64,000 nt of DNA from Mitsuaria chitosanitabida ATCC BAA-476 = NBRC 102408. GTDB taxonomy: Bacteria; Pseudomonadota; Gammaproteobacteria; Burkholderiales; Burkholderiaceae_C. Made by a program: the position numbers and the translations under genes. This document shows, one piece after another, positions 1 through 64,000 of this stretch. The DNA is taken from contig NZ_BCYP01000006.1 of the NCBI RefSeq assembly GCF_001598255.1, positions 310,001 through 374,000 on the forward strand, given 5' to 3'. How positions within the stretch are numbered: the stretch's first letter is position 1; the number at the start of each line of letters is the position of its first letter. The notes beneath the pieces are model-generated. The model worked only from the letters and a program-made list of their open reading frames with translations, had not been told where the DNA came from and did no database searches.

Positions 1-15
1 GTAGAATCCGCCGCC

Positions 16-2265
16 ATGAGTTACCAGGTCCTCGCACGCAAGTACCGCTCCCGCACGTTCGAGGAGCTGATGGGTCAGGAACACGTCGTGCAGGCCCTGG
101 CCAACGCGCTGACGCAGCAGCGCCTGCACCACGCCTATCTGTTCACCGGCACCCGGGGGGTGGGCAAGACCTCCGTGTCCCGCATCCTGGCCAAGTCGCT
201 GAACTGCATCGGCCCGGACGGCACCGGGGGCATCACCGCCCATCCTTGCGGCGTTTGCGACGCCTGCCGCGACATCGACGCCGGCCGCTTCGTCGACTAC
301 GTCGAGCTGGACGCCGCCTCCAACCGCGGCGTCGAGGAAATCTCCCAGCTGCTGGACCAGGCCGTCTACAAGCCGGTCGTCGGGCGCTTCAAGGTCTACA
401 TGATCGACGAAGTGCACATGCTCTCGAACACCGCCTTCAACGCGATGCTGAAGACGCTGGAGGAGCCGCCCGAGTACCTGAAGTTCGTCCTCGCCACCAC
501 CGATCCGCAGAAGGTCCCGGTGACCGTGCTGTCGCGCTGCCTGCAGTTCAACCTGCGGCCCATGGCGCCGCAGACGGTGCTGGAACACCTGACGCGCGTG
601 CTCCAGAACGAGAACGTCCCCAACGAGCCCGGCGCGCTGCGCCTGCTGGCGCGCGCGGCGCGGGGCTCCATGCGCGACGCGCTGTCGCTGACCGACCAGG
701 CGATCGCCTTCGGCTCGGGGCAGCTCCAGGAAGCCGGTGTGCGCCAGATGCTGGGCAGCGTGGATCGCGGCCATGTGCTGGGCATCCTGAACGCGCTGAT
801 CGCCGGTGACGGCGCGGCGCTGGTGGGTGCGTCCGATCGGCTGCGCGACATGGGCCTGTCCGCCGGCGGCACGTTGGAGGACCTCGCCGCCGCGCTGCAG
901 CACCTGGCCATCGCCCAGGCGGCCCCCGGCGCCCTGGACGCGAACGATCCGGACCTCGCCGAGCTGCTTCCGCTGGCCCACCAGCTGCCGGCCGACGAGA
1001 TCCAGCTGATGTACAGCATGGCGCTGCACGGCCGCCAGGAACTGCCGCTGGCGCCCGATGAATACGCCGGTCTGACCATGGTGCTGCTGCGCATGCTGGC
1101 CTTCCGGCCGGACGGGCAGGGCACCCGCCAGCCGGCGGCGCCGGACGGCGCGGCCCGATCCGCGCCGGTCGCGGCCCCCGCGGCGCCGATCGCGCGCCCG
1201 CAAGCCGCCCCGGTGCAGCAGGCGAGCGCCCCGGCGCCCGTCGCCGCCGCGCCCGCCGTGCCGCGCGTGGCCGAAGCGGCCCCGCCCGAACCTGAGCCCG
1301 AGCCTGCGCGGCCCTCCGCGCCCGCTGCCGAACCCGCGCCTGCGCCGGTCGTGACGGCGCCCGCTCCGACGCCGGTGGCATCGGCCGCGGTGAGCGCGCC
1401 GACCGTGCCCGTGGACCCGCCTGTCACGGCGCCGGTTGCGGCTCCTGTCGCCGCGCCCGTGCCGATCGCAGCGCCGGCGCCGATGGTTTCGGCTCGCCCG
1501 GAACCGGAACCCGCGCCGGAACCGCCCCGCGCCGCCGAGCCCGAACCGGCGCCCGCGCCCGCTCCGGCTCGCCCGGGCGCGCCTTCCGGGCCGCTGCGCG
1601 CGGCCCAGGCCGGTGCGCCCGCGACGCGCTTCAGCGAGCGCCTGCGCCCGCGTCAGGCGCCCGTCGCCGCGCCCGCCGAGGCCGAGGATCCGCCCGAGGA
1701 CCTGTCGCCGCCGCATGACGACGACGGCCCGCCGCCCTGGCTGGACGTGCCACCACCGTCCGACGAGGAGGCCTCGATCGGCATGGGCCTGTCCGATGCC
1801 GACGATCCCGTGCCCGACACGGCCGCCGACGGCATCTATCTCTCGACCGCGGTCGACGAGGTCGCGCTGGTGCCGACGGCCCTGGGCGAGCGCTGGTACG
1901 CCGTCGTGCCGCAACTGGGCCTGACCGCGCTGACCCGCGAGCTGGCGATGCAGGCCGAATGCCTGGTCTTCGACGACCAGGCCGATCCCCCCTTCTGGCG
2001 CCTGCGCGTGGAGCGCGAATCGCTGCGCCAGTCCGGGTTGCAGGACAAGTTGCAGGCAGCGCTGTCGACCCTGGTCGGCAAGCCGGCGCGGCTGGAGATC
2101 GAGGCGGGACGGGCGAGCGACTCGCCGGCGCTGCGCGACACCACCGCCACGCGCGCCCGCCAGCGCCAGGCCGAGGCCATCATCCTCGAGGACCCGGAAG
2201 TCCAGCTGCTGCTGTCGCAATTCAAGACGGCGCGCATCCTGCCGGGATCGATCAAGCCGCTCTGA
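16..2265 (+). CDS. dnaX: DNA polymerase III subunit gamma/tau
   Basis: Clamp-loader ATPase subunit that loads the sliding clamp and, as tau, tethers polymerase cores. The AAA+ module shows Walker A GTRGVGKT at residues 45-52, a zinc ligand set at C64, C78, C81 and C84, Walker B with DEVH near residue 131, and the SRC motif near residue 174. After about residue 375 comes a long Pro/Ala/Glu low-complexity linker, then a conserved tau-type C-terminal domain from about residue 615. At 749 aa it is full length. The gene starts 16 bases into the window, so its promoter is outside. ybaB and recR follow in the classic order. I saw no A-rich slippery heptamer of the kind that makes gamma in E. coli, so a gamma form by frameshifting is not supported. 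Confidence 0.97.
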   Translation: MSYQVLARKYRSRTFEELMGQEHVVQALANALTQQRLHHAYLFTGTRGVGKTSVSRILAKSLNCIGPDGTGGITAHPCGVCDACRDIDAGRFVDYVELDAASNRGVEEISQLLDQAVYKPVVGRFKVYMIDEVHMLSNTAFNAMLKTLEEPPEYLKFVLATTDPQKVPVTVLSRCLQFNLRPMAPQTVLEHLTRVLQNENVPNEPGALRLLARAARGSMRDALSLTDQAIAFGSGQLQEAGVRQMLGSVDRGHVLGILNALIAGDGAALVGASDRLRDMGLSAGGTLEDLAAALQHLAIAQAAPGALDANDPDLAELLPLAHQLPADEIQLMYSMALHGRQELPLAPDEYAGLTMVLLRMLAFRPDGQGTRQPAAPDGAARSAPVAAPAAPIARPQAAPVQQASAPAPVAAAPAVPRVAEAAPPEPEPEPARPSAPAAEPAPAPVVTAPAPTPVASAAVSAPTVPVDPPVTAPVAAPVAAPVPIAAPAPMVSARPEPEPAPEPPRAAEPEPAPAPAPARPGAPSGPLRAAQAGAPATRFSERLRPRQAPVAAPAEAEDPPEDLSPPHDDDGPPPWLDVPPPSDEEASIGMGLSDADDPVPDTAADGIYLSTAVDEVALVPTALGERWYAVVPQLGLTALTRELAMQAECLVFDDQADPPFWRLRVERESLRQSGLQDKLQAALSTLVGKPARLEIEAGRASDSPALRDTTATRARQRQAEAIILEDPEVQLLLSQFKTARILPGSIKPL

Positions 2266-2397
2266 CCCTCCCGACACCGCCGCCGCGCGGTGCCGATCGC
2301 GACTTGGGGCGACAATGCCGCCCATCGCATCGGCCCGACGGCCGGCAGTCCCATGGCCCGCGAGGGCCGGAAACACTCTGAACAAGGAATCGACATC

Positions 2398-2724
2398 ATG
2401 ATGAAGGGCCAACTCGCGGGTCTGATGAAGCAGGCTCAGGCGATGCAGGACAACCTGAAGAAGGCGCAGGACGAGCTGGGCAACATCGAGGTCGAGGGCC
2501 AGTCCGGCGCCGGCCTGGTGAAGGTCACGATGACCTGCAAGCATGACGTCAAGCGCGTGGCCATCGACCCCTCGCTGCTGGCCGATGACAAGGACATGCT
2601 GGAAGACCTGGTCGCCGCCGCGTTCAACGACGCCGTGCGCCGCGCCGAGGAAGTCAGCTCCGAGAAGATGGGCAAGCTGACCGCCGGCATGCCGCTGCCC
2701 CCGGGCATGAAGTTCCCGTTCTGA
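2398..2724 (+). CDS. ybaB: YbaB/EbfC family nucleoid-associated protein
   Basis: Small DNA-binding, nucleoid-associated protein of 108 aa. The N-terminus [17 protein letters not shown] and the C-terminal [10 protein letters not shown] are family signatures. I chose the ATG at 2398 over longer upstream readings because it has an AAGGAA-type ribosome site about 8 bases upstream and matches the family N-terminus; the next codon is also ATG (2401). It lies between dnaX and recR, the conserved order in proteobacteria, and is probably co-transcribed with both. The name ebfC is also used for this family. Confidence 0.93.
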
Positions 2725-2734
2725 TCGCCGTCCG

Positions 2735-3322
2735 GTGACCGCGCTCGACCAATTGATCGAGGCCCTGCGGCGCCTGCCGGGCGTGGGCCAGAAGTCGGCC
2801 CAGCGCATGGCCTACCACCTGCTGCAGCACGACCGCGCCGGCGCCGACGCGCTGGCCCGCGCGCTGCAGGAGGCGGCTCGCAACGTGGGCCACTGCGAGC
2901 GCTGCCACACCTTCAGCGAGACACCGCTGTGCCCGATCTGCCAGGACCGGCACCGCGATGCGCGGCTGCTGTGCGTGGTGGAGTCGCCGGCCGACCAGGC
3001 CGCGATGGAGCGCACCGCGTCCTACTTCGGCTACTACTTCGTCCTGCAAGGCCGCATCAGCCCGCTGGACGGCGTGTCCACGCGCGAGATCGGCGCGGCA
3101 CAGCTGCTGGAGCGGGCCGCCGACGGGCAGGTGGAGGAGGTGATCCTCGCCACCAGCTTCACCGCCGAGGGCGAGGCGACGGCGCATGTGCTGGCCGAGG
3201 CGCTGCGCGCGCGCGGCCTGCGCAGCACGCGTCTGGCCCGCGGCGTGCCGGTGGGCAGCGAGCTGGAGTACGTCGACCTGGGCACCATCGCGCACGCGCT
3301 GGTGGACCGCCGCTCGACCTGA
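2735..3322 (+). CDS. recR: Recombination mediator RecR
   Basis: RecFOR-pathway protein that helps load RecA at gaps. The 195 aa match the normal family length. It has an N-terminal helix-hairpin-helix ([16 protein letters not shown], residues 11-26), a four-cysteine zinc finger at C54, C57, C66 and C69, and a Toprim domain from about residue 78 to 170. The start is GTG at 2735, 10 bases after the ybaB stop, which supports one dnaX-ybaB-recR operon. A GC-rich hairpin (3388-3409) downstream may end the transcript. Confidence 0.96.
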
Positions 3323-3350
3323 TCGAACGGACGGTTCGAGCGGCCATCTC

Positions 3351-3376
3351 GAACGCCCTGATCGAACGCCCTGATC
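3351..3376 (+). repeat. Tandem 13-bp direct repeat
   Basis: The unit GAACGCCCTGATC occurs twice back to back (3351-3363 and 3364-3376) in the gap between recR and the MAPEG gene. It is embedded in a run of GATCGA/GACCG micro-repeats. It looks like local slippage; no function is evident. Confidence 0.7.
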
Positions 3377-3387
3377 GGACCGATCGA

Positions 3388-3409
3388 CCGGACCGCGACG
3401 ACGGTCCGG
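3388..3409 (+). terminator. GC-rich hairpin after recR
   Basis: CCGGACCG at 3388-3395 pairs perfectly with CGGTCCGG at 3402-3409 across a 6-nt loop. There is no T-run, so it is only a possible terminator or processing hairpin for the dnaX operon. Confidence 0.35.
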
Positions 3410-3440
3410 CCTCATGCGTCCGGGACCGAGGAGACCTCCG

Positions 3441-3842
3441 ATGAGCACGACGATGACCGTCGCCAACTACTGTCTGATCGCCGCCTGCCTGCTGCCCGTG
3501 GTGAGCGCCGCGATCGCCAAGTCACGCGGCTTCGGCAAGCGCCGTCGCGAAGGCGGGTTCGACAACCATGATCCGCGTGGCTGGCTGTCGCGCCAGAGCG
3601 GCTGGCAGGCGCGGGCGAACGCGGCGCAGGCCAACGGCTTCGAGGCGCTGCCGCTGTTCATCGCGGGGGTGCTGGCGGCACAGCAGATGCAGCACGACCA
3701 GTCGCGCATCGACCTCCTGGCGATGAGCTTCATCGCCGCGCGTGTCGTGTTCATCGTGCTGTACCTCGCCGATCAACCGAGCCTGCGCAGCCTTGCGTGG
3801 ACCGCCGGGACGGCGATCTCGATCGCGCTGTTCTTCGTTTGA
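3441..3842 (+). CDS. MAPEG family membrane protein
   Basis: Small integral membrane protein of 133 aa with the MAPEG pattern: an N-terminal helix, a conserved basic loop (KSRGFGKRRREGGFDN), then 'RANAAQANGFEALPLF' and two further C-terminal helices. Eukaryotic MAPEG members act on glutathione or eicosanoids; the bacterial substrate is unknown, so no reaction is assigned. The start ATG at 3441 has GAGGAG about 8 bases upstream; a longer reading from 3414 adds residues unlike the family. It is convergent with mltD across a REP-like palindrome. Confidence 0.85.
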   Translation: MSTTMTVANYCLIAACLLPVVSAAIAKSRGFGKRRREGGFDNHDPRGWLSRQSGWQARANAAQANGFEALPLFIAGVLAAQQMQHDQSRIDLLAMSFIAARVVFIVLYLADQPSLRSLAWTAGTAISIALFFV

Positions 3843-3854
3843 TCGCTGACGACC

Positions 3855-3879
3855 CCCTCTCCCGCCGCGCGGGAGAGGG
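3855..3879. repeat. REP-like palindrome, probable bidirectional terminator
   Basis: CCCTCTCCCGC (3855-3865) and GCGGGAGAGGG (3869-3879) form a perfect 11-bp stem with a 3-nt loop. A CACTCC/GGAGTG flank at 3881-3888 adds the look of the widespread 'CCCTCACTCC...CCCTCTCCCGC' extragenic palindromes of proteobacteria. It sits exactly between two convergent genes, where such elements usually lie. It is the only copy I noticed in the window. Confidence 0.75.
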
Positions 3880-3912
3880 CAGGAGTGAGGGCCGTCGCAG
3901 GCCCGAGCGTGC

Positions 3913-5682
3913 CTAACGCAGCGCTGTCTTCGTCGCCACCGTGCGGCCGCTCGATTCGCCGCCGCTGCTCGCGACCTTGGCGGAGCGGGTCTTGCCCGAG
4001 GACTTGGTCGCCTTGTTCGTCGCGCTCGACGCCACGCGGGTCGTCTTCGCCGGCTTGGCATTGCGCGCCACCACCGCCTTGCCCTTGGCCGGCGCCGTCA
4101 CCGGCTCCGCGGCCGCCAGCGTCTGGCCCTCGCGCACAAAGACCACGACCTGCTGGCCCGGCTTGAACGCGGCCTTGGTGCTGACCTTGTTCCACTGCGC
4201 CAGCTGCGTCGTGCCCAGGCGATAGCGGCGCGCCACGCTGGCCACCGTGTCGCCCTTGCCGGCCTTGAGCGTCACCCGCCGCATCGGCGGCACGTCCGGC
4301 GCGAAGGCGATGCTCGCGTGATCCGCCAGGTGTTCGGACACGTCCTGGTCGCGCCCGGCACTGCGCGGCACCAGCAGCGTGGAGCCCTTGGTGATCAGCA
4401 TGCGGGCCGGGATGCGGTTGATCTCGCGGATGCCGGTCTCGCTCATGCCGACCTGCTTGGCCGCGTCGGCCGGTTTCATCGTCTTGGGCACCACCCAGGC
4501 CGTCCACGAGGCCAGCGGACCGCGGTACTGCTCCAGGTTCGCGACGAAGGTGCTGGCGTTGTCGTAGGGCAGCAGGATCTGGCCGCTGCTGGCCGCCAGG
4601 ATCACCGGCTTGTTCATCGACGGGTTGAACTGGCGGAAGGTGTCCTCGTCCAGCTCGGCCAGCTGCGCGGCGCGGGCCACGTCGATGTCGCGGTCGATGT
4701 TCACCGACAGGAAGTACGGGTGGTTGGCCACCGGCGGCAGCTGCAGGCCGAAGGCCTCCGGCCGCATCACGATGTTCTTCACCGCCTGCAGCTTGGGCAG
4801 GTAGTAGCGGGTCTCGTCGGGGATGCGCAGGCTGTCGTAGTCGATGGGCAGGCCGGCCTTCTGGTTGCGCGCGACCGCCTTGCCGACGTTGCCCGGACCC
4901 CAGTTGTAGGCCGCCAGCGCCAGCTGCCAGTCGCCGTTGAACATCTTGCCCAGGCGCTGCAGGTAGTCCAGCGCGGCCTTGGTCGAGGCCAGCACGTCGC
5001 GACGGTCGTCGCGGAAGATGTTCTGCTTCAGATCGAAATCGCGGCCCGTGGCGGGCATGAACTGCCACATGCCCACGGCCTTGGCCGAGGACTGCGCGTC
5101 GTTGCGGAAGGCGCTCTCGACGAAGGGCAGCAGGGCCAGTTCCAAGGGCATGCCGCGCTTCTCGACCTCGTCGACCACGTGATAGAGGTACAGGCTGCCG
5201 CGGCCGGTCATGCGGGCGACGTAGTCCGGGCGGGTGCTGTACCAGTCCTCGGCCTTGCGGACCAGGTCGTTGTCCAGGTCGGGCATGGCCATGCCGGAGC
5301 GGATGCGGGCCCACAGGTCCACGTGCGCGCGGGGCGAGTCCAGGTCGATCTTCTCGCCCGGATTCATGGTGTCCTCGAGCAGCACGTCCAGCTTCTCGAC
5401 CGGCATCGGCGCGGCGACCAGTGTCCTGGGCGTGGTGTTGGCCGGGGTCACGGCGGAGGCGCCGGCCTCGACGGCCTGCACCGACTGCTGGGCGGCGGCC
5501 TGCGCGTCGGCATTGCTGGCCAGCGGCGCGGTCTTGGTCGCGCAGGCGGCGAGCGCCAGCGGCAGCAGCGCCGCGAGCAGCGTCAACGCGGGACGTTTGG
5601 GGGAGGCGGTCGCGCGGACGTCGCGCGAAGGGGAGTCGGACGGATCGATCAAGGCGGGAACGGGGGTCGGGTGTCGGTGCAT
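3913..5682 (-). CDS. mltD: Membrane-bound lytic murein transglycosylase D
   Basis: Peptidoglycan-cleaving lipoprotein of 589 aa. A signal peptide with lipobox LAAC places the lipidated Cys at residue 47. A family 1 lytic transglycosylase domain follows, with the catalytic Glu at E189 in the FVESAF motif and KAVGMWQFMPATG downstream. A clear LysM domain lies near residues 465-510 (LKAGKGDTVASVARRY) and a weaker one near 390-415. The C-terminus after about residue 520 is a basic Ala/Lys/Ser-rich tail. It starts 7 bases after the gloB stop, so the two probably share a transcript, which is common in proteobacteria. Confidence 0.95.
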   Translation of the reverse strand: MHRHPTPVPALIDPSDSPSRDVRATASPKRPALTLLAALLPLALAACATKTAPLASNADAQAAAQQSVQAVEAGASAVTPANTTPRTLVAAPMPVEKLDVLLEDTMNPGEKIDLDSPRAHVDLWARIRSGMAMPDLDNDLVRKAEDWYSTRPDYVARMTGRGSLYLYHVVDEVEKRGMPLELALLPFVESAFRNDAQSSAKAVGMWQFMPATGRDFDLKQNIFRDDRRDVLASTKAALDYLQRLGKMFNGDWQLALAAYNWGPGNVGKAVARNQKAGLPIDYDSLRIPDETRYYLPKLQAVKNIVMRPEAFGLQLPPVANHPYFLSVNIDRDIDVARAAQLAELDEDTFRQFNPSMNKPVILAASSGQILLPYDNASTFVANLEQYRGPLASWTAWVVPKTMKPADAAKQVGMSETGIREINRIPARMLITKGSTLLVPRSAGRDQDVSEHLADHASIAFAPDVPPMRRVTLKAGKGDTVASVARRYRLGTTQLAQWNKVSTKAAFKPGQQVVVFVREGQTLAAAEPVTAPAKGKAVVARNAKPAKTTRVASSATNKATKSSGKTRSAKVASSGGESSGRTVATKTALR

Positions 5683-5689
5683 CGGACTC

Positions 5690-6505
5690 TCAGCGAAAGA
5701 CGTTCTTCCATTGGCGCAGGCCGGCCAGGACCGAGACCGGCTCCGCGGTCACGCTCGGGTCGTGCCGCATGGCGGCGTCGCGCACGTCGGCGACGTCGCA
5801 GCGCAGGAAGGGGTTGATCTGGAGCTCCACGGCGAGGGTGGAGGGCAGGGTGGGCTGCTGCTCGTCGCGCCGGGCCAGACACCAGGCCTCGTGGCGCGCC
5901 GCCGCCTCGTTTCGGGGCTCGACTGTGCGAGCAAATCGCAGATTCGACAAGGTGTATTCATGCGCGCAGCACACCCGGGTATGCCCGGGGAGCGCCGCCA
6001 GCTTGCGCAGCGAATCCAGCATCTGCGCTGGCGTGCCCTCGAACAGGCGGCCGCAGCCCGCGGAGAACAGGGTGTCGCCGCAGAAGAGGATCGGGGCCGC
6101 GTCCGGCGCCGAAGCCGGGTCGCCGTGGGTCTCGCCCGCCGGTTGCATCAGGACGAAAGCGATGTGTCCGGCCGTGTGGCCCGGGACATCGATCACGTCG
6201 AAGACGCGGTCCATGAGGGTGAAGCGGTCCCCTTCGGCGAGCGGCTCGACCTCGATGGGCAGGGCCTCGCCGGCGGGGCCCCAGACGCGGGCGCCGTCGG
6301 CCAGCAGGGGCAGCAAATCACGCACGCCGCCGACGTGATCGGCGTGGTGGTGGGTCACTAGAATGCCTCGGAGCTCCAGGCCCAGCGCGTCCAGTGCGTC
6401 CCGCACCGGTGCCGCGTCGCCCGGATCGACGACGATCGCTCCCGTGCCGTCATGCAGCAGCCAGATGTAGTTGTCTGTGAAGGCGGGGAGGGCGACGAGG
6501 TTCAT
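5690..6505 (-). CDS. gloB: Hydroxyacylglutathione hydrolase (glyoxalase II)
   Basis: Zinc metallo-beta-lactamase-fold thioesterase that hydrolyses S-lactoylglutathione to lactate and glutathione in methylglyoxal detoxification. The metal motif THHHADHVGG is at residues 51-60; further ligands appear in PGHTAGH and CGDTLFSAGCG. The C-terminal glutathione-binding region has CAHEYTLSNLRFA and ends with QWKNVFR. Length 271 aa is normal. It is divergent from the methyltransferase gene and leads into mltD. Confidence 0.95.
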   Translation of the reverse strand: MNLVALPAFTDNYIWLLHDGTGAIVVDPGDAAPVRDALDALGLELRGILVTHHHADHVGGVRDLLPLLADGARVWGPAGEALPIEVEPLAEGDRFTLMDRVFDVIDVPGHTAGHIAFVLMQPAGETHGDPASAPDAAPILFCGDTLFSAGCGRLFEGTPAQMLDSLRKLAALPGHTRVCCAHEYTLSNLRFARTVEPRNEAAARHEAWCLARRDEQQPTLPSTLAVELQINPFLRCDVADVRDAAMRHDPSVTAEPVSVLAGLRQWKNVFR

Positions 6506-6532
6506 GCGTGCAAGGCGGATCAGGTCCCAGCG

Positions 6533-7474
6533 ATGAAGACACCGGGCCAGGACGACGAATCGGCGCCGATTGTAGAGGCGTCATCCCGGCAGGGCGCTGC
6601 CGCGGCGCAGCTCGCCGACTGGTTGCGCACGCCCGCCGGCCGCTATCTGCTGGCCTGGGAGCAGCGCTTCATCGACGCCGCGGTGATCGACTGGTTCGGC
6701 TACCACGCGCTGCAGTTGGGCTGCCCTCAACTGCACGGCCTGCGGACCAACCGGATGTCCAACCGCTGGCTGGCGCTGAACCATCCGCCGGTGCCGGGTC
6801 CCGTGGTCGAGGGCCCGCCGATGCCGGGCCTGGGCGTACATCCGCTGGAGTACCAGCCCGAGCCGCAGGCCCTGCCGGCGGTGGGCCTGGACGGCGCGGG
6901 GCGGGTGTCCATCCTGTGCGAGTTCGACGCGCTTCCGTTTGAATCCAACAGCCTGGACCTGGTGCTGCTGCCGCACACGCTGGAGCAGGCGCGCGACCCG
7001 CACCGCTGCCTGCGCGAGGTGGAGCGCGTGCTGAGGCCCGAGGGTCGGGTCGTGATCCTGGGCCTGAACCCCGCCAGCCTGTGGGCGGTGAGGCAGAATC
7101 TGGCCCGCGTCAACGGGCGGATGCTGGGTCGTCCGCCGCGGCTGTACCTGCCCGAGGAGGGCGAGTACATCGGCTACTGGCGGCTGCGCGACTGGCTGCG
7201 GCTGCTGTCGTTCGACGTCGAGCGGGCGCAGTTCGGCTGCTATCGGCCACCGCTGCTGAGCGAGCCCTGGCTGTCGCGCTGGCAATGGATCGAGAAGCCG
7301 GGCGGCAAGTGGTGGACGGTGCTGGGTGCGCTGTACGGCGTGATCGCGATCAAGCGCGTGCATGGCATGCGGCTGGTCGGCCTGGCGCGCGGCAAGAAGC
7401 GCGTGGCCAAGACCGCGCCGGCGGTCGCCGCCGTGCACCATCGCCACCGCGGCCCGGGCGACCGGACCGATTGA
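6533..7474 (+). CDS. Class I SAM-dependent methyltransferase
   Basis: A 313-aa protein with a methyltransferase-11-like core. LPFESNSLDLVLLPHTLEQARDPHRCLREVERVLRPEGRV-type text (about residues 138-175) is the post-motif II/III signature; the glycine-rich motif I is poorly conserved. The C-terminus is basic (GKKRVAKT). The substrate is unknown. The ATG at 6533 is the first start that does not run into gloB. The arrangement gloB <- -> methyltransferase -> rnhA is widespread in Burkholderiales. In many relatives dnaQ follows rnhA directly; here dnaQ is 24 kb away. Confidence 0.85.
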   Translation: MKTPGQDDESAPIVEASSRQGAAAAQLADWLRTPAGRYLLAWEQRFIDAAVIDWFGYHALQLGCPQLHGLRTNRMSNRWLALNHPPVPGPVVEGPPMPGLGVHPLEYQPEPQALPAVGLDGAGRVSILCEFDALPFESNSLDLVLLPHTLEQARDPHRCLREVERVLRPEGRVVILGLNPASLWAVRQNLARVNGRMLGRPPRLYLPEEGEYIGYWRLRDWLRLLSFDVERAQFGCYRPPLLSEPWLSRWQWIEKPGGKWWTVLGALYGVIAIKRVHGMRLVGLARGKKRVAKTAPAVAAVHHRHRGPGDRTD

Positions 7475-7542
7475 CCTTTCCGACCGGCCCGCGTTGTCGC
7501 GCACCGCCGCACCTTTCCTTGAATTCCTGATTGCTTCGCTTC

Positions 7543-8028
7543 ATGACCGAGTCCACCGACCACGCTTCCGCCCCCGCCGCGCCCAAGATCGCCAAGCCCA
7601 GCGTGGTGATCTACACGGACGGCGCCTGCAAGGGCAACCCGGGCCCGGGGGGCTGGGGCGCGTGGCTGAGCAGCGGCGGCCATGAGAAGGAGCTCTTCGG
7701 CGGCGAGCGCAACACCACGAACAACCGCATGGAGCTGACGGCGGTGATCGAGGCGCTGACCTCGCTCAAGCGCAGCTGCAACATCGTCATCTACACGGAC
7801 AGCGAGTACGTGCGCAAGGGCATGACCGAGTGGATCTCGGGCTGGCAGCGCCGGGGCTGGAAGACGGCGGACGGCAAGCCCGTGAAGAACGCCGAGCTGT
7901 GGCAGCGCCTGGACGCGCTGCGCAAGCTGCACACCGTCGACTGGCGCTGGGTCAAGGGCCACGCCGGCGACCCGGGCAACGAGCGCGCCGACGCGTTGGC
8001 GAACAAGGGCGTGACGGTCGCCAAGTGA
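7543..8028 (+). CDS. rnhA: Ribonuclease HI
   Basis: Endonuclease that removes the RNA strand of RNA:DNA hybrids. All four acidic metal ligands are visible: D26 ([16 protein letters not shown]), E64 ([12 protein letters not shown]), D86 ([10 protein letters not shown]) and D150 ([10 protein letters not shown]), plus the catalytic-loop His (H140, KGHAGDPGN). 161 aa with a short Ala/Pro extension at the N-terminus. I chose ATG 7543; a TTG at 7531 in the same frame is less likely. Confidence 0.97.
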
Positions 8029-8032
8029 GGGA

Positions 8033-8050
8033 CGGCGGCTGACGCCGCCG
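8033..8050 (+). terminator. Hairpin after rnhA
   Basis: CGGCGGC (8033-8039) pairs with GCCGCCG (8044-8050) over a TGAC loop just after the rnhA stop. There is no T-run, so function as a terminator is uncertain. Confidence 0.4.
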
Positions 8051-8060
8051 CCCCTGATCC

Positions 8061-8903
8061 TCAAAGCAGGCTTCGCCTGCCCAGGGCTGCGACGATGCGC
8101 GCGATGACTTGGGCCAGGGGCATCTCTTGCATGCGGTTCTTTCTCTGTAAGGCGGTCCAGAGACGAACCTTCACCGGGTCGGTCGCGAACTCGAAAGTCA
8201 GGCCGACCGGCGGCAACGCGGGCCATGGCGTGCCTCGGTTTCGAAAGGTCGCGTCGATGGCCTCTCGCAACTGCTCGAAGTCGACATCCTCGTCATGCAG
8301 AAGAACGTCGAGGTCGAAGTAGTCCTTCATGCGCGTGTTCGTGAATCCATGCGAGCAGATCGCGTGCAGCTTCTCCGCGATGACCGTCGGCTTCGGGTAG
8401 GCCAGCAGGCGCGGCGACGGGAGGTCGTCGAGCAGCGTTGGAAACACGACGGACTGCGGCCCAGGTGATACCGGGTCGCCATGACCGATGTCGATCTGGA
8501 TCGGAATGCGTGCGCGGGCGAGGTCGCCCACCAGCGTGATCCGCACGACGCCCGTCTTGGATGCGATGCTCAACTCCATTCCGCGGACCGATTCCGGATC
8601 GAAGACCACCCCGTCGTCCGCATCGATGCCGCAGACCTCGCGAAAGATCGCCACGAGGCGGGAAACGTCCGTGGGCGTCACGGCGAGGAAGTCGGCATCT
8701 CGTGTCGGCCGTTGGAGGTCCTGATACCAGAGCGTGAATAGCAGCGCTCCCTTCAAGAGGAACGCCTCGCCATGCGGTGAGATGGACAGGCGGTAGAGGA
8801 GACGCTCCAGCCCATAGCGGGTCGTGAGCAAGTTGAAGTCGGCGCGTGGACTGATCAGATTCTTGAGCCGCGCACGCACCGAGGCGGCGACATTGCGGCT
8901 CAT
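8061..8903 (-). CDS. abiEii: AbiEii-type nucleotidyltransferase toxin
   Basis: Nucleotidyltransferase-like toxin of the AbiE type IV toxin-antitoxin family, 280 aa. The family core is visible: LLKGALLF at 49-56, then RPTRDADFL at 65-73 with the acidic pair D69/D71, and later AEKLHAI and a RMKDYFDL motif. Known relatives block growth by modifying nucleic acids (tRNA for some), and many protect against phage by abortive infection; the target here is not known. It overlaps the antitoxin gene upstream by 4 bases (ATGA), the usual coupled arrangement. Codon choice is less GC-biased than in the neighbours, suggesting acquisition. A hairpin overlapping its last codons (8066-8080) may be its terminator. 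Confidence 0.88.
   Translation of the reverse strand: MSRNVAASVRARLKNLISPRADFNLLTTRYGLERLLYRLSISPHGEAFLLKGALLFTLWYQDLQRPTRDADFLAVTPTDVSRLVAIFREVCGIDADDGVVFDPESVRGMELSIASKTGVVRITLVGDLARARIPIQIDIGHGDPVSPGPQSVVFPTLLDDLPSPRLLAYPKPTVIAEKLHAICSHGFTNTRMKDYFDLDVLLHDEDVDFEQLREAIDATFRNRGTPWPALPPVGLTFEFATDPVKVRLWTALQRKNRMQEMPLAQVIARIVAALGRRSLL
8066..8080 (-). terminator. Hairpin overlapping the abiEii 3' end
   Basis: GCAGGC and GCCTGC (8066-8071, 8075-8080) form a 6-bp stem with a 3-nt loop, followed on the minus strand by TTTGA, which contains the abiEii stop codon. The stem lies inside the last codons of the gene. Confidence 0.45.
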
Positions 8904-9526
8904 CCGATCAGGCTCTCCATGTAGGGACGCATGACGTTGCGCACCCGATCAACGGTTGCGCAACGCCACAGGTCGTCGACCGTGAAGGCCTTCTGGAGCC
9001 AACCATCGCGAAGCGCTTCGACGCTCACGTCGATGCCGACCTTGTTGCGGTACTTGAAGCAGTCCGCCACGGTCTTTGCCACACTGAACACGGGGACGCG
9101 CACGCCATCGACCTCGTGGTGCTCGACGCCCTCGGCCAGGGCCTGGTCGGACATGCGAGTGACGCGAACCACGGGCAGGTCGAGACGCGGTACCGACGCG
9201 CTGGAGGGCAGCGCGATCCAGACCTCGAACGGTTGCTGGGAGCCGACTTCATGGAACCGCAGCGCGGAGACCAGGCACACCACCGCCCGTGGCGCCCGGA
9301 GACACACCTCCGCGAGCGACACGTGCTCCGAGACGTCCCGCTCTCGCGGAGCGTAGACCCCGTGACTGACCCGCTGGATCCGTCCGCTGCGCACCATGCG
9401 GCTCAGCACCATGGACGGGATGCCCGCGTCCGTCACGTCGCGCGCGCGCAGCAGCGAGCGCTGCTCGGCCAGGTCGAGCACGGCCTGTTCGTAGAACGAC
9501 GGTGGAGGTGGCGGACGGCGAGGCAT
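8900..9526 (-). CDS. abiEi: AbiEi-type antitoxin / transcriptional repressor
   Basis: Antitoxin partner of the AbiEii toxin. It has an N-terminal winged-helix region (QAVLDLAEQRSLLRARDV...GIPSMVLSRMVRSGRI, about residues 10-50) followed by the family's C-terminal domain (VFSVAKTVADCFKYRNKVG). Known AbiEi proteins bind inverted repeats upstream of their own operon and repress it; they do not bind the toxin. I place the start at the ATG at 9526 (208 aa). In-frame starts at 9556 (ATG) and 9586 (GTG) would add 10 or 20 residues that do not look like the family, and none has a strong ribosome site. The stop overlaps the toxin start. Confidence 0.85.
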   Translation of the reverse strand: MPRRPPPPPSFYEQAVLDLAEQRSLLRARDVTDAGIPSMVLSRMVRSGRIQRVSHGVYAPRERDVSEHVSLAEVCLRAPRAVVCLVSALRFHEVGSQQPFEVWIALPSSASVPRLDLPVVRVTRMSDQALAEGVEHHEVDGVRVPVFSVAKTVADCFKYRNKVGIDVSVEALRDGWLQKAFTVDDLWRCATVDRVRNVMRPYMESLIG

Positions 9527-9534
9527 GCCGGTCG

Positions 9535-9590
9535 AGGTGTTGGAAAAGTGAGGCATAAGTCTACAAGTACATTGAAAATGCAACACGCCG
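9535..9590 (-). promoter_or_regulatory. AT-rich abiE promoter region
   Basis: Upstream of abiEi the base composition drops sharply. On the minus strand a TTGCAT is followed 14 bases later by TAGACT. The spacing is short for a sigma-70 promoter, so only the general location of the promoter/operator is supported. Confidence 0.35.
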
Positions 9591-9737
9591 GAAGAGCCGT
9601 CGCGGACCCCTCACCGTACGGGCGCTCCTGCCCGTCGACCATGACTCAAAGCGCGGTCCTTTCCTCCGGCCACCCAGCAGAAGCGGCCGGCTGCTGCCTG
9701 AAACAGCGCAGTGGCCCGCGCCCCGGAGCGCCTCCAC

Positions 9738-9743
9738 TACACT
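9738..9743 (+). promoter_or_regulatory. Candidate -10 element for the dCMP deaminase gene
   Basis: TACACT lies 37 bases upstream of the start at 9781, in a context much like other -10 candidates in the window. No good -35 match was found. Confidence 0.35.
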
Positions 9744-9780
9744 CTTGCGCCTCCTCCGGCCTCCTTCTCCTGCGCACGCC

Positions 9781-10302
9781 ATGAGCAACCAACCGCTGAT
9801 CGACTGGCATTCGATGTTCATGGGCGTGGCCCTGCTGGCCAGCGCCCGGTCCAAGGACAGCCGCAAGCGCAACGGCGCCTGCATCGCCAGCGCGGACTTC
9901 AAGATCGTGGGCGTCGGCTACAACGGCCTGCCGCGCGGCTGCGACGATCACGATCCGGCCTACTGGTCCGATGACGACAGCGATCCGGCCAACTCGCGCC
10001 ACAGCTACATCGTCCACGCCGAGGTCAACGCCATCCTCAACTGCGTCGTGCTGCCGCTCACCGGCAGCACCATCTACACGACGCAGTACCCGTGTCCGCG
10101 CTGCGTGCAGTCCATCATCCAGGTCGGCATCCAGCGCGTCGTCTATCTGGAGAAGAAGGACCACCATCACGGCCTGAACGCGGCCTCCGCCAAGATGCTC
10201 ACCGACGCGCGCATCGACGTGCAGGCCCTCAACGAGCTCGACGTGCCCGCCTCGGCCTGGTGCCACGAGCTGTCCAGCTTCATCGTCACGCCGCGGACCT
10301 GA
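9781..10302 (+). CDS. dCMP/cytidine deaminase family protein
   Basis: Zinc-dependent deaminase of the dCMP deaminase (ComEB-like) type, 173 aa. The zinc site is HAEVNAI (H79, E81) and PCPRC (C105, C108). Upstream elements such as SKDSRKRNGACIAS and GVGYNGLPRGCDD match deoxycytidylate deaminases that make dUMP for thymidylate synthesis. The start ATG at 9781 was chosen over an upstream start at 9745 because family homology begins here. It is monocistronic by appearance, next to the abiE pair. Confidence 0.88.
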   Translation: MSNQPLIDWHSMFMGVALLASARSKDSRKRNGACIASADFKIVGVGYNGLPRGCDDHDPAYWSDDDSDPANSRHSYIVHAEVNAILNCVVLPLTGSTIYTTQYPCPRCVQSIIQVGIQRVVYLEKKDHHHGLNAASAKMLTDARIDVQALNELDVPASAWCHELSSFIVTPRT

Positions 10303-10439
10303 GGCGCCGATCAGGGGGATCCGCGGCGGTCGGGTGATCGCTCGAACTGGCCGGGAATCACGGTGCTTTTCCGGCTCAAGTTTCGGGCCGGGCGATTCAT
10401 GATCCGTTCCACGCCGACCTGAACCCGCCCGAGGCCCCC

Positions 10440-10742
10440 ATGCTGAACACGATCCCGCCGCACCTGATGCCCGAATCCGCCCAGGCTTCCTGGGGACTCG
10501 TGCCGGACCTCGGCCTGACCGTCGCCGGCACGGCCAGCATGGACGAGCTGTTCGTGCTGCAGGACCTGATGGCCGTGCATGGCCTGACCCTGCAACCCAC
10601 CCGCATGCTCTACGACCGCCTCTACGCGCTGGAGCGCCTGTCGGCCGCCCATGCCCGCGGCGACGCGCGCCTGCAGGCCGTCGCGCAGGACCTGTTCGAC
10701 GCCTATCAGCGTCGCGGCGAGTGGATCGGCCTGGTCCACTGA
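10440..10742 (+). CDS. Conserved-looking hypothetical protein, 100 aa
   Basis: I do not recognise this protein. It is 100 aa, mostly helical by composition, without signal peptide, membrane segment or cysteine. It has a hydrophobic middle (MDELFVLQDLMAVHGL) and a C-terminal helix with LERLSAAHARGDARLQ. The gene is supported by a strong terminator right after it (10782-10803), by good GC third-position bias and by a clear intergenic region on both sides. No ideal ribosome site precedes the ATG. Function unknown. Confidence 0.65.
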   Translation: MLNTIPPHLMPESAQASWGLVPDLGLTVAGTASMDELFVLQDLMAVHGLTLQPTRMLYDRLYALERLSAAHARGDARLQAVAQDLFDAYQRRGEWIGLVH

Positions 10743-11114
10743 GCCCCTGGGTCACTTCCCCGCCCGGATCGGGCATCCGCTGAAGGCGCCGCGAGGCGCC
10801 TTCGTCGTTTCCGGGCCGCCGGTGGGCATTCCTCCTCGAGGTGGAGGACGCGCCTTCCCCCAAAGGGCGGATACCTGTCCCCTGAGTCGGCGTGGCGGGC
10901 CCGCGACCCCGGGCATAGCCTCGTGGCGTCAGCAACCCACGAGACGAACGACGTGCTGCAAATCATTTGGAAGGCGCTGAAGGTCCAGCGCAGGGTGGCG
11001 GTGGGACCGGTCGCGCTGAACTTCCAGTTCACGCGCGCCGCGCCGATCTCGCGCCTGCGGCGCCTGGGCCTCGGCCGCGCGTCGCGTCAGCATGGCCGGA
11101 TCGAGGTCAGTCCG
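10743..11114. other. Intergenic region, 372 bp
   Basis: After the terminator at 10782-10803 the region shows no convincing gene. The in-frame extension of the downstream SDR gene (10923-11114) is basic and unlike SDR N-termini, so I treat it as leader sequence. It includes GCGCTGAAGGTCCAGCGC at 10975, an imperfect inverted repeat. Confidence 0.6.
10782..10803 (+). terminator. Rho-independent terminator
   Basis: GAAGGCGCC (10782-10790) pairs with GGCGCCTTC (10795-10803) over a stable GCGA tetraloop, followed by GTCGTTT. It ends the hypothetical gene at 10440. Confidence 0.75.
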
Positions 11115-11843
11115 ATGCCTGCGCGCGTCGACGCGGTGCCGGGCGAGCAGACCGCCTTGCTGTTCGGCGTGGGGCCGGGCCTGGGCGAGGCGCTCGTGGC
11201 ACGCCTGCACGCCGAGGGCTTCCGGCTGGGCGTCGTCGCCCGCAATGGCGAACGGCTGCAGCATCTGCTCGACCGTCTGCCGGGCGGCGAGCGGCACCGC
11301 GCCTATGTCGGCGACGTCACGATGGAGTCTTCGGTCGACACCGTCTTCTCCGCCTGGGACGCGGACTTCGGCGCGGCGCCCACGCTCGTGGTCTACGCGC
11401 TGCAAAGCTTCTGTCCCGGCACCATCGCCGACATCGAGGTCCCGGCCTTCGAGCTGGGCTTGCGGCACAACTGCTTCGGCGCCTTCCTGGTGGCGCGGCG
11501 CGCCTGCCGCGCGATGGGCGCGGCCGGCCGTGGCACGCTGCTGCTGGTGGGGTCGACCTCGTCCCTCATCGGTCGCGAGGCCCATCTGAACCTGGTGGCC
11601 GGCAAGTTCGGCCAGCGCGGCATGGCGCAGGTGCTGGCGCGGGAGATGTGGCCGCAAGGCGTGCACGTCGCCCACGTGATGATCGATGCCGACATCGACG
11701 AGGGCCGCGGCGAGACGCATCCCCAGTCCGCTCCCGCCGACATCGCCGAGACCCTGCTGTTCCTGCACCGCCAGCCGCGCACCGCCTGGACCAGCGAGCT
11801 GGATCTGCGTCCCTGGAACGAGCGCTTCTGGCAGCACTGCTGA
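11115..11843 (+). CDS. SDR-family protein lacking the catalytic tyrosine
   Basis: Rossmann-fold short-chain dehydrogenase/reductase relative, 242 aa from the ATG at 11115, which has a GAGGTCAG ribosome-site-like stretch upstream. The dinucleotide loop is GVGPGLGEA (18-26) and N119 sits in the NxxG position. In the catalytic region STSS (147-150) and K164 are present, but the YxxxK tyrosine is replaced by Leu160 (LVAGK). A loosely similar group of bacterial SDRs has F/A at this place and is followed by 'KF..R.LAQ.LARE..P.GIHVAHV.ID', as here. It may bind NAD(P) without classical oxidoreductase activity. Substrate unknown. Confidence 0.8.
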   Translation: MPARVDAVPGEQTALLFGVGPGLGEALVARLHAEGFRLGVVARNGERLQHLLDRLPGGERHRAYVGDVTMESSVDTVFSAWDADFGAAPTLVVYALQSFCPGTIADIEVPAFELGLRHNCFGAFLVARRACRAMGAAGRGTLLLVGSTSSLIGREAHLNLVAGKFGQRGMAQVLAREMWPQGVHVAHVMIDADIDEGRGETHPQSAPADIAETLLFLHRQPRTAWTSELDLRPWNERFWQHC

Positions 11844-11973
11844 GCGCACGGCTCGCCGATCCGACGAACCGGATCGCGACACGCCGTCACCATCGGGCGG
11901 TTGAGTTTTCAAGGTGGGCAGGCAGAATCCGCGCTCGCCGAAAAGCAATCAAATCAATCGATCGCGGGAGGGA

Positions 11974-12723
11974 ATGGCGATGCCGTTCGTCGGATTGGGA
12001 CTGCACGTCCTGTTGGCGCTGTTCTGCGCCGTTCACGTGGTGCGCCACGGGCAGCAGCTGTACTGGCTGATCATCTTGTTCTCGTTCCCGCTGCTGGGCA
12101 GCGTGGTCTACCTGTTCATGTTCGTGCTGCCGCATTCGCGCATCGAGCGTGGCGCCGCGCGCGCGGTGCGCGCCGCCGGCCGGGCGATGGACCCGGGCCG
12201 CGAGCTGCGCGAGGCACGCGCCGCCTTCGAGGACACGCCGACCGCGCAGAACCAGATGCGCCTGGCCGCCGCCCTGCTCGACATGGGCGACGCCGCCCAG
12301 GCCGCCGAGCAGTACCAGGCCTGCCTGCGCGGCCCGTTCGCGAAGGACCTGGAGATCCGCCTGAGCGCCGCGCGCGCCTTCCTGGAGAGCGGGCAGGCGG
12401 CGCAGGCGCTCGGTCACCTGGCCTCGATCCGCGAGGAGAAACGCGACTTCCGCGCCGAGACGGTCGCGCTGCTGACGGCGCGGTCGCTGGCGGCGATGGA
12501 CCGGGAGGTCGAGGCGCGCGCCGAGTTCGAGGCGGCCTCCGAGCGCTTCGGCAGCGTCGAGGCCTGGGCCGAGTACGCGATCTGGGCGCTGGGCCGCGGC
12601 GACGCCGCCACCGCGCAGCCGCTGCTGGCCCGGATCGACAAGCTCAGCGCCAAGTGGAATCCCTTGACCAGGCAGCTCAACGAGCCGGTGATGCGCCGGC
12701 TGCGCGTCGCGCGCAAGGGCTGA
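11974..12723 (+). CDS. TPR-type membrane protein
   Basis: 249-aa protein. The first 52 residues hold two transmembrane segments (about 5-22 and 29-52) with a short HVVRHGQQ loop, resembling the phospholipase D-nuclease N-terminal membrane module. From about residue 60 the protein is soluble and built of helical repeats (QNQMRLAAALLDMGDAAQAAEQYQ and later units), a tetratricopeptide pattern likely to face the cytoplasm. The start ATG at 11974 is set by GGGAGGGA immediately upstream; the ORF is open further up. Role unknown, probably a scaffold. Confidence 0.8.
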   Translation: MAMPFVGLGLHVLLALFCAVHVVRHGQQLYWLIILFSFPLLGSVVYLFMFVLPHSRIERGAARAVRAAGRAMDPGRELREARAAFEDTPTAQNQMRLAAALLDMGDAAQAAEQYQACLRGPFAKDLEIRLSAARAFLESGQAAQALGHLASIREEKRDFRAETVALLTARSLAAMDREVEARAEFEAASERFGSVEAWAEYAIWALGRGDAATAQPLLARIDKLSAKWNPLTRQLNEPVMRRLRVARKG

Positions 12724-12832
12724 GCCGACGTCAGGGCCGGGCGACGGACGGTGCATCGCCCGCGAGCGTCGATGGCTAAGATCGACCGGGTGGGCGCCAC
12801 GATCGGCGTCTCACGTCAAGGAGGCTTGCATC

Positions 12833-13030
12833 ATGGCTTCAGGCGCTTCCCGCTTCCCGCCCGGCCTGCAGGGCGGACTCGAACATGACGACGAGGACCA
12901 TCGCCTCGGCGAGACCGGTCAGAAGGGACCGGAGGGCGACAACGACGTGGATCGCTCGCATCGCGAGCAGGGCGGCCGACCAGACCGCCCGCGGCAGGAC
13001 CGCGATCCCCCGCGGACGCCGCGGCGCTGA
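12833..13030 (+). CDS. Small highly charged hypothetical protein, 65 aa
   Basis: I do not recognise this protein. It is extremely hydrophilic: an acidic HDDEDHRLGETGQK middle, then DNDVDRSHREQGGRPDRPRQ and a PPRTPRR tail. It has no cysteine and no hydrophobic core and is probably disordered. The case for a real gene is a perfect AAGGAGG ribosome site (12818-12824) 8 bases before the ATG and a possible -10 TAAGAT at 12777. Base composition in all frames is high in GC, so coding bias gives little help. Confidence 0.55.
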   Translation: MASGASRFPPGLQGGLEHDDEDHRLGETGQKGPEGDNDVDRSHREQGGRPDRPRQDRDPPRTPRR

Positions 13031-13113
13031 CCACCCGCGGGCGCGCGCCGGAGACGGACCGCCGGTCGGCCGGCCGCTCCGTCGACGAGGCGCGACCGGC
13101 GCCGTGAGGCCGC

Positions 13114-14313
13114 TCAGTTGCCGCTGGCCGGGCCGGAGGCGGGCGAGGGGCTCCTCGCCCCGGTCGCCTTGCGCCAGCTGGCCAGCGTGTTGGCGAACTC
13201 GATGACGGCCATCGCGTAGTAGCTGCTCTGGTTGTAGCGGGTCACCGTGTAGAAGTTCTGCGTGCCCGCCACGTAGACCGGCGCCGCGCCGCCCATCTGC
13301 AGCTCGATCAGCGCCAGCGGCCCGTTGTGGGCGCGGCCCTGCGGGGACAGCTGCGCCCCCACCGACTCGAACTGCTTGGCGTCCAGCTGCGGCAGCACGT
13401 CGCTGATCAGCAGCTGCGCGCGCGCCGCGGTGTCGTTGGGCACCTGCACTTCGTAATGCGTCGGCATGCCGGGTTGCCAGCCGTGCTCGCGCAGGAAGTG
13501 CGCCACCGAGCCGATCGCGTCGACCGGGCTGTTGATCAGGTCGATGTGGCCGTCGCCGTCGAAGTCCACCGCGAAGCGGCGCCAGCTGCCGGGCATGAAC
13601 TGACCCCAGCCCATGGCGCCCGCGTACGAGCCCTTCATCGCCAGCGGATCCAGGCCGTTCTCGCGCGCGAGGATCAGGAACTGGCGCAGCTCCTCGCGGA
13701 AGAAAGGGCTGCGATCGCGCGCGCCGGGCGGGAGCGGGGACGGGTAGTCGAAGGTCAGCGTGGCCAGCGCGTCCAGCACGCGGAAGCCGCCCATGATGCG
13801 GCCGTAGAAGGTCTCCACGCCGATGATGGACGCGATCATCTCGGCCGGCACGCCATAGGTGGCCTCGGCGCGGGCGAGCGCGGCCTCGTGCTCGGCCCAG
13901 AAGGCCAGGCCGGCCTGCAGCCGCTGGGGCTCGACGAAGCGCAGGCGGTAGGCGCCCCAGTCCTTGGCCTGTCCCGGCGGGCCGGGCAGGATCAGCCGCT
14001 GCACCGTCGGTTGCGGGCGCGCCAGCGCCAGCACCGCGCGCAGCTCCTCGCGACCGTAGCCCAGCGCCTGGGCCTCCGCGTCGGCGAAGGCCATCACGTC
14101 GGCGCGATCGCCGTAGGCGGGCAGCGCTGCGGGCTTGGCCGGCTTGGCCTTGGCCTTCGTCCTGGCCGCGGGCCTGGCGTGGGGCTTGGTGGCGGTCTTG
14201 GTCTCCGGCTGCGCCAGCGCCGGGGCGGCCAGTAGCGGCGAGATCGCGAGCGGCACGCTCAGCAGCGATTGCAGGAGGAGGCGGCGGGGGAGGGGACGGC
14301 CAGGGACGGTCAT
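13114..14313 (-). CDS. mltB: Lytic murein transglycosylase B
   Basis: Soluble periplasmic peptidoglycan lytic transglycosylase of the MltB (SLT_2) type, 399 aa. The N-terminus is a signal peptide with twin arginines (PRRLLLQSLLS) and probable cleavage after ALA near residue 34; a basic Lys/Ala/Pro linker follows. Catalytic Glu is E167 in IIGVETFYGRIMG. Further signatures are GSYAGAMGWGQFMPGSW and DFDGDGHIDL. There is no lipobox, unlike E. coli MltB. The gene follows the transglutaminase gene on the same strand after an 82-bp gap. Confidence 0.93.
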   Translation of the reverse strand: MTVPGRPLPRRLLLQSLLSVPLAISPLLAAPALAQPETKTATKPHARPAARTKAKAKPAKPAALPAYGDRADVMAFADAEAQALGYGREELRAVLALARPQPTVQRLILPGPPGQAKDWGAYRLRFVEPQRLQAGLAFWAEHEAALARAEATYGVPAEMIASIIGVETFYGRIMGGFRVLDALATLTFDYPSPLPPGARDRSPFFREELRQFLILARENGLDPLAMKGSYAGAMGWGQFMPGSWRRFAVDFDGDGHIDLINSPVDAIGSVAHFLREHGWQPGMPTHYEVQVPNDTAARAQLLISDVLPQLDAKQFESVGAQLSPQGRAHNGPLALIELQMGGAAPVYVAGTQNFYTVTRYNQSSYYAMAVIEFANTLASWRKATGARSPSPASGPASGN

Positions 14314-14395
14314 GCGGTGGTCGGTCGAGGTCGGACTGAGAAGGGCCGGAGGGCGTGGCAGGCGGCGAGTCGCCTTCCAGCGCGCGTCGAGGGGG

Positions 14396-16450
14396 TCAGG
14401 CGTTGCGCCGGCGGAACTCGGCGCACAGCGCCGCGAACTGCCGTTGCCATTGTGACGTGCCGGCGGTCCGGTCCTGCCGGTAGCGCTGCGCTTCCAATTG
14501 CAACAGGGCCGCGGCCAGCGCCCCCGCCGCGTCGCCGTGCAGCGCGCCCAGGCGCTCGGCCCAGCGTCGCGGGGTCTCGTCGTCGCGCGTCTCCAGGCCG
14601 AGGCGCGCCAGCTCGCGGCGGACCCGCGCGCGTTGACGCGACCAGGGGTCGTGCGGCCGACGTTGCCAGGCCGCCACCGCGGCGCCCGCCACGCCCAGGC
14701 TGGCGAAGAGCAGCCCGGCGATCTGCGCCAGCGTGCCCCAGTCCGGCTCCTCGAAGCCCAGGCGGCGCAGCAGCCCCATCTGGTCGCCGGCGGAGAAGTT
14801 CAGCACCGTCTGCTGCCAGCGGTTGTTCAGGCGCTCCCAGGCACCGCGCAGTTCCAGCAGCAGGCCCGGGCTGAAGACGTCCATCGCGCCGGCGAAGACG
14901 CCCGGCGGCGGCCGCAGCGGCTGGCCCTGGACGCGCTCCGGCGCGACCGCGGCGGTCGGGTCGGCGCGCTGCCAGCCCCGGGTGGACGTCCAGAACTCGG
15001 CCCAGGCATGGGCCTGGCTCATGCGCACGATCAGGTCGCCGTCCTGCAACTGCGGATCGCCGCCCTGGAAGCCGGTCACCACCCGTGCCGGCACGCCGGC
15101 CGCGCGCATCAGCACCACGTAGGCCGCCGCGAAATGCTCGCAGAAGCCCAACCGGCGGTCGAACCAGAACTCGTCCACCGCGTTGGGCGTGGTCTCGCCA
15201 TAGGTGCCCGGAGTCAGCGTGTAGCCGAAGCCGTCCCGGCGGATGCGGGTCAGCAGCTCGCGGTGGACGGCCTCGGCGCGGGCGTCGTCGTCCAGGGCGG
15301 CGAAGCGCTCGCGCAGCTCGGCCCCCAGCGCCACGGCCCGGGGATTCAGCCCGGCCGGCAGCGACAGCGATTCGTTGCGCTCGGCGCGGCTGGGCGACAG
15401 GCCCCAGCGGGCGCGCGGCCAGGCCTCGAGCGTGAGCCGCAGGCGTTCGGCGATGGGTTGTGGCGTCAGCCACTGGCCCTGCTGACCGCGCATGGCGGTC
15501 TGCCGGCCCGCCTGCAGGGTCGCGCCGGTCGCGCCGGGGGCGACCTCCAGCAGGGGGAGGGCGCTCACCCGCAGCGGCTCGAGCGTGGCGACGTAGCGCA
15601 CCGGCGGGCCCTCGGGCACGGGGTCCCGGCCGGGAGCGCCCCAGGTGACGCGCGACGCGGTCCAGGTGGTCCCGTCGAAGCGCGACAGCACCTGGGCGCG
15701 GAAGTACAGCAGCGGCTGCGCGGGCGGCGGGCCCTCGAAGCGCAGCCGCATCGCGATGGTGTCGTCGTTGGCCACCTCGGCGAAGGCGCCGAAGCTCATC
15801 GTGTCCGACAGGCCGGTGCGGGCGCCGGCGTCCTTGGGCAGGCCCCACAGCGGCGGCAGACGAGGGAAGAGCAGGAACAGCGCCAGCATCACCGGCACGC
15901 CGATCAGCGTGTTGCGCGCCGCGATGCGCGCCGCGAGCTTGAGACTGGGCACGCCCTGCGGCATCTGCGCCAGCACCAGCGCCGACAGCAGCGCCCAGAC
16001 GCAGGCCAGCATCCACAGCGCCACCAGCGGCGACTGCGAGTACAGGAACTGCGTCAGCACCAGGAAGAAGCCGAGGAAGAAGACGACAAAGGCGTCGCGC
16101 CGCGCGCGCAGCTCCAAGGTCTTGAGCGCCATCAGCATCGCCAGCATGGTGATGCCGGCCTCGCGGCCCAGCAGCGTGTGATGCGTCAGGTAGGTCAGGC
16201 CGATCACCAGGGCCAGCACGGCCATCAGGCTCCAGCGGCCGGGCAGGGCCTCGCTGCGCCAGGCCAGCCGGGCGCGCCAGCCCAGCACCGCCGCGGTGAT
16301 CGCGCTGCACCACCAGGGCAGATGGCCGGCATGCGGCAGCAGCGTGCCCGCGATGATGGCCAGCAGGAACAGGGTGTCGCGCGCCTCGCGCGGGAGCGGG
16401 CTGCGCCCGGCGCGCGGCGACGCGGCGTGGCCGCTCGGGATCGCGCTCAC
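14396..16450 (-). CDS. TgpA-like membrane transglutaminase (DUF3488/DUF4129 type)
   Basis: 684-aa inner-membrane protein. About six N-terminal helices (residues 25-200) are followed by a periplasmic transglutaminase-like domain with a full triad: C437 (LGFCEHFAAAYV), H481 (AHAWAEF) and D497 (RADPTA). Another transmembrane segment lies near residue 590, and a helical C-terminal tail ends it. Pseudomonas TgpA of this architecture is important for viability; the natural substrate is unknown. The GTG start at 16450 overlaps the DUF58 stop by 4 bases (GTGA). The reading frame stays open to 17404 but that part is a shadow of the DUF58 gene. Confidence 0.92.
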   Translation of the reverse strand: MSAIPSGHAASPRAGRSPLPREARDTLFLLAIIAGTLLPHAGHLPWWCSAITAAVLGWRARLAWRSEALPGRWSLMAVLALVIGLTYLTHHTLLGREAGITMLAMLMALKTLELRARRDAFVVFFLGFFLVLTQFLYSQSPLVALWMLACVWALLSALVLAQMPQGVPSLKLAARIAARNTLIGVPVMLALFLLFPRLPPLWGLPKDAGARTGLSDTMSFGAFAEVANDDTIAMRLRFEGPPPAQPLLYFRAQVLSRFDGTTWTASRVTWGAPGRDPVPEGPPVRYVATLEPLRVSALPLLEVAPGATGATLQAGRQTAMRGQQGQWLTPQPIAERLRLTLEAWPRARWGLSPSRAERNESLSLPAGLNPRAVALGAELRERFAALDDDARAEAVHRELLTRIRRDGFGYTLTPGTYGETTPNAVDEFWFDRRLGFCEHFAAAYVVLMRAAGVPARVVTGFQGGDPQLQDGDLIVRMSQAHAWAEFWTSTRGWQRADPTAAVAPERVQGQPLRPPPGVFAGAMDVFSPGLLLELRGAWERLNNRWQQTVLNFSAGDQMGLLRRLGFEEPDWGTLAQIAGLLFASLGVAGAAVAAWQRRPHDPWSRQRARVRRELARLGLETRDDETPRRWAERLGALHGDAAGALAAALLQLEAQRYRQDRTAGTSQWQRQFAALCAEFRRRNA

Positions 16451-17469
16451 GGTTGCTCCTCCGCCAGCGCGAGCGCTTCCATGCAGGCGCGGAAGTGTTC
16501 CGGGCCGAGGTCGGGCGCCAGCGCCACGCCGCGCAGCCGCAGGCCGTAGGGCAGGCCGGCTTCCTCGGCGCGCCGCACCCAGGCCGCCAGCCGCGACAGG
16601 CGCAGCTCGAAGGGCAGCCCGCGCGTGGCGGCCAAGTCCAGCCATTGCTCGCTCGCGCGGCTGCCCAGGCGCTCGCGCACCAGCAGCGGCGCGCCGCCCG
16701 AGCCGCCCGGCGAGGCGGGTTGCGCCAAAGCCAGCGCCGATTTTTTCCACAGGATCTGCCGCGGCGAATCCCCGTGCCGGTACGGACGCAGGCCCGGGTC
16801 GTCGCCCAGGCCCGGCTGACCTTGTCCCTGCGGGAGCGCCTCCTCCACCGACGCGGCGGGCGGGGCGTCGGGCTCCGGCGCCGGGTAGACCCAGGCCTGG
16901 GCCGCCGGACGCCAGTAGCTCCAGACGACAAACAGGCCGAGGGGGAAGTGCGATTCGATGCGCAGCCGCGGCAGCGCATGCCGGCCGCGGGTCGGGAAGC
17001 TGAGCTGCAGGTGCAGCTGTGCGTGGCCTTGCGCGGGCACGTCGGCGGTCGCGGTGTCCGCCGCCGCGCCGCCCGGCAGCCGCAGCCCGACGCCGAAGCG
17101 CGCCGCGCCCGCGTTGTGCAGGCGCACGTCCAGCGCCAGCGGCTGGCCGGCGTAGGCCGGCGGCGGCGTCTTCAGGTCGAGCTTGAGTCCGCGCAGGTTG
17201 GCGTGCGTCGAGTGCATCGATGCCAGCCCCGCGCCGCCCAGCAGGAAGGTCAGCAGGTAGCCCAGGCTGAGCTGGTCGTTGATCGACGCGAGCAGCAGCA
17301 CCAGCAGCGTCGCGCAGAAGGCGAAGCCGGGCCGGCTCGGCACGATGTAGAGGTTGCGCTGGTTCAGCGCGGTCGTGTCGCTGGCCGGATGGCGGTTCTG
17401 CCACCAGCGCTTCCAGCGGCGCTGCCAGGGCCAGCGCACGGCCGGCCGCTTCAGGTGGAACGAGGGCAC
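16447..17469 (-). CDS. DUF58 domain-containing membrane protein
   Basis: 340-aa protein with two adjacent N-terminal transmembrane helices (about residues 45-65 and 70-88: FCATLLVLLLASIN, LGYLLTFLLGG). A beta-rich region follows, then the DUF58 signature RPYRHGDSPRQILWKKSA near residue 245. DUF58 proteins have a von Willebrand-like fold and nearly always accompany MoxR ATPases and membrane transglutaminases, as here. The start of the C-terminal gene is translationally coupled to this stop. Biochemical role unknown. Confidence 0.9.
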   Translation of the reverse strand: MPSFHLKRPAVRWPWQRRWKRWWQNRHPASDTTALNQRNLYIVPSRPGFAFCATLLVLLLASINDQLSLGYLLTFLLGGAGLASMHSTHANLRGLKLDLKTPPPAYAGQPLALDVRLHNAGAARFGVGLRLPGGAAADTATADVPAQGHAQLHLQLSFPTRGRHALPRLRIESHFPLGLFVVWSYWRPAAQAWVYPAPEPDAPPAASVEEALPQGQGQPGLGDDPGLRPYRHGDSPRQILWKKSALALAQPASPGGSGGAPLLVRERLGSRASEQWLDLAATRGLPFELRLSRLAAWVRRAEEAGLPYGLRLRGVALAPDLGPEHFRACMEALALAEEQP

Positions 17470-17530
17470 GCGGCGCTCCGGGCGGGCTGGGGCGGTGAAG
17501 CGGTGGAGGCGCGGTCCCGCGAGGCCGCGG

Positions 17531-18484
17531 TCACGGCAGCGGCACCGCGGCCATCATGGCGCGGACCTGCTCGCGGGCACCGCGGGCGCTGGCGCCACGC
17601 GGACGCAGCCGGTGCGCGATGGTCTGCGGCAGGATGGCCTGCACGTCGTCGGGCGACACGTAGTCGCGCCCGCTCAGCAGCGCCTTGGCGCGGGCCGCGC
17701 GCAGCAGCGCCAGGCCGGCGCGCGGGCTCAGCCCTTCCTGGAACCACTCGCCCGAGCGCGTCGCCTCCAGCAGCGCCTGCAGGTAGTCCAGCAGCGCGGG
17801 CGAGACGTGGACCGCCAGCACCTGCCGCTGCAGCGCCATCAGCTGCTCGGGCGTCATCACGGGGCGCAGCGCGCGCAGTTGCTCGCGGCTGTCCTGGCCC
17901 ATCAGCAGCTCGCGCTCGGCCTGGCGGTCCGGGTAGCCCAGGCTGATGCACATCAGGAAGCGGTCCAGCTGGGATTCGGGCAGCGGGTGCGTGCCCAGCT
18001 GCTCGCTGGGGTTCTGCGTCGCGATGACGAAGAAGGGGCGGGGCAGCGGATGCGTGGTGCCGTCGACGCTGACCTGGTACTCCTCCATCGCCTCCAGCAG
18101 CGCGCTCTGGGTCTTGGGGCCGGCGCGGTTGATCTCGTCGGCCAGCAGGACCTGGCTGAAGACCGGGCCGGGGTGGAACTGGAAGGGGTTGCCGCCGGTG
18201 GTCTGCGCGCCGGGCTGGTAGATGTTCACGCCCAGCAGGTCCGAGGGCATCAGGTCGGTGGTGAACTGCACGCGCGAGAAGCGCAGCCCCAGCGAGATCG
18301 ACAGCACGTGGGCCAGCGTGGTCTTGCCGACGCCGGGCAGATCCTCGATGAGCAGGTGGCCCCCGGCCAGCAGGCAGGCCAGGCAGTCCTCGGTCTGCGC
18401 CGGCTTGCCCTTGATGATCGTGCTAATCTGCCGCCGCAGGTCGGCCAGCGGGGCGGAGGCGAGGGTCGGAGCGTCGGAGATCAT
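17531..18484 (-). CDS. MoxR-family AAA+ ATPase
   Basis: 317-aa AAA+ chaperone-like ATPase. Walker A is EDLPGVGKTTLAHVL (48-62); Walker B is VLLADEINRA near 112-121; sensor and arginine-finger text such as FFVIATQNPSEQLGTHPLPESQLDRF is complete. MoxR proteins typically remodel or activate partners encoded beside them, here the DUF58 and transglutaminase proteins downstream. I chose ATG 18484 because homology begins here. It is divergent from the histone deacetylase-like gene with only 58 bp between starts. Confidence 0.92.
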   Translation of the reverse strand: MISDAPTLASAPLADLRRQISTIIKGKPAQTEDCLACLLAGGHLLIEDLPGVGKTTLAHVLSISLGLRFSRVQFTTDLMPSDLLGVNIYQPGAQTTGGNPFQFHPGPVFSQVLLADEINRAGPKTQSALLEAMEEYQVSVDGTTHPLPRPFFVIATQNPSEQLGTHPLPESQLDRFLMCISLGYPDRQAERELLMGQDSREQLRALRPVMTPEQLMALQRQVLAVHVSPALLDYLQALLEATRSGEWFQEGLSPRAGLALLRAARAKALLSGRDYVSPDDVQAILPQTIAHRLRPRGASARGAREQVRAMMAAVPLP

Positions 18485-18542
18485 CGGCGCACGATAGCGC
18501 AGAAAGTCTTCGCTCCGACGGAGCCACCACAACGCCCATCCC

Positions 18543-19496
18543 ATGCCGACCGCCTTCATCAGCCACCCGGACTGCCAGCGCCACGACATGGGCGCCGGGC
18601 ACCCCGAATGCCCGCAGCGCATCGCCGCCATCGAGGACTGGCTGATCTCCCACGGGATCGACACCGCGCTCGACCGGCACGACGCCGACCTCGCCCAGAT
18701 CGCCTCGCTCGAGCGCGCGCATTCCGCCCGCTATGTCGCCGAACTCAAGGCCGAGCTGCAGGCGCTGGAGGAGCAGGCCCGCCAGGGCGTGCCCCATCCG
18801 ATGAAGGCACTGGACCCGGACACCTGCGCCAACGCCCACACCTGGTCGGCCGCGCTGCATGCCGCCGGTGCCGCGGTGCAGGCCACCGACCTGGTGCTGG
18901 ACGGCCGCGCCGAGAACGCCTTCTGCGCCGTGCGGCCGCCCGGCCATCACGCCACGCGCGACCAGGCGATGGGTTTCTGCTTCTTCAACAACGTCGCGAT
19001 CGCCGCGCGCCACGCGCTGGACGTGCGCGGGCTGGACCGCGTCGCGGTGGTGGACTTCGACGTCCATCACGGCAACGGCACCGAGGACATCCTGGCCGGC
19101 GACGACCGGGTGCTGATGGTGGGCATCTTCCAGGACCCGCTCTACCCGTACAGCGGGACCGAGCCCAAGGGCTCGAACATGCTGAACCTGCCCATCCCGC
19201 CCTACACCCGCGGCCCCGAGGTGCGCGAGATGATCGAGGCGCTGTGGATGCCCGCGCTGGAGCGCTTCAAGCCGCAGATGATCTTCGTCTCCGCCGGCTT
19301 CGACGCGCACCGCGACGACGAGCTGGCCCAGCTCGGACTGGTCGAGGCCGACTACGAGTGGATCACGCTGCGCATCATGGACGTCGCCAGGCGCCATGCG
19401 AAGGGCCGCATCGTGTCCTGCCTGGAAGGCGGCTACGACCTGGGCGCGCTGGCGCGCAGTGTCGGCATCCACCTGCGCACCCTGGCCGGCATCTGA
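18543..19496 (+). CDS. Histone deacetylase family protein
   Basis: Zinc-dependent amidohydrolase of the arginase/deacetylase fold, class II HDAC-like, 317 aa. Signatures: GHPECPQRIAAI at the N-terminus, RPPGHHATRDQAMGFCFFNN with the catalytic His pair, DFDVHHGNGT with metal-binding Asp and His, and SAGFDAHRDD with the second metal Asp. Bacterial members act on acetylated polyamines or small amides more often than on proteins; the substrate here is not evident. It is divergent from the MoxR operon and upstream of an MscS gene. Confidence 0.92.
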   Translation: MPTAFISHPDCQRHDMGAGHPECPQRIAAIEDWLISHGIDTALDRHDADLAQIASLERAHSARYVAELKAELQALEEQARQGVPHPMKALDPDTCANAHTWSAALHAAGAAVQATDLVLDGRAENAFCAVRPPGHHATRDQAMGFCFFNNVAIAARHALDVRGLDRVAVVDFDVHHGNGTEDILAGDDRVLMVGIFQDPLYPYSGTEPKGSNMLNLPIPPYTRGPEVREMIEALWMPALERFKPQMIFVSAGFDAHRDDELAQLGLVEADYEWITLRIMDVARRHAKGRIVSCLEGGYDLGALARSVGIHLRTLAGI

Positions 19497-19607
19497 GCAA
19501 GACCTGACCCCATCGATCCGGCGGGAGCGACGACGCGCCGCCATCGAGACTTTCCGACCTTCCGACTTCCCGAGAGACCGATCCTGACTCCCTCCCTGAA
19601 TCACACC

Positions 19608-20930
19608 ATGAGCCTGGCGGAACTCCGCGCGCTGGGGCGTTCACTCGTCAGCGTGAACGCGCTCATCGAAGTCGGACTGCTGCTGGCCTGCCTGGGCCTG
19701 TCCTGGCTGATCGTCAGCCGCATCGGCCGGCACGCGCGCAACGTCGACGCGCAGCGCTCGGTGCTGCTGGGCCGCCGTGTCTTCGACGGGCTGCTGTTCC
19801 CGGTCGTCGCGCTGCTGCTGGCGCTGGGCGCGCGGCGGCTGATGCCGCTGATCGACCTGCCGATGGCGCTGTTCAAGCTGGTCATCCCGGTGCTGATGTC
19901 GCTGGTGATCATCCGCTTCGTCGCCCGCGTGCTGCGCGCGGCCTTCCCGGACTCGCTGGGCACGCGCCTGCTCGAGCGCAGCGTGTCCTGGGCCGCGTGG
20001 CTGGGCTCCATCCTGTGGATCGTCGGCTTGCTGCCCTGGCTGATGGAGGAGCTGAACGACATCAAGGTGCGATGGCTGCCCAAGGATCCGGACACGAAAG
20101 ACTTCCCGACGGTGCTGGACCTCATGCAGAACGTGCTCCTGGCCGGCCTGCTGATGATCGTGGTGCTGTGGCTGTCGTCGGTGATCGAGGCCCGCATGCT
20201 GCGCGGCAAGGCCGTCGACCTGTCGATGCGCAAGATCGCCGTCAACATCATGCGCACCGTGCTCCTGGCCGTGGGCGCGCTGGTGGCGCTCAACATGCTG
20301 GGCCTGAACCTGAGCGCGCTGTCCTGGCTGGGCGGCGCGGTCGGCGTGGGCCTGGGCTTCGGCCTGCAGAAGATCACCTCGAACTACGTGTCCGGTTTCA
20401 TGATCTTGGCCGAGCGCTCGCTGCGCATCGGCGACATGGTCCGGGTCGACAACTTCGAAGGGAAGATCAGCGACATCAAGACCCGCTACACCGTGATCCG
20501 CGCGCTCAACGGTCGCGAGTCCATCGTCCCCAACGAGTCGCTGATCACCACCCGCGTCGAGAACCTCTCGCTGGCCGATCCGCAGGTGTCGGTCTCGACG
20601 GTGGTGCAGGTGGCCTACGGGACCGACCTGGACCAGCTGTTCCCCCAGCTGATCGAGGCGATCAAGCGCGTGCCCCGCGTGCTGTCCGAGCCCGGCCCCT
20701 CGGTGCTGCTCAGCAACTTCGCCGCCGACGGCCTGGAGTTGACAATCAGCTTCTGGATCTCCGATCCGCACAACGGGCAGGGCGGGGTGCGCTCGGAGGT
20801 CAACCTGACCATCCTGCGGCTGCTGAATCATTTCAAGATTGAAATACCGTTCCCGCAGCGGGTGATCCGGACCGTCCCCGCCGAGGTGCCGCCGGCGCTC
20901 CCCGGGGCACCGGATCCGACGACCCGCTGA
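19608..20930 (+). CDS. MscS-family mechanosensitive ion channel
   Basis: 440-aa membrane protein. Four or five N-terminal helices lead into the MscS pore helix (LSWLGGAVGVGLGFGLQKITSNYVSG) and beta domain (ERSLRIGDMVRVDNFEGKISDIKTRYTVIR; then NGRESIVPNESLI), ending with IPFPQRVIRTVP. It probably acts as an osmotic release valve. It is larger than E. coli MscS (286 aa), more like YbdG/YjeP-type midsize relatives. A strong terminator follows directly. Confidence 0.92.
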   Translation: MSLAELRALGRSLVSVNALIEVGLLLACLGLSWLIVSRIGRHARNVDAQRSVLLGRRVFDGLLFPVVALLLALGARRLMPLIDLPMALFKLVIPVLMSLVIIRFVARVLRAAFPDSLGTRLLERSVSWAAWLGSILWIVGLLPWLMEELNDIKVRWLPKDPDTKDFPTVLDLMQNVLLAGLLMIVVLWLSSVIEARMLRGKAVDLSMRKIAVNIMRTVLLAVGALVALNMLGLNLSALSWLGGAVGVGLGFGLQKITSNYVSGFMILAERSLRIGDMVRVDNFEGKISDIKTRYTVIRALNGRESIVPNESLITTRVENLSLADPQVSVSTVVQVAYGTDLDQLFPQLIEAIKRVPRVLSEPGPSVLLSNFAADGLELTISFWISDPHNGQGGVRSEVNLTILRLLNHFKIEIPFPQRVIRTVPAEVPPALPGAPDPTTR

Positions 20931-20950
20931 ACCGCAGGCCTCCTCTGAAG

Positions 20951-20974
20951 AACGCCCCGACAGGGGCGTTTTTT
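20951..20974 (+). terminator. Rho-independent terminator after mscS-like gene
   Basis: AACGCCCC (20951-20958) pairs with GGGGCGTT (20963-20970) over GACA, followed by a run of T to 20974. A textbook intrinsic terminator. Confidence 0.92.
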
Positions 20975-21125
20975 CATGGGCGTCCGCGACCGCCCCGTGA
21001 CACCCGAAGCACCAAATTGGCGCGTGAATACTGCGCATCTGCCGGCTTCACAAACCGGAAATGTTGCTTAACCTTCGTGCCATGACAGCGCCGCCAAAAG
21101 GCGCACGGACAGCAGGGAGGATTCC

Positions 21126-22541
21126 ATGGGAATCAGTTCAACCGGTCTGGGCAGCAACCTCAATGTCGAGGCCATCGTCCAGAAGCTCGTGTCGGTGGAG
21201 CGCAAGCCGATCGACAACCTGAACGACGCGAGCGACAAGATCAAGACCAAAATCTCGGTCTTCGGGAAGATCCAGTCGGCGCTGAGCGCGCTGCGCGACG
21301 CCTCGTCCAAGCTGACCAAACCCGAGACCTGGCAGAGCATCACCGCGACCTCGTCGGACGCCACCATCGTGACCGCGACCGGCGGCTCCGGCGCGGCCGA
21401 GGGCAGCTACGCGATGAAGGTCGACAAGCTGGCTGCGGCGCAGAGCCTGTCCAGCCCGATGTTCAAGAAGGGCGACAAGCTGGGTGGCGGCACTCTGACC
21501 TTCGAGTTGGGCACCTGGGGGGCCAATGCCAGCTTCACGCCCAAGGCGGGCAGTTCGCCCAAGGCGGTCACCATCGATCCGTCACGCGACTCGCTCGAGG
21601 ACGTGCGCGACAAGATCAACGGCGCCGGCGCCGGGGTGGTGGCCTCGCTGGTGAACGACGTCAACGGCTCGCGCCTGGTGATCCGCTCCAAGGACACCGG
21701 CGCGGAGAACGGCTTCCGGCTGACCGCCGCGCCGACCAATCCGCCCGAGCCCGGCAAGCCCTCGCTGGCCGACCTGGCCTTCGGTGTCGCGGGGCAGACC
21801 TCGCGCATGACCGAGGACATGAAGGCCTCCAACGCGGAGCTGACCGTCAACGGGTTGGCGATCACCTCGGCCACCAACACCATCGACTCCGCCATCGACG
21901 GCGTGACCTTCAACGTGCAGAAGGTGGGCACCGCGACGGTGACGGCGGCACAGGACAAGGACGCGCTGAAAAAGGTCATCAGCGACTTCGTGACCGCGTA
22001 CAACGCCGCCATCACGCTGATGCGCGACAACACCAAGTACGACGCCGAGACCAAGACCGCGGCGACGCTGCAGGGCGACAGCACGGCGGTGAACATGATC
22101 AACCGGCTGCGCGGCGCGGTGAGCTCGGGCACGACGCTGCCCGGCGCCTTCGCGCACCTGCCCGACATCGGGCTGACCATGGGCGTGAACGGCACGATCT
22201 CGATCAACGACACCAAGTTCACCAAGGCGATCTCGCAGCGGGCCGACATCAAGCAGCTGTTCATGGGGGTCGACAAGGTCAACAAGGACAACAGCGGCAT
22301 CGCGACCAAGCTGCGCGAGATGACCGACCAGATGCTGGGCATGGACGGCGCGCTGACCACCCGCACCAAGGGCCTGCAGGAGAACCTCAAGTCCAACGGC
22401 AAGCGCATCGACTCGCTGGAGGACCGCGTGGCCAACTACGAGAAGCGCTTGCGTCGCCAGTACACGGCGCTGGACACCTCGATGTCCAACCTGGGCCAGA
22501 AGGCCGGCATCGTCGACAAGCTGTCGCGCATGTACGGTTGA
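21126..22541 (+). CDS. fliD: Flagellar hook-associated protein 2 (filament cap)
   Basis: FliD forms the cap on the flagellar tip and guides flagellin assembly. 471 aa. The N-terminus GISSTGLGSNLNVEAIVQKLVSVERKPIDNL and the long N- and C-terminal helical segments are typical; the C-terminal coiled coil spans about residues 395-460 with NYEKRLRRQYTALDTSMSNLGQ. The variable middle domains (70-390) have ordinary acidic/Thr-rich composition. No fliS, fliT or flagellin gene is adjacent: an mscS-like gene lies upstream and fumarase is convergent downstream. I see no clear sigma-28 promoter. Confidence 0.93.
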   Translation: MGISSTGLGSNLNVEAIVQKLVSVERKPIDNLNDASDKIKTKISVFGKIQSALSALRDASSKLTKPETWQSITATSSDATIVTATGGSGAAEGSYAMKVDKLAAAQSLSSPMFKKGDKLGGGTLTFELGTWGANASFTPKAGSSPKAVTIDPSRDSLEDVRDKINGAGAGVVASLVNDVNGSRLVIRSKDTGAENGFRLTAAPTNPPEPGKPSLADLAFGVAGQTSRMTEDMKASNAELTVNGLAITSATNTIDSAIDGVTFNVQKVGTATVTAAQDKDALKKVISDFVTAYNAAITLMRDNTKYDAETKTAATLQGDSTAVNMINRLRGAVSSGTTLPGAFAHLPDIGLTMGVNGTISINDTKFTKAISQRADIKQLFMGVDKVNKDNSGIATKLREMTDQMLGMDGALTTRTKGLQENLKSNGKRIDSLEDRVANYEKRLRRQYTALDTSMSNLGQKAGIVDKLSRMYG

Positions 22542-22588
22542 GCGCTCGCGCTCCGCTGAGCGCGCGCTCTTCGGAGCTCCCCAAAGCA

Positions 22589-22610
22589 AAGAGGCCACCT
22601 GACGGTGGCC
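22589..22610. terminator. Bidirectional terminator between fliD and fumarase
   Basis: GAGGCCACC (22589-22597) pairs with GGTGGCCTC (22602-22610) over TGAC. On the minus strand it is followed by TTTGCTTTG, on the plus strand by TGTCGTT, so it should serve the convergent pair, best for the fumarase gene. Confidence 0.8.
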
Positions 22611-22648
22611 TCTGTCGTTGGCCCTTCCTGACGGAAGGTCCCGGACGC

Positions 22649-24190
22649 TCAACCCGCCGCGACGGGGATCTTGATCGCCTTGCCCGAGGCGATGCGCTGT
22701 TGCCACTCGGCCGGGCCGGTGATGTGGGCGCTGGTGCCGCCGGCGTCGACCGCGACGGTCACGGGCATGTCGACCACGTCGAACTCGTAGATCGCTTCCA
22801 TGCCCAGGTCCTCGAAGCCGACGACCTTGGCGTGCTTGATCGCCTTGGACACCAGGTAGGCCGAGCCGCCGACGGCCATCAGGTAGGCCGACTTGTGGTT
22901 CTTGATGGACTCGATGGCGACGGGGCCGCGCTCGGCCTTGCCGATCATGGCGATGAGGCCGGTCTTCTCCAGCATCATGTCGGTGAACTTGTCCATGCGG
23001 GTGGCGGTCGTGGGACCGGCCGGGCCGACGACCTCATCGCGCACCGGATCGACCGGGCCGACGTAGTAGATGACGCGGTTGGTGAAGTCCACGGGCAGCG
23101 ATTCGCCCTTGGCCAGCATGTCCTGGATGCGCTTGTGGGCGGCGTCGCGGCCGGTCAGCATCTTGCCGTTCAGCAGCAGCGTGTCGCCCGGCTTCCAGCT
23201 GGCGACCTCGTCCTTGGTCAGCGTGTTCAGGTCGACGCGCTTGCTCTTGTTGTAGTCCGGCGCCCACTGGACGTCGGGCCACAGGTCCAGGCTCGGGGGC
23301 GTCAGATAGCTGGGGCCGGAGCCATCCAGCACGAAGTGCGCGTGACGCGTGGCGGCGCAGTTCGGGATCATCGCGATGGGCTTGGAGGCCGCGTGCGTGG
23401 GGTAGGTCTTGATCTTGACGTCCAGCACGGTGGTCAGGCCGCCCAGGCCTTGGGCGCCGATGCCCAGCGCGTTGACCTTCTCGTACAGCTCGATGCGGAG
23501 TTCCTCGAGCTTGTTCTGCGGGCCGCGCTCGAGCAGCTCGTACATGTCGATGTCGTCCATCAGGGCTTCCTTGGCCAGCAGCGCGGCCTTCTCGGCCGTG
23601 CCGCCGACGCCGATGCCCAGCATGCCCGGGGGACACCAGCCGGCGCCCATGGTGGGGACGGTCTTGAGCACCCAGTCGACGATGTTCTCGCTGGGGTTGA
23701 GCATGTAGACCTTGCTCTTGTTCTCGGAGCCGCCGCCCTTGGCCGCGACGATGACGTCGACGGTGTTGCCGGGCACGACCTCCATGAAGATCACCGCGGG
23801 CGTGTTGTCCTTGGTGTTCTTGCGCTCGAAGATCGGATCGCTCAGCACCGAGGCGCGGAGCTTGTTGTCGGGGTGGTTGTAGGCGCGGCGCACGCCCTCG
23901 TTGACGGCGTCCTGGATGGAGCCGGGGAAATCGCCCCAGCGCACGTCCATGCCGATCTTGAGGAAGACGTTGACGATGCCGGTGTCCTGGCAGATGGGAC
24001 GACGGCCTTCGGCGCACATCTTGGAGTTGGTCAGGATCTGCGCGATCGCGTCCTTGGCGGCCGGGCTCTGTTCGCGCTCGTAGGCGCGGGCCAGGTGCTG
24101 GATGTAGTCGGCCGGGTGGTAGTAGCTGATGTACTGCAGCGCGGCGGCGACGCTTTCGACGAGGTCGGCGTAGCGGATCGTGGTGGTCAT
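22649..24190 (-). CDS. fumA: Fumarate hydratase, class I (iron-sulfur)
   Basis: Interconverts fumarate and malate in the TCA cycle. 513 aa, a fused alpha-beta class I enzyme like FumA/FumB. Cysteines placed to hold the [4Fe-4S] cluster: C67 in RRPICQDTG, then AGWCPPGMLGIGVGG and IPNCAATRHAHF. The C-terminal half contains KMLTGRDAAHKR and GPAGPTTATRMDKF, typical of the beta domain. The start ATG at 24190 fits the family better than the upstream in-frame codon at 24211. It appears monocistronic. Confidence 0.94.
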   Translation of the reverse strand: MTTTIRYADLVESVAAALQYISYYHPADYIQHLARAYEREQSPAAKDAIAQILTNSKMCAEGRRPICQDTGIVNVFLKIGMDVRWGDFPGSIQDAVNEGVRRAYNHPDNKLRASVLSDPIFERKNTKDNTPAVIFMEVVPGNTVDVIVAAKGGGSENKSKVYMLNPSENIVDWVLKTVPTMGAGWCPPGMLGIGVGGTAEKAALLAKEALMDDIDMYELLERGPQNKLEELRIELYEKVNALGIGAQGLGGLTTVLDVKIKTYPTHAASKPIAMIPNCAATRHAHFVLDGSGPSYLTPPSLDLWPDVQWAPDYNKSKRVDLNTLTKDEVASWKPGDTLLLNGKMLTGRDAAHKRIQDMLAKGESLPVDFTNRVIYYVGPVDPVRDEVVGPAGPTTATRMDKFTDMMLEKTGLIAMIGKAERGPVAIESIKNHKSAYLMAVGGSAYLVSKAIKHAKVVGFEDLGMEAIYEFDVVDMPVTVAVDAGGTSAHITGPAEWQQRIASGKAIKIPVAAG

Positions 24191-24366
24191 GGTCGTGCTC
24201 GGGGGCAACAAAGGACGCGGCGGATTATCCGCCAGTTGCCTTGGGCACGTCCGCCGTGCGGGCGCGGCGCGTCCGGGCCGGGCGGATCGGCTGGGACCGG
24301 TACCGAGGCCAGGAAGCGCAAATGGCCGGTGCTGCCACCGGCCATCTCCCGCGATCTCCGAGGGGA

Positions 24367-24386
24367 GGGCACCCCGCGGGGTGCCC
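24367..24386 (-). terminator. GC hairpin after the small lipoprotein gene
   Basis: GGGCACCCC and GGGGTGCCC (24367-24375, 24378-24386) form a perfect 9-bp inverted repeat just past the lipoprotein stop. No T-run follows on the minus strand. Confidence 0.45.
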
Positions 24387-24391
24387 GTCGT

Positions 24392-24664
24392 TCACTTCCC
24401 GCCGGGCTGCGACCCCGTCGAGCGGATGATGTTCTGCATGTCCGCCGCCATGCGCGCGCGTTCGGCCTCGGTCGGCACCTCGTTGCACTGGCGCTTGGCC
24501 AGCAGCGATCCGGTGCTCGCCTCGCGGGAGCACACGACCTTGGGACCGTCGGTCGACGCGGTCTTGGTGCCGTCGGCGTTGGTCTTGGCGGCGTCGGGCG
24601 TCGAGCAGGCGCCCAGCGACAGCAGCGCGCCGGCGGCCAGCGCGAGGATGTACAGCTTCTTCAT
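24392..24664 (-). CDS. Small lipoprotein
   Basis: 90-aa exported lipoprotein. The signal peptide MKKLYILALAAGALLSLGAC carries a lipobox with Cys at residue 20. The mature part has a Thr/Ala/Asp-rich stretch and a compact motif, CSREASTGSLLAKRQC, with two cysteines 15 apart that may form a disulfide. 'CR...TGS....C' motifs recur in small uncharacterised proteobacterial proteins. Function unknown. It is monocistronic between fumarase (same strand, 201 bp away) and divergent nhaA. Confidence 0.8.
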   Translation of the reverse strand: MKKLYILALAAGALLSLGACSTPDAAKTNADGTKTASTDGPKVVCSREASTGSLLAKRQCNEVPTEAERARMAADMQNIIRSTGSQPGGK

Positions 24665-24924
24665 GAACTCACTCCCTGATGGTCCTCGTGAGACCTTGTA
24701 GTAGGACGAGCGGGCATCCTAGCCGTCGCGCCAGCCCGCCGCCCTCGGGGGAACGCTACTGACACGTCCCTCGGACCGGGCCGTTCGCGCGGCGCCGGCA
24801 TCCGGTGATGCTAGGCTCGGCACCTTTCCTCACGACGTCTTGACGCCGCGCGCCCTGCCGCGCCGCCAACGTTCCGTCGCCCGCGCGCGACCCCCTTGAA
24901 CCCCACCCCAGGAGGCCGACCGTC

Positions 24925-26094
24925 TTGACCCCCGGACTGAAGCGTTTCTTCGCCAGCGAATCCGCTGGCGGCATCGTGCTCGCGATCGCCGCCGTGGCCG
25001 CGCTGATCATTTCCAACTCCCCCTGGCGCGAGCTCTACACGGCGTTCACCCGCATCGAGGGTGAAGTCCGCATCGGCGGCGATTGGCTGGTGCTCGCCAA
25101 ACCGCTGCTGGTCTGGGTCAACGACCTGTGGATGGCCGTCTTCTTCTTCCTGGTCGGTCTGGAGATCAAGCGCGAGTTCGTCAGCGGCGAGCTCGCCGAG
25201 CGCTCGCAGGCCGTGCTGCCCGCTGTCGCCGCGCTGGGCGGGATGGTCGTGCCGGCGCTGATCTACGCGGGCATCAACCATGCCGATCCGATCGGCCTGC
25301 ATGGCTGGGCCATCCCGGCCGCCACCGACATCGCCTTCGCCATCGGCATCGTGATGCTGCTGGGCGACCGCGTGCCGCCCTCGCTCAAGATCTTCCTCAC
25401 GGCCGTCGCGATCATCGATGACCTGGGCGCCATCGTCGTCATCGCGCTCTTCTACACGAGTCAGCTCTCGCTCGCGATGCTGGGCGGCGCGGCGTTGTGC
25501 CTGATCGCGCTGTTCGCGCTCAACCGCGCGGGCGTGCGGCGCGTGGACCTCTACATCGTCATCGGCCTGGTGATGTGGACCTGCGTGCTCAAGTCCGGCG
25601 TCCACGCGACACTGGCGGGCGTGGCCACCGCGCTGTTCATCCCGTCGACCGCGAGCGCCGACGGCCACTCGCCCGCCGAGGACCTGGAGCACGGCCTGCA
25701 CCCCTGGGTCGCCTTCCTGATCCTGCCGATGTTCGCGTTCTCCAACGCGGGCGTGTCGCTGCTGGGCCTGCATGCCGAGGACCTGCTGCACCCCGTGTCC
25801 GTCGGCATCGCGCTGGGCCTGCTGCTGGGCAAGGCGATCGGCGTGTTCGGCAGCTCCTGGCTGATGATCCGATTCGGCCTGGCGCAGCGGCCCGGTGGCG
25901 CGGACTGGGTGCAATTCTTCGGCGTGTGCGTGCTCTGCGGCATCGGCTTCACGATGAGCCTGTTCATCGGCGGTCTGGCCTTCGAGGGCCACGGCGCCGA
26001 CTACGAGACGCGCCTCAAGCTGGGCGTGCTCGGCGGCTCCCTCCTGTCGGGCATCGCGGGGACACTGATCCTGCTGAGCCGGAAGAAGGGCTGA
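24925..26094 (+). CDS. nhaA: Na+/H+ antiporter NhaA
   Basis: Inner-membrane sodium/proton exchanger, 389 aa, normal length, about 11-12 helices. The ion-binding aspartate pair is present in AIIDDLGAIVVIALFY; ATDIAFAIGIVMLLGDRVPPSLKIFL is the classic TM4 unwound region. The start is TTG at 24925, preceded by AGGAGG at 24910-24915 with ideal spacing; no in-frame ATG exists near the family N-terminus (TPGLKRFFASESAGGIVL). TTG may keep expression low. Confidence 0.95.
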   Translation: MTPGLKRFFASESAGGIVLAIAAVAALIISNSPWRELYTAFTRIEGEVRIGGDWLVLAKPLLVWVNDLWMAVFFFLVGLEIKREFVSGELAERSQAVLPAVAALGGMVVPALIYAGINHADPIGLHGWAIPAATDIAFAIGIVMLLGDRVPPSLKIFLTAVAIIDDLGAIVVIALFYTSQLSLAMLGGAALCLIALFALNRAGVRRVDLYIVIGLVMWTCVLKSGVHATLAGVATALFIPSTASADGHSPAEDLEHGLHPWVAFLILPMFAFSNAGVSLLGLHAEDLLHPVSVGIALGLLLGKAIGVFGSSWLMIRFGLAQRPGGADWVQFFGVCVLCGIGFTMSLFIGGLAFEGHGADYETRLKLGVLGGSLLSGIAGTLILLSRKKG

Positions 26095-26170
26095 GCGAGC
26101 CCGGCATCCACCGCCCGCCCCGCCCGTCAGGCGTGACTTGGCGGCGGGGTGAGCGGATTCGCCATGAAGA

Positions 26171-26193
26171 ACGGAGGCCTCGGCCTCCGTTTG
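26171..26193 (+). terminator. Terminator between nhaA and yqhA-like gene
   Basis: AACGGAGGCC (26171-26180) pairs with GGCCTCCGTT (26183-26192), closing in practice over a 4-nt loop, followed by TTGTCCTT. It lies between convergent genes. Confidence 0.75.
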
Positions 26194-26239
26194 TCCTTGC
26201 GCCCGCGACCTGGCGGGTGCGCCTGGATGCCCCCGGGGG

Positions 26240-26854
26240 TCAGGCCTTGTCCACGTGGTCGTGCGCCAGCAGACGGTCAGTGAGTGCAATGGCGAGCGCT
26301 GAGAACAGGAAGGCGACGTGGATGATGGTCTGCCACATCGCGGTGTGCGGCTCAAGGTTGTTGACGTTGATGAAGGTCTTGAGCAGATGGATCGACGAGA
26401 TGCCGATGATGGCCGTCGCCAGCTTGACCTTCAGGACCGAGGCGTTGACGTGGTCCAGCCATTCCGGCTGATCCGGATGACCTTCCAGATGAAGGCGTGA
26501 GACGAAGGTCTCGTAGCCGCCCACGATCACCATGATCAGCAGGTTGGAGATCATGACGACGTCGATCAGCGCCAGCACGGCCAGCATGATGATGGTCTCG
26601 TTGAGCTTGACCTCCTCGGTCGCCTTGTAGCCGACGCTGTTCACCAACAGGGCCAACGCCTCCTTGTTGCCGAAGGCGGCCTCGACAAGGTGGATGAGTT
26701 CGGTCCAGAACTGGAAGACATAGACCGCCTGCGCGACGATCAGGCCGAGATACAGCGGCAGTTGCAGCCAGCGGCTCCCGAACATCAGGTGCGCGAGCGG
26801 GTGCAGGCGCTTGGGGGCGGCGTCGGGCGCGCGCTTCGGGCGATCATCGGACAT
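26240..26854 (-). CDS. YqhA/UPF0114 family membrane protein
   Basis: 204-aa inner-membrane protein with about four helices (residues 30-52, 85-112, 140-165 and 175-197). The region VDVVMISNLLIMVIVGGYETFVSRL and later SSIHLLKTFIN are the UPF0114 (YqhA) signatures. The cellular role of the family is not established. The N-terminus is basic and Pro-rich. It is convergent with nhaA and divergent from acs. Confidence 0.88.
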   Translation of the reverse strand: MSDDRPKRAPDAAPKRLHPLAHLMFGSRWLQLPLYLGLIVAQAVYVFQFWTELIHLVEAAFGNKEALALLVNSVGYKATEEVKLNETIIMLAVLALIDVVMISNLLIMVIVGGYETFVSRLHLEGHPDQPEWLDHVNASVLKVKLATAIIGISSIHLLKTFINVNNLEPHTAMWQTIIHVAFLFSALAIALTDRLLAHDHVDKA

Positions 26855-27058
26855 CGGGGAAATCCTTCAAGCTGGTAACTGGCGGGAACCGCCAAACCGG
26901 GCGATTTTAGTGAGAGCATCCGCCGCCGGAAGCCTCGGACCACCAGCCCGAACCTGCGGATCGCGTCCCGCTCTTCTACAAGAGTAAGCCGATCGTCAGT
27001 GTGAAAGCGGAGAGTTCGGCCGAGCTTCCAGATCCCTGCCTGTACGGAGACAAAGGCC

Positions 27059-29029
<1,971 letters not shown>

Positions 29030-29096
29030 TCCGGCGTGTCGCCCGGTGAGCCGGGCGACCGTCCAGGCGCGTGCGATACGGCATCCGCCAATGACG

Positions 29097-29116
29097 AGGG
29101 GCCCCGAGGGGCCCCT
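29097..29116 (+). terminator. Terminator after acs
   Basis: AGGGGCCCC (29097-29105) and GGGGCCCCT (29108-29116) form a perfect 9-bp inverted repeat with a 2-nt centre, then GTTTCAT. It lies between convergent acs and the cytochrome gene. Confidence 0.75.
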
Positions 29117-29160
29117 GTTTCATGCGATGCGCGGTCGGCTTGCCGAACCGCCGAGGACGC

Positions 29161-29472
29161 TCACTTCAGCGTCAGCACCCACTTGGCGAGCTGCTCGGCC
29201 TCGGCCGGGCTCACTTGCGTGTTGGCCGGCATGGGCACCGGGCCCCAGACGCCGGAACCGCCCTTGACGATCTTCTCGGACAGCTTCTTCACCGCGTCCT
29301 TGTCCTTGGCGTACTTGGCCGCCACGTCCTTGTAGGCCGGGCCGACCAGCTTCTTGTCGACCGAGTGGCAGGCCATGCAGTTCTTCTTCTGCGCCAACTC
29401 CTGGTTGGCGTAGGCGCTGGGCGCGCACATGACCGCGGCGAGCGCCGCACAAGCGAACAGGGCGTTTTTCAT
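29161..29472 (-). CDS. Small periplasmic cytochrome c (c551/c552-like)
   Basis: 103-aa class I c-type cytochrome. A signal peptide is cleaved near AYA-N (residue 22). The haem-binding motif CMACH is at about residues 32-36; the axial methionine is probably in GPVPMPAN near residue 80. VGPAYKDVAAKY and AEAEQLAKWVL are typical of the c551/c552 electron carriers. It probably shuttles electrons to a terminal oxidase or a peroxidase; partners are not in the window. Confidence 0.92.
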   Translation of the reverse strand: MKNALFACAALAAVMCAPSAYANQELAQKKNCMACHSVDKKLVGPAYKDVAAKYAKDKDAVKKLSEKIVKGGSGVWGPVPMPANTQVSPAEAEQLAKWVLTLK

Positions 29473-29623
29473 GGCATCCTTTCAGATCCTGCCGGATAGA
29501 TTCGGACCGCCCGCCACGGTCGCCGCTTCGCGAGGAAGACGGGGTGGCTGGGGCAGGTCCGGGCTGGCGCGATTGTAGTGTTGGGGGCCGCGCGGAAAAG
29601 CGTGGTGCACGGGGAGAACAACG

Positions 29624-29875
29624 ATGTGGTTCGTGGTGATTGGGGTCCTGTTGACATTGCTCAAGGCGCTCGACGTCGGCCCGATGGTGGACATCAGCTG
29701 GTGGTGGGTGCTGTCCCCCTTCGTGCTGGCCATCCTGTGGTGGGAGTTCGCCGACAAGGTGGGCTACACGCAGCGCAAGCAGATGGACAAGATGGACGCC
29801 CGCAAGGAAGCGCGCCGCCAGCGTTCGCTCGAGGCCCTGGGTCAGGGCGACAAGCAGCAGCGCAAGCGCCGCTGA
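29624..29875 (+). CDS. Small Trp-rich membrane protein (TIGR04438-like)
   Basis: 83-aa protein with two transmembrane segments: MWFVVIGVLLTLLKALDV and ISWWWVLSPFVLAILWWEFAD, then a highly charged basic tail (RKQMDKMDARKEARRQR). The tryptophan cluster WWWV...LWWEFAD is the hallmark of a small Trp-rich family that I know mainly from Burkholderiales. Function unknown. It is divergent from the cytochrome gene. Confidence 0.85.
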   Translation: MWFVVIGVLLTLLKALDVGPMVDISWWWVLSPFVLAILWWEFADKVGYTQRKQMDKMDARKEARRQRSLEALGQGDKQQRKRR

Positions 29876-30031
29876 GTCGACGGTCTCGCGGCGGCCGCCC
29901 GATCGACGCATCGGGTTTCACTCTTGCGCGCAGGTAAAGCCGGAGGGCCTCGTCCGCGGGTTCTCCCGAGTTCTGCGAGGATGACGCCGTTTCGCGACCC
30001 CGCCGGTCGCGCCAGCGCAGGAAGCAGTTCG

Positions 30032-31129
30032 ATGCAAACACCGAAGACAGGCAAGACGAGCGAGACGGTTCAGGCGCGAGGCACGCGTGATGGGCGGCGC
30101 GCGGCACCGGCCGCGTGGCGGCGCATCGCGGGCGCGGTCTGCGTCGCCAGCGGCGCGGCCCTGCTGATGAGCCTGGCCTTCGCCGCGCCGGCCCAGGCCG
30201 CCGTGTTCAAGGACGCCGAGCTGCAGTCGCTGCTCGACGCCGGTCGCGCCGACGAGCTGGAGAAGGTGGCCGGCCGCCGCCTGGAGGCCAAGCCCGAGGA
30301 CGGTCAGGCGGCCGCGGCGCTCACCCTGGCACAGCTGGATCTGGCCGATCCCGCGGCCTTGCGGCGCGACACGCAGCGGCTCGAGCAATGCCTGCAGCGC
30401 ACGCCCGACGACGGCGCCTGCCATTACGCGCTGGCGCTGGCCCTGGTGATGCAGGCGCGCGGCGGCAGCAAGTTCAAGGCGCTCGGCTCCCTGGGTCGGG
30501 TCAGCGAACTGGCCCAACGCGCGATGACCCTGATGCCCGACGCGCCCGAACCCCGCAGCGCGTTGCAGCAGTACTACCTGGCGCTGCCCAGCTTCGTCGG
30601 CGGCGGCGAGTCCAAGGCCCGCGCGCTGGAGCAGGGCGTGGAGGACGCGGCGCAGCTGCAGTTGATGCGCGCCCGCGTGGCCGCCTCGCGCAAGGACTGG
30701 CCCGCGATGGAGAAGGCGCTGCGCGCGGTGCGCACGCAGCGACCGGAACTGCTGCTCGAGTTGCGCGTGCTGTGGAGCGACTACGGTCGCCAGTTGATGT
30801 TCAGCGACCAGCGCGAGAAGGCTGTCCCCTGGTTCGAGGAGCTGGTCAAGAGCCAGCCGACCCAGGCGATGGGCGCCTACGGCCTGGGCCGCGCCTACGA
30901 CGCGCTGGGCCAGTACGACAAGGCCGTCGCCGCTTTCGAGCGCGCGCGGACGCAGCAGGGCGCGGAGCAACTGGGGCTCGACCGCCGGCTGGGCAGCGCG
31001 CTGCAGGCCAAGGGCGACGCGGCCCAGGCCCGGACCGCGCTGCAGCGCTGTGTCGACAACCGTCGGGCAAGCGCCGGCGATGTCGAGGACTGCCGCAAGC
31101 GCCTGACGCAGCTGGGCGCGGCGGGCTGA
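30032..31129 (+). CDS. Periplasmic TPR protein
   Basis: 365-aa protein. An N-terminal signal anchor (AGAVCVASGAALLMSLAFAAPAQA, cleavage near residue 58) is followed by tetratricopeptide-like repeats: QSLLDAGRADELEKVAGRR, then AAALTLAQLDLADPAAL, and canonical units near the end (MGAYGLGRAYDALGQYDKAVAAFERA). The start ATG at 30032 is set by AGGAAG 7 bases upstream; an open frame upstream (from 29924) is basic and probably leader. The role is unknown; an envelope scaffold is likely. Confidence 0.8.
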   Translation: MQTPKTGKTSETVQARGTRDGRRAAPAAWRRIAGAVCVASGAALLMSLAFAAPAQAAVFKDAELQSLLDAGRADELEKVAGRRLEAKPEDGQAAAALTLAQLDLADPAALRRDTQRLEQCLQRTPDDGACHYALALALVMQARGGSKFKALGSLGRVSELAQRAMTLMPDAPEPRSALQQYYLALPSFVGGGESKARALEQGVEDAAQLQLMRARVAASRKDWPAMEKALRAVRTQRPELLLELRVLWSDYGRQLMFSDQREKAVPWFEELVKSQPTQAMGAYGLGRAYDALGQYDKAVAAFERARTQQGAEQLGLDRRLGSALQAKGDAAQARTALQRCVDNRRASAGDVEDCRKRLTQLGAAG

Positions 31130-31181
31130 TCGACGGGGATCGGCACGACCGGCTGCGGCCGGACGGACAGGCGGGCCGCAC

Positions 31182-31187
31182 TATGAT
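31182..31187 (+). promoter_or_regulatory. Candidate -10 element for lgt
   Basis: TATGAT in the context ACTATGATTCGCG, 69 bases upstream of the lgt start. A near-identical context precedes the peptide-uptake operon at 39544. No clear -35 element is seen. Confidence 0.45.
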
Positions 31188-31255
31188 TCGCGCCTTCGCG
31201 GCGTGAACCGGGCGCGCCGCGCGCATGCAGTTTCCCGGTCAGGACAATCTCAGAC

Positions 31256-32083
31256 ATGTTGGTGCATCCCCAGTTCGACGCGGTGGCCTTCCACATCTGG
31301 AAGTGGCCCATCCACTGGTACGGCCTGATGTACCTCGCGGCCTTCGGCCTCTTCCTGTGGCTGGGCAACATCGTGGTGTCGCGCCCCTGGAACGCCGCCC
31401 GCGGCTGGACCCGGCGCGACATCGACGACCTGCTGTTCTACGGTGTGCTGGGCGTGGTGCTGGGCGGCCGGCTGGGCTACGTCTTCTTCTACAAGCCGCA
31501 TTACTACCTGCAGCATCCGGCCGAGATCCTCGCCGTGTGGCAGGGCGGCATGTCCTTCCACGGCGGTCTGCTGGGCGTGATCGCCGCGCTGGCTTTCTTC
31601 GCCTGGCGGCGCGGCTTCAGCTTCCTGGAGGTCGGCGACATCGTCGCCCCCTGCGTGCCGACGGGCCTGGCCACCGGCCGCCTGGGCAACTTCATCAACG
31701 GTGAGCTCTGGGGCCGGCCGGCCGACCCGAGTCTGCCCTGGGCCATGATCTTCCCGCAGGCGCCCGACCGGCTGCCGCGCCACCCCTCGCAGATCTACCA
31801 GTTCCTGGGCGAGGGCCTGCTGCTGTTCATCGTGCTGTGGCTGTTCGCGCGCAAGCCGCGGCCGACGGCTGCGGTGTCGGGGCTGTTCCTGGTGGGCTAC
31901 GGGATCGCCCGTTTCGTCGTCGAGTATTTCCGCGAGCCCGACAGCTTCCTGCCGGTCGACCAGCAGCCGCTGCATCTGAGCCAGGGTCAATGGCTGAGCA
32001 TTCCGATGATCGTCGTCGGCGCGCTGATGCTGATCTGGGCCTATCGCCGCGCCGCGCGCACCGCGTCGCCGGTGGCGCGCTGA
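31256..32083 (+). CDS. lgt: Prolipoprotein diacylglyceryl transferase
   Basis: Inner-membrane enzyme that adds diacylglycerol to the lipobox cysteine of prolipoproteins, the first step of lipoprotein maturation. 275 aa with seven predicted helices. The family signature [15 protein letters not shown] (about residues 141-155) and the essential HGGLLGV region (about 101-107) are intact. It would process the lipoproteins encoded in this window (MltD, the 24.4-kb lipoprotein, the peptide-binding protein). Confidence 0.96.
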
Positions 32084-32137
32084 GGCCGGCTGCGAAGCCC
32101 TGAAGTTCACGACCTGCATCTCCCGAATCCGAAGCCC

Positions 32138-32878
32138 ATGCGTCAGATCTTTTTCGATACCGAAACCACCGGCCTGAATCCCGAGCAGGGCGACCGCGTC
32201 GTCGACATCGGCTGCGTGGAGATGGTGAACCGGCAGTTGACCGGCCGTCATCTGCACTTCTATCTGAACCCCGAGCGCGACATGCCCGAGGAGGCCTTCC
32301 GCGTCCACGGGCTGAGCAGCGAGTTCCTGTCGGACAAGCCCAAGTTCGCGCAGGTCGTGGACGAAATGCTGGAGTTCATGCGCGACGCGGAGCTGGTGAT
32401 CCACAACGCCGCCTTCGACGTGGGCTTCATCAACGCCGAGCTCAAGCGCTGCGGCCGGCCGCTGCTGCATGACTGCGTGTCCGGCGTGCGGGATACGCTG
32501 CTGATGGCGCGGGACATGTTCCCGGGCAAGGCCAACTCGCTGGACGCGCTGTGCCGCCGACTGGAGGTCGACAACAGCAACCGCGGCCTGCACGGCGCCG
32601 TGAAGGACGCGGAGCTGCTGGCGGAGGTCTACATCCGCCTGACGCGCGGCCAGGACTCGCTGGTCATCGACGACAGCGCCACGCCGACGCCGGGGCAGGG
32701 CGGGGACCTGGAGGTCGCGGCCATCGACCTCAGCGCCTTCGACTTGCCGGTGATCGCCGCGACGGCCGAGGAACTCGTCCTGCACGACAAGGTTCTGGCC
32801 GAGCTGGACAAGGCCAGCGGTGGCAACCGGATCTGGCAGGTCGCCGCGCCGGCGGAAGCGGCGGTTCCCGCGACCTGA
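32138..32878 (+). CDS. dnaQ: DNA polymerase III subunit epsilon
   Basis: Proofreading 3'-5' exonuclease of the replicative polymerase. 246 aa. The DEDDh residues are visible: D and E in FFDTETTGL (7-15), D in HNAAFDVGFIN near residue 93, and the His/Asp pair in HGAVKDAELLAEVY near 155. The C-terminal part that binds the alpha subunit is Ala-rich. It lies 54 bp after lgt and just before two tRNA-Val genes, a neighbourhood seen in other Burkholderiales. Confidence 0.95.
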   Translation: MRQIFFDTETTGLNPEQGDRVVDIGCVEMVNRQLTGRHLHFYLNPERDMPEEAFRVHGLSSEFLSDKPKFAQVVDEMLEFMRDAELVIHNAAFDVGFINAELKRCGRPLLHDCVSGVRDTLLMARDMFPGKANSLDALCRRLEVDNSNRGLHGAVKDAELLAEVYIRLTRGQDSLVIDDSATPTPGQGGDLEVAAIDLSAFDLPVIAATAEELVLHDKVLAELDKASGGNRIWQVAAPAEAAVPAT

Positions 32879-32895
32879 AGAAATCTTGCGCCGGG

Positions 32896-32915
32896 TTCTT
32901 GAGTGGGCTCAAGAA
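32896..32915 (+). promoter_or_regulatory. Inverted repeat overlapping the tRNA promoter
   Basis: TTCTTGAG (32896-32903) and CTCAAGAA (32908-32915) form a perfect 8-bp repeat with TGGG between. It begins 18 bases after the dnaQ stop and covers the -35 of the tRNA promoter. It could be a dnaQ terminator, an operator, or both. Confidence 0.55.
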
Positions 32916-32928
32916 TCCATGGCATAAT
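32899..32928 (+). promoter_or_regulatory. tRNA-Val promoter
   Basis: A -35-like TTGAGT (32899-32904) and a -10-like CATAAT (32923-32928) with 18-bp spacing lie about 60 bases before the first tRNA. Confidence 0.55.
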
Positions 32929-32990
32929 CTTTGTCTTTCCCGGACAGACCGGATTGCTGCTGAAACGCAGTGGTCGGGGATGACAAGACC

Positions 32991-33065
32991 GGGCGGTTAG
33001 CTCAGCGGTAGAGCACTGCCTTCACACGGCAGGGGTCGCAGGTTCGAACCCTGCACCGCCCACCA
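32991..33065 (+). tRNA. tRNA-Val (anticodon CAC), copy 1
   Basis: A complete 75-nt cloverleaf with encoded CCA. Acceptor GGGCGGT pairs with ACCGCCC; the anticodon stem CTGCC/GGCAG holds the loop TTCACAC, so the anticodon is CAC, reading GUG valine codons. The T-arm is GCAGG-TTCGAAC-CCTGC. Identical to the second copy. Confidence 0.97.
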
Positions 33066-33102
33066 AGTTTGTTGGATGTCCACGGAACCCGGTCCGAATA
33101 CC

Positions 33103-33177
33103 GGGCGGTTAGCTCAGCGGTAGAGCACTGCCTTCACACGGCAGGGGTCGCAGGTTCGAACCCTGCACCGCCCACCA
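33103..33177 (+). tRNA. tRNA-Val (anticodon CAC), copy 2
   Basis: Identical to the first copy, 37 bp downstream, also with encoded CCA. The two are probably co-transcribed and end at the terminator that follows directly. Confidence 0.97.
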
Positions 33178-33180
33178 GAC

Positions 33181-33217
33181 AAAACCCCATCAGCGTCAGT
33201 TGATGGGGTTTTTCTTT
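33181..33217 (+). terminator. Terminator of the tRNA operon
   Basis: AAAACCCCATCA (33181-33192) pairs with TGATGGGGTTTT (33201-33212) around an 8-nt loop, followed by more T residues. Strong and suited to both strands. Confidence 0.9.
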
Positions 33218-33249
33218 GGGCGTTCCCCTGAACCGCCCAGCAGGGTGAT

Positions 33250-33543
33250 TCAGGACTTGGCGAGGATCCGGATCGCTGCCACGACCACGGTGACGTTGAT
33301 CCCGATGGTCGCGACCTGGCCGGTGAGGAACAGGCGGATGAGCTCCGCCTTCATCGACGACATCTCGGTACGAACGTTGGCGATCTCGACCTTCAGTTCG
33401 TGGATGTCGGACTTGGTCGCCAAGTGGGTCTGGCTCTCCTTGATGCGCTTGTCGAGCGCGCTGTCGATCGTCTCCGCGGCCTGATGCGCCTGCTCGTCGG
33501 TGGCGCCGACCTGTCTGAACGCCTTGTGCAATGCGAGTTTCAT
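33250..33543 (-). CDS. DUF1640-like small coiled-coil membrane protein
   Basis: 97-aa protein. A short helical head (FRQVGATDEQAHQAAETID) is followed by ATKSDIHELKVEIANVRTEMSSMK, a strongly heptad-patterned coiled coil, and a C-terminal transmembrane helix (GQVATIGINVTVVVAAIRIL). This layout matches the DUF1640 family, related to mitochondrial CCDC90/MCUR1 proteins; bacterial function is unknown. The ATG at 33543 has GGAG 9 bases upstream; an ATG at 33558 is an alternative with a weaker site. It is convergent with the tRNA operon. Confidence 0.78.
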   Translation of the reverse strand: MKLALHKAFRQVGATDEQAHQAAETIDSALDKRIKESQTHLATKSDIHELKVEIANVRTEMSSMKAELIRLFLTGQVATIGINVTVVVAAIRILAKS

Positions 33544-33684
33544 GGGCGAGGACTCCATCGGTGCCTGTCTGGACGCTGGGTACGCGTGGTAGCGGGGAGT
33601 CGAGATCTTCCCGCGAGGAGCGGCGCCCGTCACCTGACTTGGATTTGTCAATTTCGGGGGAGAGGGCGACGAGAATCTCCCCCC

Positions 33685-34533
33685 ATGATGTCGCTGCTTC
33701 CCCCCTCTCTGGTGGCTGTCATTCCCCGCTGCCTGCAATCGGTGCGACAGCCCGTGCCGGCGGGGCTGATCGCGCTGCGGCTTGGCGAGCTGCCGATCGG
33801 GCGCATCCACCCGATGCGACAGGCCCTGCTGCGCGAGGTCTGGCCGGAGCTCCTCCCGCAGGACGGCGCGCTGGTCTGGGATGCGACCTCGCTGAATGTC
33901 GAGGCGCGCTCGGATCGCATCGGCGCGGTGGCGCTGGCCTTGAGGGAGCGCGGGGCGATCACCGGTTGGCGCGGCGAGCGCTACGCCTTCGAACATCCCG
34001 TCGACGATCCCTGCACCGCGCGCGGCGAGGTGCTGTTCCGGCTCGAACGCGCGGCCTTCCGCTGCCTCGGGCTGATGAGCCGCGCGGTCCACGTCAACGG
34101 CTTCCTGCCGGGCGCGCGCCTGGTCTGCGGCCGCCGTGCGATGAGCAAGGCGACGGATCCGGGACGGCTCGACAACCTCGCGGCCGGCGGCTTGACGGCG
34201 GACGAGGATCTCGTCGCCTGCGCGCGCCGCGAGCTGCTCGAGGAGGCGGGCGTTCCCGCCGCGATCAGCGCCGCGATCGAGTCGCGCGGCGCCCTGCGCA
34301 GCACACGCATGGAGCCCGAGGGGCTGCATGACGAGGTGCTCCATGTCTACAGCCTGCGTCTGCCCGCCGGCTTCGCGCCGAGCAACGGAGACGGTGAGGT
34401 CAGCGAGTTCCTCACCCTCGACCTGGAGTCGCTGGCGCAGCGGCTCGCCGCCGGCGAGTTCAGCCACGACGCGGCCGCGGTGAGCGCCTTCGGCCTCCAG
34501 CATCCCCAGGCGCTGGCCGACCTGCGCGCCTGA
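33685..34533 (+). CDS. Nudix hydrolase with DUF4743-type N-terminal domain
   Basis: 282-aa protein. The complete Nudix box GGLTADEDLVACARRELLEEAGV lies near residues 167-189 and should bind the metal that drives pyrophosphate hydrolysis. The N-terminal 120 residues (PIGRIHPMRQALLREVWP) resemble DUF4743. Fungal and plant relatives with this arrangement remove damaged thiamine diphosphate analogues; that role is possible here but not shown. Two ATG codons, 33685 and 33688, are possible starts. Confidence 0.85.
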   Translation: MMSLLPPSLVAVIPRCLQSVRQPVPAGLIALRLGELPIGRIHPMRQALLREVWPELLPQDGALVWDATSLNVEARSDRIGAVALALRERGAITGWRGERYAFEHPVDDPCTARGEVLFRLERAAFRCLGLMSRAVHVNGFLPGARLVCGRRAMSKATDPGRLDNLAAGGLTADEDLVACARRELLEEAGVPAAISAAIESRGALRSTRMEPEGLHDEVLHVYSLRLPAGFAPSNGDGEVSEFLTLDLESLAQRLAAGEFSHDAAAVSAFGLQHPQALADLRA

Positions 34534-34588
34534 GGCCTACGGGTTGTCCGCAGCCGCCGCCGGCGCGGGCTGGTGACAATCGTCCGCC

Positions 34589-35692
34589 ATGGATCAAGTC
34601 GATGCGGTGGTGATCGGGGCGGGCGTCGTCGGCCTCGCGGTGGGCCGGGCGCTGGCGATGCGCGGACTGGAGACGCTGGTGCTCGAGCGCGAGCAGGCGA
34701 TCGGCACGGGCGTGAGCTCGCGCAACAGCGAGGTCATCCATGCGGGGCTCTATTACCCGGCCGGCTCGCTGAAAGCGAGGCTGTGCGTCCGGGGCAAGGC
34801 GCTGCTCTACGCGCATTGCGAATCCCACGGCGTCGCGCACCGGCGCTGCGGGAAGCTCGTGGTGGCGACCTCGCCCGATCAACTGGACGGGCTGCGCGCG
34901 TTGCGGGCGAAGGCCGCCGCCAACGGCGTCGACGACCTGCGCTGGCTGAGCCGCGAGGAAGCCCTCGCGATGGAGCCCCAGCTGCGCTGCGAGGCAGCGC
35001 TGCTGTCGCCGTCGACCGGCATCGTCGACAGCCATGGCTTGATGCTCTCGCTCCAAGGCGATCTGGAGCGCCATGGCGGCGCCGTCGCTTTCGGCGCGGC
35101 GGTGAACGGGGTGCGCCGCGACGGTGCGCTGCACGTGGTGCGCGCCGGCGACATCGAGCTCGGCGCCCGCATCGTCGTGAACGCGAGCGGCCTGAGCGCG
35201 CCGCTCGTCGCCGCTGCCATCGAAGGCCTGCCGCCTCCGCCGAAGGCCCGCTTCAGCAAGGGCTGCTACTTCGCGCTGCAGGGGCGGGCGCCGTTCTCTC
35301 GACTGGTCTATCCGCTGCCGCAGGACGCGTGGCTGGGCGTGCACCTGACGCTGGACCTCGGCGGCCAGGCGCGCTTCGGTCCGGACGCGCAATGGCTGCC
35401 CGAACTCACGCACCCCGACCAGCTCGACTACGAAGTCGATCCCGCCCGCGCCGCGGTCTTCTACGACGACGTGCGCCGCTACTGGCCCGCGTTGCCCGAT
35501 GGCGCGCTGGTGCCGGCCTACAGCGGCGTGCGCCCCAAGATCCACGCGCCCCACGAGCCGGCGCCTGACTTCCGCATCGACGGTCCGGCCCAGCATGGCC
35601 TGCCGGGCCTGGTCAACCTGATGGGCATCGAGTCGCCCGGCCTGACCAGCGCGCTGGCGGTCGCGGAGGAGGCGCTCGCGCGCCTGGGTTGA
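34589..35692 (+). CDS. FAD-dependent oxidoreductase, L-2-hydroxyglutarate oxidase-like
   Basis: 367-aa DAO-type flavoprotein. The FAD-binding GxGxxG is [16 protein letters not shown] (7-22). [24 protein letters not shown] (43-66) is the best family signature and is shared with LhgO and human L2HGDH; near the end [11 protein letters not shown] and [18 protein letters not shown] complete the FAD site. It probably oxidises an L-2-hydroxy acid. It stands alone, convergent with wrbA. Confidence 0.87.
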
Positions 35693-35706
35693 GCGCGCCT
35701 CGCCCC

Positions 35707-35726
35707 CGGCCACATGCCCGTGGCCG
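35707..35726. terminator. Hairpin between convergent genes
   Basis: CGGCCAC and GTGGCCG (35707-35713, 35720-35726) form a 7-bp stem with a 6-nt loop between the oxidoreductase and wrbA. No T-run on either side. Confidence 0.35.
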
Positions 35727-35759
35727 CTGGCCCGATGCCCGCGCTCTCCCGGCGCGCGC

Positions 35760-36359
35760 TCAGCCCGCCAGCTTCGCCGCGATCTTCGCCACGTGCTCGC
35801 CCTGGTAGCGGGCCATGGCCAGCTCGTTCTCGCTGGGCTGGCGCTTGCCGTCGCCGCCGGCGATCGTCGACGCGCCGTAAGGGCTGCCGCCGGTGATCTC
35901 GCCCAGCGTCATCTGGCGAGTCTCGGAATAGGGCAGCCCCACGATCACCAGCCCCAGGTGCAGCAGCACCGTGTGCACGCTGGTGATCGTCGTTTCCTGG
36001 CCGCCGTGCTGCGTCGCCGTGCTGACGAAGACGCTGCCCACCTTGCCGACCAGCGCGTTCTTGGCCCACAGGCCGCCGGTCTGGTCGAGGAAGTTCTTCA
36101 TCTGGGCGGCCATGTTCCCGAAGCGCGTAGGCGTGCCGACGATGATGGCGTCGTACTGGGTCAGGTCCTCGACCTTGGCGATCGGCGCCGCCTGGTCGAG
36201 CTTGAGCCCGCTCTTCCTCGCGATCTCCTCGGGCACCAGCTCGGGCACCCGCTTGATGTCGACGGTCGCGCCGCCGGCGCGGGCGCCCTCGGCGATGGCG
36301 GTGGCCATCTGCTCGACGTGGCCGTAGGACGAGTAATACAGGACCAGCACCTTGCTCAT
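35760..36359 (-). CDS. wrbA: NAD(P)H:quinone oxidoreductase WrbA
   Basis: Flavodoxin-like FMN enzyme that reduces quinones by two electrons and limits oxidative stress. 199 aa. FMN-binding [12 protein letters not shown] (9-20), [22 protein letters not shown] (77-98) and [13 protein letters not shown] (113-125) are all intact. It has a GAGGA ribosome site. A perfect 16-bp palindrome lies 14 bp upstream of the start. Confidence 0.95.
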
Positions 36360-36372
36360 GACGTTCCTCGCT

Positions 36373-36388
36373 GCGGACGCGCGTCCGC
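36373..36388. promoter_or_regulatory. Perfect 16-bp palindrome upstream of wrbA
   Basis: GCGGACGC joined directly to GCGTCCGC, 14 bp before the wrbA start codon. It could be an operator or a leader hairpin. The regulator is unknown. Confidence 0.45.
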
Positions 36389-36487
36389 CTGTGGTTGGAC
36401 CATCCGACAGGCTAGCGGCGTGCCCGCCGCGCGCAAGCGCTCATGGAGGGAGAAGGGGCATTCCCTTTCGAGAGAGGCCGCGTGAGC

Positions 36488-39499
<3,012 letters not shown>

Positions 39500-39543
39500 C
39501 GCGTTCCTGACGCCGCCGCGCACACCGCGCGCGGCGCCGCCGC

Positions 39544-39549
39544 TATGAT
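39544..39549 (+). promoter_or_regulatory. Candidate -10 element of the peptide-uptake operon
   Basis: TATGAT in the context CGCTATGATCCGG, matching the lgt candidate at 31182. A start site near 39556 would place the hairpin at 39608-39637 inside the 5' leader. No good -35 element. Confidence 0.45.
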
Positions 39550-39607
39550 CCGGGCCCAGCGCCAGCCGCGCCCCACGAGGGCAGGGCCCAGGCAATGATC
39601 TGGCAAT

Positions 39608-39637
39608 GCCGCATCCGGACGATGCGGCTTTGTTTTT
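39608..39637 (+). terminator. Terminator-like hairpin directly before the binding-protein ribosome site
   Basis: GCCGCATC (39608-39615) pairs with GATGCGGC (39621-39628) over CGGAC, followed by TTTGTTTTT. The next six bases (GGAAGG, 39638-39643) are the ribosome site of the binding-protein gene, so no promoter can fit after it. It either attenuates the operon or is a read-through terminator of ldcA. Confidence 0.8.
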
Positions 39638-39649
39638 GGAAGGATGACG

Positions 39650-41995
39650 ATGTCGTCGGGGCTGTGGAGCGCGTCGCGTGACGCACAAGGTTGGCGGGGC
39701 CAACTGGCGCGAGGGACGCGGTCCTTGGCACGAGGAACCCGGCGAGGGCTGGCCCTGCTGGCGGCGGGCGCGACCGCGGTGCTGCTCGCGGCCTGCAACA
39801 ACAGCCCGTACCCGGCCGGTTCGGCCAAGGACAACACGCTGTACCTGTCCTTCGACGAGCGCTCCCCTCGTTATCTCGATCCGACGGCGTCCTACACCTC
39901 GCCCGAATCGGTCTACACCTACCAGATCATGGAGCCGCCCTACGGCTACCACTATCTGAAGCGCCCCTACGAGCTGATCCCGCGTGCCGCCGCGCGCGTC
40001 ATCAAGCCCTATTACCTGAACGCCGCCGGCCAGCGCCTGCCCGACGACGCGCCGGTCGAGCAGATCGCGCAGAGCGTCTACGACGTGCCCATCCGCCCCG
40101 GCACGAAGTACGCGCCCAGCCCCGCCTTCGCCAAGGACGAGCAGGGCCACTACCGCTATCACCACCTGACGGCCAAGGACCTGGGCGACAAGCGCTCGCC
40201 CTGGCAGTTCGCGCATCAGGGCACGCGCGAGCTCGAGGCCGAGGACTTCGTGTACGCGATCAAGCGCCAGGCCACCACGCGCGTGGAAGCGCCGATCTTC
40301 GGCCTGTTCTCGGAGCACGTGATCGGGCTCAAGGCCTACGGGGAACTGATCCGCGCCGAGAACGCCAAGCTGCTCCAGGGCCTGCCCGAGAGCTCGCCCG
40401 ACAAGCCCTTCCTGGACTTCCGCCGCTGGCCGCTCGAGGGGGCCGAGGCGGTGGACAAGCACACGCTGCGCATCCGCATCAAGGGCAAGTATCCGCAGTG
40501 GTCCTACTGGCTGTCGACGACCTTCCTGGCCCCGGTGCCCTGGGAGGTGGACCTGTTCTACGCCCAGCCCGGCATGGCCGAGCACGGCCTGTCCTGGAAC
40601 CAGTGGCCCGTGGGCACCGGCCCTTACATGATGACGGAGTACCAGCAGGACCGCCGTCACGTGATGTCGCGCAACCCGAACTACCGCAAGGACGATCTCT
40701 ATCCCTGCGAGGGCATGCCCGACGACGGTCCCGCCGGCCGCCTGGCCGACTGCGGCAAGCCCATGCCCTTCATCGACAAGATCGTCGCGACGCTGGTCAA
40801 GGAGCGCGTGCCCCGCAAGGAGCTGTTCAAGCAGGGCTATCTGGACGTCCCCGACCTGGAACGCGGCGACTGGGGCGTGGAGTTCTACGCCGACGCCAGC
40901 GACTCGCGCGAGGTCGAGGACTTCTTCAAGCAGCGCGGCTTCGCCTTCCCGCGCTCGACCGATCCCAACAACTGGTACCTGGGCTTCAACATGCTCGACC
41001 CGGTGATCGGCAAGGGCAAGACGGCCGAGGACGAGGCGCGCCACCGCAAACTGCGCCAGGCCCTGTCCATCGCGATCGACTGGGAAGAAGGCTACGGCCG
41101 CATCTTCAAGAACCGCGGCGGCGTGACCGCCTTCGGCCCCGTGCCTCCGGGCGTGTTCGGCTCGCGCGAGGCGCAGCGCGGCTTCTTCAATCCGGTCACG
41201 CACAAGATCGTCGACGGCCAGGTGCAGCGGCGCTCGCTGGACGACGCCAAGCAGCTGATGGCCGAGGCCGGTTATCCCGACGGCCGCGATGCGAAGACCG
41301 GCCAGCCGCTGGTGCTGAACTACGACTTCATGCGCACGGTCACGCCCGAGGTGAAGGCGGAGAACGACTGGCTGGTCAAGCAGTTCGCCAAACTGGGCAT
41401 CCAGCTGGACGTGCGCGCCACCGACTACAACCAGTTCCAGGAGAAGGTCCGCCAGGGCAAGCACCAGGTGTTCTGGTGGGGCTGGTTCGCGGACTATCCG
41501 GACGCGGAGAACTTCCTCTTCCTGCTCTACGGCCCCAACAGCAAGTCGCTGCATGAGGGCGAGAACTCGGCCAACTACGAGAACCTCGAGTACGACCGCC
41601 TGTTCAAGCAGGTGCAAGTGCTGGACGACGGCCCCGAGAAACAGAAGGTCATCGACCGCATGGTGGAGATCGTCCAGCAGGACGCGCCCTGGGCCTTCGG
41701 CTACTGGGCCTGGACCGGGCAGGCGTACCAGAGCTGGGTGCACAACGGCAAGCCCAGCATCGTGATCCGCGACCCGGTGCGCTACTACCGCATCGACCCG
41801 GCGCGCCGCGCCGCGCTGCAGTCCGAATGGAATCACCCGGTGTGGTGGCCGCTGCTGGTGCTGGTCGTCGGTGGCGTGGCCATCGTCTGGATGACCCGCC
41901 GCAGCTTCCAGGCGCGCGAGACCGCGACCGCGCGCGGCACCGCCGCGCCGACCGATCCCGTCACGACCTCGACCGCTCCGCGAGGAGCCGACTGA
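39650..41995 (+). CDS. Peptide-type ABC transporter substrate-binding protein with C-terminal membrane anchor
   Basis: Family 5 solute-binding protein of 781 aa, larger than the usual 500-600. An N-terminal basic stretch leads to a signal peptide with lipobox LAAC near residue 49. The SBP_bac_5 core includes LSFDERSPRYLDPTASY, EAEDFVYAIKRQATT, GTGPYMM and NWYLGFNMLD. Near the C-terminus WWPLLVLVVGGVAIVWMTRRS is a second membrane anchor. The start at 39650 is chosen because GGAAGG lies 6 bases upstream; it directly abuts the ATG at 39644. The stop overlaps the permease ATG. Confidence 0.92.
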   Translation: MSSGLWSASRDAQGWRGQLARGTRSLARGTRRGLALLAAGATAVLLAACNNSPYPAGSAKDNTLYLSFDERSPRYLDPTASYTSPESVYTYQIMEPPYGYHYLKRPYELIPRAAARVIKPYYLNAAGQRLPDDAPVEQIAQSVYDVPIRPGTKYAPSPAFAKDEQGHYRYHHLTAKDLGDKRSPWQFAHQGTRELEAEDFVYAIKRQATTRVEAPIFGLFSEHVIGLKAYGELIRAENAKLLQGLPESSPDKPFLDFRRWPLEGAEAVDKHTLRIRIKGKYPQWSYWLSTTFLAPVPWEVDLFYAQPGMAEHGLSWNQWPVGTGPYMMTEYQQDRRHVMSRNPNYRKDDLYPCEGMPDDGPAGRLADCGKPMPFIDKIVATLVKERVPRKELFKQGYLDVPDLERGDWGVEFYADASDSREVEDFFKQRGFAFPRSTDPNNWYLGFNMLDPVIGKGKTAEDEARHRKLRQALSIAIDWEEGYGRIFKNRGGVTAFGPVPPGVFGSREAQRGFFNPVTHKIVDGQVQRRSLDDAKQLMAEAGYPDGRDAKTGQPLVLNYDFMRTVTPEVKAENDWLVKQFAKLGIQLDVRATDYNQFQEKVRQGKHQVFWWGWFADYPDAENFLFLLYGPNSKSLHEGENSANYENLEYDRLFKQVQVLDDGPEKQKVIDRMVEIVQQDAPWAFGYWAWTGQAYQSWVHNGKPSIVIRDPVRYYRIDPARRAALQSEWNHPVWWPLLVLVVGGVAIVWMTRRSFQARETATARGTAAPTDPVTTSTAPRGAD

Positions 41996-42978
41996 TGCTC
42001 AAGTACCTCGCACGACGGCTGGCCTACGGGCTGGCCATCCTGGTCGGCGTGAACCTGCTGACCTTCTTCCTGTTCTTCACCGTCAACACGCCGGACGACA
42101 TGGCCCGGCTCAACATCGGCGGCAAGCGCGTCACGCAGGAGCAGATCGACAAGTGGAAGGCCGAGCGCGGCTACGACAAGCCGCTGTACTGGGACGATTC
42201 TCAGCAGGGTGCCGGCCGCGTCACGCACACGGTCTTCTGGGAGCGCTCGGTCTCGCTGATGCTGCTGAACTTCGGCCGCTCCGACGCGCGCCAGGCGGTG
42301 GACATCGGCCACGAGATCAAGAAGCGCATGGGCGTGAGCCTGCAGCTGGCGGTGCCCATCTTCGTGCTGCAGCTGATCGTGAGCGTGGCCTTCGCGCTGC
42401 TGCTCACGTTCTTCCGCAACTCGCGCATCGACTTCTGGGGCGTGGTGCTGTGCGTGCTGATGCTGTCGATCTCCAGCCTCTTCTACATCATCGTCGGCCA
42501 GTACTTCTTCTCGCGCGTGCTGCGGCTGGTGCCCATCAACGGCTATGAGCCGGGCCTGGACGCGATCCGCTTCCTGGCCCTGCCCATCGTGCTGTCGCTG
42601 CTGTCGCGCCTGGGCGGCGAGGCGCGGCTGTACCGCGCGATGCTGCTGGAGGAAGTCGGCAAGGACTACGTCCGGACCGCGCGTGCCAAGGGGCTGTCCG
42701 AGCCCGTGGTGCTGATGCGCCACGTGCTGCGCAACGCGCTGATCCCCATCATCACGAGCGCCGGCGCCTATCTGCCCTACGTCTTCCTGGGCAGCCTGGT
42801 GTTCGAGAGCTTCTTCGGCATCCCCGGCCTGGGCGCCTTCGTGATCGAGGCCATCACCGGCCAGGACTTCGCCATCGTGCGGACCATGGTGTTCCTGGGC
42901 GCGGTGCTGTACATCGCCAGCAACGCGCTGATCGATGTGATCTACACCTGGGTCGATCCGCGCGTGCGGCTGACCTGA
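41995..42978 (+). CDS. ABC transporter permease (OppB/YejB-like)
   Basis: 327-aa inner-membrane permease with an N-terminal helix (LARRLAYGLAILVGVNLLTFFLFF), a periplasmic loop of about 60 residues, and five more helices. The EAA loop that docks the ATPase is GKDYVRTARAKGLSEPVVLMRHVLRNALIPII near residues 225-256; GIPGLGAFVIEAITGQD is also characteristic. Its ATG shares bases with the upstream TGA, so it is coupled to the binding-protein gene. Confidence 0.93.
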   Translation: MLKYLARRLAYGLAILVGVNLLTFFLFFTVNTPDDMARLNIGGKRVTQEQIDKWKAERGYDKPLYWDDSQQGAGRVTHTVFWERSVSLMLLNFGRSDARQAVDIGHEIKKRMGVSLQLAVPIFVLQLIVSVAFALLLTFFRNSRIDFWGVVLCVLMLSISSLFYIIVGQYFFSRVLRLVPINGYEPGLDAIRFLALPIVLSLLSRLGGEARLYRAMLLEEVGKDYVRTARAKGLSEPVVLMRHVLRNALIPIITSAGAYLPYVFLGSLVFESFFGIPGLGAFVIEAITGQDFAIVRTMVFLGAVLYIASNALIDVIYTWVDPRVRLT

Positions 42979-43013
42979 CGCGCCCGGCGCGAAGCACTGG
43001 ATAGAGATTCGAC

Positions 43014-44477
43014 ATGGGATTCAAGGTCGTCATCCTCTGGACCGACGCGGCGCTGTGGGCGATGTTCGCGGCGCTGGTCCTCTACATCGTGCGGCTGGTC
43101 CGCCGCCCGCATCTGCGCGCCAACTGGCAGCGCGTGCTGCGCGACCCGGCGGCGCTGAGCGCCGGCGTGGTGCTGACGCTGTTCCTGGGCCTCACCGCCC
43201 TGGACAGCCTGCACTTCCGCCGCGCGCTCGCCGACAGCCCCAGCGGCCAGCAGTTCTACGAGACCCGCACCGAATCCGTGCTGGACCTGATCCTGGCGCG
43301 CCAGATCGAGATGCGCGAGACCAGCTACTCGGCGCCGCTCGCGTACCAGGGCTTCAACATGGACAGCGTCGAGCACGGCAAGGAGATCGTGCGCGAGTTC
43401 CCGCGCCTGGCCTTCGGCGGCGCGCACCTGAAGGATCCCGAGCGCGAGTGGGCCGCGGACGTCACCGGACGCGCGCTCGCGGGTCTGGCGGGCGGGGCGC
43501 TGGCCTCGGTGCTGATGGCGCTCGCCATCGCGGCGACCCTGGCGCCGCATCACGGCGGCTTCCGCCGCGGCCTGCGCGACCTGCTGGGCGACCGCACGCA
43601 TTACCCGTGGCGCGCCGCCTGGGCGACGCTGTCGGTGACGGCGCTGCTGGCCGGTCCGACCATCGCGCTGATGGGGCACTACCACGTGTTCGGCACCGAC
43701 CAGACCGGCAACGACGTGCTCTATCAGGCGCTCAAGAGCATCCGCACGGCCTTTGTCATCGGCGCGCTGTCGACGCTGGCGACGCTGCCCTTCGCGCTGG
43801 TGCTGGGCATCCTGGCGGGCTACCTGAAGGGCTGGGTCGACGAGGTCATCCAGTACTTCTACACGGTGCTGACCTCGGTGCCCAACGTGCTGCTGATCGC
43901 GGCCTGCGTGCTGATGGTGCAGGTCTTCCTGGACAAGCACCCCGAGGCCTTCGCCACCGGCGCCGAGCGCGCCGACCTGAAGATCTTCCTGCTGTGCGCG
44001 ATCCTGGGCGTCACGGGGTGGGCCACGCTGTGTCGCCTGGTGCGCGGCGAGACGCTCAAGCTGCGCGAGGCCGATTTCGTGCAGGCCGCGACCGCCTTCG
44101 GCGTGCGCGACACCACGATCATGGTCCGCCACATCGTGCCCAACGTGATGCACCTGGTGCTGATCTCGCTGGTGCTGAACTTCTCCGACCTGATCCTGTA
44201 CGAGGCGGTGCTGACCTACGTCGGCGTGGGCGTCGATCCGGGGATGAACAGCTTCGGCGGGATGATCAACCTGGCGCGCTCGGAGATGAGCCGCGACCCG
44301 GTGGTGTGGTGGAGCTTCATCGCCGCCTTCGGCTTCATGGTGAGCCTGGTGCTGGCGGCCAACCTGTTCGCCGACGGCGTGCGCGATGCCTTCGATCCGC
44401 GCTCGCGCAAGTTGCGGCCGCAGGTGCTCTCCTTGAAGAAGAAAGCCGCGGCCAAGGCCGGCGGCGCGCAGGCCTGA
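43014..44477 (+). CDS. ABC transporter permease (OppC/YejE-like), extended
   Basis: 487 aa, about 150-190 residues longer than typical OppC. The N-terminal half has three membrane segments separated by a large periplasmic insert (ARQIEMRETSYSAPLAYQGF...). The C-terminal half is a normal permease: FGTDQTGNDVLYQALKSIRTAFVIG, then the EAA loop READFVQAATAFGVRDTTIMVRHIVPN and a last helix. The tail LKKKAAAKAGGAQA is basic. 35 bp after the first permease and 11 bp before the ATPase. Confidence 0.92.
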   Translation: MGFKVVILWTDAALWAMFAALVLYIVRLVRRPHLRANWQRVLRDPAALSAGVVLTLFLGLTALDSLHFRRALADSPSGQQFYETRTESVLDLILARQIEMRETSYSAPLAYQGFNMDSVEHGKEIVREFPRLAFGGAHLKDPEREWAADVTGRALAGLAGGALASVLMALAIAATLAPHHGGFRRGLRDLLGDRTHYPWRAAWATLSVTALLAGPTIALMGHYHVFGTDQTGNDVLYQALKSIRTAFVIGALSTLATLPFALVLGILAGYLKGWVDEVIQYFYTVLTSVPNVLLIAACVLMVQVFLDKHPEAFATGAERADLKIFLLCAILGVTGWATLCRLVRGETLKLREADFVQAATAFGVRDTTIMVRHIVPNVMHLVLISLVLNFSDLILYEAVLTYVGVGVDPGMNSFGGMINLARSEMSRDPVVWWSFIAAFGFMVSLVLAANLFADGVRDAFDPRSRKLRPQVLSLKKKAAAKAGGAQA

Positions 44478-44488
44478 GGAACGACGAG

Positions 44489-46378
44489 ATGTTGAAGATC
44501 GACGACCTGCGGGTGCACCTGGACGCCGACGTCGGCCTGGTGCGCGCCATCGACGGCATGCGGCTGACGCTGGCGCAAGGCCAGACCTTCGCGCTGGTGG
44601 GCGAGTCCGGCTGCGGCAAGAGCATGACCGCGCTGGCGCTGATGCGACTGCTGCCCGACAACGGCCGCATCGCCGGCGGCCGCCTGGACCTGGACGGCCA
44701 GGACCTGTTCGACCTGAGCGAGGCTCGCATGCGCGACGTGCGCGGCGGGCGCATCGGGATGATCTTCCAGGAGCCGGGCACCAGCCTGAATCCGGTGATG
44801 AAGGTGGGCGCGCAGATCGTCGAGGCGATCGAGGCCCACACGCCGCTGCGCGGCGAGGCCGCGCGCCAGAAGGCCATCGACTGGCTGCGCCGCGTCGGCA
44901 TCCCCGAGCCCGAGCGCCGCATCGACGAGTACCCGTTCCGGCTTTCCGGCGGCCAGAAGCAGCGGATCATGATCGCGATGACGCTGGCGGCCGAGCCCGA
45001 CTTCCTGATCGCCGACGAGCCCACCACCGCGCTGGACGTGACCATCCAGGCGCAGATCCTGGAGCTGCTCAAGGACCTGCAGCGCGAGCGCGGCCTGGGC
45101 CTGCTGCTGATCACCCACGACCTGGGCGTGGTGTCCGGCATGGCGCACCAGGTGGCGCTGATGTATGCGGGTCAGATCGTCGAGGTCGCCCCGGCGGCGG
45201 ACTTCTTCGCCGCGCCCAAGCATCCGTATGCGCGATTGCTGTTGCGCGCGTTGCCCGACGCCGAGCGTCGCGGCGAGCCGCTGGCCGCCATTCCCGGCAC
45301 CGTGCCGCCGCTGTGGCAGGACTTCGACGGTTGCCGCTTCGCGCCGCGCTGCGACCGGACCATGGTCCATTGCGGCTCGACCTGCCCGTCGCTGGCGGCG
45401 GTGCAGGATCGGCCAGCCGGCCACGAGGTGCGCTGCCTGCTGTACACGGATCCGCGCGAGGCGCTGGTCCGGCCGGCCCCGCAGCCCGCCGCGGCGGGGC
45501 GTCCGCCCGCGGATGCGGACGCCTCGCGGCCGCTGCTGCTGGAGGTCAAGGATCTGAAGGTCCGCTATCCGCTGTCGAGCGGACTCTTCGGCGGCGCCAA
45601 GCGCTGGTTCGACGCGGTGGGCGGGGTGTCCTGGTCCATCGAGTCCGGGCGCACGCTGGCGCTGGTGGGCGAGTCCGGCTGCGGCAAGACGACGACCGGC
45701 AAGGCCATCGTGCAGTTGCTGCGCCGCGTGGCCACCATCGAGGGTCAGGCCTTGCTCCATCCGCCGGTGGACGTCGCGACAGGGCAGGGCGGAGCGCCGC
45801 GCGACCTGTTCTCGCTGGACGGCGAGGCGCTGCGCGAGGCGCGCCGTCAGGTGCAGATCATCTTCCAGGACCCCTTCGCCTCGCTGAACCCGCGGCTGCG
45901 GGTGCAGGAGGTGCTGGAGGAGGGCTTGCTCGCGCTGCGGCCCGAGCTCGACGCGCCCGCGCGGCTGGCCTTGCTGCATGACCTGGTCGACCAGGTGGGC
46001 CTGCGCCGCGACGCGCTGGGTCGGTTCCCGCACGAGTTCTCCGGCGGCCAGCGCCAGCGCATCGCGATCGCCCGTGCGCTGGCGGTCGAGCCGCGACTGA
46101 TCGTCTGCGACGAGCCGACCTCGGCGCTGGACGTCTCGGTCCAGGCGCAGATCCTGAACCTGCTGCGCGAGCTGCAGCGCAGCCGCGGCCTGTCCTTCCT
46201 GTTCATCACCCACAACATCGGGGTCGTCGAGTACATCGCCGACGAGGTCGCGGTGATGCAGTCCGGCCGCATCGTCGAATCCGGGCGTTGCGACGCGGTC
46301 CTCGGCCAGCCGCGCGAGGCCTACACCCGCACGCTGCTCGCGGCCGTGCCGCGGGTGGAGCGTCGCACCGCCGCCTGA
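44489..46378 (+). CDS. ABC transporter ATP-binding protein, fused double ATPase (OppDF/YejF-like)
   Basis: 629 aa with two complete nucleotide-binding domains. Domain 1: Walker A GESGCGKS (38-45), signature LSGGQKQR, Walker B LIADEPTTALD; then the oligopeptide C-terminal extension (HPYARLLLRALPDAE, CRFAPRCDRTMVHCG) with a cysteine group. Domain 2: Walker A GESGCGKTTT, signature FSGGQRQR, Walker B IVCDEPTSALD. The layout binding protein-permease-permease-fused ATPase is the same as yejABEF. The frame is open far upstream (43055), but that part is a shadow of the permease gene. Confidence 0.94.
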   Translation: MLKIDDLRVHLDADVGLVRAIDGMRLTLAQGQTFALVGESGCGKSMTALALMRLLPDNGRIAGGRLDLDGQDLFDLSEARMRDVRGGRIGMIFQEPGTSLNPVMKVGAQIVEAIEAHTPLRGEAARQKAIDWLRRVGIPEPERRIDEYPFRLSGGQKQRIMIAMTLAAEPDFLIADEPTTALDVTIQAQILELLKDLQRERGLGLLLITHDLGVVSGMAHQVALMYAGQIVEVAPAADFFAAPKHPYARLLLRALPDAERRGEPLAAIPGTVPPLWQDFDGCRFAPRCDRTMVHCGSTCPSLAAVQDRPAGHEVRCLLYTDPREALVRPAPQPAAAGRPPADADASRPLLLEVKDLKVRYPLSSGLFGGAKRWFDAVGGVSWSIESGRTLALVGESGCGKTTTGKAIVQLLRRVATIEGQALLHPPVDVATGQGGAPRDLFSLDGEALREARRQVQIIFQDPFASLNPRLRVQEVLEEGLLALRPELDAPARLALLHDLVDQVGLRRDALGRFPHEFSGGQRQRIAIARALAVEPRLIVCDEPTSALDVSVQAQILNLLRELQRSRGLSFLFITHNIGVVEYIADEVAVMQSGRIVESGRCDAVLGQPREAYTRTLLAAVPRVERRTAA

Positions 46379-46888
46379 GCGGCCCTGTCGCGGTCCGGCG
46401 CGCGCCTCGGGAGAGGCCCGCGCGTCCCTTTCGGCCCTCGACGGCCCTGGAATCCTGAACGTTACATGAACGACACGAAGCGCCTCGCGCGCATCGTGTC
46501 CGTTTCGTACGTCCGAACCTCGATGAAACAGCGCCCGCCCCCTGTGCGCGAACGGATCCATGACTTCCTTTTTCCTGTCCGGAATCCGGTCAATTCCGCC
46601 CCGATTCGGGCGCTCTGAGGAGCGTTACGTTTGTTGACGACTCGTTAGGGCGTTCATCGCCCGTTGCTGCCGTGCAACGCTGAGCGTATGCCGCACGCTT
46701 GGTGTTTTCCCGCGCTTTCCTAGCGCCTACAAGGAGTTGCTAGCCTATTTAGGGAGATTACGGGGAGGTTAACGGCGGTGACCCCCCTGACACTCGCTCG
46801 CACGCTGGCGTGAGACGGATGCTCACCCGGTGGAGACCGACCCCCAACACCCTCGGCGGCGGTCCCAACACATCTAGGAGTGCGACAC
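46379..46888. other. Long leader region before the TonB-dependent receptor, 510 bp
   Basis: No gene is supported. From 46648 to 46726 four short stem-loops lie almost end to end: GGGCG/CGCCC (46648-46662), CGTTGC/GCAACG (46662-46679), AGCGT/ACGCT (46683-46699) and GCGCT/AGCGC (46712-46726). A fifth lies at 46797-46814. A TTGACG at 46634 resembles a -35, but no -10 fits. Base composition is lower in GC than in the flanking genes from about 46620 to 46780. Confidence 0.55.
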
Positions 46889-49630
46889 ATGTTCAAAAGA
46901 AACACGCTCAGCGCGGCCGCTCTGGCGGCGCTGAGTCTGGCGGGGATCGGGGCGCAGGCGCAGGAAGCGTCCTCGCAACAGCTCGAGCGCGTGGAAATCA
47001 CCGGCAGCTCGATCCGTCGCGCGGCGGCCGAGACCGCCTTGCCCGTCACCACCATCACCCGCGAGGAAATCACCCGCACCGGCGCCACCACGGCCCAGGA
47101 CCTGATCGGCCTGCTGCCGTCGAGCTTCGGCGGCACCGTGGTGTCCAACAACGTGGGCGCCACCGGCGGCGCGGCCACCGCCAACCTGCGCGCGCTGGGC
47201 TCCAAGTACACGCTGGTGCTGCTGAACGGTCGTCGTATCGCCAACTTCGCCTTCGGCAACAACCCGGTCGACCTGAACTCGATCCCGCTGTCCGCCGTCG
47301 AGCGCGTGGAAGTGCTGCGTGACGGCGCCTCCTCGCTGTACGGCGCCGACGCCGTCGCGGGCGTCATCAACTTCATCCTGCGCAAGGACTACCAGGGTGC
47401 CGAGGCCAGCTACGCCGAGTACAAGGGGACGCACGGCAATGGCGGCAACTCGTCCATCGTCACCGGCCTGGCGGGCTTCGGCGATCTGGCCAAGGACCGC
47501 TTCAACGTGATCGTCTCGGCCAGCCGCGAAGAGATCACGGCGCTGAAGGCCGTCGACCGCGAGTTCGCCAAGACCGCGGTCCGTCCGGACCTGGGCATCA
47601 ACAAGTCCTCGCCTCGCAACGGCATCCCGAACCTGAACTTCAGCGACACCAACGGCAACAAGTACGTGGGCGTCAACCCGCTGCGCTTCGGCGGTTGCAA
47701 CTCGACCGAGTTCGCGCTGGTGATCCGCAACGCCACGCAGTGCGGCACCGACTACGCCCGCTTCATCGACCTGATCCCCGAACAGTGGCGCGTCAACGGC
47801 ACGGCCCGCGGCGTCTTCCAGGTCAACGAGGACAACCAGATCATCGCGGAGGTCATGCAGAACCGCGATCGCGTCCAGTCCTTCTACTCGCCGGCCCCCT
47901 ACACCGTGAACATGGTGTACCCGACGACCGGCCGCTTCTACCCGTCCTCGATCACGCTGCCGGACGGCACCAAGGTCACGCCGACCGGCCCGATCAGCGG
48001 CACCTGGCGGACGGTCGCCGGTGGCGGCCGCTCCGACATCACCGAGACCAAGATGACCCGCGCCCTGATCGGCGCCAAGGGCACCATCGCGGGCTGGGAC
48101 TACGACACCGCGCTCACGTACTCGAAGAACGAGGGTGAGATCTTCTTCGGCCCCGGCCAGTACAGCTACGCCAAGCTGACCCCGCTGGTGGCCGCGGGCG
48201 CCATCAACGTCTTCGGCCCGCAGGACGCCACCAGCAAGGCGGCGCTCGACAGCGCCCAGCTGACCGGCCGCCAGCAGCAGGCAAGCTCCACGTCGACCGA
48301 GGTGGACTTCCGCGTGTCTCGCGAGATCTATCAACTGGCCGCGGGCGCCGTCGGCGCGGCGTTCGGCGCCAACTTCCGCAAGGAAAAGCTGGACCAGTTC
48401 TCCGAGCCGGTGCTGGCCTCGGGCGACGTGGTCGGCGGCAACGGCCCGGTGCCCAGCGTGTCCAGTGGTCGCAAGGTCTTCGGCGTGTTCGGCGAGCTGG
48501 TGGTCCCGATCCTGAAGAACCTGGAAGCCAACTTCGCCGGTCGCTACGACAAGTACAAGAACGACTTCGGCACCAGCTTCACCAGCTTCAGCCCCAAGGC
48601 GACGCTGCGTTATGAAGTGAGCAAGGACCTGGTGCTGCGCGGCTCGGTGGCCAAGGGGTACCGCGCGCCGACGCTGTACGAGAACCTGCGCCCCTTCACC
48701 ACGGGCAACAACACCGCGGCCAACTGGAGCGACCCGATCCGCTGCCCGGGCGGCGTGGCGATCACCAACACCGTCAACCCGGTCGACTTCTACAAGAGCG
48801 AGTGCGAGGTCCAGCTGGACGCCGCCACTTCGGGCGACCGCAACCTGAAGCCGGAGAAGTCCAAGCAGTTCTCGCTGGGTATCGCCTTCTCGCCGATCCA
48901 GGACCTGACCACCTCCATCGACTACTGGAATGTGGACATCAAGGACCCGATCGTCGCCAAGTCGGAGATCCAGGTGCTGAGCAACCCCAGCGCCTACGCC
49001 CAGTACATCTACCGCTATGACCCGGTGAACGATCCGGACGCCGCGCACCCGATCGCCGGCAGCCAGAACAAGGACTTCCCGATCGCCTACGTGTACCTGC
49101 CGCAGGAGAACACGGGCAAGACCTACGCGTCGGGTCTGGACTTCAGCGCGCTCTACCGCCTGAAGGCCGGCGACTGGGGCACCTTCGGCGCCCAGTTCGA
49201 CGGCATGCTGCTGCTGACGCACGGCTACCAGTACATCGGCCTGCCCAAGACCTCCGACCTGGGCAAGTTCAAGGACTTCGGCGCGGTGCCGCGCTGGCGC
49301 CATGCCCTGACCGTGATGTGGAAGCGCAGCTTCTGGGACGTCTCGCTGACCAACAACTTCACCAAGGGCTACGAGGACTACACCGACCCCACGTCGGTCG
49401 GCCCCGACTACCCGCTGGTGCGCAAGGTCGGCAACTACTCCACCTGGGACGCGCAGGCCTCGCTGTCGCCGACCAAGGCGCTGACCTTCACCTTCGGCGT
49501 GAAGAACCTGTTCGACAAGGAACCGCCGTCGTCGCGCAACAGCCTGAACTTCCAGGTGGGCTATGACGCGACCTACACCAACCCGATCGGCCGCCAGCTG
49601 TACGGCCGCGTGAACTACAAGTTCTTCTGA
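46889..49630 (+). CDS. TonB-dependent outer-membrane receptor
   Basis: 913-aa TonB-dependent receptor. The signal peptide ends near residue 25 (GIGAQAQ). The TonB box is probably in QQLERVEITGSSI (about 30-42). The plug domain follows: AETALPVTTITREEI, ALGSKYTLVLLNGRRIANF, SIPLSAVERVEVLRDGASSLYGADAVAGVINFILRK. The beta-barrel ends with the aromatic C-terminus NYKFF. Two Cys pairs appear in loops (CNSTEF...QCGT; RCPGG...SECEVQ). I start at ATG 46889 with AGGAG upstream. Its neighbours suggest peptides or peptide-linked metals as ligand; this is inference. Confidence 0.93.
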   Translation: MFKRNTLSAAALAALSLAGIGAQAQEASSQQLERVEITGSSIRRAAAETALPVTTITREEITRTGATTAQDLIGLLPSSFGGTVVSNNVGATGGAATANLRALGSKYTLVLLNGRRIANFAFGNNPVDLNSIPLSAVERVEVLRDGASSLYGADAVAGVINFILRKDYQGAEASYAEYKGTHGNGGNSSIVTGLAGFGDLAKDRFNVIVSASREEITALKAVDREFAKTAVRPDLGINKSSPRNGIPNLNFSDTNGNKYVGVNPLRFGGCNSTEFALVIRNATQCGTDYARFIDLIPEQWRVNGTARGVFQVNEDNQIIAEVMQNRDRVQSFYSPAPYTVNMVYPTTGRFYPSSITLPDGTKVTPTGPISGTWRTVAGGGRSDITETKMTRALIGAKGTIAGWDYDTALTYSKNEGEIFFGPGQYSYAKLTPLVAAGAINVFGPQDATSKAALDSAQLTGRQQQASSTSTEVDFRVSREIYQLAAGAVGAAFGANFRKEKLDQFSEPVLASGDVVGGNGPVPSVSSGRKVFGVFGELVVPILKNLEANFAGRYDKYKNDFGTSFTSFSPKATLRYEVSKDLVLRGSVAKGYRAPTLYENLRPFTTGNNTAANWSDPIRCPGGVAITNTVNPVDFYKSECEVQLDAATSGDRNLKPEKSKQFSLGIAFSPIQDLTTSIDYWNVDIKDPIVAKSEIQVLSNPSAYAQYIYRYDPVNDPDAAHPIAGSQNKDFPIAYVYLPQENTGKTYASGLDFSALYRLKAGDWGTFGAQFDGMLLLTHGYQYIGLPKTSDLGKFKDFGAVPRWRHALTVMWKRSFWDVSLTNNFTKGYEDYTDPTSVGPDYPLVRKVGNYSTWDAQASLSPTKALTFTFGVKNLFDKEPPSSRNSLNFQVGYDATYTNPIGRQLYGRVNYKFF

Positions 49631-49657
49631 TCGGGCGGGCACGCGCCTTGCTCCCCC

Positions 49658-49680
49658 AAGACCGCCTTCGGGCGGTCTTT
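49658..49680 (+). terminator. Terminator after the receptor gene
   Basis: AAGACCGCC (49658-49666), a UUCG-type TTCG loop and GGCGGTCTT (49671-49679), ending in TTT. A stable classical hairpin. Confidence 0.88.
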
Positions 49681-49916
49681 CACCTTCTGGGCGATGGCTT
49701 TCGTTTTCGGACGAGATCCGCCCCGGTGTGGTGCGTTCTAGGGGTTATCTCTAGGACGGGGCGGGCAGGGCGTCAGGTCAATACCAGTAAGATACCAGGA
49801 CACCTATCAAGCCCGCCCACAGCCGGACCGTGGGCGTTGAAGAGCAGGTCCCGGCGAGTTACATGGGGTGATCAAGATGCTGGGCGAGGTTCGCATGCTG
49901 GGGCAAACCCCATGAC

Positions 49917-49943
49917 TTGCGGTTCTGCCAAGTCGTTTATGAT
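49917..49943 (+). promoter_or_regulatory. Candidate promoter for a small RNA or the tonB leader
   Basis: TTGCGG (49917-49922) and TATGAT (49938-49943) with 15-bp spacing, slightly short of the optimum; shifting the -35 one base gives 16. Confidence 0.5.
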
Positions 49944-49949
49944 CAAGGT

Positions 49950-50037
49950 CGCGAAAGGTGGTCAATCCTGTAGTTTTGCTACAAGAATTTGACCGATCCT
50001 TGAGACGCCCGCGGCCACAAGCTGACGGGCATTTTTG
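49950..50037 (+). ncRNA. Candidate small RNA or terminated leader upstream of tonB
   Basis: From a start near 49950 the sequence would fold as a stem GGTCAA/TTGACC (49960-49965 with 49989-49994) enclosing GTAG/CTAC (49970-49973, 49979-49982), and then a terminator: GCCCG (50007-50011) with CGGGC (50026-50030), inner CGGC/GCTG and a CACAA loop, followed by ATTTTTG. Promoter, fold and terminator together suggest a transcript of about 88 nt. I do not recognise a known RNA family. Confidence 0.45.
50007..50036 (+). terminator. Terminator-like hairpin in the tonB upstream region
   Basis: A 9-bp stem with one bulge and one G-T pair, then ATTTTTG. It lies 254 bp before the tonB start. Confidence 0.6.
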
Positions 50038-50289
50038 TTGAGTCGGGTTCGTATCGTGCCCTGGGTTTTCGAGTCTTCGTGTGTCCCATCCCTGCATTCG
50101 GCAGGTCAGCGGTCCCTGGCGCTTCGGCGGCTCGGCATCCGCATGGCTCGCCGCTCGCACAGCCGGCAAGACAGGCGCTGCTGACCCCAGGTTGCGGCGA
50201 GAACGTCTGAACAGACCCCACGCTGTGTCGAGTCGAACTCCCCTTGTAGTCTCGATGAAAGAAATTCGCAGTTTGATGAAGGAGCGCGC

Positions 50290-50934
50290 ATGAACTTTGC
50301 GCAGGATAAAGGCGGGTCATCGCGTCTGACGGGCCTCGGCCTCGTCGTGCTGGTCCACGTCCTGATCATCGGCGCCCTGGCCAGCGGCCTGGCGACGAAG
50401 ATCAAGGAAGCCGTCAAGGGGCCGATCGACGTCAAGGTCGTCGAGGAGAAGGTCAAGCCGCCGCCGCCGCCGGAGAAGGTCATTCCTCCCCCGCCGGACA
50501 TCAAGGCGCCGCCGCCGCCGTTCGTTCCGCCGCCGGAAGTGGTGGTGACGGCTCCGCCGCCGCCGACGCCCGCCGTCGCGGTGCAGTCGAACACGCCGCC
50601 GCCGCAGACGGACTTCCGTCCGACGCCCGCTCCGACGCCTCCGGCACCTCCGGCCCCGTCGCCGACCAAGGTCCGTTCGGCCATCGGCAGCTGCACCAAG
50701 ATGGGCAAGCCGGAAATGCCGGCGCTCAACTGGAGCGGCACCGCGAGCTACAAGGCCACGTTCACCGTCAAGGCCGGCAAGATCACCGAGATCTCGCTGG
50801 CGACGCTGCGCGGCGCCAACGACCGCAAGGCGGACCGTGCTCTGAAGAGCGCGATCACCTCCGCGCTGGCCGAGACGTACGAATGCCCTGGCGACGCGAT
50901 CCTGGAACAGGAATTCGTGTTCAACATGGAATGA
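50290..50934 (+). CDS. tonB: Energy transducer TonB, atypical C-terminus
   Basis: 214 aa. One N-terminal membrane anchor (LTGLGLVVLVHVLIIGALASGLA), then a Pro-rich periplasmic spacer (KPPPPPEKVIPPPPDIKAPPPP and more, about residues 55-135) and a compact C-terminal domain of about 85 residues. The usual TonB C-terminal YP...A...G.V pattern is weak; instead there is SCTKMGKPEMPALNWSGTASYKATFTVKAG and YECPGD, whose two cysteines may form a disulfide. AAGGAG lies before the ATG. It is followed by exbB after 97 bp and should power the receptor encoded upstream. Confidence 0.85.
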   Translation: MNFAQDKGGSSRLTGLGLVVLVHVLIIGALASGLATKIKEAVKGPIDVKVVEEKVKPPPPPEKVIPPPPDIKAPPPPFVPPPEVVVTAPPPPTPAVAVQSNTPPPQTDFRPTPAPTPPAPPAPSPTKVRSAIGSCTKMGKPEMPALNWSGTASYKATFTVKAGKITEISLATLRGANDRKADRALKSAITSALAETYECPGDAILEQEFVFNME

Positions 50935-51031
50935 TCGGCGGATCGCTCCGATCCGATCGACCGAATGAAGGGGCCACCGCGCCCCGACCCCTCAACCTGA
51001 GTTCAAGACTTTTTGCGTAGGAGCTAACTCC

Positions 51032-51886
51032 ATGATCTCTCGTCTGTCTGCCTTGTTCGCGGCCGTCGCCTGCGCCGCGACCCTGGCCGTCTCCCCGCTG
51101 GCTGCCCAAGCGCAAGACCAGGCCGCCTCGGCCGCCGCTTCCGCCGCCGACACGACCGCCGCTCCCGCTGCCGACATCGCTCCCGCCGCCGTTGCCGAAG
51201 CTCCTGCCGCCAAGCCCGTCGACAATCCCTACAGCCTGGGCAACATCGTCGCCCACGGCAACATCGTCGACCAGATCGTCCTGGCGATCCTGTTCGTGAT
51301 GTCGCTGGGCTCCTGGTACATCCTCTTCACGAAGCTGTGGGACACCTCCAAGATCGCTCGTGAAGCCAAGGACGTCCGCGCCACCTTCTTCAAGAAGGCG
51401 TCGCTGGCCGAAGGCATCAAGGGCCTGAGCGAAACCGGCGCGTTCCGCTACATCGCCCAGACCGGTGTCGAGGCTTCGGACCACCACGAAGGTGCCCTGA
51501 CCGAGAACATCGACCACAACACCTGGGTCACGATGAACATCGACCGCGCCGTCGGCGAAGTGAACTCGCGCCTGCAAGGCGGCCTGGGCTTCCTGGCCAC
51601 CGTCGGCTCGACCTCTCCCTTCATCGGCCTGTTCGGTACCGTGTGGGGCATTCTGCAAGCGCTGACCCAGATCGGCGTGGCCGGTCAAGCGTCGATCGAC
51701 AAGGTCGCCGGCCCCGTGGGCGCCGCGCTGATCATGACCGCCATCGGTCTGGGCGTGGCCGTTCCGGCCGTGCTGGGCTACAACTGGCTGGTCAACCGCA
51801 ACAAGTCGGTCATGGGTCAAGTCCGTGCCTTCGCCGCTGACCTGCACGGTGTCCTGATGGGCAGCCGCAAGGTCGCGGGCCGCTAA
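51032..51886 (+). CDS. exbB: ExbB proton-channel protein with N-terminal periplasmic extension
   Basis: 284 aa. A signal-like N-terminus (SALFAAVACAATLAVSPLAAQAQ) and an Ala-rich stretch of about 45 residues precede the MotA/TolQ/ExbB core; the core has three membrane helices near residues 85-105, 185-207 and 225-250, with LGFLATVGSTSPFIGLFGTVWGI as the pore signature. With ExbD it converts proton flow into TonB motion. Codon use (CGT, CAA, GAA, GCT more common than in neighbours) hints at high expression. Start ATG 51032. Confidence 0.93.
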   Translation: MISRLSALFAAVACAATLAVSPLAAQAQDQAASAAASAADTTAAPAADIAPAAVAEAPAAKPVDNPYSLGNIVAHGNIVDQIVLAILFVMSLGSWYILFTKLWDTSKIAREAKDVRATFFKKASLAEGIKGLSETGAFRYIAQTGVEASDHHEGALTENIDHNTWVTMNIDRAVGEVNSRLQGGLGFLATVGSTSPFIGLFGTVWGILQALTQIGVAGQASIDKVAGPVGAALIMTAIGLGVAVPAVLGYNWLVNRNKSVMGQVRAFAADLHGVLMGSRKVAGR

Positions 51887-51909
51887 ATCCATACGAGCGG
51901 AGACGCAAT

Positions 51910-52338
51910 ATGGGGATGAACGTAGGTTCGTCCGGTGGCGACGATGAAGTGGTCTCGACCATCAACACCACGCCCCTCGTGGACGTGATGCTGGTGCTCT
52001 TGATCATCTTCCTGATCACCGTTCCGGTGGTGACGCAATCGGTGGGGGTGACCCTGCCGAAGGAGACGAACGTCATCCGCGTCACCAAGCCGGAAAACAT
52101 CGAAATCGCGGTGACCAAGGATGGCGACATCTACTGGGGCGTGCAGCCAGTTCCGGACACGGAAACGCTGGTCGCGCGCCTGAAGAAGGTGGCGGTTCTG
52201 AATCCTCAGCCGGAAGTTCACATCCGTGGCGATGAAAAGACGCGCTACGAGAACGTGGGCAAGGTGATGGTCGCGTGCCAGCGCGCGGGCATCATGTCCA
52301 TCAAGTTCGTCACCGAGCCGCCGGCTCGTGGTGGCTGA
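51910..52338 (+). CDS. exbD: ExbD/TolR family protein, copy 1 of the tonB operon
   Basis: 142 aa. One N-terminal helix with the essential aspartate in NTTPLVDVMLVLLIIFLITVPVV, then a periplasmic domain (VGVTLPKETN...EVHIRGDEKTRYENVGKVMVACQRAG). It pairs with ExbB as part of the proton channel. 23 bp after exbB and 12 bp before the second exbD. Both exbD proteins begin MGMNVGSSGG, a shared start that points to duplication. Confidence 0.94.
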   Translation: MGMNVGSSGGDDEVVSTINTTPLVDVMLVLLIIFLITVPVVTQSVGVTLPKETNVIRVTKPENIEIAVTKDGDIYWGVQPVPDTETLVARLKKVAVLNPQPEVHIRGDEKTRYENVGKVMVACQRAGIMSIKFVTEPPARGG

Positions 52339-52350
52339 AGGAGCTGAACA

Positions 52351-52782
52351 ATGGGTATGAATGTTGGAAGCTCCGGCGGTGGTGAAGATCCCGAAACCAT
52401 GCTGGACGTCAACACGACGCCGCTGATCGACGTGATGCTGGTGCTGCTGGTGATGCTGATCATCACCATCCCGATCCAGCTGCACTCGGTGAATCTGGAC
52501 ATGCCGCCTCCGCAGCCGAACCAGCCGCACGTGGACCCGATCGTCCATGAAGTGGCGGTCGACTTCGACGGCACCGTGTTCTGGGACGGCGCCGCCGTTC
52601 CCAACCACGCGGCGCTCGAAGCCAAGCTGGCGGAAGTGGTGGCGATTCCGGATCAACCGGAAGTGCACATCAAGCCGAACAAGCTGGCCGATTACGGCTA
52701 CGTCGCCAATGTGATGGCGTCGGCGCAGCGTCTGGGCGTCAAGAAGATGGCGATGGTCGGGAACGAGCAGTTCCTGAACTGA
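52351..52782 (+). CDS. exbD: ExbD/TolR family protein, copy 2 of the tonB operon
   Basis: 143 aa, same layout as the preceding gene: NTTPLIDVMLVLLVMLIITIPIQ with the channel aspartate, then a divergent periplasmic domain (LHSVNLDMPPPQPNQ...EVHIKPNKLADYGYVANVMASAQRLG). Tandem exbD genes are known beside some ExbB proteins, for example in Xanthomonas; the two may form a heteromer. A terminator hairpin follows at 52814. Confidence 0.93.
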   Translation: MGMNVGSSGGGEDPETMLDVNTTPLIDVMLVLLVMLIITIPIQLHSVNLDMPPPQPNQPHVDPIVHEVAVDFDGTVFWDGAAVPNHAALEAKLAEVVAIPDQPEVHIKPNKLADYGYVANVMASAQRLGVKKMAMVGNEQFLN

Positions 52783-52813
52783 GACCGGATGTCCGTCTGA
52801 CGATGTCTGCACG

Positions 52814-52849
52814 AAACGCGCTGCCCGCGAGGGTCGCGCGTTTTTTTCT
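52814..52849 (+). terminator. Terminator inside the tonB-exb-TPR operon
   Basis: AAACGCGC (52814-52821) pairs with GCGCGTTT (52836-52843), with an inner CCC-GCGA-GGG hairpin, then a T-rich tail to about 52849. The ribosome site of the next gene (AGGAGA) begins about 7 bases later, so the hairpin separates exbD2 from the TPR gene without room for a promoter. Confidence 0.82.
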
Positions 52850-52868
52850 TTCGTAGGAGAGCAATCGA

Positions 52869-54119
52869 ATGAAACTCAAACTGCTGGCAACCGCCGCCGT
52901 GGGCGCCGCCGCCCTGGTCCTGGGTCAGGGTCCCTCGGGCAGCCTGAGCGTCCTGTCCCAAGCCGCCGCCCAAGTGCGTCCGCAAGTCGGTGGCGCCCTG
53001 AAGGCCGCGTCCGACCTGCTGAAGGCGGGCAAGGCGCAGGAAGCCATGGGCAAGATCCGTGAGGCGGAAGCGGTCCCCGGCCGCAACGCCGACGAGAACG
53101 CGACGCTGGAAGGCCTGCGCCTGTCCGCCGCCTCCCGCCTGGGCGATGCCGACGGCATGGTCAAGGCCTATGATGCGCTGAGCGCCGCCGGCAAGCTGCC
53201 CGCGGCCAACAAGCTGCCCACGATGGAAGCCATCGCCGGCACTTACCTGCGTCAAGGCAATGGCGCCAAGGCGCTGGAGTGGGTCAACAGGTACAACGCC
53301 GCAGGTGGCAACAGCCCGGCGATGAAGCAGATCCAGGCCGCGGCGCAGCTGCGTTCGGGCGACGTGACCACCATCCTGAAGGACACGATGGCCGACATCG
53401 CGGCCGACGAGAAGGCGGGCCGCGCTCCCTCGCAGGAGAAGCTGAACACCGCGCTGTGGGCCGCCAACAAGAAGGGTGACGGCGCGACCGAGTCCGTCCT
53501 CATCCAGAAGCTGCTGAACTACTACCCGACCAAGCAGCTGTGGGCGCAGTCGCTGGGCACGCTGCAAAGCAAGAAGGGCTTCGCCGCCAGCCGTTACCAG
53601 GTCGACGTGCTGCGTCTGAAGCTGGCCACCGACAACATGAAGGACGGCAGTGACTTCATGGAGCTGGCCCAGCTGGCCGGTGCCGCCGGTTATCCGGACG
53701 AAGGCAAGAAGGTGCTGGACAAGGGCTTCGCCTCCGGCGCCCTGAAGCCGACCGACGACAACGCCCGTCCGAAGCGTCTGGCCGATCTGCTGGACAAGCG
53801 CATCGCCGAAGCCAAGGCCGGTGCCGCCGCCGCCGAGACGGCCGCCCGTGGCGCCCGTGAGGGCGACGAGCTGGTGAAGGTCGGCTTCGCGCAAGTGCAG
53901 CGCGGCCAGGCGGCCGCCGGCATCAAGCTGATCGAGGAAGGCATCGCCAAGGGCAACCTGAAGCGTCCGGACGATGCCAAGCTCTACCTGGGCCTGGCCC
54001 AGTTCCTGGGCGGTGACAAGGCCAAGGCGCAAGCCACGTGGCGCACCGTCAAGGGCACGGACGGCTCGGCGGACCTCGCCGGCCTGTGGTCGGTCTACGC
54101 GCGCAGCGCGAAGAACTGA
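52869..54119 (+). CDS. Periplasmic TPR-like protein of the TonB locus
   Basis: 416-aa exported protein; the signal peptide is MKLKLLATAAVGAAALVLG with cleavage near residue 20-25. The mature protein is entirely helical with repeat units such as LLKAGKAQEAMGKIREAEAV, AIAGTYLRQGNGAKALEWVNRY and LAQFLGGDKAKAQATWRTV near the end, a degenerate tetratricopeptide pattern. It is separated from exbD2 by a terminator, so it is probably made at lower level. Its place suggests an accessory role in TonB-dependent uptake. I do not recognise it further. Confidence 0.8.
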   Translation: MKLKLLATAAVGAAALVLGQGPSGSLSVLSQAAAQVRPQVGGALKAASDLLKAGKAQEAMGKIREAEAVPGRNADENATLEGLRLSAASRLGDADGMVKAYDALSAAGKLPAANKLPTMEAIAGTYLRQGNGAKALEWVNRYNAAGGNSPAMKQIQAAAQLRSGDVTTILKDTMADIAADEKAGRAPSQEKLNTALWAANKKGDGATESVLIQKLLNYYPTKQLWAQSLGTLQSKKGFAASRYQVDVLRLKLATDNMKDGSDFMELAQLAGAAGYPDEGKKVLDKGFASGALKPTDDNARPKRLADLLDKRIAEAKAGAAAAETAARGAREGDELVKVGFAQVQRGQAAAGIKLIEEGIAKGNLKRPDDAKLYLGLAQFLGGDKAKAQATWRTVKGTDGSADLAGLWSVYARSAKN

Positions 54120-54214
54120 TCGCGCGGAACGAGGGCGCGCGCGAGCGCGCTGCTCGTCGGCCGCCGAGGCGCGCGTGGGGCTCACACGAGTGCTCACCGG
54201 CGCCCCCAAACGAC

Positions 54215-54251
54215 AAGGCCTCCCGGCGCAAGCCGGGAGGCCTTTCTCTTT
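54215..54251 (+). terminator. Strong terminator ending the TonB locus
   Basis: AAGGCCTCCCGGC (54215-54227) pairs with GCCGGGAGGCCTT (54232-54244) over GCAA, followed by TCTCTTT. A 13-bp perfect stem. Confidence 0.92.
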
Positions 54252-54295
54252 GGTGCGACCGGATCAGGTCGCGCGGGAGGTCGCTCGCGCCGCCC

Positions 54296-55054
54296 TCACT
54301 TGGGCTGCATGCGGATCGCGCCGTCCAGGCGGATCACCTCGCCGTTGAGCATGTCGTTGGTGATGATCTGGTGGACCAGCTTGGCGTAGTCCTCCGGGCG
54401 GCCCAGGCGCGAGGGGAAGGGCACGCTGGCGGCCAGCGCGTCCTGCACCTCCTGGGGCATGCCGAACAGCATCGGCGTGCCGAAGATGCCGGGGGCGATG
54501 GTCATGTTGCGGATGCCGTTGCGGGCCAGGTCGCGCGCGATGGGCAGCGTCATGCCGACCACGCCGCCCTTGGACGCCGCGTAGGCCGCCTGGCCCATCT
54601 GGCCGTCGAAAGCCGCCACCGAGGCGGTCGAGATCAGCACGCCGCGCTCACCGGTGGCTTCCGGCTCATTCTTGGCCATGGCCTCGGCGGCCAGGCGAAT
54701 CATGTTGAAGGAGCCGACCAGGTTCACCGTGATCGTCTTGGAGAACACGGCCAGCGGATGCGCGCCGTCCTTGCCCACCGTCTTGGCGGCCGGCGCGATG
54801 CCGGCGCAGTTCACCAGGCCCATCAGCTTGCCCAGCGAGACCGCCTTGGCGACCGCCGCCTGGCCATCGGCCTCCTGGCTCACATCGCACTTCACGAAAG
54901 CGCCGTTCAGTTCCTTGGCCAGGGCCTCGCCGCGCTCGACCTGCAGGTCGGCGATGACGACCGTCGCGCCTTCGCGCGCCAGCATGCGGGCCGTGCCTTC
55001 GCCCAGGCCGGACGCGCCGCCGGTGACGATGAAGACCTTGTTCGCGATGTCCAT
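54296..55054 (-). CDS. 3-hydroxyacyl-CoA dehydrogenase type 2 (HSD17B10-like SDR)
   Basis: 252-aa classical SDR. NAD-binding [15 protein letters not shown] (11-25) and D65-type acidic residue after CDV; catalytic Ser in [23 protein letters not shown] with the YxxxK motif intact (YAASK). The sequence [29 protein letters not shown] is close to the HSD17B10 group, which oxidises 3-hydroxyacyl-CoA, including 2-methyl-3-hydroxybutyryl-CoA in isoleucine breakdown. A perfect 16-bp palindrome about 100 bp upstream resembles LiuR-type operators. Confidence 0.88.
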
Positions 55055-55153
55055 CAGATGTCTCCTTCCACGTTGCTCACGTTGTCGATGTCGTTCGGGT
55101 CGGCGCGCCTTCGACCGGGGTCGTCACGCGCCGATCGGCACTCGAAGTTGCCG

Positions 55154-55169
55154 TTGACGTAAACGTCAA
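55154..55169 (-). promoter_or_regulatory. Perfect palindrome resembling a LiuR-type operator
   Basis: TTGACGT-AA-ACGTCAA on the plus strand; read on the minus strand it begins with TTGACG, a near-perfect -35 element. It lies 100 bp before the hydroxyacyl-CoA dehydrogenase start. Confidence 0.6.
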
Positions 55170-55177
55170 TTGTGGAC

Positions 55178-55206
55178 GAAAAAATGGCGGCCTCGCGGGC
55201 CGCCAT
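55178..55206 (-). terminator. Terminator of adk
   Basis: ATGGCGGCC (55184-55192) pairs with GGCCGCCAT (55198-55206); on the minus strand it ends in six T residues. It follows the adk stop by 30 bp. Confidence 0.9.
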
Positions 55207-55235
55207 CGTTCCGTCGCGCCATGAAGCGCGCCGGA

Positions 55236-56918
<1,683 letters not shown>

Positions 56919-56922
<4 letters not shown>

Positions 56923-57122
56923 GCCGCGTCGCCCTCGCCGTCGGTCGAGCGGGCCTCGACCGCGAGCATCACCGGGATGCCGTCGCGGATGGGGAAGGCC
57001 AGGCGGTCGGCGGGGCAGACCAGCTCGCGGTCGGGCAGACCCGTGCCGGGGGCGTTGCGGCGGTCTTCCAGCGGGCCCTTGCAGACGGGGCACACCAGCA
57101 TCTCAATCAGTCGATGGTCCAT
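56919..57122 (-). CDS. Trm112-family protein
   Basis: 67-aa protein with a Trm112/UPF0434 zinc-ribbon-like domain: [12 protein letters not shown] and [22 protein letters not shown]. Two CxxC-like halves are reduced to CPVC and a single downstream C, as in many bacterial members. Eukaryotic Trm112 activates methyltransferases; the bacterial role is not established, but it nearly always lies between lpxK and kdsB, as here. It starts 20 bases inside the lpxK 3' end and overlaps kdsB by 4 bases. Confidence 0.9.
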
Positions 57123-58158
57123 GGGGGAGCAGTCGCCGCAGCTCGCGCTGCAACGCCTCTTCAAAAGCGGGTTCGGGGCGGAAGTCTAGCGCCACCACCC
57201 AGATGCGGCAGCCTTGCAGCGCCTCGGGACGCAGCTTGACCGCGTCCTTCTCGGTGATCACGACCTCGTCGGTGCGGGCCCAGGGCAGGGGATCGAGCGT
57301 CGCGTGGTCGGGCAGCGCCAGGGCGCGGAAGTTCAGGCCCTGCTGGCCGAGCATGTCGAAGAAGCGCTCCGGCCGGGCCAGGCCGGCGGCCGCCGTCAGC
57401 GGCTTGCCGCGCAGCGCGTGCAGGCGCTCCATCCGGCCGGGCTCGCCGCGCCACCAGTCGGCGAGCGAGACGGCGCCGGCGAGCTGGCGGTGTCCGACAT
57501 AGCCGGGCAGGGCGGTGCTCGGCCGACCGGTGCTGTAGAGCACCAGCCGGTCGGGCGAGGAGCCGGGCGGGGGGGGCAGGTCACGGGCCTGGCGCAGGGG
57601 GCCCGCGGGCAGCAGACGGCCGTTGCCCAGCCCGCGTTCGTCGAAGACCAGGATGCTGAGCTGGCGCGGCAGCCGCCAGTGCTGGAGGCCGTCGTCGGCG
57701 ACCAGGACCTGGAGTTCGGGATGTGCCGCCAGCAGCGCGTGCGCCGCCGCGATGCGGTCGCGGCCCACGGCCACCGGCACGCGGGCGCGCAGGCGGATCA
57801 GCAGCGGCTCGTCGCCCACGTCCTCGGCGCGATCGCCGTCGGCGAGGACGCGCACCGCCTGTTCATCCTTGCGGCCATAGCCGCGCGAGACCACGCCCGC
57901 GCGCACGCCCAGGCGCGTCAGCGTGTCCAGCAGCGCGAGCGTCGTCGGCGTCTTGCCGGCGCCGCCCACGACCCAGTTGCCGACCACGATCACCGGGACC
58001 GGCAGCGTGGCGCTCCTCTTGATCCCGTGGCGGTACAGCGCGACGCGCAGGCGCAGGATCGCGCCATGCAGCGCGGCCAGGGGCCGCAGCAGGTGGGCAA
58101 GGCGGTCGTCGTCCCGCCACGCGCGCTGCAGCCGGTGCTCGAGCGCGGCCCGGTTCAT
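57103..58158 (-). CDS. lpxK: Tetraacyldisaccharide 4'-kinase
   Basis: Inner-membrane-associated kinase that phosphorylates the lipid A precursor at the 4' position. 351 aa. P-loop [14 protein letters not shown] near residues 62-75; DDGLQHWRL near 154-162; [11 protein letters not shown] near 300. The N-terminal helix ([23 protein letters not shown]) anchors it to the membrane. It starts 13 bases after exbD and overlaps the Trm112 gene. Confidence 0.95.
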
Positions 58159-58171
58159 GTCCGGGGGCGGG

Positions 58172-58585
58172 TCATTGCGGCTTGTTGGCCGCGAAGGTCA
58201 GGCGCGGCAGGTTGGCGCGCCGGGCCGCGTCCATCACGTTGACCACCGCCTGGTGCGGCGTCGCGGCGTCGGCGGAGATGATCACCACCGGCTCGGGCTT
58301 GCCTTGGGCGGCCTGCTGCAACGCGGCGGTCAGCAGCTCCACGCTGCGGCCCTCGACCGCCTGGCGGTCGATCGCGTAGCGGCCGTCGGCCGCGATGGCG
58401 ACGATGATCTCGGCCGGCCGGTCCTTGAGCTGCTGCGCGTCGGCGGTGGGCAGCGTCACCTGCAGCTCGGTGAACTTCGAGTAGGTGGTGGACAGCATCA
58501 GGAAGATGAGCACCACCAGCAGCACGTCGATGAACGGGATCAGGTTGATCTCCGGTTCCTCGCTCTGACGACGGCGGAACTTCAT
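58172..58585 (-). CDS. exbD: ExbD/TolR biopolymer transport protein (envelope operon)
   Basis: 137 aa. The N-terminal helix with the channel aspartate is EPEINLIPFIDVLLVVLIFLMLSTTY; the periplasmic part has ELQVTLPTADAQQLKDRP and VVIISADAATPHQAVVNVMDAAR. It overlaps exbB by 4 bases (ATGA). This is a second ExbB/ExbD set, separate from the pair in the TonB locus and much more divergent from it. Its link with lpxK is a conserved betaproteobacterial arrangement. Confidence 0.93.
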   Translation of the reverse strand: MKFRRRQSEEPEINLIPFIDVLLVVLIFLMLSTTYSKFTELQVTLPTADAQQLKDRPAEIIVAIAADGRYAIDRQAVEGRSVELLTAALQQAAQGKPEPVVIISADAATPHQAVVNVMDAARRANLPRLTFAANKPQ

Positions 58586-59295
58586 TTGGCCGCCTTCGCG
58601 GGCTTGCCCTGGGCCGGCGCGGGCGCGGCGACCGGCGGCGGCACCGTGGCGGGGCCGGCGTGGGTCACCGGACCCGACGGCATCGCGCGGTTGACCAGAT
58701 GGGTCAGCAGACGCTCGCTGGCCTGCTCCATGTCGATGACGTAGGCCTCGATGCGGCCGCGGAAGTAGCGGTACATCATCAGCGACGGGATCGCCACGAT
58801 CAGGCCGAAGGCGGTGTTGTACAGCGCGATCGAGATGCCGTGCGCGAGCAGGCCGGGATTGTTGCCGGTGGGGCTCTGGCTGCCGAAGATCTCGATCATG
58901 CCCACCACCGTGCCCAGCAGGCCCAGCAGCGGCGCGGCCGCGGCGATCGTGCCCAGGGTGTTCAGGTAGCGCTCCATCTGGTGGATCGCGTGGCGGCCGG
59001 CCAGTTCGAAGACCTGGCGCAGGCGGGCCTCGCCGCCGCGCGGATCGACCTGCGAGGCGCGCAGCCCGGCGGCCAGGACCTGGCCGAGCAGCGAGTTCTC
59101 GGCCAGCTTGCCGACGACCTCGTTGCTGGGGATCTGCAGCTGGGTCACGCCCAGCACTTCCTCGATCAGGCTGGCCGGGGCGACTCGGGCGGCCCGCAGG
59201 CTCACCAGACGCTCGATGATCAGGGCCAGCGCCACCACGGAACACAGCAGCAGCGGCCAGATCGGCCAGCCGGCCGCTTGTATGATCGAAAACAA
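58582..59295 (-). CDS. exbB: ExbB/TolQ-type proton channel protein (envelope operon)
   Basis: 237 aa. Three membrane helices (7-30, about 115-138 and 155-175) with NTLGTIAAAAPLLGLLGTVVGMIEIF as the pore signature; the C-terminus is a Pro/Ala-rich tail. The start is a TTG at 59295 with GGAGGG 6 bases upstream. An ATG just before it is out of frame, so TTG is the only start that fits. First gene of the operon leading to kdsB. Confidence 0.92.
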   Translation of the reverse strand: MFSIIQAAGWPIWPLLLCSVVALALIIERLVSLRAARVAPASLIEEVLGVTQLQIPSNEVVGKLAENSLLGQVLAAGLRASQVDPRGGEARLRQVFELAGRHAIHQMERYLNTLGTIAAAAPLLGLLGTVVGMIEIFGSQSPTGNNPGLLAHGISIALYNTAFGLIVAIPSLMMYRYFRGRIEAYVIDMEQASERLLTHLVNRAMPSGPVTHAGPATVPPPVAAPAPAQGKPAKAAK

Positions 59296-59624
59296 GGCAT
59301 TCCCTCCGTTCGGGCATCTCCGGCCCGGCGGCGCGATTATGGCGCCACGCCGCCCCCGCGCCGACCACTCCCGACCCGCATCACAAGCCCTTACAAACAT
59401 CCACCGAAGCTGTGGATAACTTTGTGGGCAAGTCTCCGGGAATCGGCGCCAGCGCCGATCAGCACACGGCGCGGAACAGGTTGCCCGAAAAACAGGCAGG
59501 AAAAAGCTTTTGAAAAACAAGCGCTTATCGATATGTGACGCGGCAGTGACGGGCAACATGGCCCGCGGAGCCAGCATTGGCGCGGCTGTGGAGTTCCGAA
59601 CCCGCGCCAGCATTGGGTTTGCGC
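59296..59624. other. Divergent intergenic region with a DnaA box, 329 bp
   Basis: Between exbB and xseA. It holds a perfect DnaA box (59411-59419), two 7-of-9 near matches (59423-59431 and 59525-59533), a perfect 8-bp inverted repeat ATCGGCGC-CA-GCGCCGAT (59442-59459), and a run of A-tracts at 59488-59517. No gene. Confidence 0.65.
59411..59419 (-). promoter_or_regulatory. Perfect DnaA box
   Basis: TGTGGATAA on the plus strand, i.e. TTATCCACA on the minus strand, the strict consensus. Confidence 0.7.
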
Positions 59625-60929
59625 ATGGTTGACGCCTTGAAACCCGCATCGCCACGGATGGTCTGGGGGGTGTCGGCCCTGTTGACGGCCCTTTCCGACG
59701 CATTGCAGGCGCGATTCCCCGTCATTGCTGTGCAGGGCGAGCTCTCCGGCTTCACGCGCGCGGCCAGCGGTCATTGCTACTTCAGCCTGAAGGACGCCGA
59801 GGGCCAGCCGGCGATGCTGCGCTGCGCGATGTTCCGCCGGGCGGCCAGCCTGGTCGACTTCGCCCCCCGGGACGGCATGACCGTCGAGTTGCGCGGCCGG
59901 CTGGACCTGTACGGCCCCCGCGGCGAACTGCAGTTCATCGTCGAGGCGATGCGACGCTCCGGCGAGGGCGCGCTCTACGAGCAGTTTCTGCGCCTGAAGG
60001 CGCGGCTGGAGGCGCAGGGGCTGTTCGACGCCGACCGCAAGCGCGTGCCGCCGCCGTACGCCCGGCGGATCGGCGTGATCACCTCCACAGGGGGCGCGGC
60101 GCTGCACGACGTGCTGACCGCGCTGCGGCGCCGGGCGCCGCATGCGCGCGTCTTCATCTATCCGACGCTGGTCCAGGGCAACGAGGCCCCGCCGCAGATC
60201 GTGCGGGCGCTGGCGCTGGCCAACGCGCGCCGCGACGCCGAGGTGCTGCTGCTGGTGCGCGGCGGCGGCTCGCTGGAGGACCTGTGGGCCTTCAACGACG
60301 AACGCGTGGTGGCGGAGGTCGCCGGCTCGGCGCTGCCGGTGATCTGCGGCGTCGGCCACGAGACCGACATCACCCTGGCCGACCTGGCCGCCGACCTGCG
60401 GGCTCCGACGCCCACCGCGGCGGCGGAACTGGCCACCGTCTCGCGTCAGCAGTGCCTGGAGACGCTGGAGGCGCTCGAGCGCCAACTGGTGCGCCGTGTC
60501 GAGCAGCGCCTGGACGCGGCGGCGCAGCGCCTGGATCGGCTGGCCTTGCGCCTGGCCCGCCCGGGTGACGCGCTGGCCCGCCAGCGGCGCCGGCTGGACC
60601 TGCTGTCGCAGCGGCTGGGGCAGGTCGCCCCGAAGCGGGTGGCGTTGCAGGCGCAGCGGCTCGATCACCTGGATCACCGTCTGGCCCGCGCCCTGCCGGC
60701 GCAGGCGCAGCGTGGCGCCCACCGGCTGGACGCGCTCGCGGCCCGCCTGCAGGCGCTGGATCCCCGCCAGGTGCTGGCACGCGGCTATGCCTGGCTGGAC
60801 GACGGGCAGGGGCGGGCGCTGAGCTCGGTCCGCCAGCTGTCCGAGGGTCAGGACTTGCGCGCGGTGCTCGCGGACGGCGAGGCCGAGCTGCGGGTCGGGC
60901 GCGTCGCCTGCCGGGACGAGGCGGGCTGA
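59625..60929 (+). CDS. xseA: Exodeoxyribonuclease VII large subunit
   Basis: Large subunit of the nuclease that degrades single-stranded DNA in both directions. 434 aa. The N-terminal OB-fold has GELSGFTRAASGHCYFSLKD; the catalytic region has RRIGVITSTGGAALHDVL, VRGGGSLEDLWAFNDE and ICGVGHETDITLADLAAD. A long C-terminal coiled coil (EALERQLVRRVEQRLDAAAQRLDRL...) is rich in Arg/Leu, as usual. I start at ATG 59625. The small subunit gene xseB is not in the window. Confidence 0.94.
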   Translation: MVDALKPASPRMVWGVSALLTALSDALQARFPVIAVQGELSGFTRAASGHCYFSLKDAEGQPAMLRCAMFRRAASLVDFAPRDGMTVELRGRLDLYGPRGELQFIVEAMRRSGEGALYEQFLRLKARLEAQGLFDADRKRVPPPYARRIGVITSTGGAALHDVLTALRRRAPHARVFIYPTLVQGNEAPPQIVRALALANARRDAEVLLLVRGGGSLEDLWAFNDERVVAEVAGSALPVICGVGHETDITLADLAADLRAPTPTAAAELATVSRQQCLETLEALERQLVRRVEQRLDAAAQRLDRLALRLARPGDALARQRRRLDLLSQRLGQVAPKRVALQAQRLDHLDHRLARALPAQAQRGAHRLDALAARLQALDPRQVLARGYAWLDDGQGRALSSVRQLSEGQDLRAVLADGEAELRVGRVACRDEAG

Positions 60930-61103
60930 CCGGACCGACCTCGGGCGGCGCGCGTGGCGGGCGGCTCGCGGGAGGGCCCGACGGACCCGCGGGACCCCAG
61001 AGGCCCGTGGTCGCGAAGGGGCTTGTTTCCGGGAAACGCCCGGTCGCGCGAGCATGCGGTGGCGCGGTATGCGTGCTCCCGCCAGGGGCATGATCCGGAT
61101 GCC

Positions 61104-61109
61104 TACAAT
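61104..61109 (+). promoter_or_regulatory. Candidate -10 element of sodB
   Basis: TACAAT lies 45 bases before the sodB start. No clear -35. Confidence 0.45.
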
Positions 61110-61153
61110 CGCCCGCGACATTCGTCCACCACCTCATCCAACAGGAGTCCCAC

Positions 61154-61738
61154 ATGGAACACGTTCTGCCCGAGCTGCCGTACGACAAGAAGGCGCTGGA
61201 GCCGCACATCAGCGCGGAAACCTTCGAGTACCACCATGGCAAGCACCACAAGGCCTACGTGGACAACCTGAACAACCTGCAGAAGGGCACGGAGTTCGAG
61301 AGCAAGACGCTGGAAGAGATCGTCAAGACCTCCAGCGGCGGCATCTACAACAATGCCGCGCAGATCTGGAACCACACCTTCTTCTGGTCCTGCATGAAGC
61401 CCAACGGCGGCGGCGCGCCGACCGGCAAGCTGCTGGACGCCATCAACGCCAAGTGGGGCAGCGTCGACGCCTTCAAGGAAGCCTTCCAGAAGAGCGCCGT
61501 GGGCAACTTCGGCTCGGGCTGGACTTGGCTGGTCAAGAAGGCCGACGGCTCGGTCGACATCGTCAACACCGGTGCCGCCGGCACGCCGCTGACGACCGCC
61601 GACACCGCGCTGCTGACCGTCGACGTGTGGGAACACGCCTACTACATCGACTACCGCAACGCGCGTCCGAAGTTCGTCGAGACCTTCCTGAAGAGCCTGG
61701 TCAACTGGGACTTCGCGCAAGCCAACTTCGGCAACTGA
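61154..61738 (+). CDS. sodB: Superoxide dismutase (Fe type)
   Basis: Converts superoxide to oxygen and hydrogen peroxide in the cytoplasm. 194 aa. Metal ligands: His in [16 protein letters not shown] (about H27), His in [13 protein letters not shown] (about H74), Asp and His in [24 protein letters not shown] and the pattern before WNHTFFW fit iron rather than manganese enzymes. An AGGAG ribosome site precedes it. A terminator follows, so it is probably monocistronic. Confidence 0.96.
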
Positions 61739-61796
61739 TCGCGCGGCGCCCGTCAGGGGCGCCCATGACGTGGCGCCTGTCGCAGGCACCATGAAG

Positions 61797-61831
61797 AACG
61801 GCCCGGGAGCGATCCCGGGCCGTTGTCGTTT
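61797..61831 (+). terminator. Terminator after sodB
   Basis: AACGGCCCGGGA (61797-61808) pairs with TCCCGGGCCGTT (61813-61824) over GCGA, followed by GTCGTTT. 12-bp perfect stem; it also serves the convergent DUF192 gene. Confidence 0.88.
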
Positions 61832-61869
61832 GGCGGTCCAGAGCGGGCCGGCCCGCCGTCTTCAGTGCG

Positions 61870-62340
61870 TCACTTGGGCCAGGGGCCGCCGCGCAGCTTG
61901 GTGCCGGCCTTGAGGCCGCGCTTGTCGAACCAGCCCTTGTTCATTTCCAGCACGTAGCGGACCGGCTTGGCCGAGCAGTGCGAGGCGTCGGACAGCGGCT
62001 TCATCTCGTCGACGTTGACGATGGTGCCGTCGTCGGCGACGAAGGCCACGGCCAGCGGGATCAGCGTGTTGCGCATCCAGAAGCACTGGACGTTGGCGTC
62101 CTCGAAGACGAAGAGCATGCCGTTGTTGGCGGGCATGTCGCGGCGGTTCATCAGGCCGATGGCGCGCTGCTCGTCGGTGCGGGCGACTTCGGCGTGGATC
62201 AGGTGCATGCCGGCACCGAGCTCGACGACGGGCAGGCCGGTCTGAGGACCTTGCGCCTGCGCCAGCGCCGCGCTGGTCGAAAGAAGGAGGGCGGCGGCCG
62301 CCAGGCCGATGCGCGATGCTGCGGGCTTGATATTGAACAT
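61870..62340 (-). CDS. DUF192 family exported protein
   Basis: 156 aa. A signal peptide (IGLAAAALLLSTSAALAQAQ, cleavage near residue 28) precedes a DUF192 domain: IHAEVARTDEQRAIGLMNRRDMPANNGMLFVFED, then CFWMRNTLIPLAVAFVADDGTIVNVDEM and VRYVLEMNKGWFDKRGLKAGTKL. DUF192 proteins are small beta-rich proteins of unknown role. It is divergent from the P-type ATPase gene. Confidence 0.9.
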   Translation of the reverse strand: MFNIKPAASRIGLAAAALLLSTSAALAQAQGPQTGLPVVELGAGMHLIHAEVARTDEQRAIGLMNRRDMPANNGMLFVFEDANVQCFWMRNTLIPLAVAFVADDGTIVNVDEMKPLSDASHCSAKPVRYVLEMNKGWFDKRGLKAGTKLRGGPWPK

Positions 62341-62375
62341 GGTCGACCCTTGAGGTTTGGCGGATTATCGCGGCC

Positions 62376-64000
62376 ATGCCGCCCGCCCCCACCGCCGTGG
62401 CGACCGTCGCCGGTCACGGCGCGGCGACACGGTCCTCACGCGCCACCGACGACGATGCCTGCGAGATCCCGCGCGTTCCCGCGGGCGGGGCCGTATCCGG
62501 CGACCGGGGCACGGCGGCTGAGCGCGACCGACGGCTCTCGCTCTTTACCGAATGGAAAAGCGATGTGTCGGGCGCACGCCACGCGCGTTCGCGTCTGCTG
62601 CTGTCAGGCATGCATTGCGCGAGCTGCGCGGGCCTCATCGAGTCGCTGCTGCACGCGCAAGCGGGTGTGCGGCTCGCCCAGGTCAGCCCGGCGACGCAAC
62701 GCCTGACCCTCGATTGGCAGCCGGAGGCGACCTCGCTGGACGCCCTGCGCGCCGCGCTGTCGGGCGCCGGCTACGACTTCGCCCCCGATCTGGCCGCGCC
62801 CGCCCGCGACCTGCGACGGCGCGAGCATCGCCAGGCGGTGTGGCGGCTGTTCGTCGCCGGCTTCCTGATGATGCAGGTCATGATGCTGGCCTGGCCGTCC
62901 TACGTCGCCGGCCCGGGCGAGATGCCCGAGGACCAGGCCGCCCTGCTGCGCTGGGGCCAGTGGGTGCTGACGCTGCCGGTCATGCTGCTGTCGGCCGGCA
63001 CTTTCTTCCAGGCCGCGTGGTCGCAGCTGCGCGGCGGCCGTCTCGGCATGGACGTGCCGGTGTCGCTGGGCCTGCTGGTGGCCTTCGTCGCCGGCAGCGG
63101 CGCCACGCTGGACCCGGCCGGATCCTTCGGCCACGAGGTCTTCTTCGACTCGATCACGATGTTCGTGAGCTTCCTGCTCGGCGCGCGCTATCTGGAGCTG
63201 CGCGCGCGGCACCGCGCCGCGGAGGCGCTGGAGGCGGTCGCCGGCGGTCTGCCCGATCCCGTGGAGCGGCGCGGCGCCGACGGGGGCTGGGAGTGGGTGG
63301 AGGCCGAGTGCCTCGCGCCGGACGACCTCGTGCGCGTCGTCGCGGGGCAGCGCGTGCCCGCCGATGCGCGTGTCGAGCAAGGCGAGAGCGCGACCGACGA
63401 GTCGCTGCTCACCGGCGAGTCGCGGGCGGTCCGGAAGTCCGTCGGCGACGAGGTGCTGGCGGGCAGCGTGAACCTGAGCGGCGTGCTGCTGCTGCGCGTG
63501 CGACGCGTGGGCGAGGACACGCGGCTGGCCGGCATCCGGCAATTGATGACGCAGGCCTTCCAGGACCGTCCCGAGGCGCTGCGCGCGGCGGATCGGGTGG
63601 CGGGCTGGTTCCTGGCGGCAGTGCTGGTGCTGGCCGCCGGCGCGGCCGTGGCGTGGCAGTTCATCGACCCGTCGCGTGCGCTCGCGGTGAGCGTGTCGGT
63701 GCTGATCGTGACCTGTCCTTGCGCCTTGTCGCTCGCGGCCCCTGCCGCGTGGGTGAGCGCCGCCGGCGCGCTCGCGCGGCGTGGCCTGCTGCTGTCACGA
63801 CTGGACGCGATCGAATCGATGGCCGATGTCGACCTGATCGTGACCGACAAGACCGGCACCCTGACCGAGTCCGTGCCGCGTCTGCTGCGTCAATGGCCCG
63901 CGGCGCTCGACGCGGAGACGCTGGAGGCCGCGACCGTGTTGTCGAGCAGCTCGCGGCATCCGATGTCGCGGGCGCTGCTGGAGACGCTCTCGCGCGATGC
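62376..64000 (+). CDS. Copper-type heavy-metal P-type ATPase (5' part, cut by the window)
   Basis: The frame opens at ATG 62376 and runs off the end; 541 codons are visible of an expected 750-850. After an N-terminal extension of about 75 residues comes one metal-binding domain with GMHCASC (C81, C84). Membrane helices follow, then the actuator motif DESLLTGES near residue 346, the CPC ion motif (C447, C449) in IVTCPCALSLAAPAAW, and the phosphorylation site DKTGTLTE (D491). Just before the window end is HPMSRAL. CPC with a GMHCASC domain means Cu(I), probably a CcoI/CopA2-type exporter feeding oxidase assembly; the cco genes would lie beyond the window. No strong ribosome site is seen. Confidence 0.9.
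   Translation, partial: MPPAPTAVATVAGHGAATRSSRATDDDACEIPRVPAGGAVSGDRGTAAERDRRLSLFTEWKSDVSGARHARSRLLLSGMHCASCAGLIESLLHAQAGVRLAQVSPATQRLTLDWQPEATSLDALRAALSGAGYDFAPDLAAPARDLRRREHRQAVWRLFVAGFLMMQVMMLAWPSYVAGPGEMPEDQAALLRWGQWVLTLPVMLLSAGTFFQAAWSQLRGGRLGMDVPVSLGLLVAFVAGSGATLDPAGSFGHEVFFDSITMFVSFLLGARYLELRARHRAAEALEAVAGGLPDPVERRGADGGWEWVEAECLAPDDLVRVVAGQRVPADARVEQGESATDESLLTGESRAVRKSVGDEVLAGSVNLSGVLLLRVRRVGEDTRLAGIRQLMTQAFQDRPEALRAADRVAGWFLAAVLVLAAGAAVAWQFIDPSRALAVSVSVLIVTCPCALSLAAPAAWVSAAGALARRGLLLSRLDAIESMADVDLIVTDKTGTLTESVPRLLRQWPAALDAETLEAATVLSSSSRHPMSRALLETLSRD

Follow-up and report, generated by a model that had tools for sequence, protein, structure and literature searches.

A conserved hairpin-terminator element upstream of tonB in Burkholderiales, probably the attenuator-like start of the tonB leader

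TonB powers the import of large nutrients, among them iron complexes and vitamin B12, and is common to the receptors that depend on it. Among described regulatory RNAs, the closest counterparts of the element reported here are the transcription attenuators of mRNA leaders, such as that of trp, in which a promoter is followed by a structured leader, an intrinsic terminator and only then the genes. The element has the same order of parts, but differs from trp-type attenuators in that neither a competing antiterminator fold nor a conserved leader peptide before its terminator was found. Some small RNAs, such as rnTrpL and SreA, are themselves derived from attenuators; the terminated leader considered below would likewise be a stable RNA of small size, perhaps with a second role, but, unlike these two, the element has yielded no sign of a target in trans or of a conserved seed. 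Another structured RNA candidate near tonB is HMP2_1032, which can be set beside the element by description only and which differs in being described as palindromic, 106 bp long and entirely from Bacteroidetes (PMC8040213). No tonB leader RNA or attenuator for the bacterial group considered here was found in the open-access literature.

The DNA under study, hereafter the window, is a stretch of 64,000 nucleotides from Mitsuaria chitosanitabida, in which a TonB-dependent receptor gene (46880-49630) is followed by the element and then by tonB (50290-50934). A sequence-only reading of this DNA had offered the intergenic element either as a free-standing sRNA or as a prematurely ended tonB leader. 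The second account fits better: the element is tied to tonB and not to the receptor, the conserved sequence extends beyond the terminator as far as the tonB start, and in six relatives a -10 box stands before tonB without the terminator, while the first account is left without a conserved seed. In our assessment the element is probably the prematurely terminated, attenuator-like 5' end of the leader of a tonB-exbB-exbD-exbD operon, and not a free-standing sRNA. The genes of this operon are:

50290-50934, plus strand: tonB, the predicted C-terminal domain of its product matching TonB structures
51032-51886, plus strand: exbB, of the ExbB/TolQ family (PF01618)
51910-52782, plus strand: two exbD genes, at 51910-52338 and 52351-52782, of the ExbD/TolR family (PF02472 in both)

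The product of tonB has no Pfam match, and its NCBIfam matches, a weak one to GltJ and one at chance level, both lie far under the cut-offs. Its predicted structure (mean pLDDT 61.8, with residues 151-214 at 74-87 by blocks) has a helix at the N-terminus, a linker of proline-rich sequence and a domain of beta-beta-alpha-beta order. In a Foldseek search nothing matched this model with an E of 0.001 or lower, but TonB and its homologues filled the first 15 rows (best E 0.014), and in a second structural comparison TonB and its homologues took the top 13 rows (Z 9.1 to 7.3), with TolA domains next at 6.3 and less. Judged by this structural model, the gene downstream of the element is tonB. For two of the three exb genes the NCBIfam scores of TolQ/TolR exceed those of ExbB/ExbD, all being under the cut-offs, so that it is the TonB neighbour that justifies calling these genes exbB and exbD.

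The element itself and the promoter region before it comprise the following features:

49900-49911, plus strand: box GGGGCAAACCCC, which ends 26 nt before the -10; from its conservation, a candidate activator site that would replace a -35
49938-49943, plus strand: TATGAT, the -10 box of promoter P1, kept in 16/16 genomes of the genus
49950-50037, plus strand: predicted short RNA of about 88 nt, based on fold and covariation, with its start placed from the -10
49955-50001, plus strand: hairpin 1, a long imperfect stem beginning beside the predicted start, based on covariation, fold and a like architecture in other genera
50007-50036, plus strand: intrinsic terminator with a GCCCG...CGGGC stem and a U5 tract, from a folding-based scan (-14.2 kcal/mol)

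The motifs named in the sequence-only reading are present as described, namely the TATGAT, the nested stem of GGTCAA/TTGACC enclosing TGTAG/CTACA, the terminator hairpin (50007-50030) and the ATTTTTG behind it (50031-50037), and the proposed length of about 88 nt agrees with the distance from the start predicted near 49950 to 50037. The G+C-rich terminator stem-loop followed by its U-tract has the form of an intrinsic terminator. The 96 nt from 49945 to 50040 fold at -37 kcal/mol (z -3.37, with 1/200 shuffles equally good), and the 401 nt from 49900 to 50300, taken as a whole, fold no better than shuffles (z -0.30). The further claim that the RNA holds no coding frame stands in so far as no frame holds across the relatives; mechanical open reading frames do cross the region, including, by eye and in this species, a GTG frame through the hairpin. 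Any frame through the element is broken by its variation in length, which ranges from 90 to 95 nt over 17 sequences, and in the same set no conserved short frame of the leader-peptide kind was seen 5' of the terminator. Sequence searches for further copies in the genome of this strain gave only short matches (E 0.2 or worse), and a covariance model of the element gave one weak additional match (E 0.044).

The element also matches no Rfam family, none having been recognised in the sequence-only reading either: neither the search of the window with Rfam at gathering level nor that of 49640-50300 at E up to 10 gave a match at the element, and among the loci of 17 relatives there were only two sub-threshold matches, which lie in L098 at a distance from the element. 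GCCGGCAAGACAGGC looks like the B12 box of the cobalamin riboswitch, a likeness that was dropped, there being no Rfam match. Elsewhere in the window, Rfam BjrC68 matches at 54163-54251 with 39.4 bits, the cut-off being 39, in a gap whose flanking genes appear to converge, and two neighbouring tRNA-Val(CAC) genes with equal scores lie at 32991-33065 and 33103-33177.

The covariation that the sequence-only reading had left to be sought is present: in a set of 17 sequences, of which 16 come from one genus and one from another, a relatedness that inflates such comparisons, 8 pairs changed on both sides, against 1.6 in shuffles (0/500 as high). In these sequences 96.6% of cells pair in the consensus fold, against 33 to 44% when the structure is slid, and the covariation score reaches 0.199, shuffles giving 0.164 (0/500 as high); further pair types do not rise above shuffles (78/500 as high). 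A second pair count (5 both-sided pairs against 1.8, with 89.1% of cells paired) was set aside, its structure being in the wrong register. Mean conservation in the 17 sequences is 0.91 at paired positions and 0.72, the lowest in the RNA, at unpaired ones, and in the same sequences no unpaired run of more than 5 nt is conserved outside the U-tract; together these observations speak against a pairing seed. Hairpin 1 as such has a conservation of 0.84, with 27/58 positions invariant over 15 genomes of the genus. At the level of sequence comparison the conserved RNA element is real.

The promoter ahead of this RNA is unlike the one first proposed. The supposed -35, TTGCGG at 49917-49922, finds no support, its mean identity over 15 genomes of the genus (G006 excluded) being 0.63 with 0/6 positions invariant, and its spacer of 15 nt to TATGAT is short for sigma-70. 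By comparison, 11/12 positions of the box GGGGCAAACCCC are invariant over 15 genomes of the genus. A consensus promoter scan of 49000-51000 found nothing, either at P1 or between the terminator and tonB, and P1 lacks the pair of -10 and -35 hexamers at 16-18 nt that would mark a sigma-70 promoter: the -10 is conserved and no -35 is. An activator-dependent promoter is a possible reading of this arrangement. At the corresponding place in other genera the -10 reads TATGAT, TAAGAT, TATCAT, TATAAA, TAAAAT or TAGAAT. A box of the GGGGCAAACCCC type followed by a -10 at a spacing of 32-42 nt occurs in 34/46 tonB upstream regions, a count that describes and does not test, since both patterns were drawn up after the data had been seen; the remaining 12 regions have, by eye, related box variants or none. 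In the genome of this strain the exact GGGGCAAACCCC occurs twice, the same as its reversed control. Farther upstream, at 49781-49797, stands ATACCAGTAAGATACCA, an 11-bp-spaced direct repeat that is unique in its own genome with one mismatch allowed; several other genera have similar stretches, ACCAGTARRATACC, before tonB, though not at a constant distance from it.

The wider comparison rests on a pattern for the context of the tonB start, which was found in 36/399 genomes of the family, representing 15/141 genera, and in 16/16 genomes of the genus, giving 47 genomes in total; of these, 46 were read, this one included, and G273 was left out. A folding-based scan of 330 nt upstream of tonB in the 46 genomes reported a terminator on the sense strand in 38 and on the antisense strand in one; with 4 shuffles made per region, 23% of them gave one. 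The site reported in G028, at -72, differs from the usual one and is counted among the 38, and the terminators of G101, G212 and G289 lie just outside the scanned span; with the first excluded and the other three added, a terminator stands between promoter and tonB in 40/46 genomes and 13/15 genera. This is the placement expected of an attenuator, between the promoter and the first gene of the operon, with P1 presumed to drive tonB. A stricter scorer, severe on bulges, reported 20/46 regions on the sense strand, none on the antisense strand and 9% of shuffles, and missed the terminator of the window. The terminator pattern of the consensus scan missed it as well, probably because the stem at 50007-50036 has an internal mismatch.

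Six of the 46 genomes have the -10 before tonB and lack the terminator: 1) G192 and G067 keep both box and -10; 2) G028, G182 and G265 have the -10 and a hairpin without a U-tract; and 3) G270 has the -10 alone. In 39 genomes from 13 genera the -10 and the usual terminator could both be placed, and the RNAs so delimited, of which 11 folds were written out, contain first a hairpin and then the terminator; among those 11, G069 has a pair of short hairpins where the others have a long one. On genus average the first hairpin takes up 0.88 of its stretch, shuffles reaching 0.69, and it spans at least 0.83 in 12/13 genera, the exception being g55 at 0.53; the mean fold-energy z is -2.08, below -1 in 12/13 genera with the exception of g59. 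Single genomes are rarely exceptional in span, only 5/39 being matched by 5 or fewer of 100 shuffles. No mutually exclusive antiterminator fold was found, all 39 RNAs losing 11.8 to 18.7 kcal/mol without the outer terminator stem. A self-contained RNA switch is therefore unlikely, and control would need a factor, unless the terminator sets a fixed level.

The element sits before tonB in 16/16 genomes of the genus and in the relatives, while the gene upstream of it varies. The covariance model matched 64/399 genomes of the family at E 0.1, and of the best 30 model loci, which were opened, 22 lie just before tonB. The other eight (L136, L137, L143, L145, L146, L148, L152 and L153) are not before a detectable tonB; of these, L145 has a receptor match and stops where its contig does. 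The terminator part of the model seems to account for many of the weak matches. Genus g76, to which L136, L143 and L148 belong, has several model matches without tonB nearby, four being listed for G205, and these are perhaps a repeated element.

On the upstream side, the receptor is 32-46% identical to that of the window over the aligned part in 13/15 relatives within the genus and 92% identical in G008, and no upstream receptor was detected in G006. Pfam was applied to the upstream genes of 14 of the 46 genomes, taken in the first instance from the tonB strand, and in 12 of these a gene on the tonB strand was assigned, the classes being five: 1) TonB receptors or similar outer membrane barrels; 2) ABC ATPases; 3) Asp/Asn hydroxylases; 4) 2OG-Fe oxygenases; and 5) an S66 peptidase. 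The receptor assignment in G333 is below the Pfam cut-off. G270 has no Pfam family upstream on either strand. In G192 a TonB-receptor gene lies upstream on the strand opposite to tonB, with no other Pfam family there; this receptor is transcribed away from tonB, so that tonB in G192 needs its own promoter in the gap, for which P1 is a conserved candidate. The window has an ABC ATPase gene that ends at 46378, and in G006 and the genera g61, g100 and g102 an ABC ATPase of 75-77% identity to it precedes the tonB leader. In the window the TonB receptor stands between the ABC ATPase and the leader (43055-49630), which suggests a later insertion of the receptor.

Conservation does not end at the terminator, and the remainder of the leader contains four features:

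50038-50064, plus strand: conserved block just 3' of the terminator, in which GGG/CCC may form a hairpin at 50045-50061
50091-50105, plus strand: downstream hairpin CCTGC-ATTCG-GCAGG, examined by an arm-swap test
50157-50228, plus strand: distal leader domain, with a possible helix of GCACAGC (50157-50163) and GCTGTGT (50222-50228)
50255-50293, plus strand: conserved mini-frame MKEIRSLMKERA and its stop, which overlaps the tonB start (ATGA)

Over 15 genomes of the genus the first block has 26/27 positions invariant (conservation 0.98), and further conserved islands toward the tonB start lie at 50157-50187 (mean identity 0.98), 50223-50245 and 50257-50292 (34/36 positions invariant). In the arm-swap test of 50091-50105, carried out on 11 representatives, pairing within a species scored 4.45 against 3.93 for swapped arms (permutation p 0.0006, shared ancestry uncorrected); G075 has no such motif, and G106 and G006 pair weakly there. 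By eye, the two g136 species differ in the helix of the distal domain by one compensatory change, and G006 does not keep this helix. Frames like MKEIRSLMKERA, again by eye, occur in many relatives and are broken in G123; the mini-frame may be a coupled leader peptide or merely a conserved start region. RNAalifold gave only -1.75 kcal/mol for the post-terminator alignment of 30/46 genomes, which is against a well-aligned structure there. This alignment leaves out G192, G067, G270 and G275, in which the terminator pattern did not match (in G275 the sole cause is the lack of a G behind its T-run), and, by hand, 12 genomes with other or unalignable sequence. Support for the post-terminator hairpins is modest. 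A pairing of the RNA 5' end with the tonB start, noticed by eye, was rejected, as it fails in the window's own species. Candidates for a separate tonB promoter are a conserved TAGAAT at -114 to -120 in g55 (5/5 genomes read) and the stretch TGTGATACAA in g100 (3/3 genomes read, by eye). Within the genus of the window, TATCGT at 50052 is a possible -10, kept as TANNNT in 16/16 genomes and, by eye, not kept in other genera.

These last candidates bear on the reading in which the element, with a promoter and a terminator of its own, is a free-standing sRNA acting in trans and a separate promoter downstream serves tonB. Promoter elements, hairpin and terminator do frame a compact RNA, and its two-hairpin plan persists while the sequence changes. 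The same RNA is, however, least conserved where it is unpaired (0.72 against 0.91) and has no conserved unpaired run above 5 nt outside the U-tract, it is tied to tonB, and conservation goes on beyond its end. Given the two genera, g55 and g100, with possible second promoters, this reading is only weakened, and we hold it to be unlikely.

Another reading is that the terminator serves mainly to insulate tonB against read-through out of the upstream gene, the hairpin doing nothing more, and the same-strand upstream gene in 12/14 genomes tested, together with the terminator that shortly follows the receptor gene in some distant genera, is in keeping with this. Yet the receptor of the window has its own hairpin just past its stop (49660-49677), such an insulator would block P1 too, since P1 lies upstream of it, and hairpin 1 would not need covariation; we regard insulation as the main role as improbable. 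That no RNA is made at all, the pattern reflecting chance or conservation of the DNA only, draws on most hairpin 1 folds being singly unexceptional in span against shuffles. It would have to account for a fold at z -3.37, compensatory changes, a trend of span and energy over genera and a ratio of 38 to 1 between sense and antisense terminators, and appears very improbable.

For the leader reading, then, comparison of the genomes shows conserved promoter elements, predicted folds, a bond to tonB and conservation beyond the terminator. We infer, further, an active P1, partial termination and a supply of tonB by read-through. On this basis P1, with its box and -10, would start transcription near 49950, and the nascent RNA would fold at once into the 5' hairpin and then the terminator hairpin. 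Part of the transcription would stop at about 50037 and yield a compact RNA of about 88 nt, and the remainder would read through into tonB, by way of a structured leader about 340 nt long. As a means of setting the proportion, a switch made of RNA alone is less likely than a protein or some different factor, or than a ratio that is just constant. As a broader and tentative possibility, on which we would not yet count, the element may represent a previously unrecognised class of Burkholderiales tonB leader RNA, made up of a 5' hairpin, a terminator and a conserved read-through region, which would tune the TonB complex through a factor responding to some signal, with the short RNA as a second product. 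If the level of TonB is set by early termination in the leader, uptake capacity in these bacteria would gain a control point that standard promoter analysis misses.
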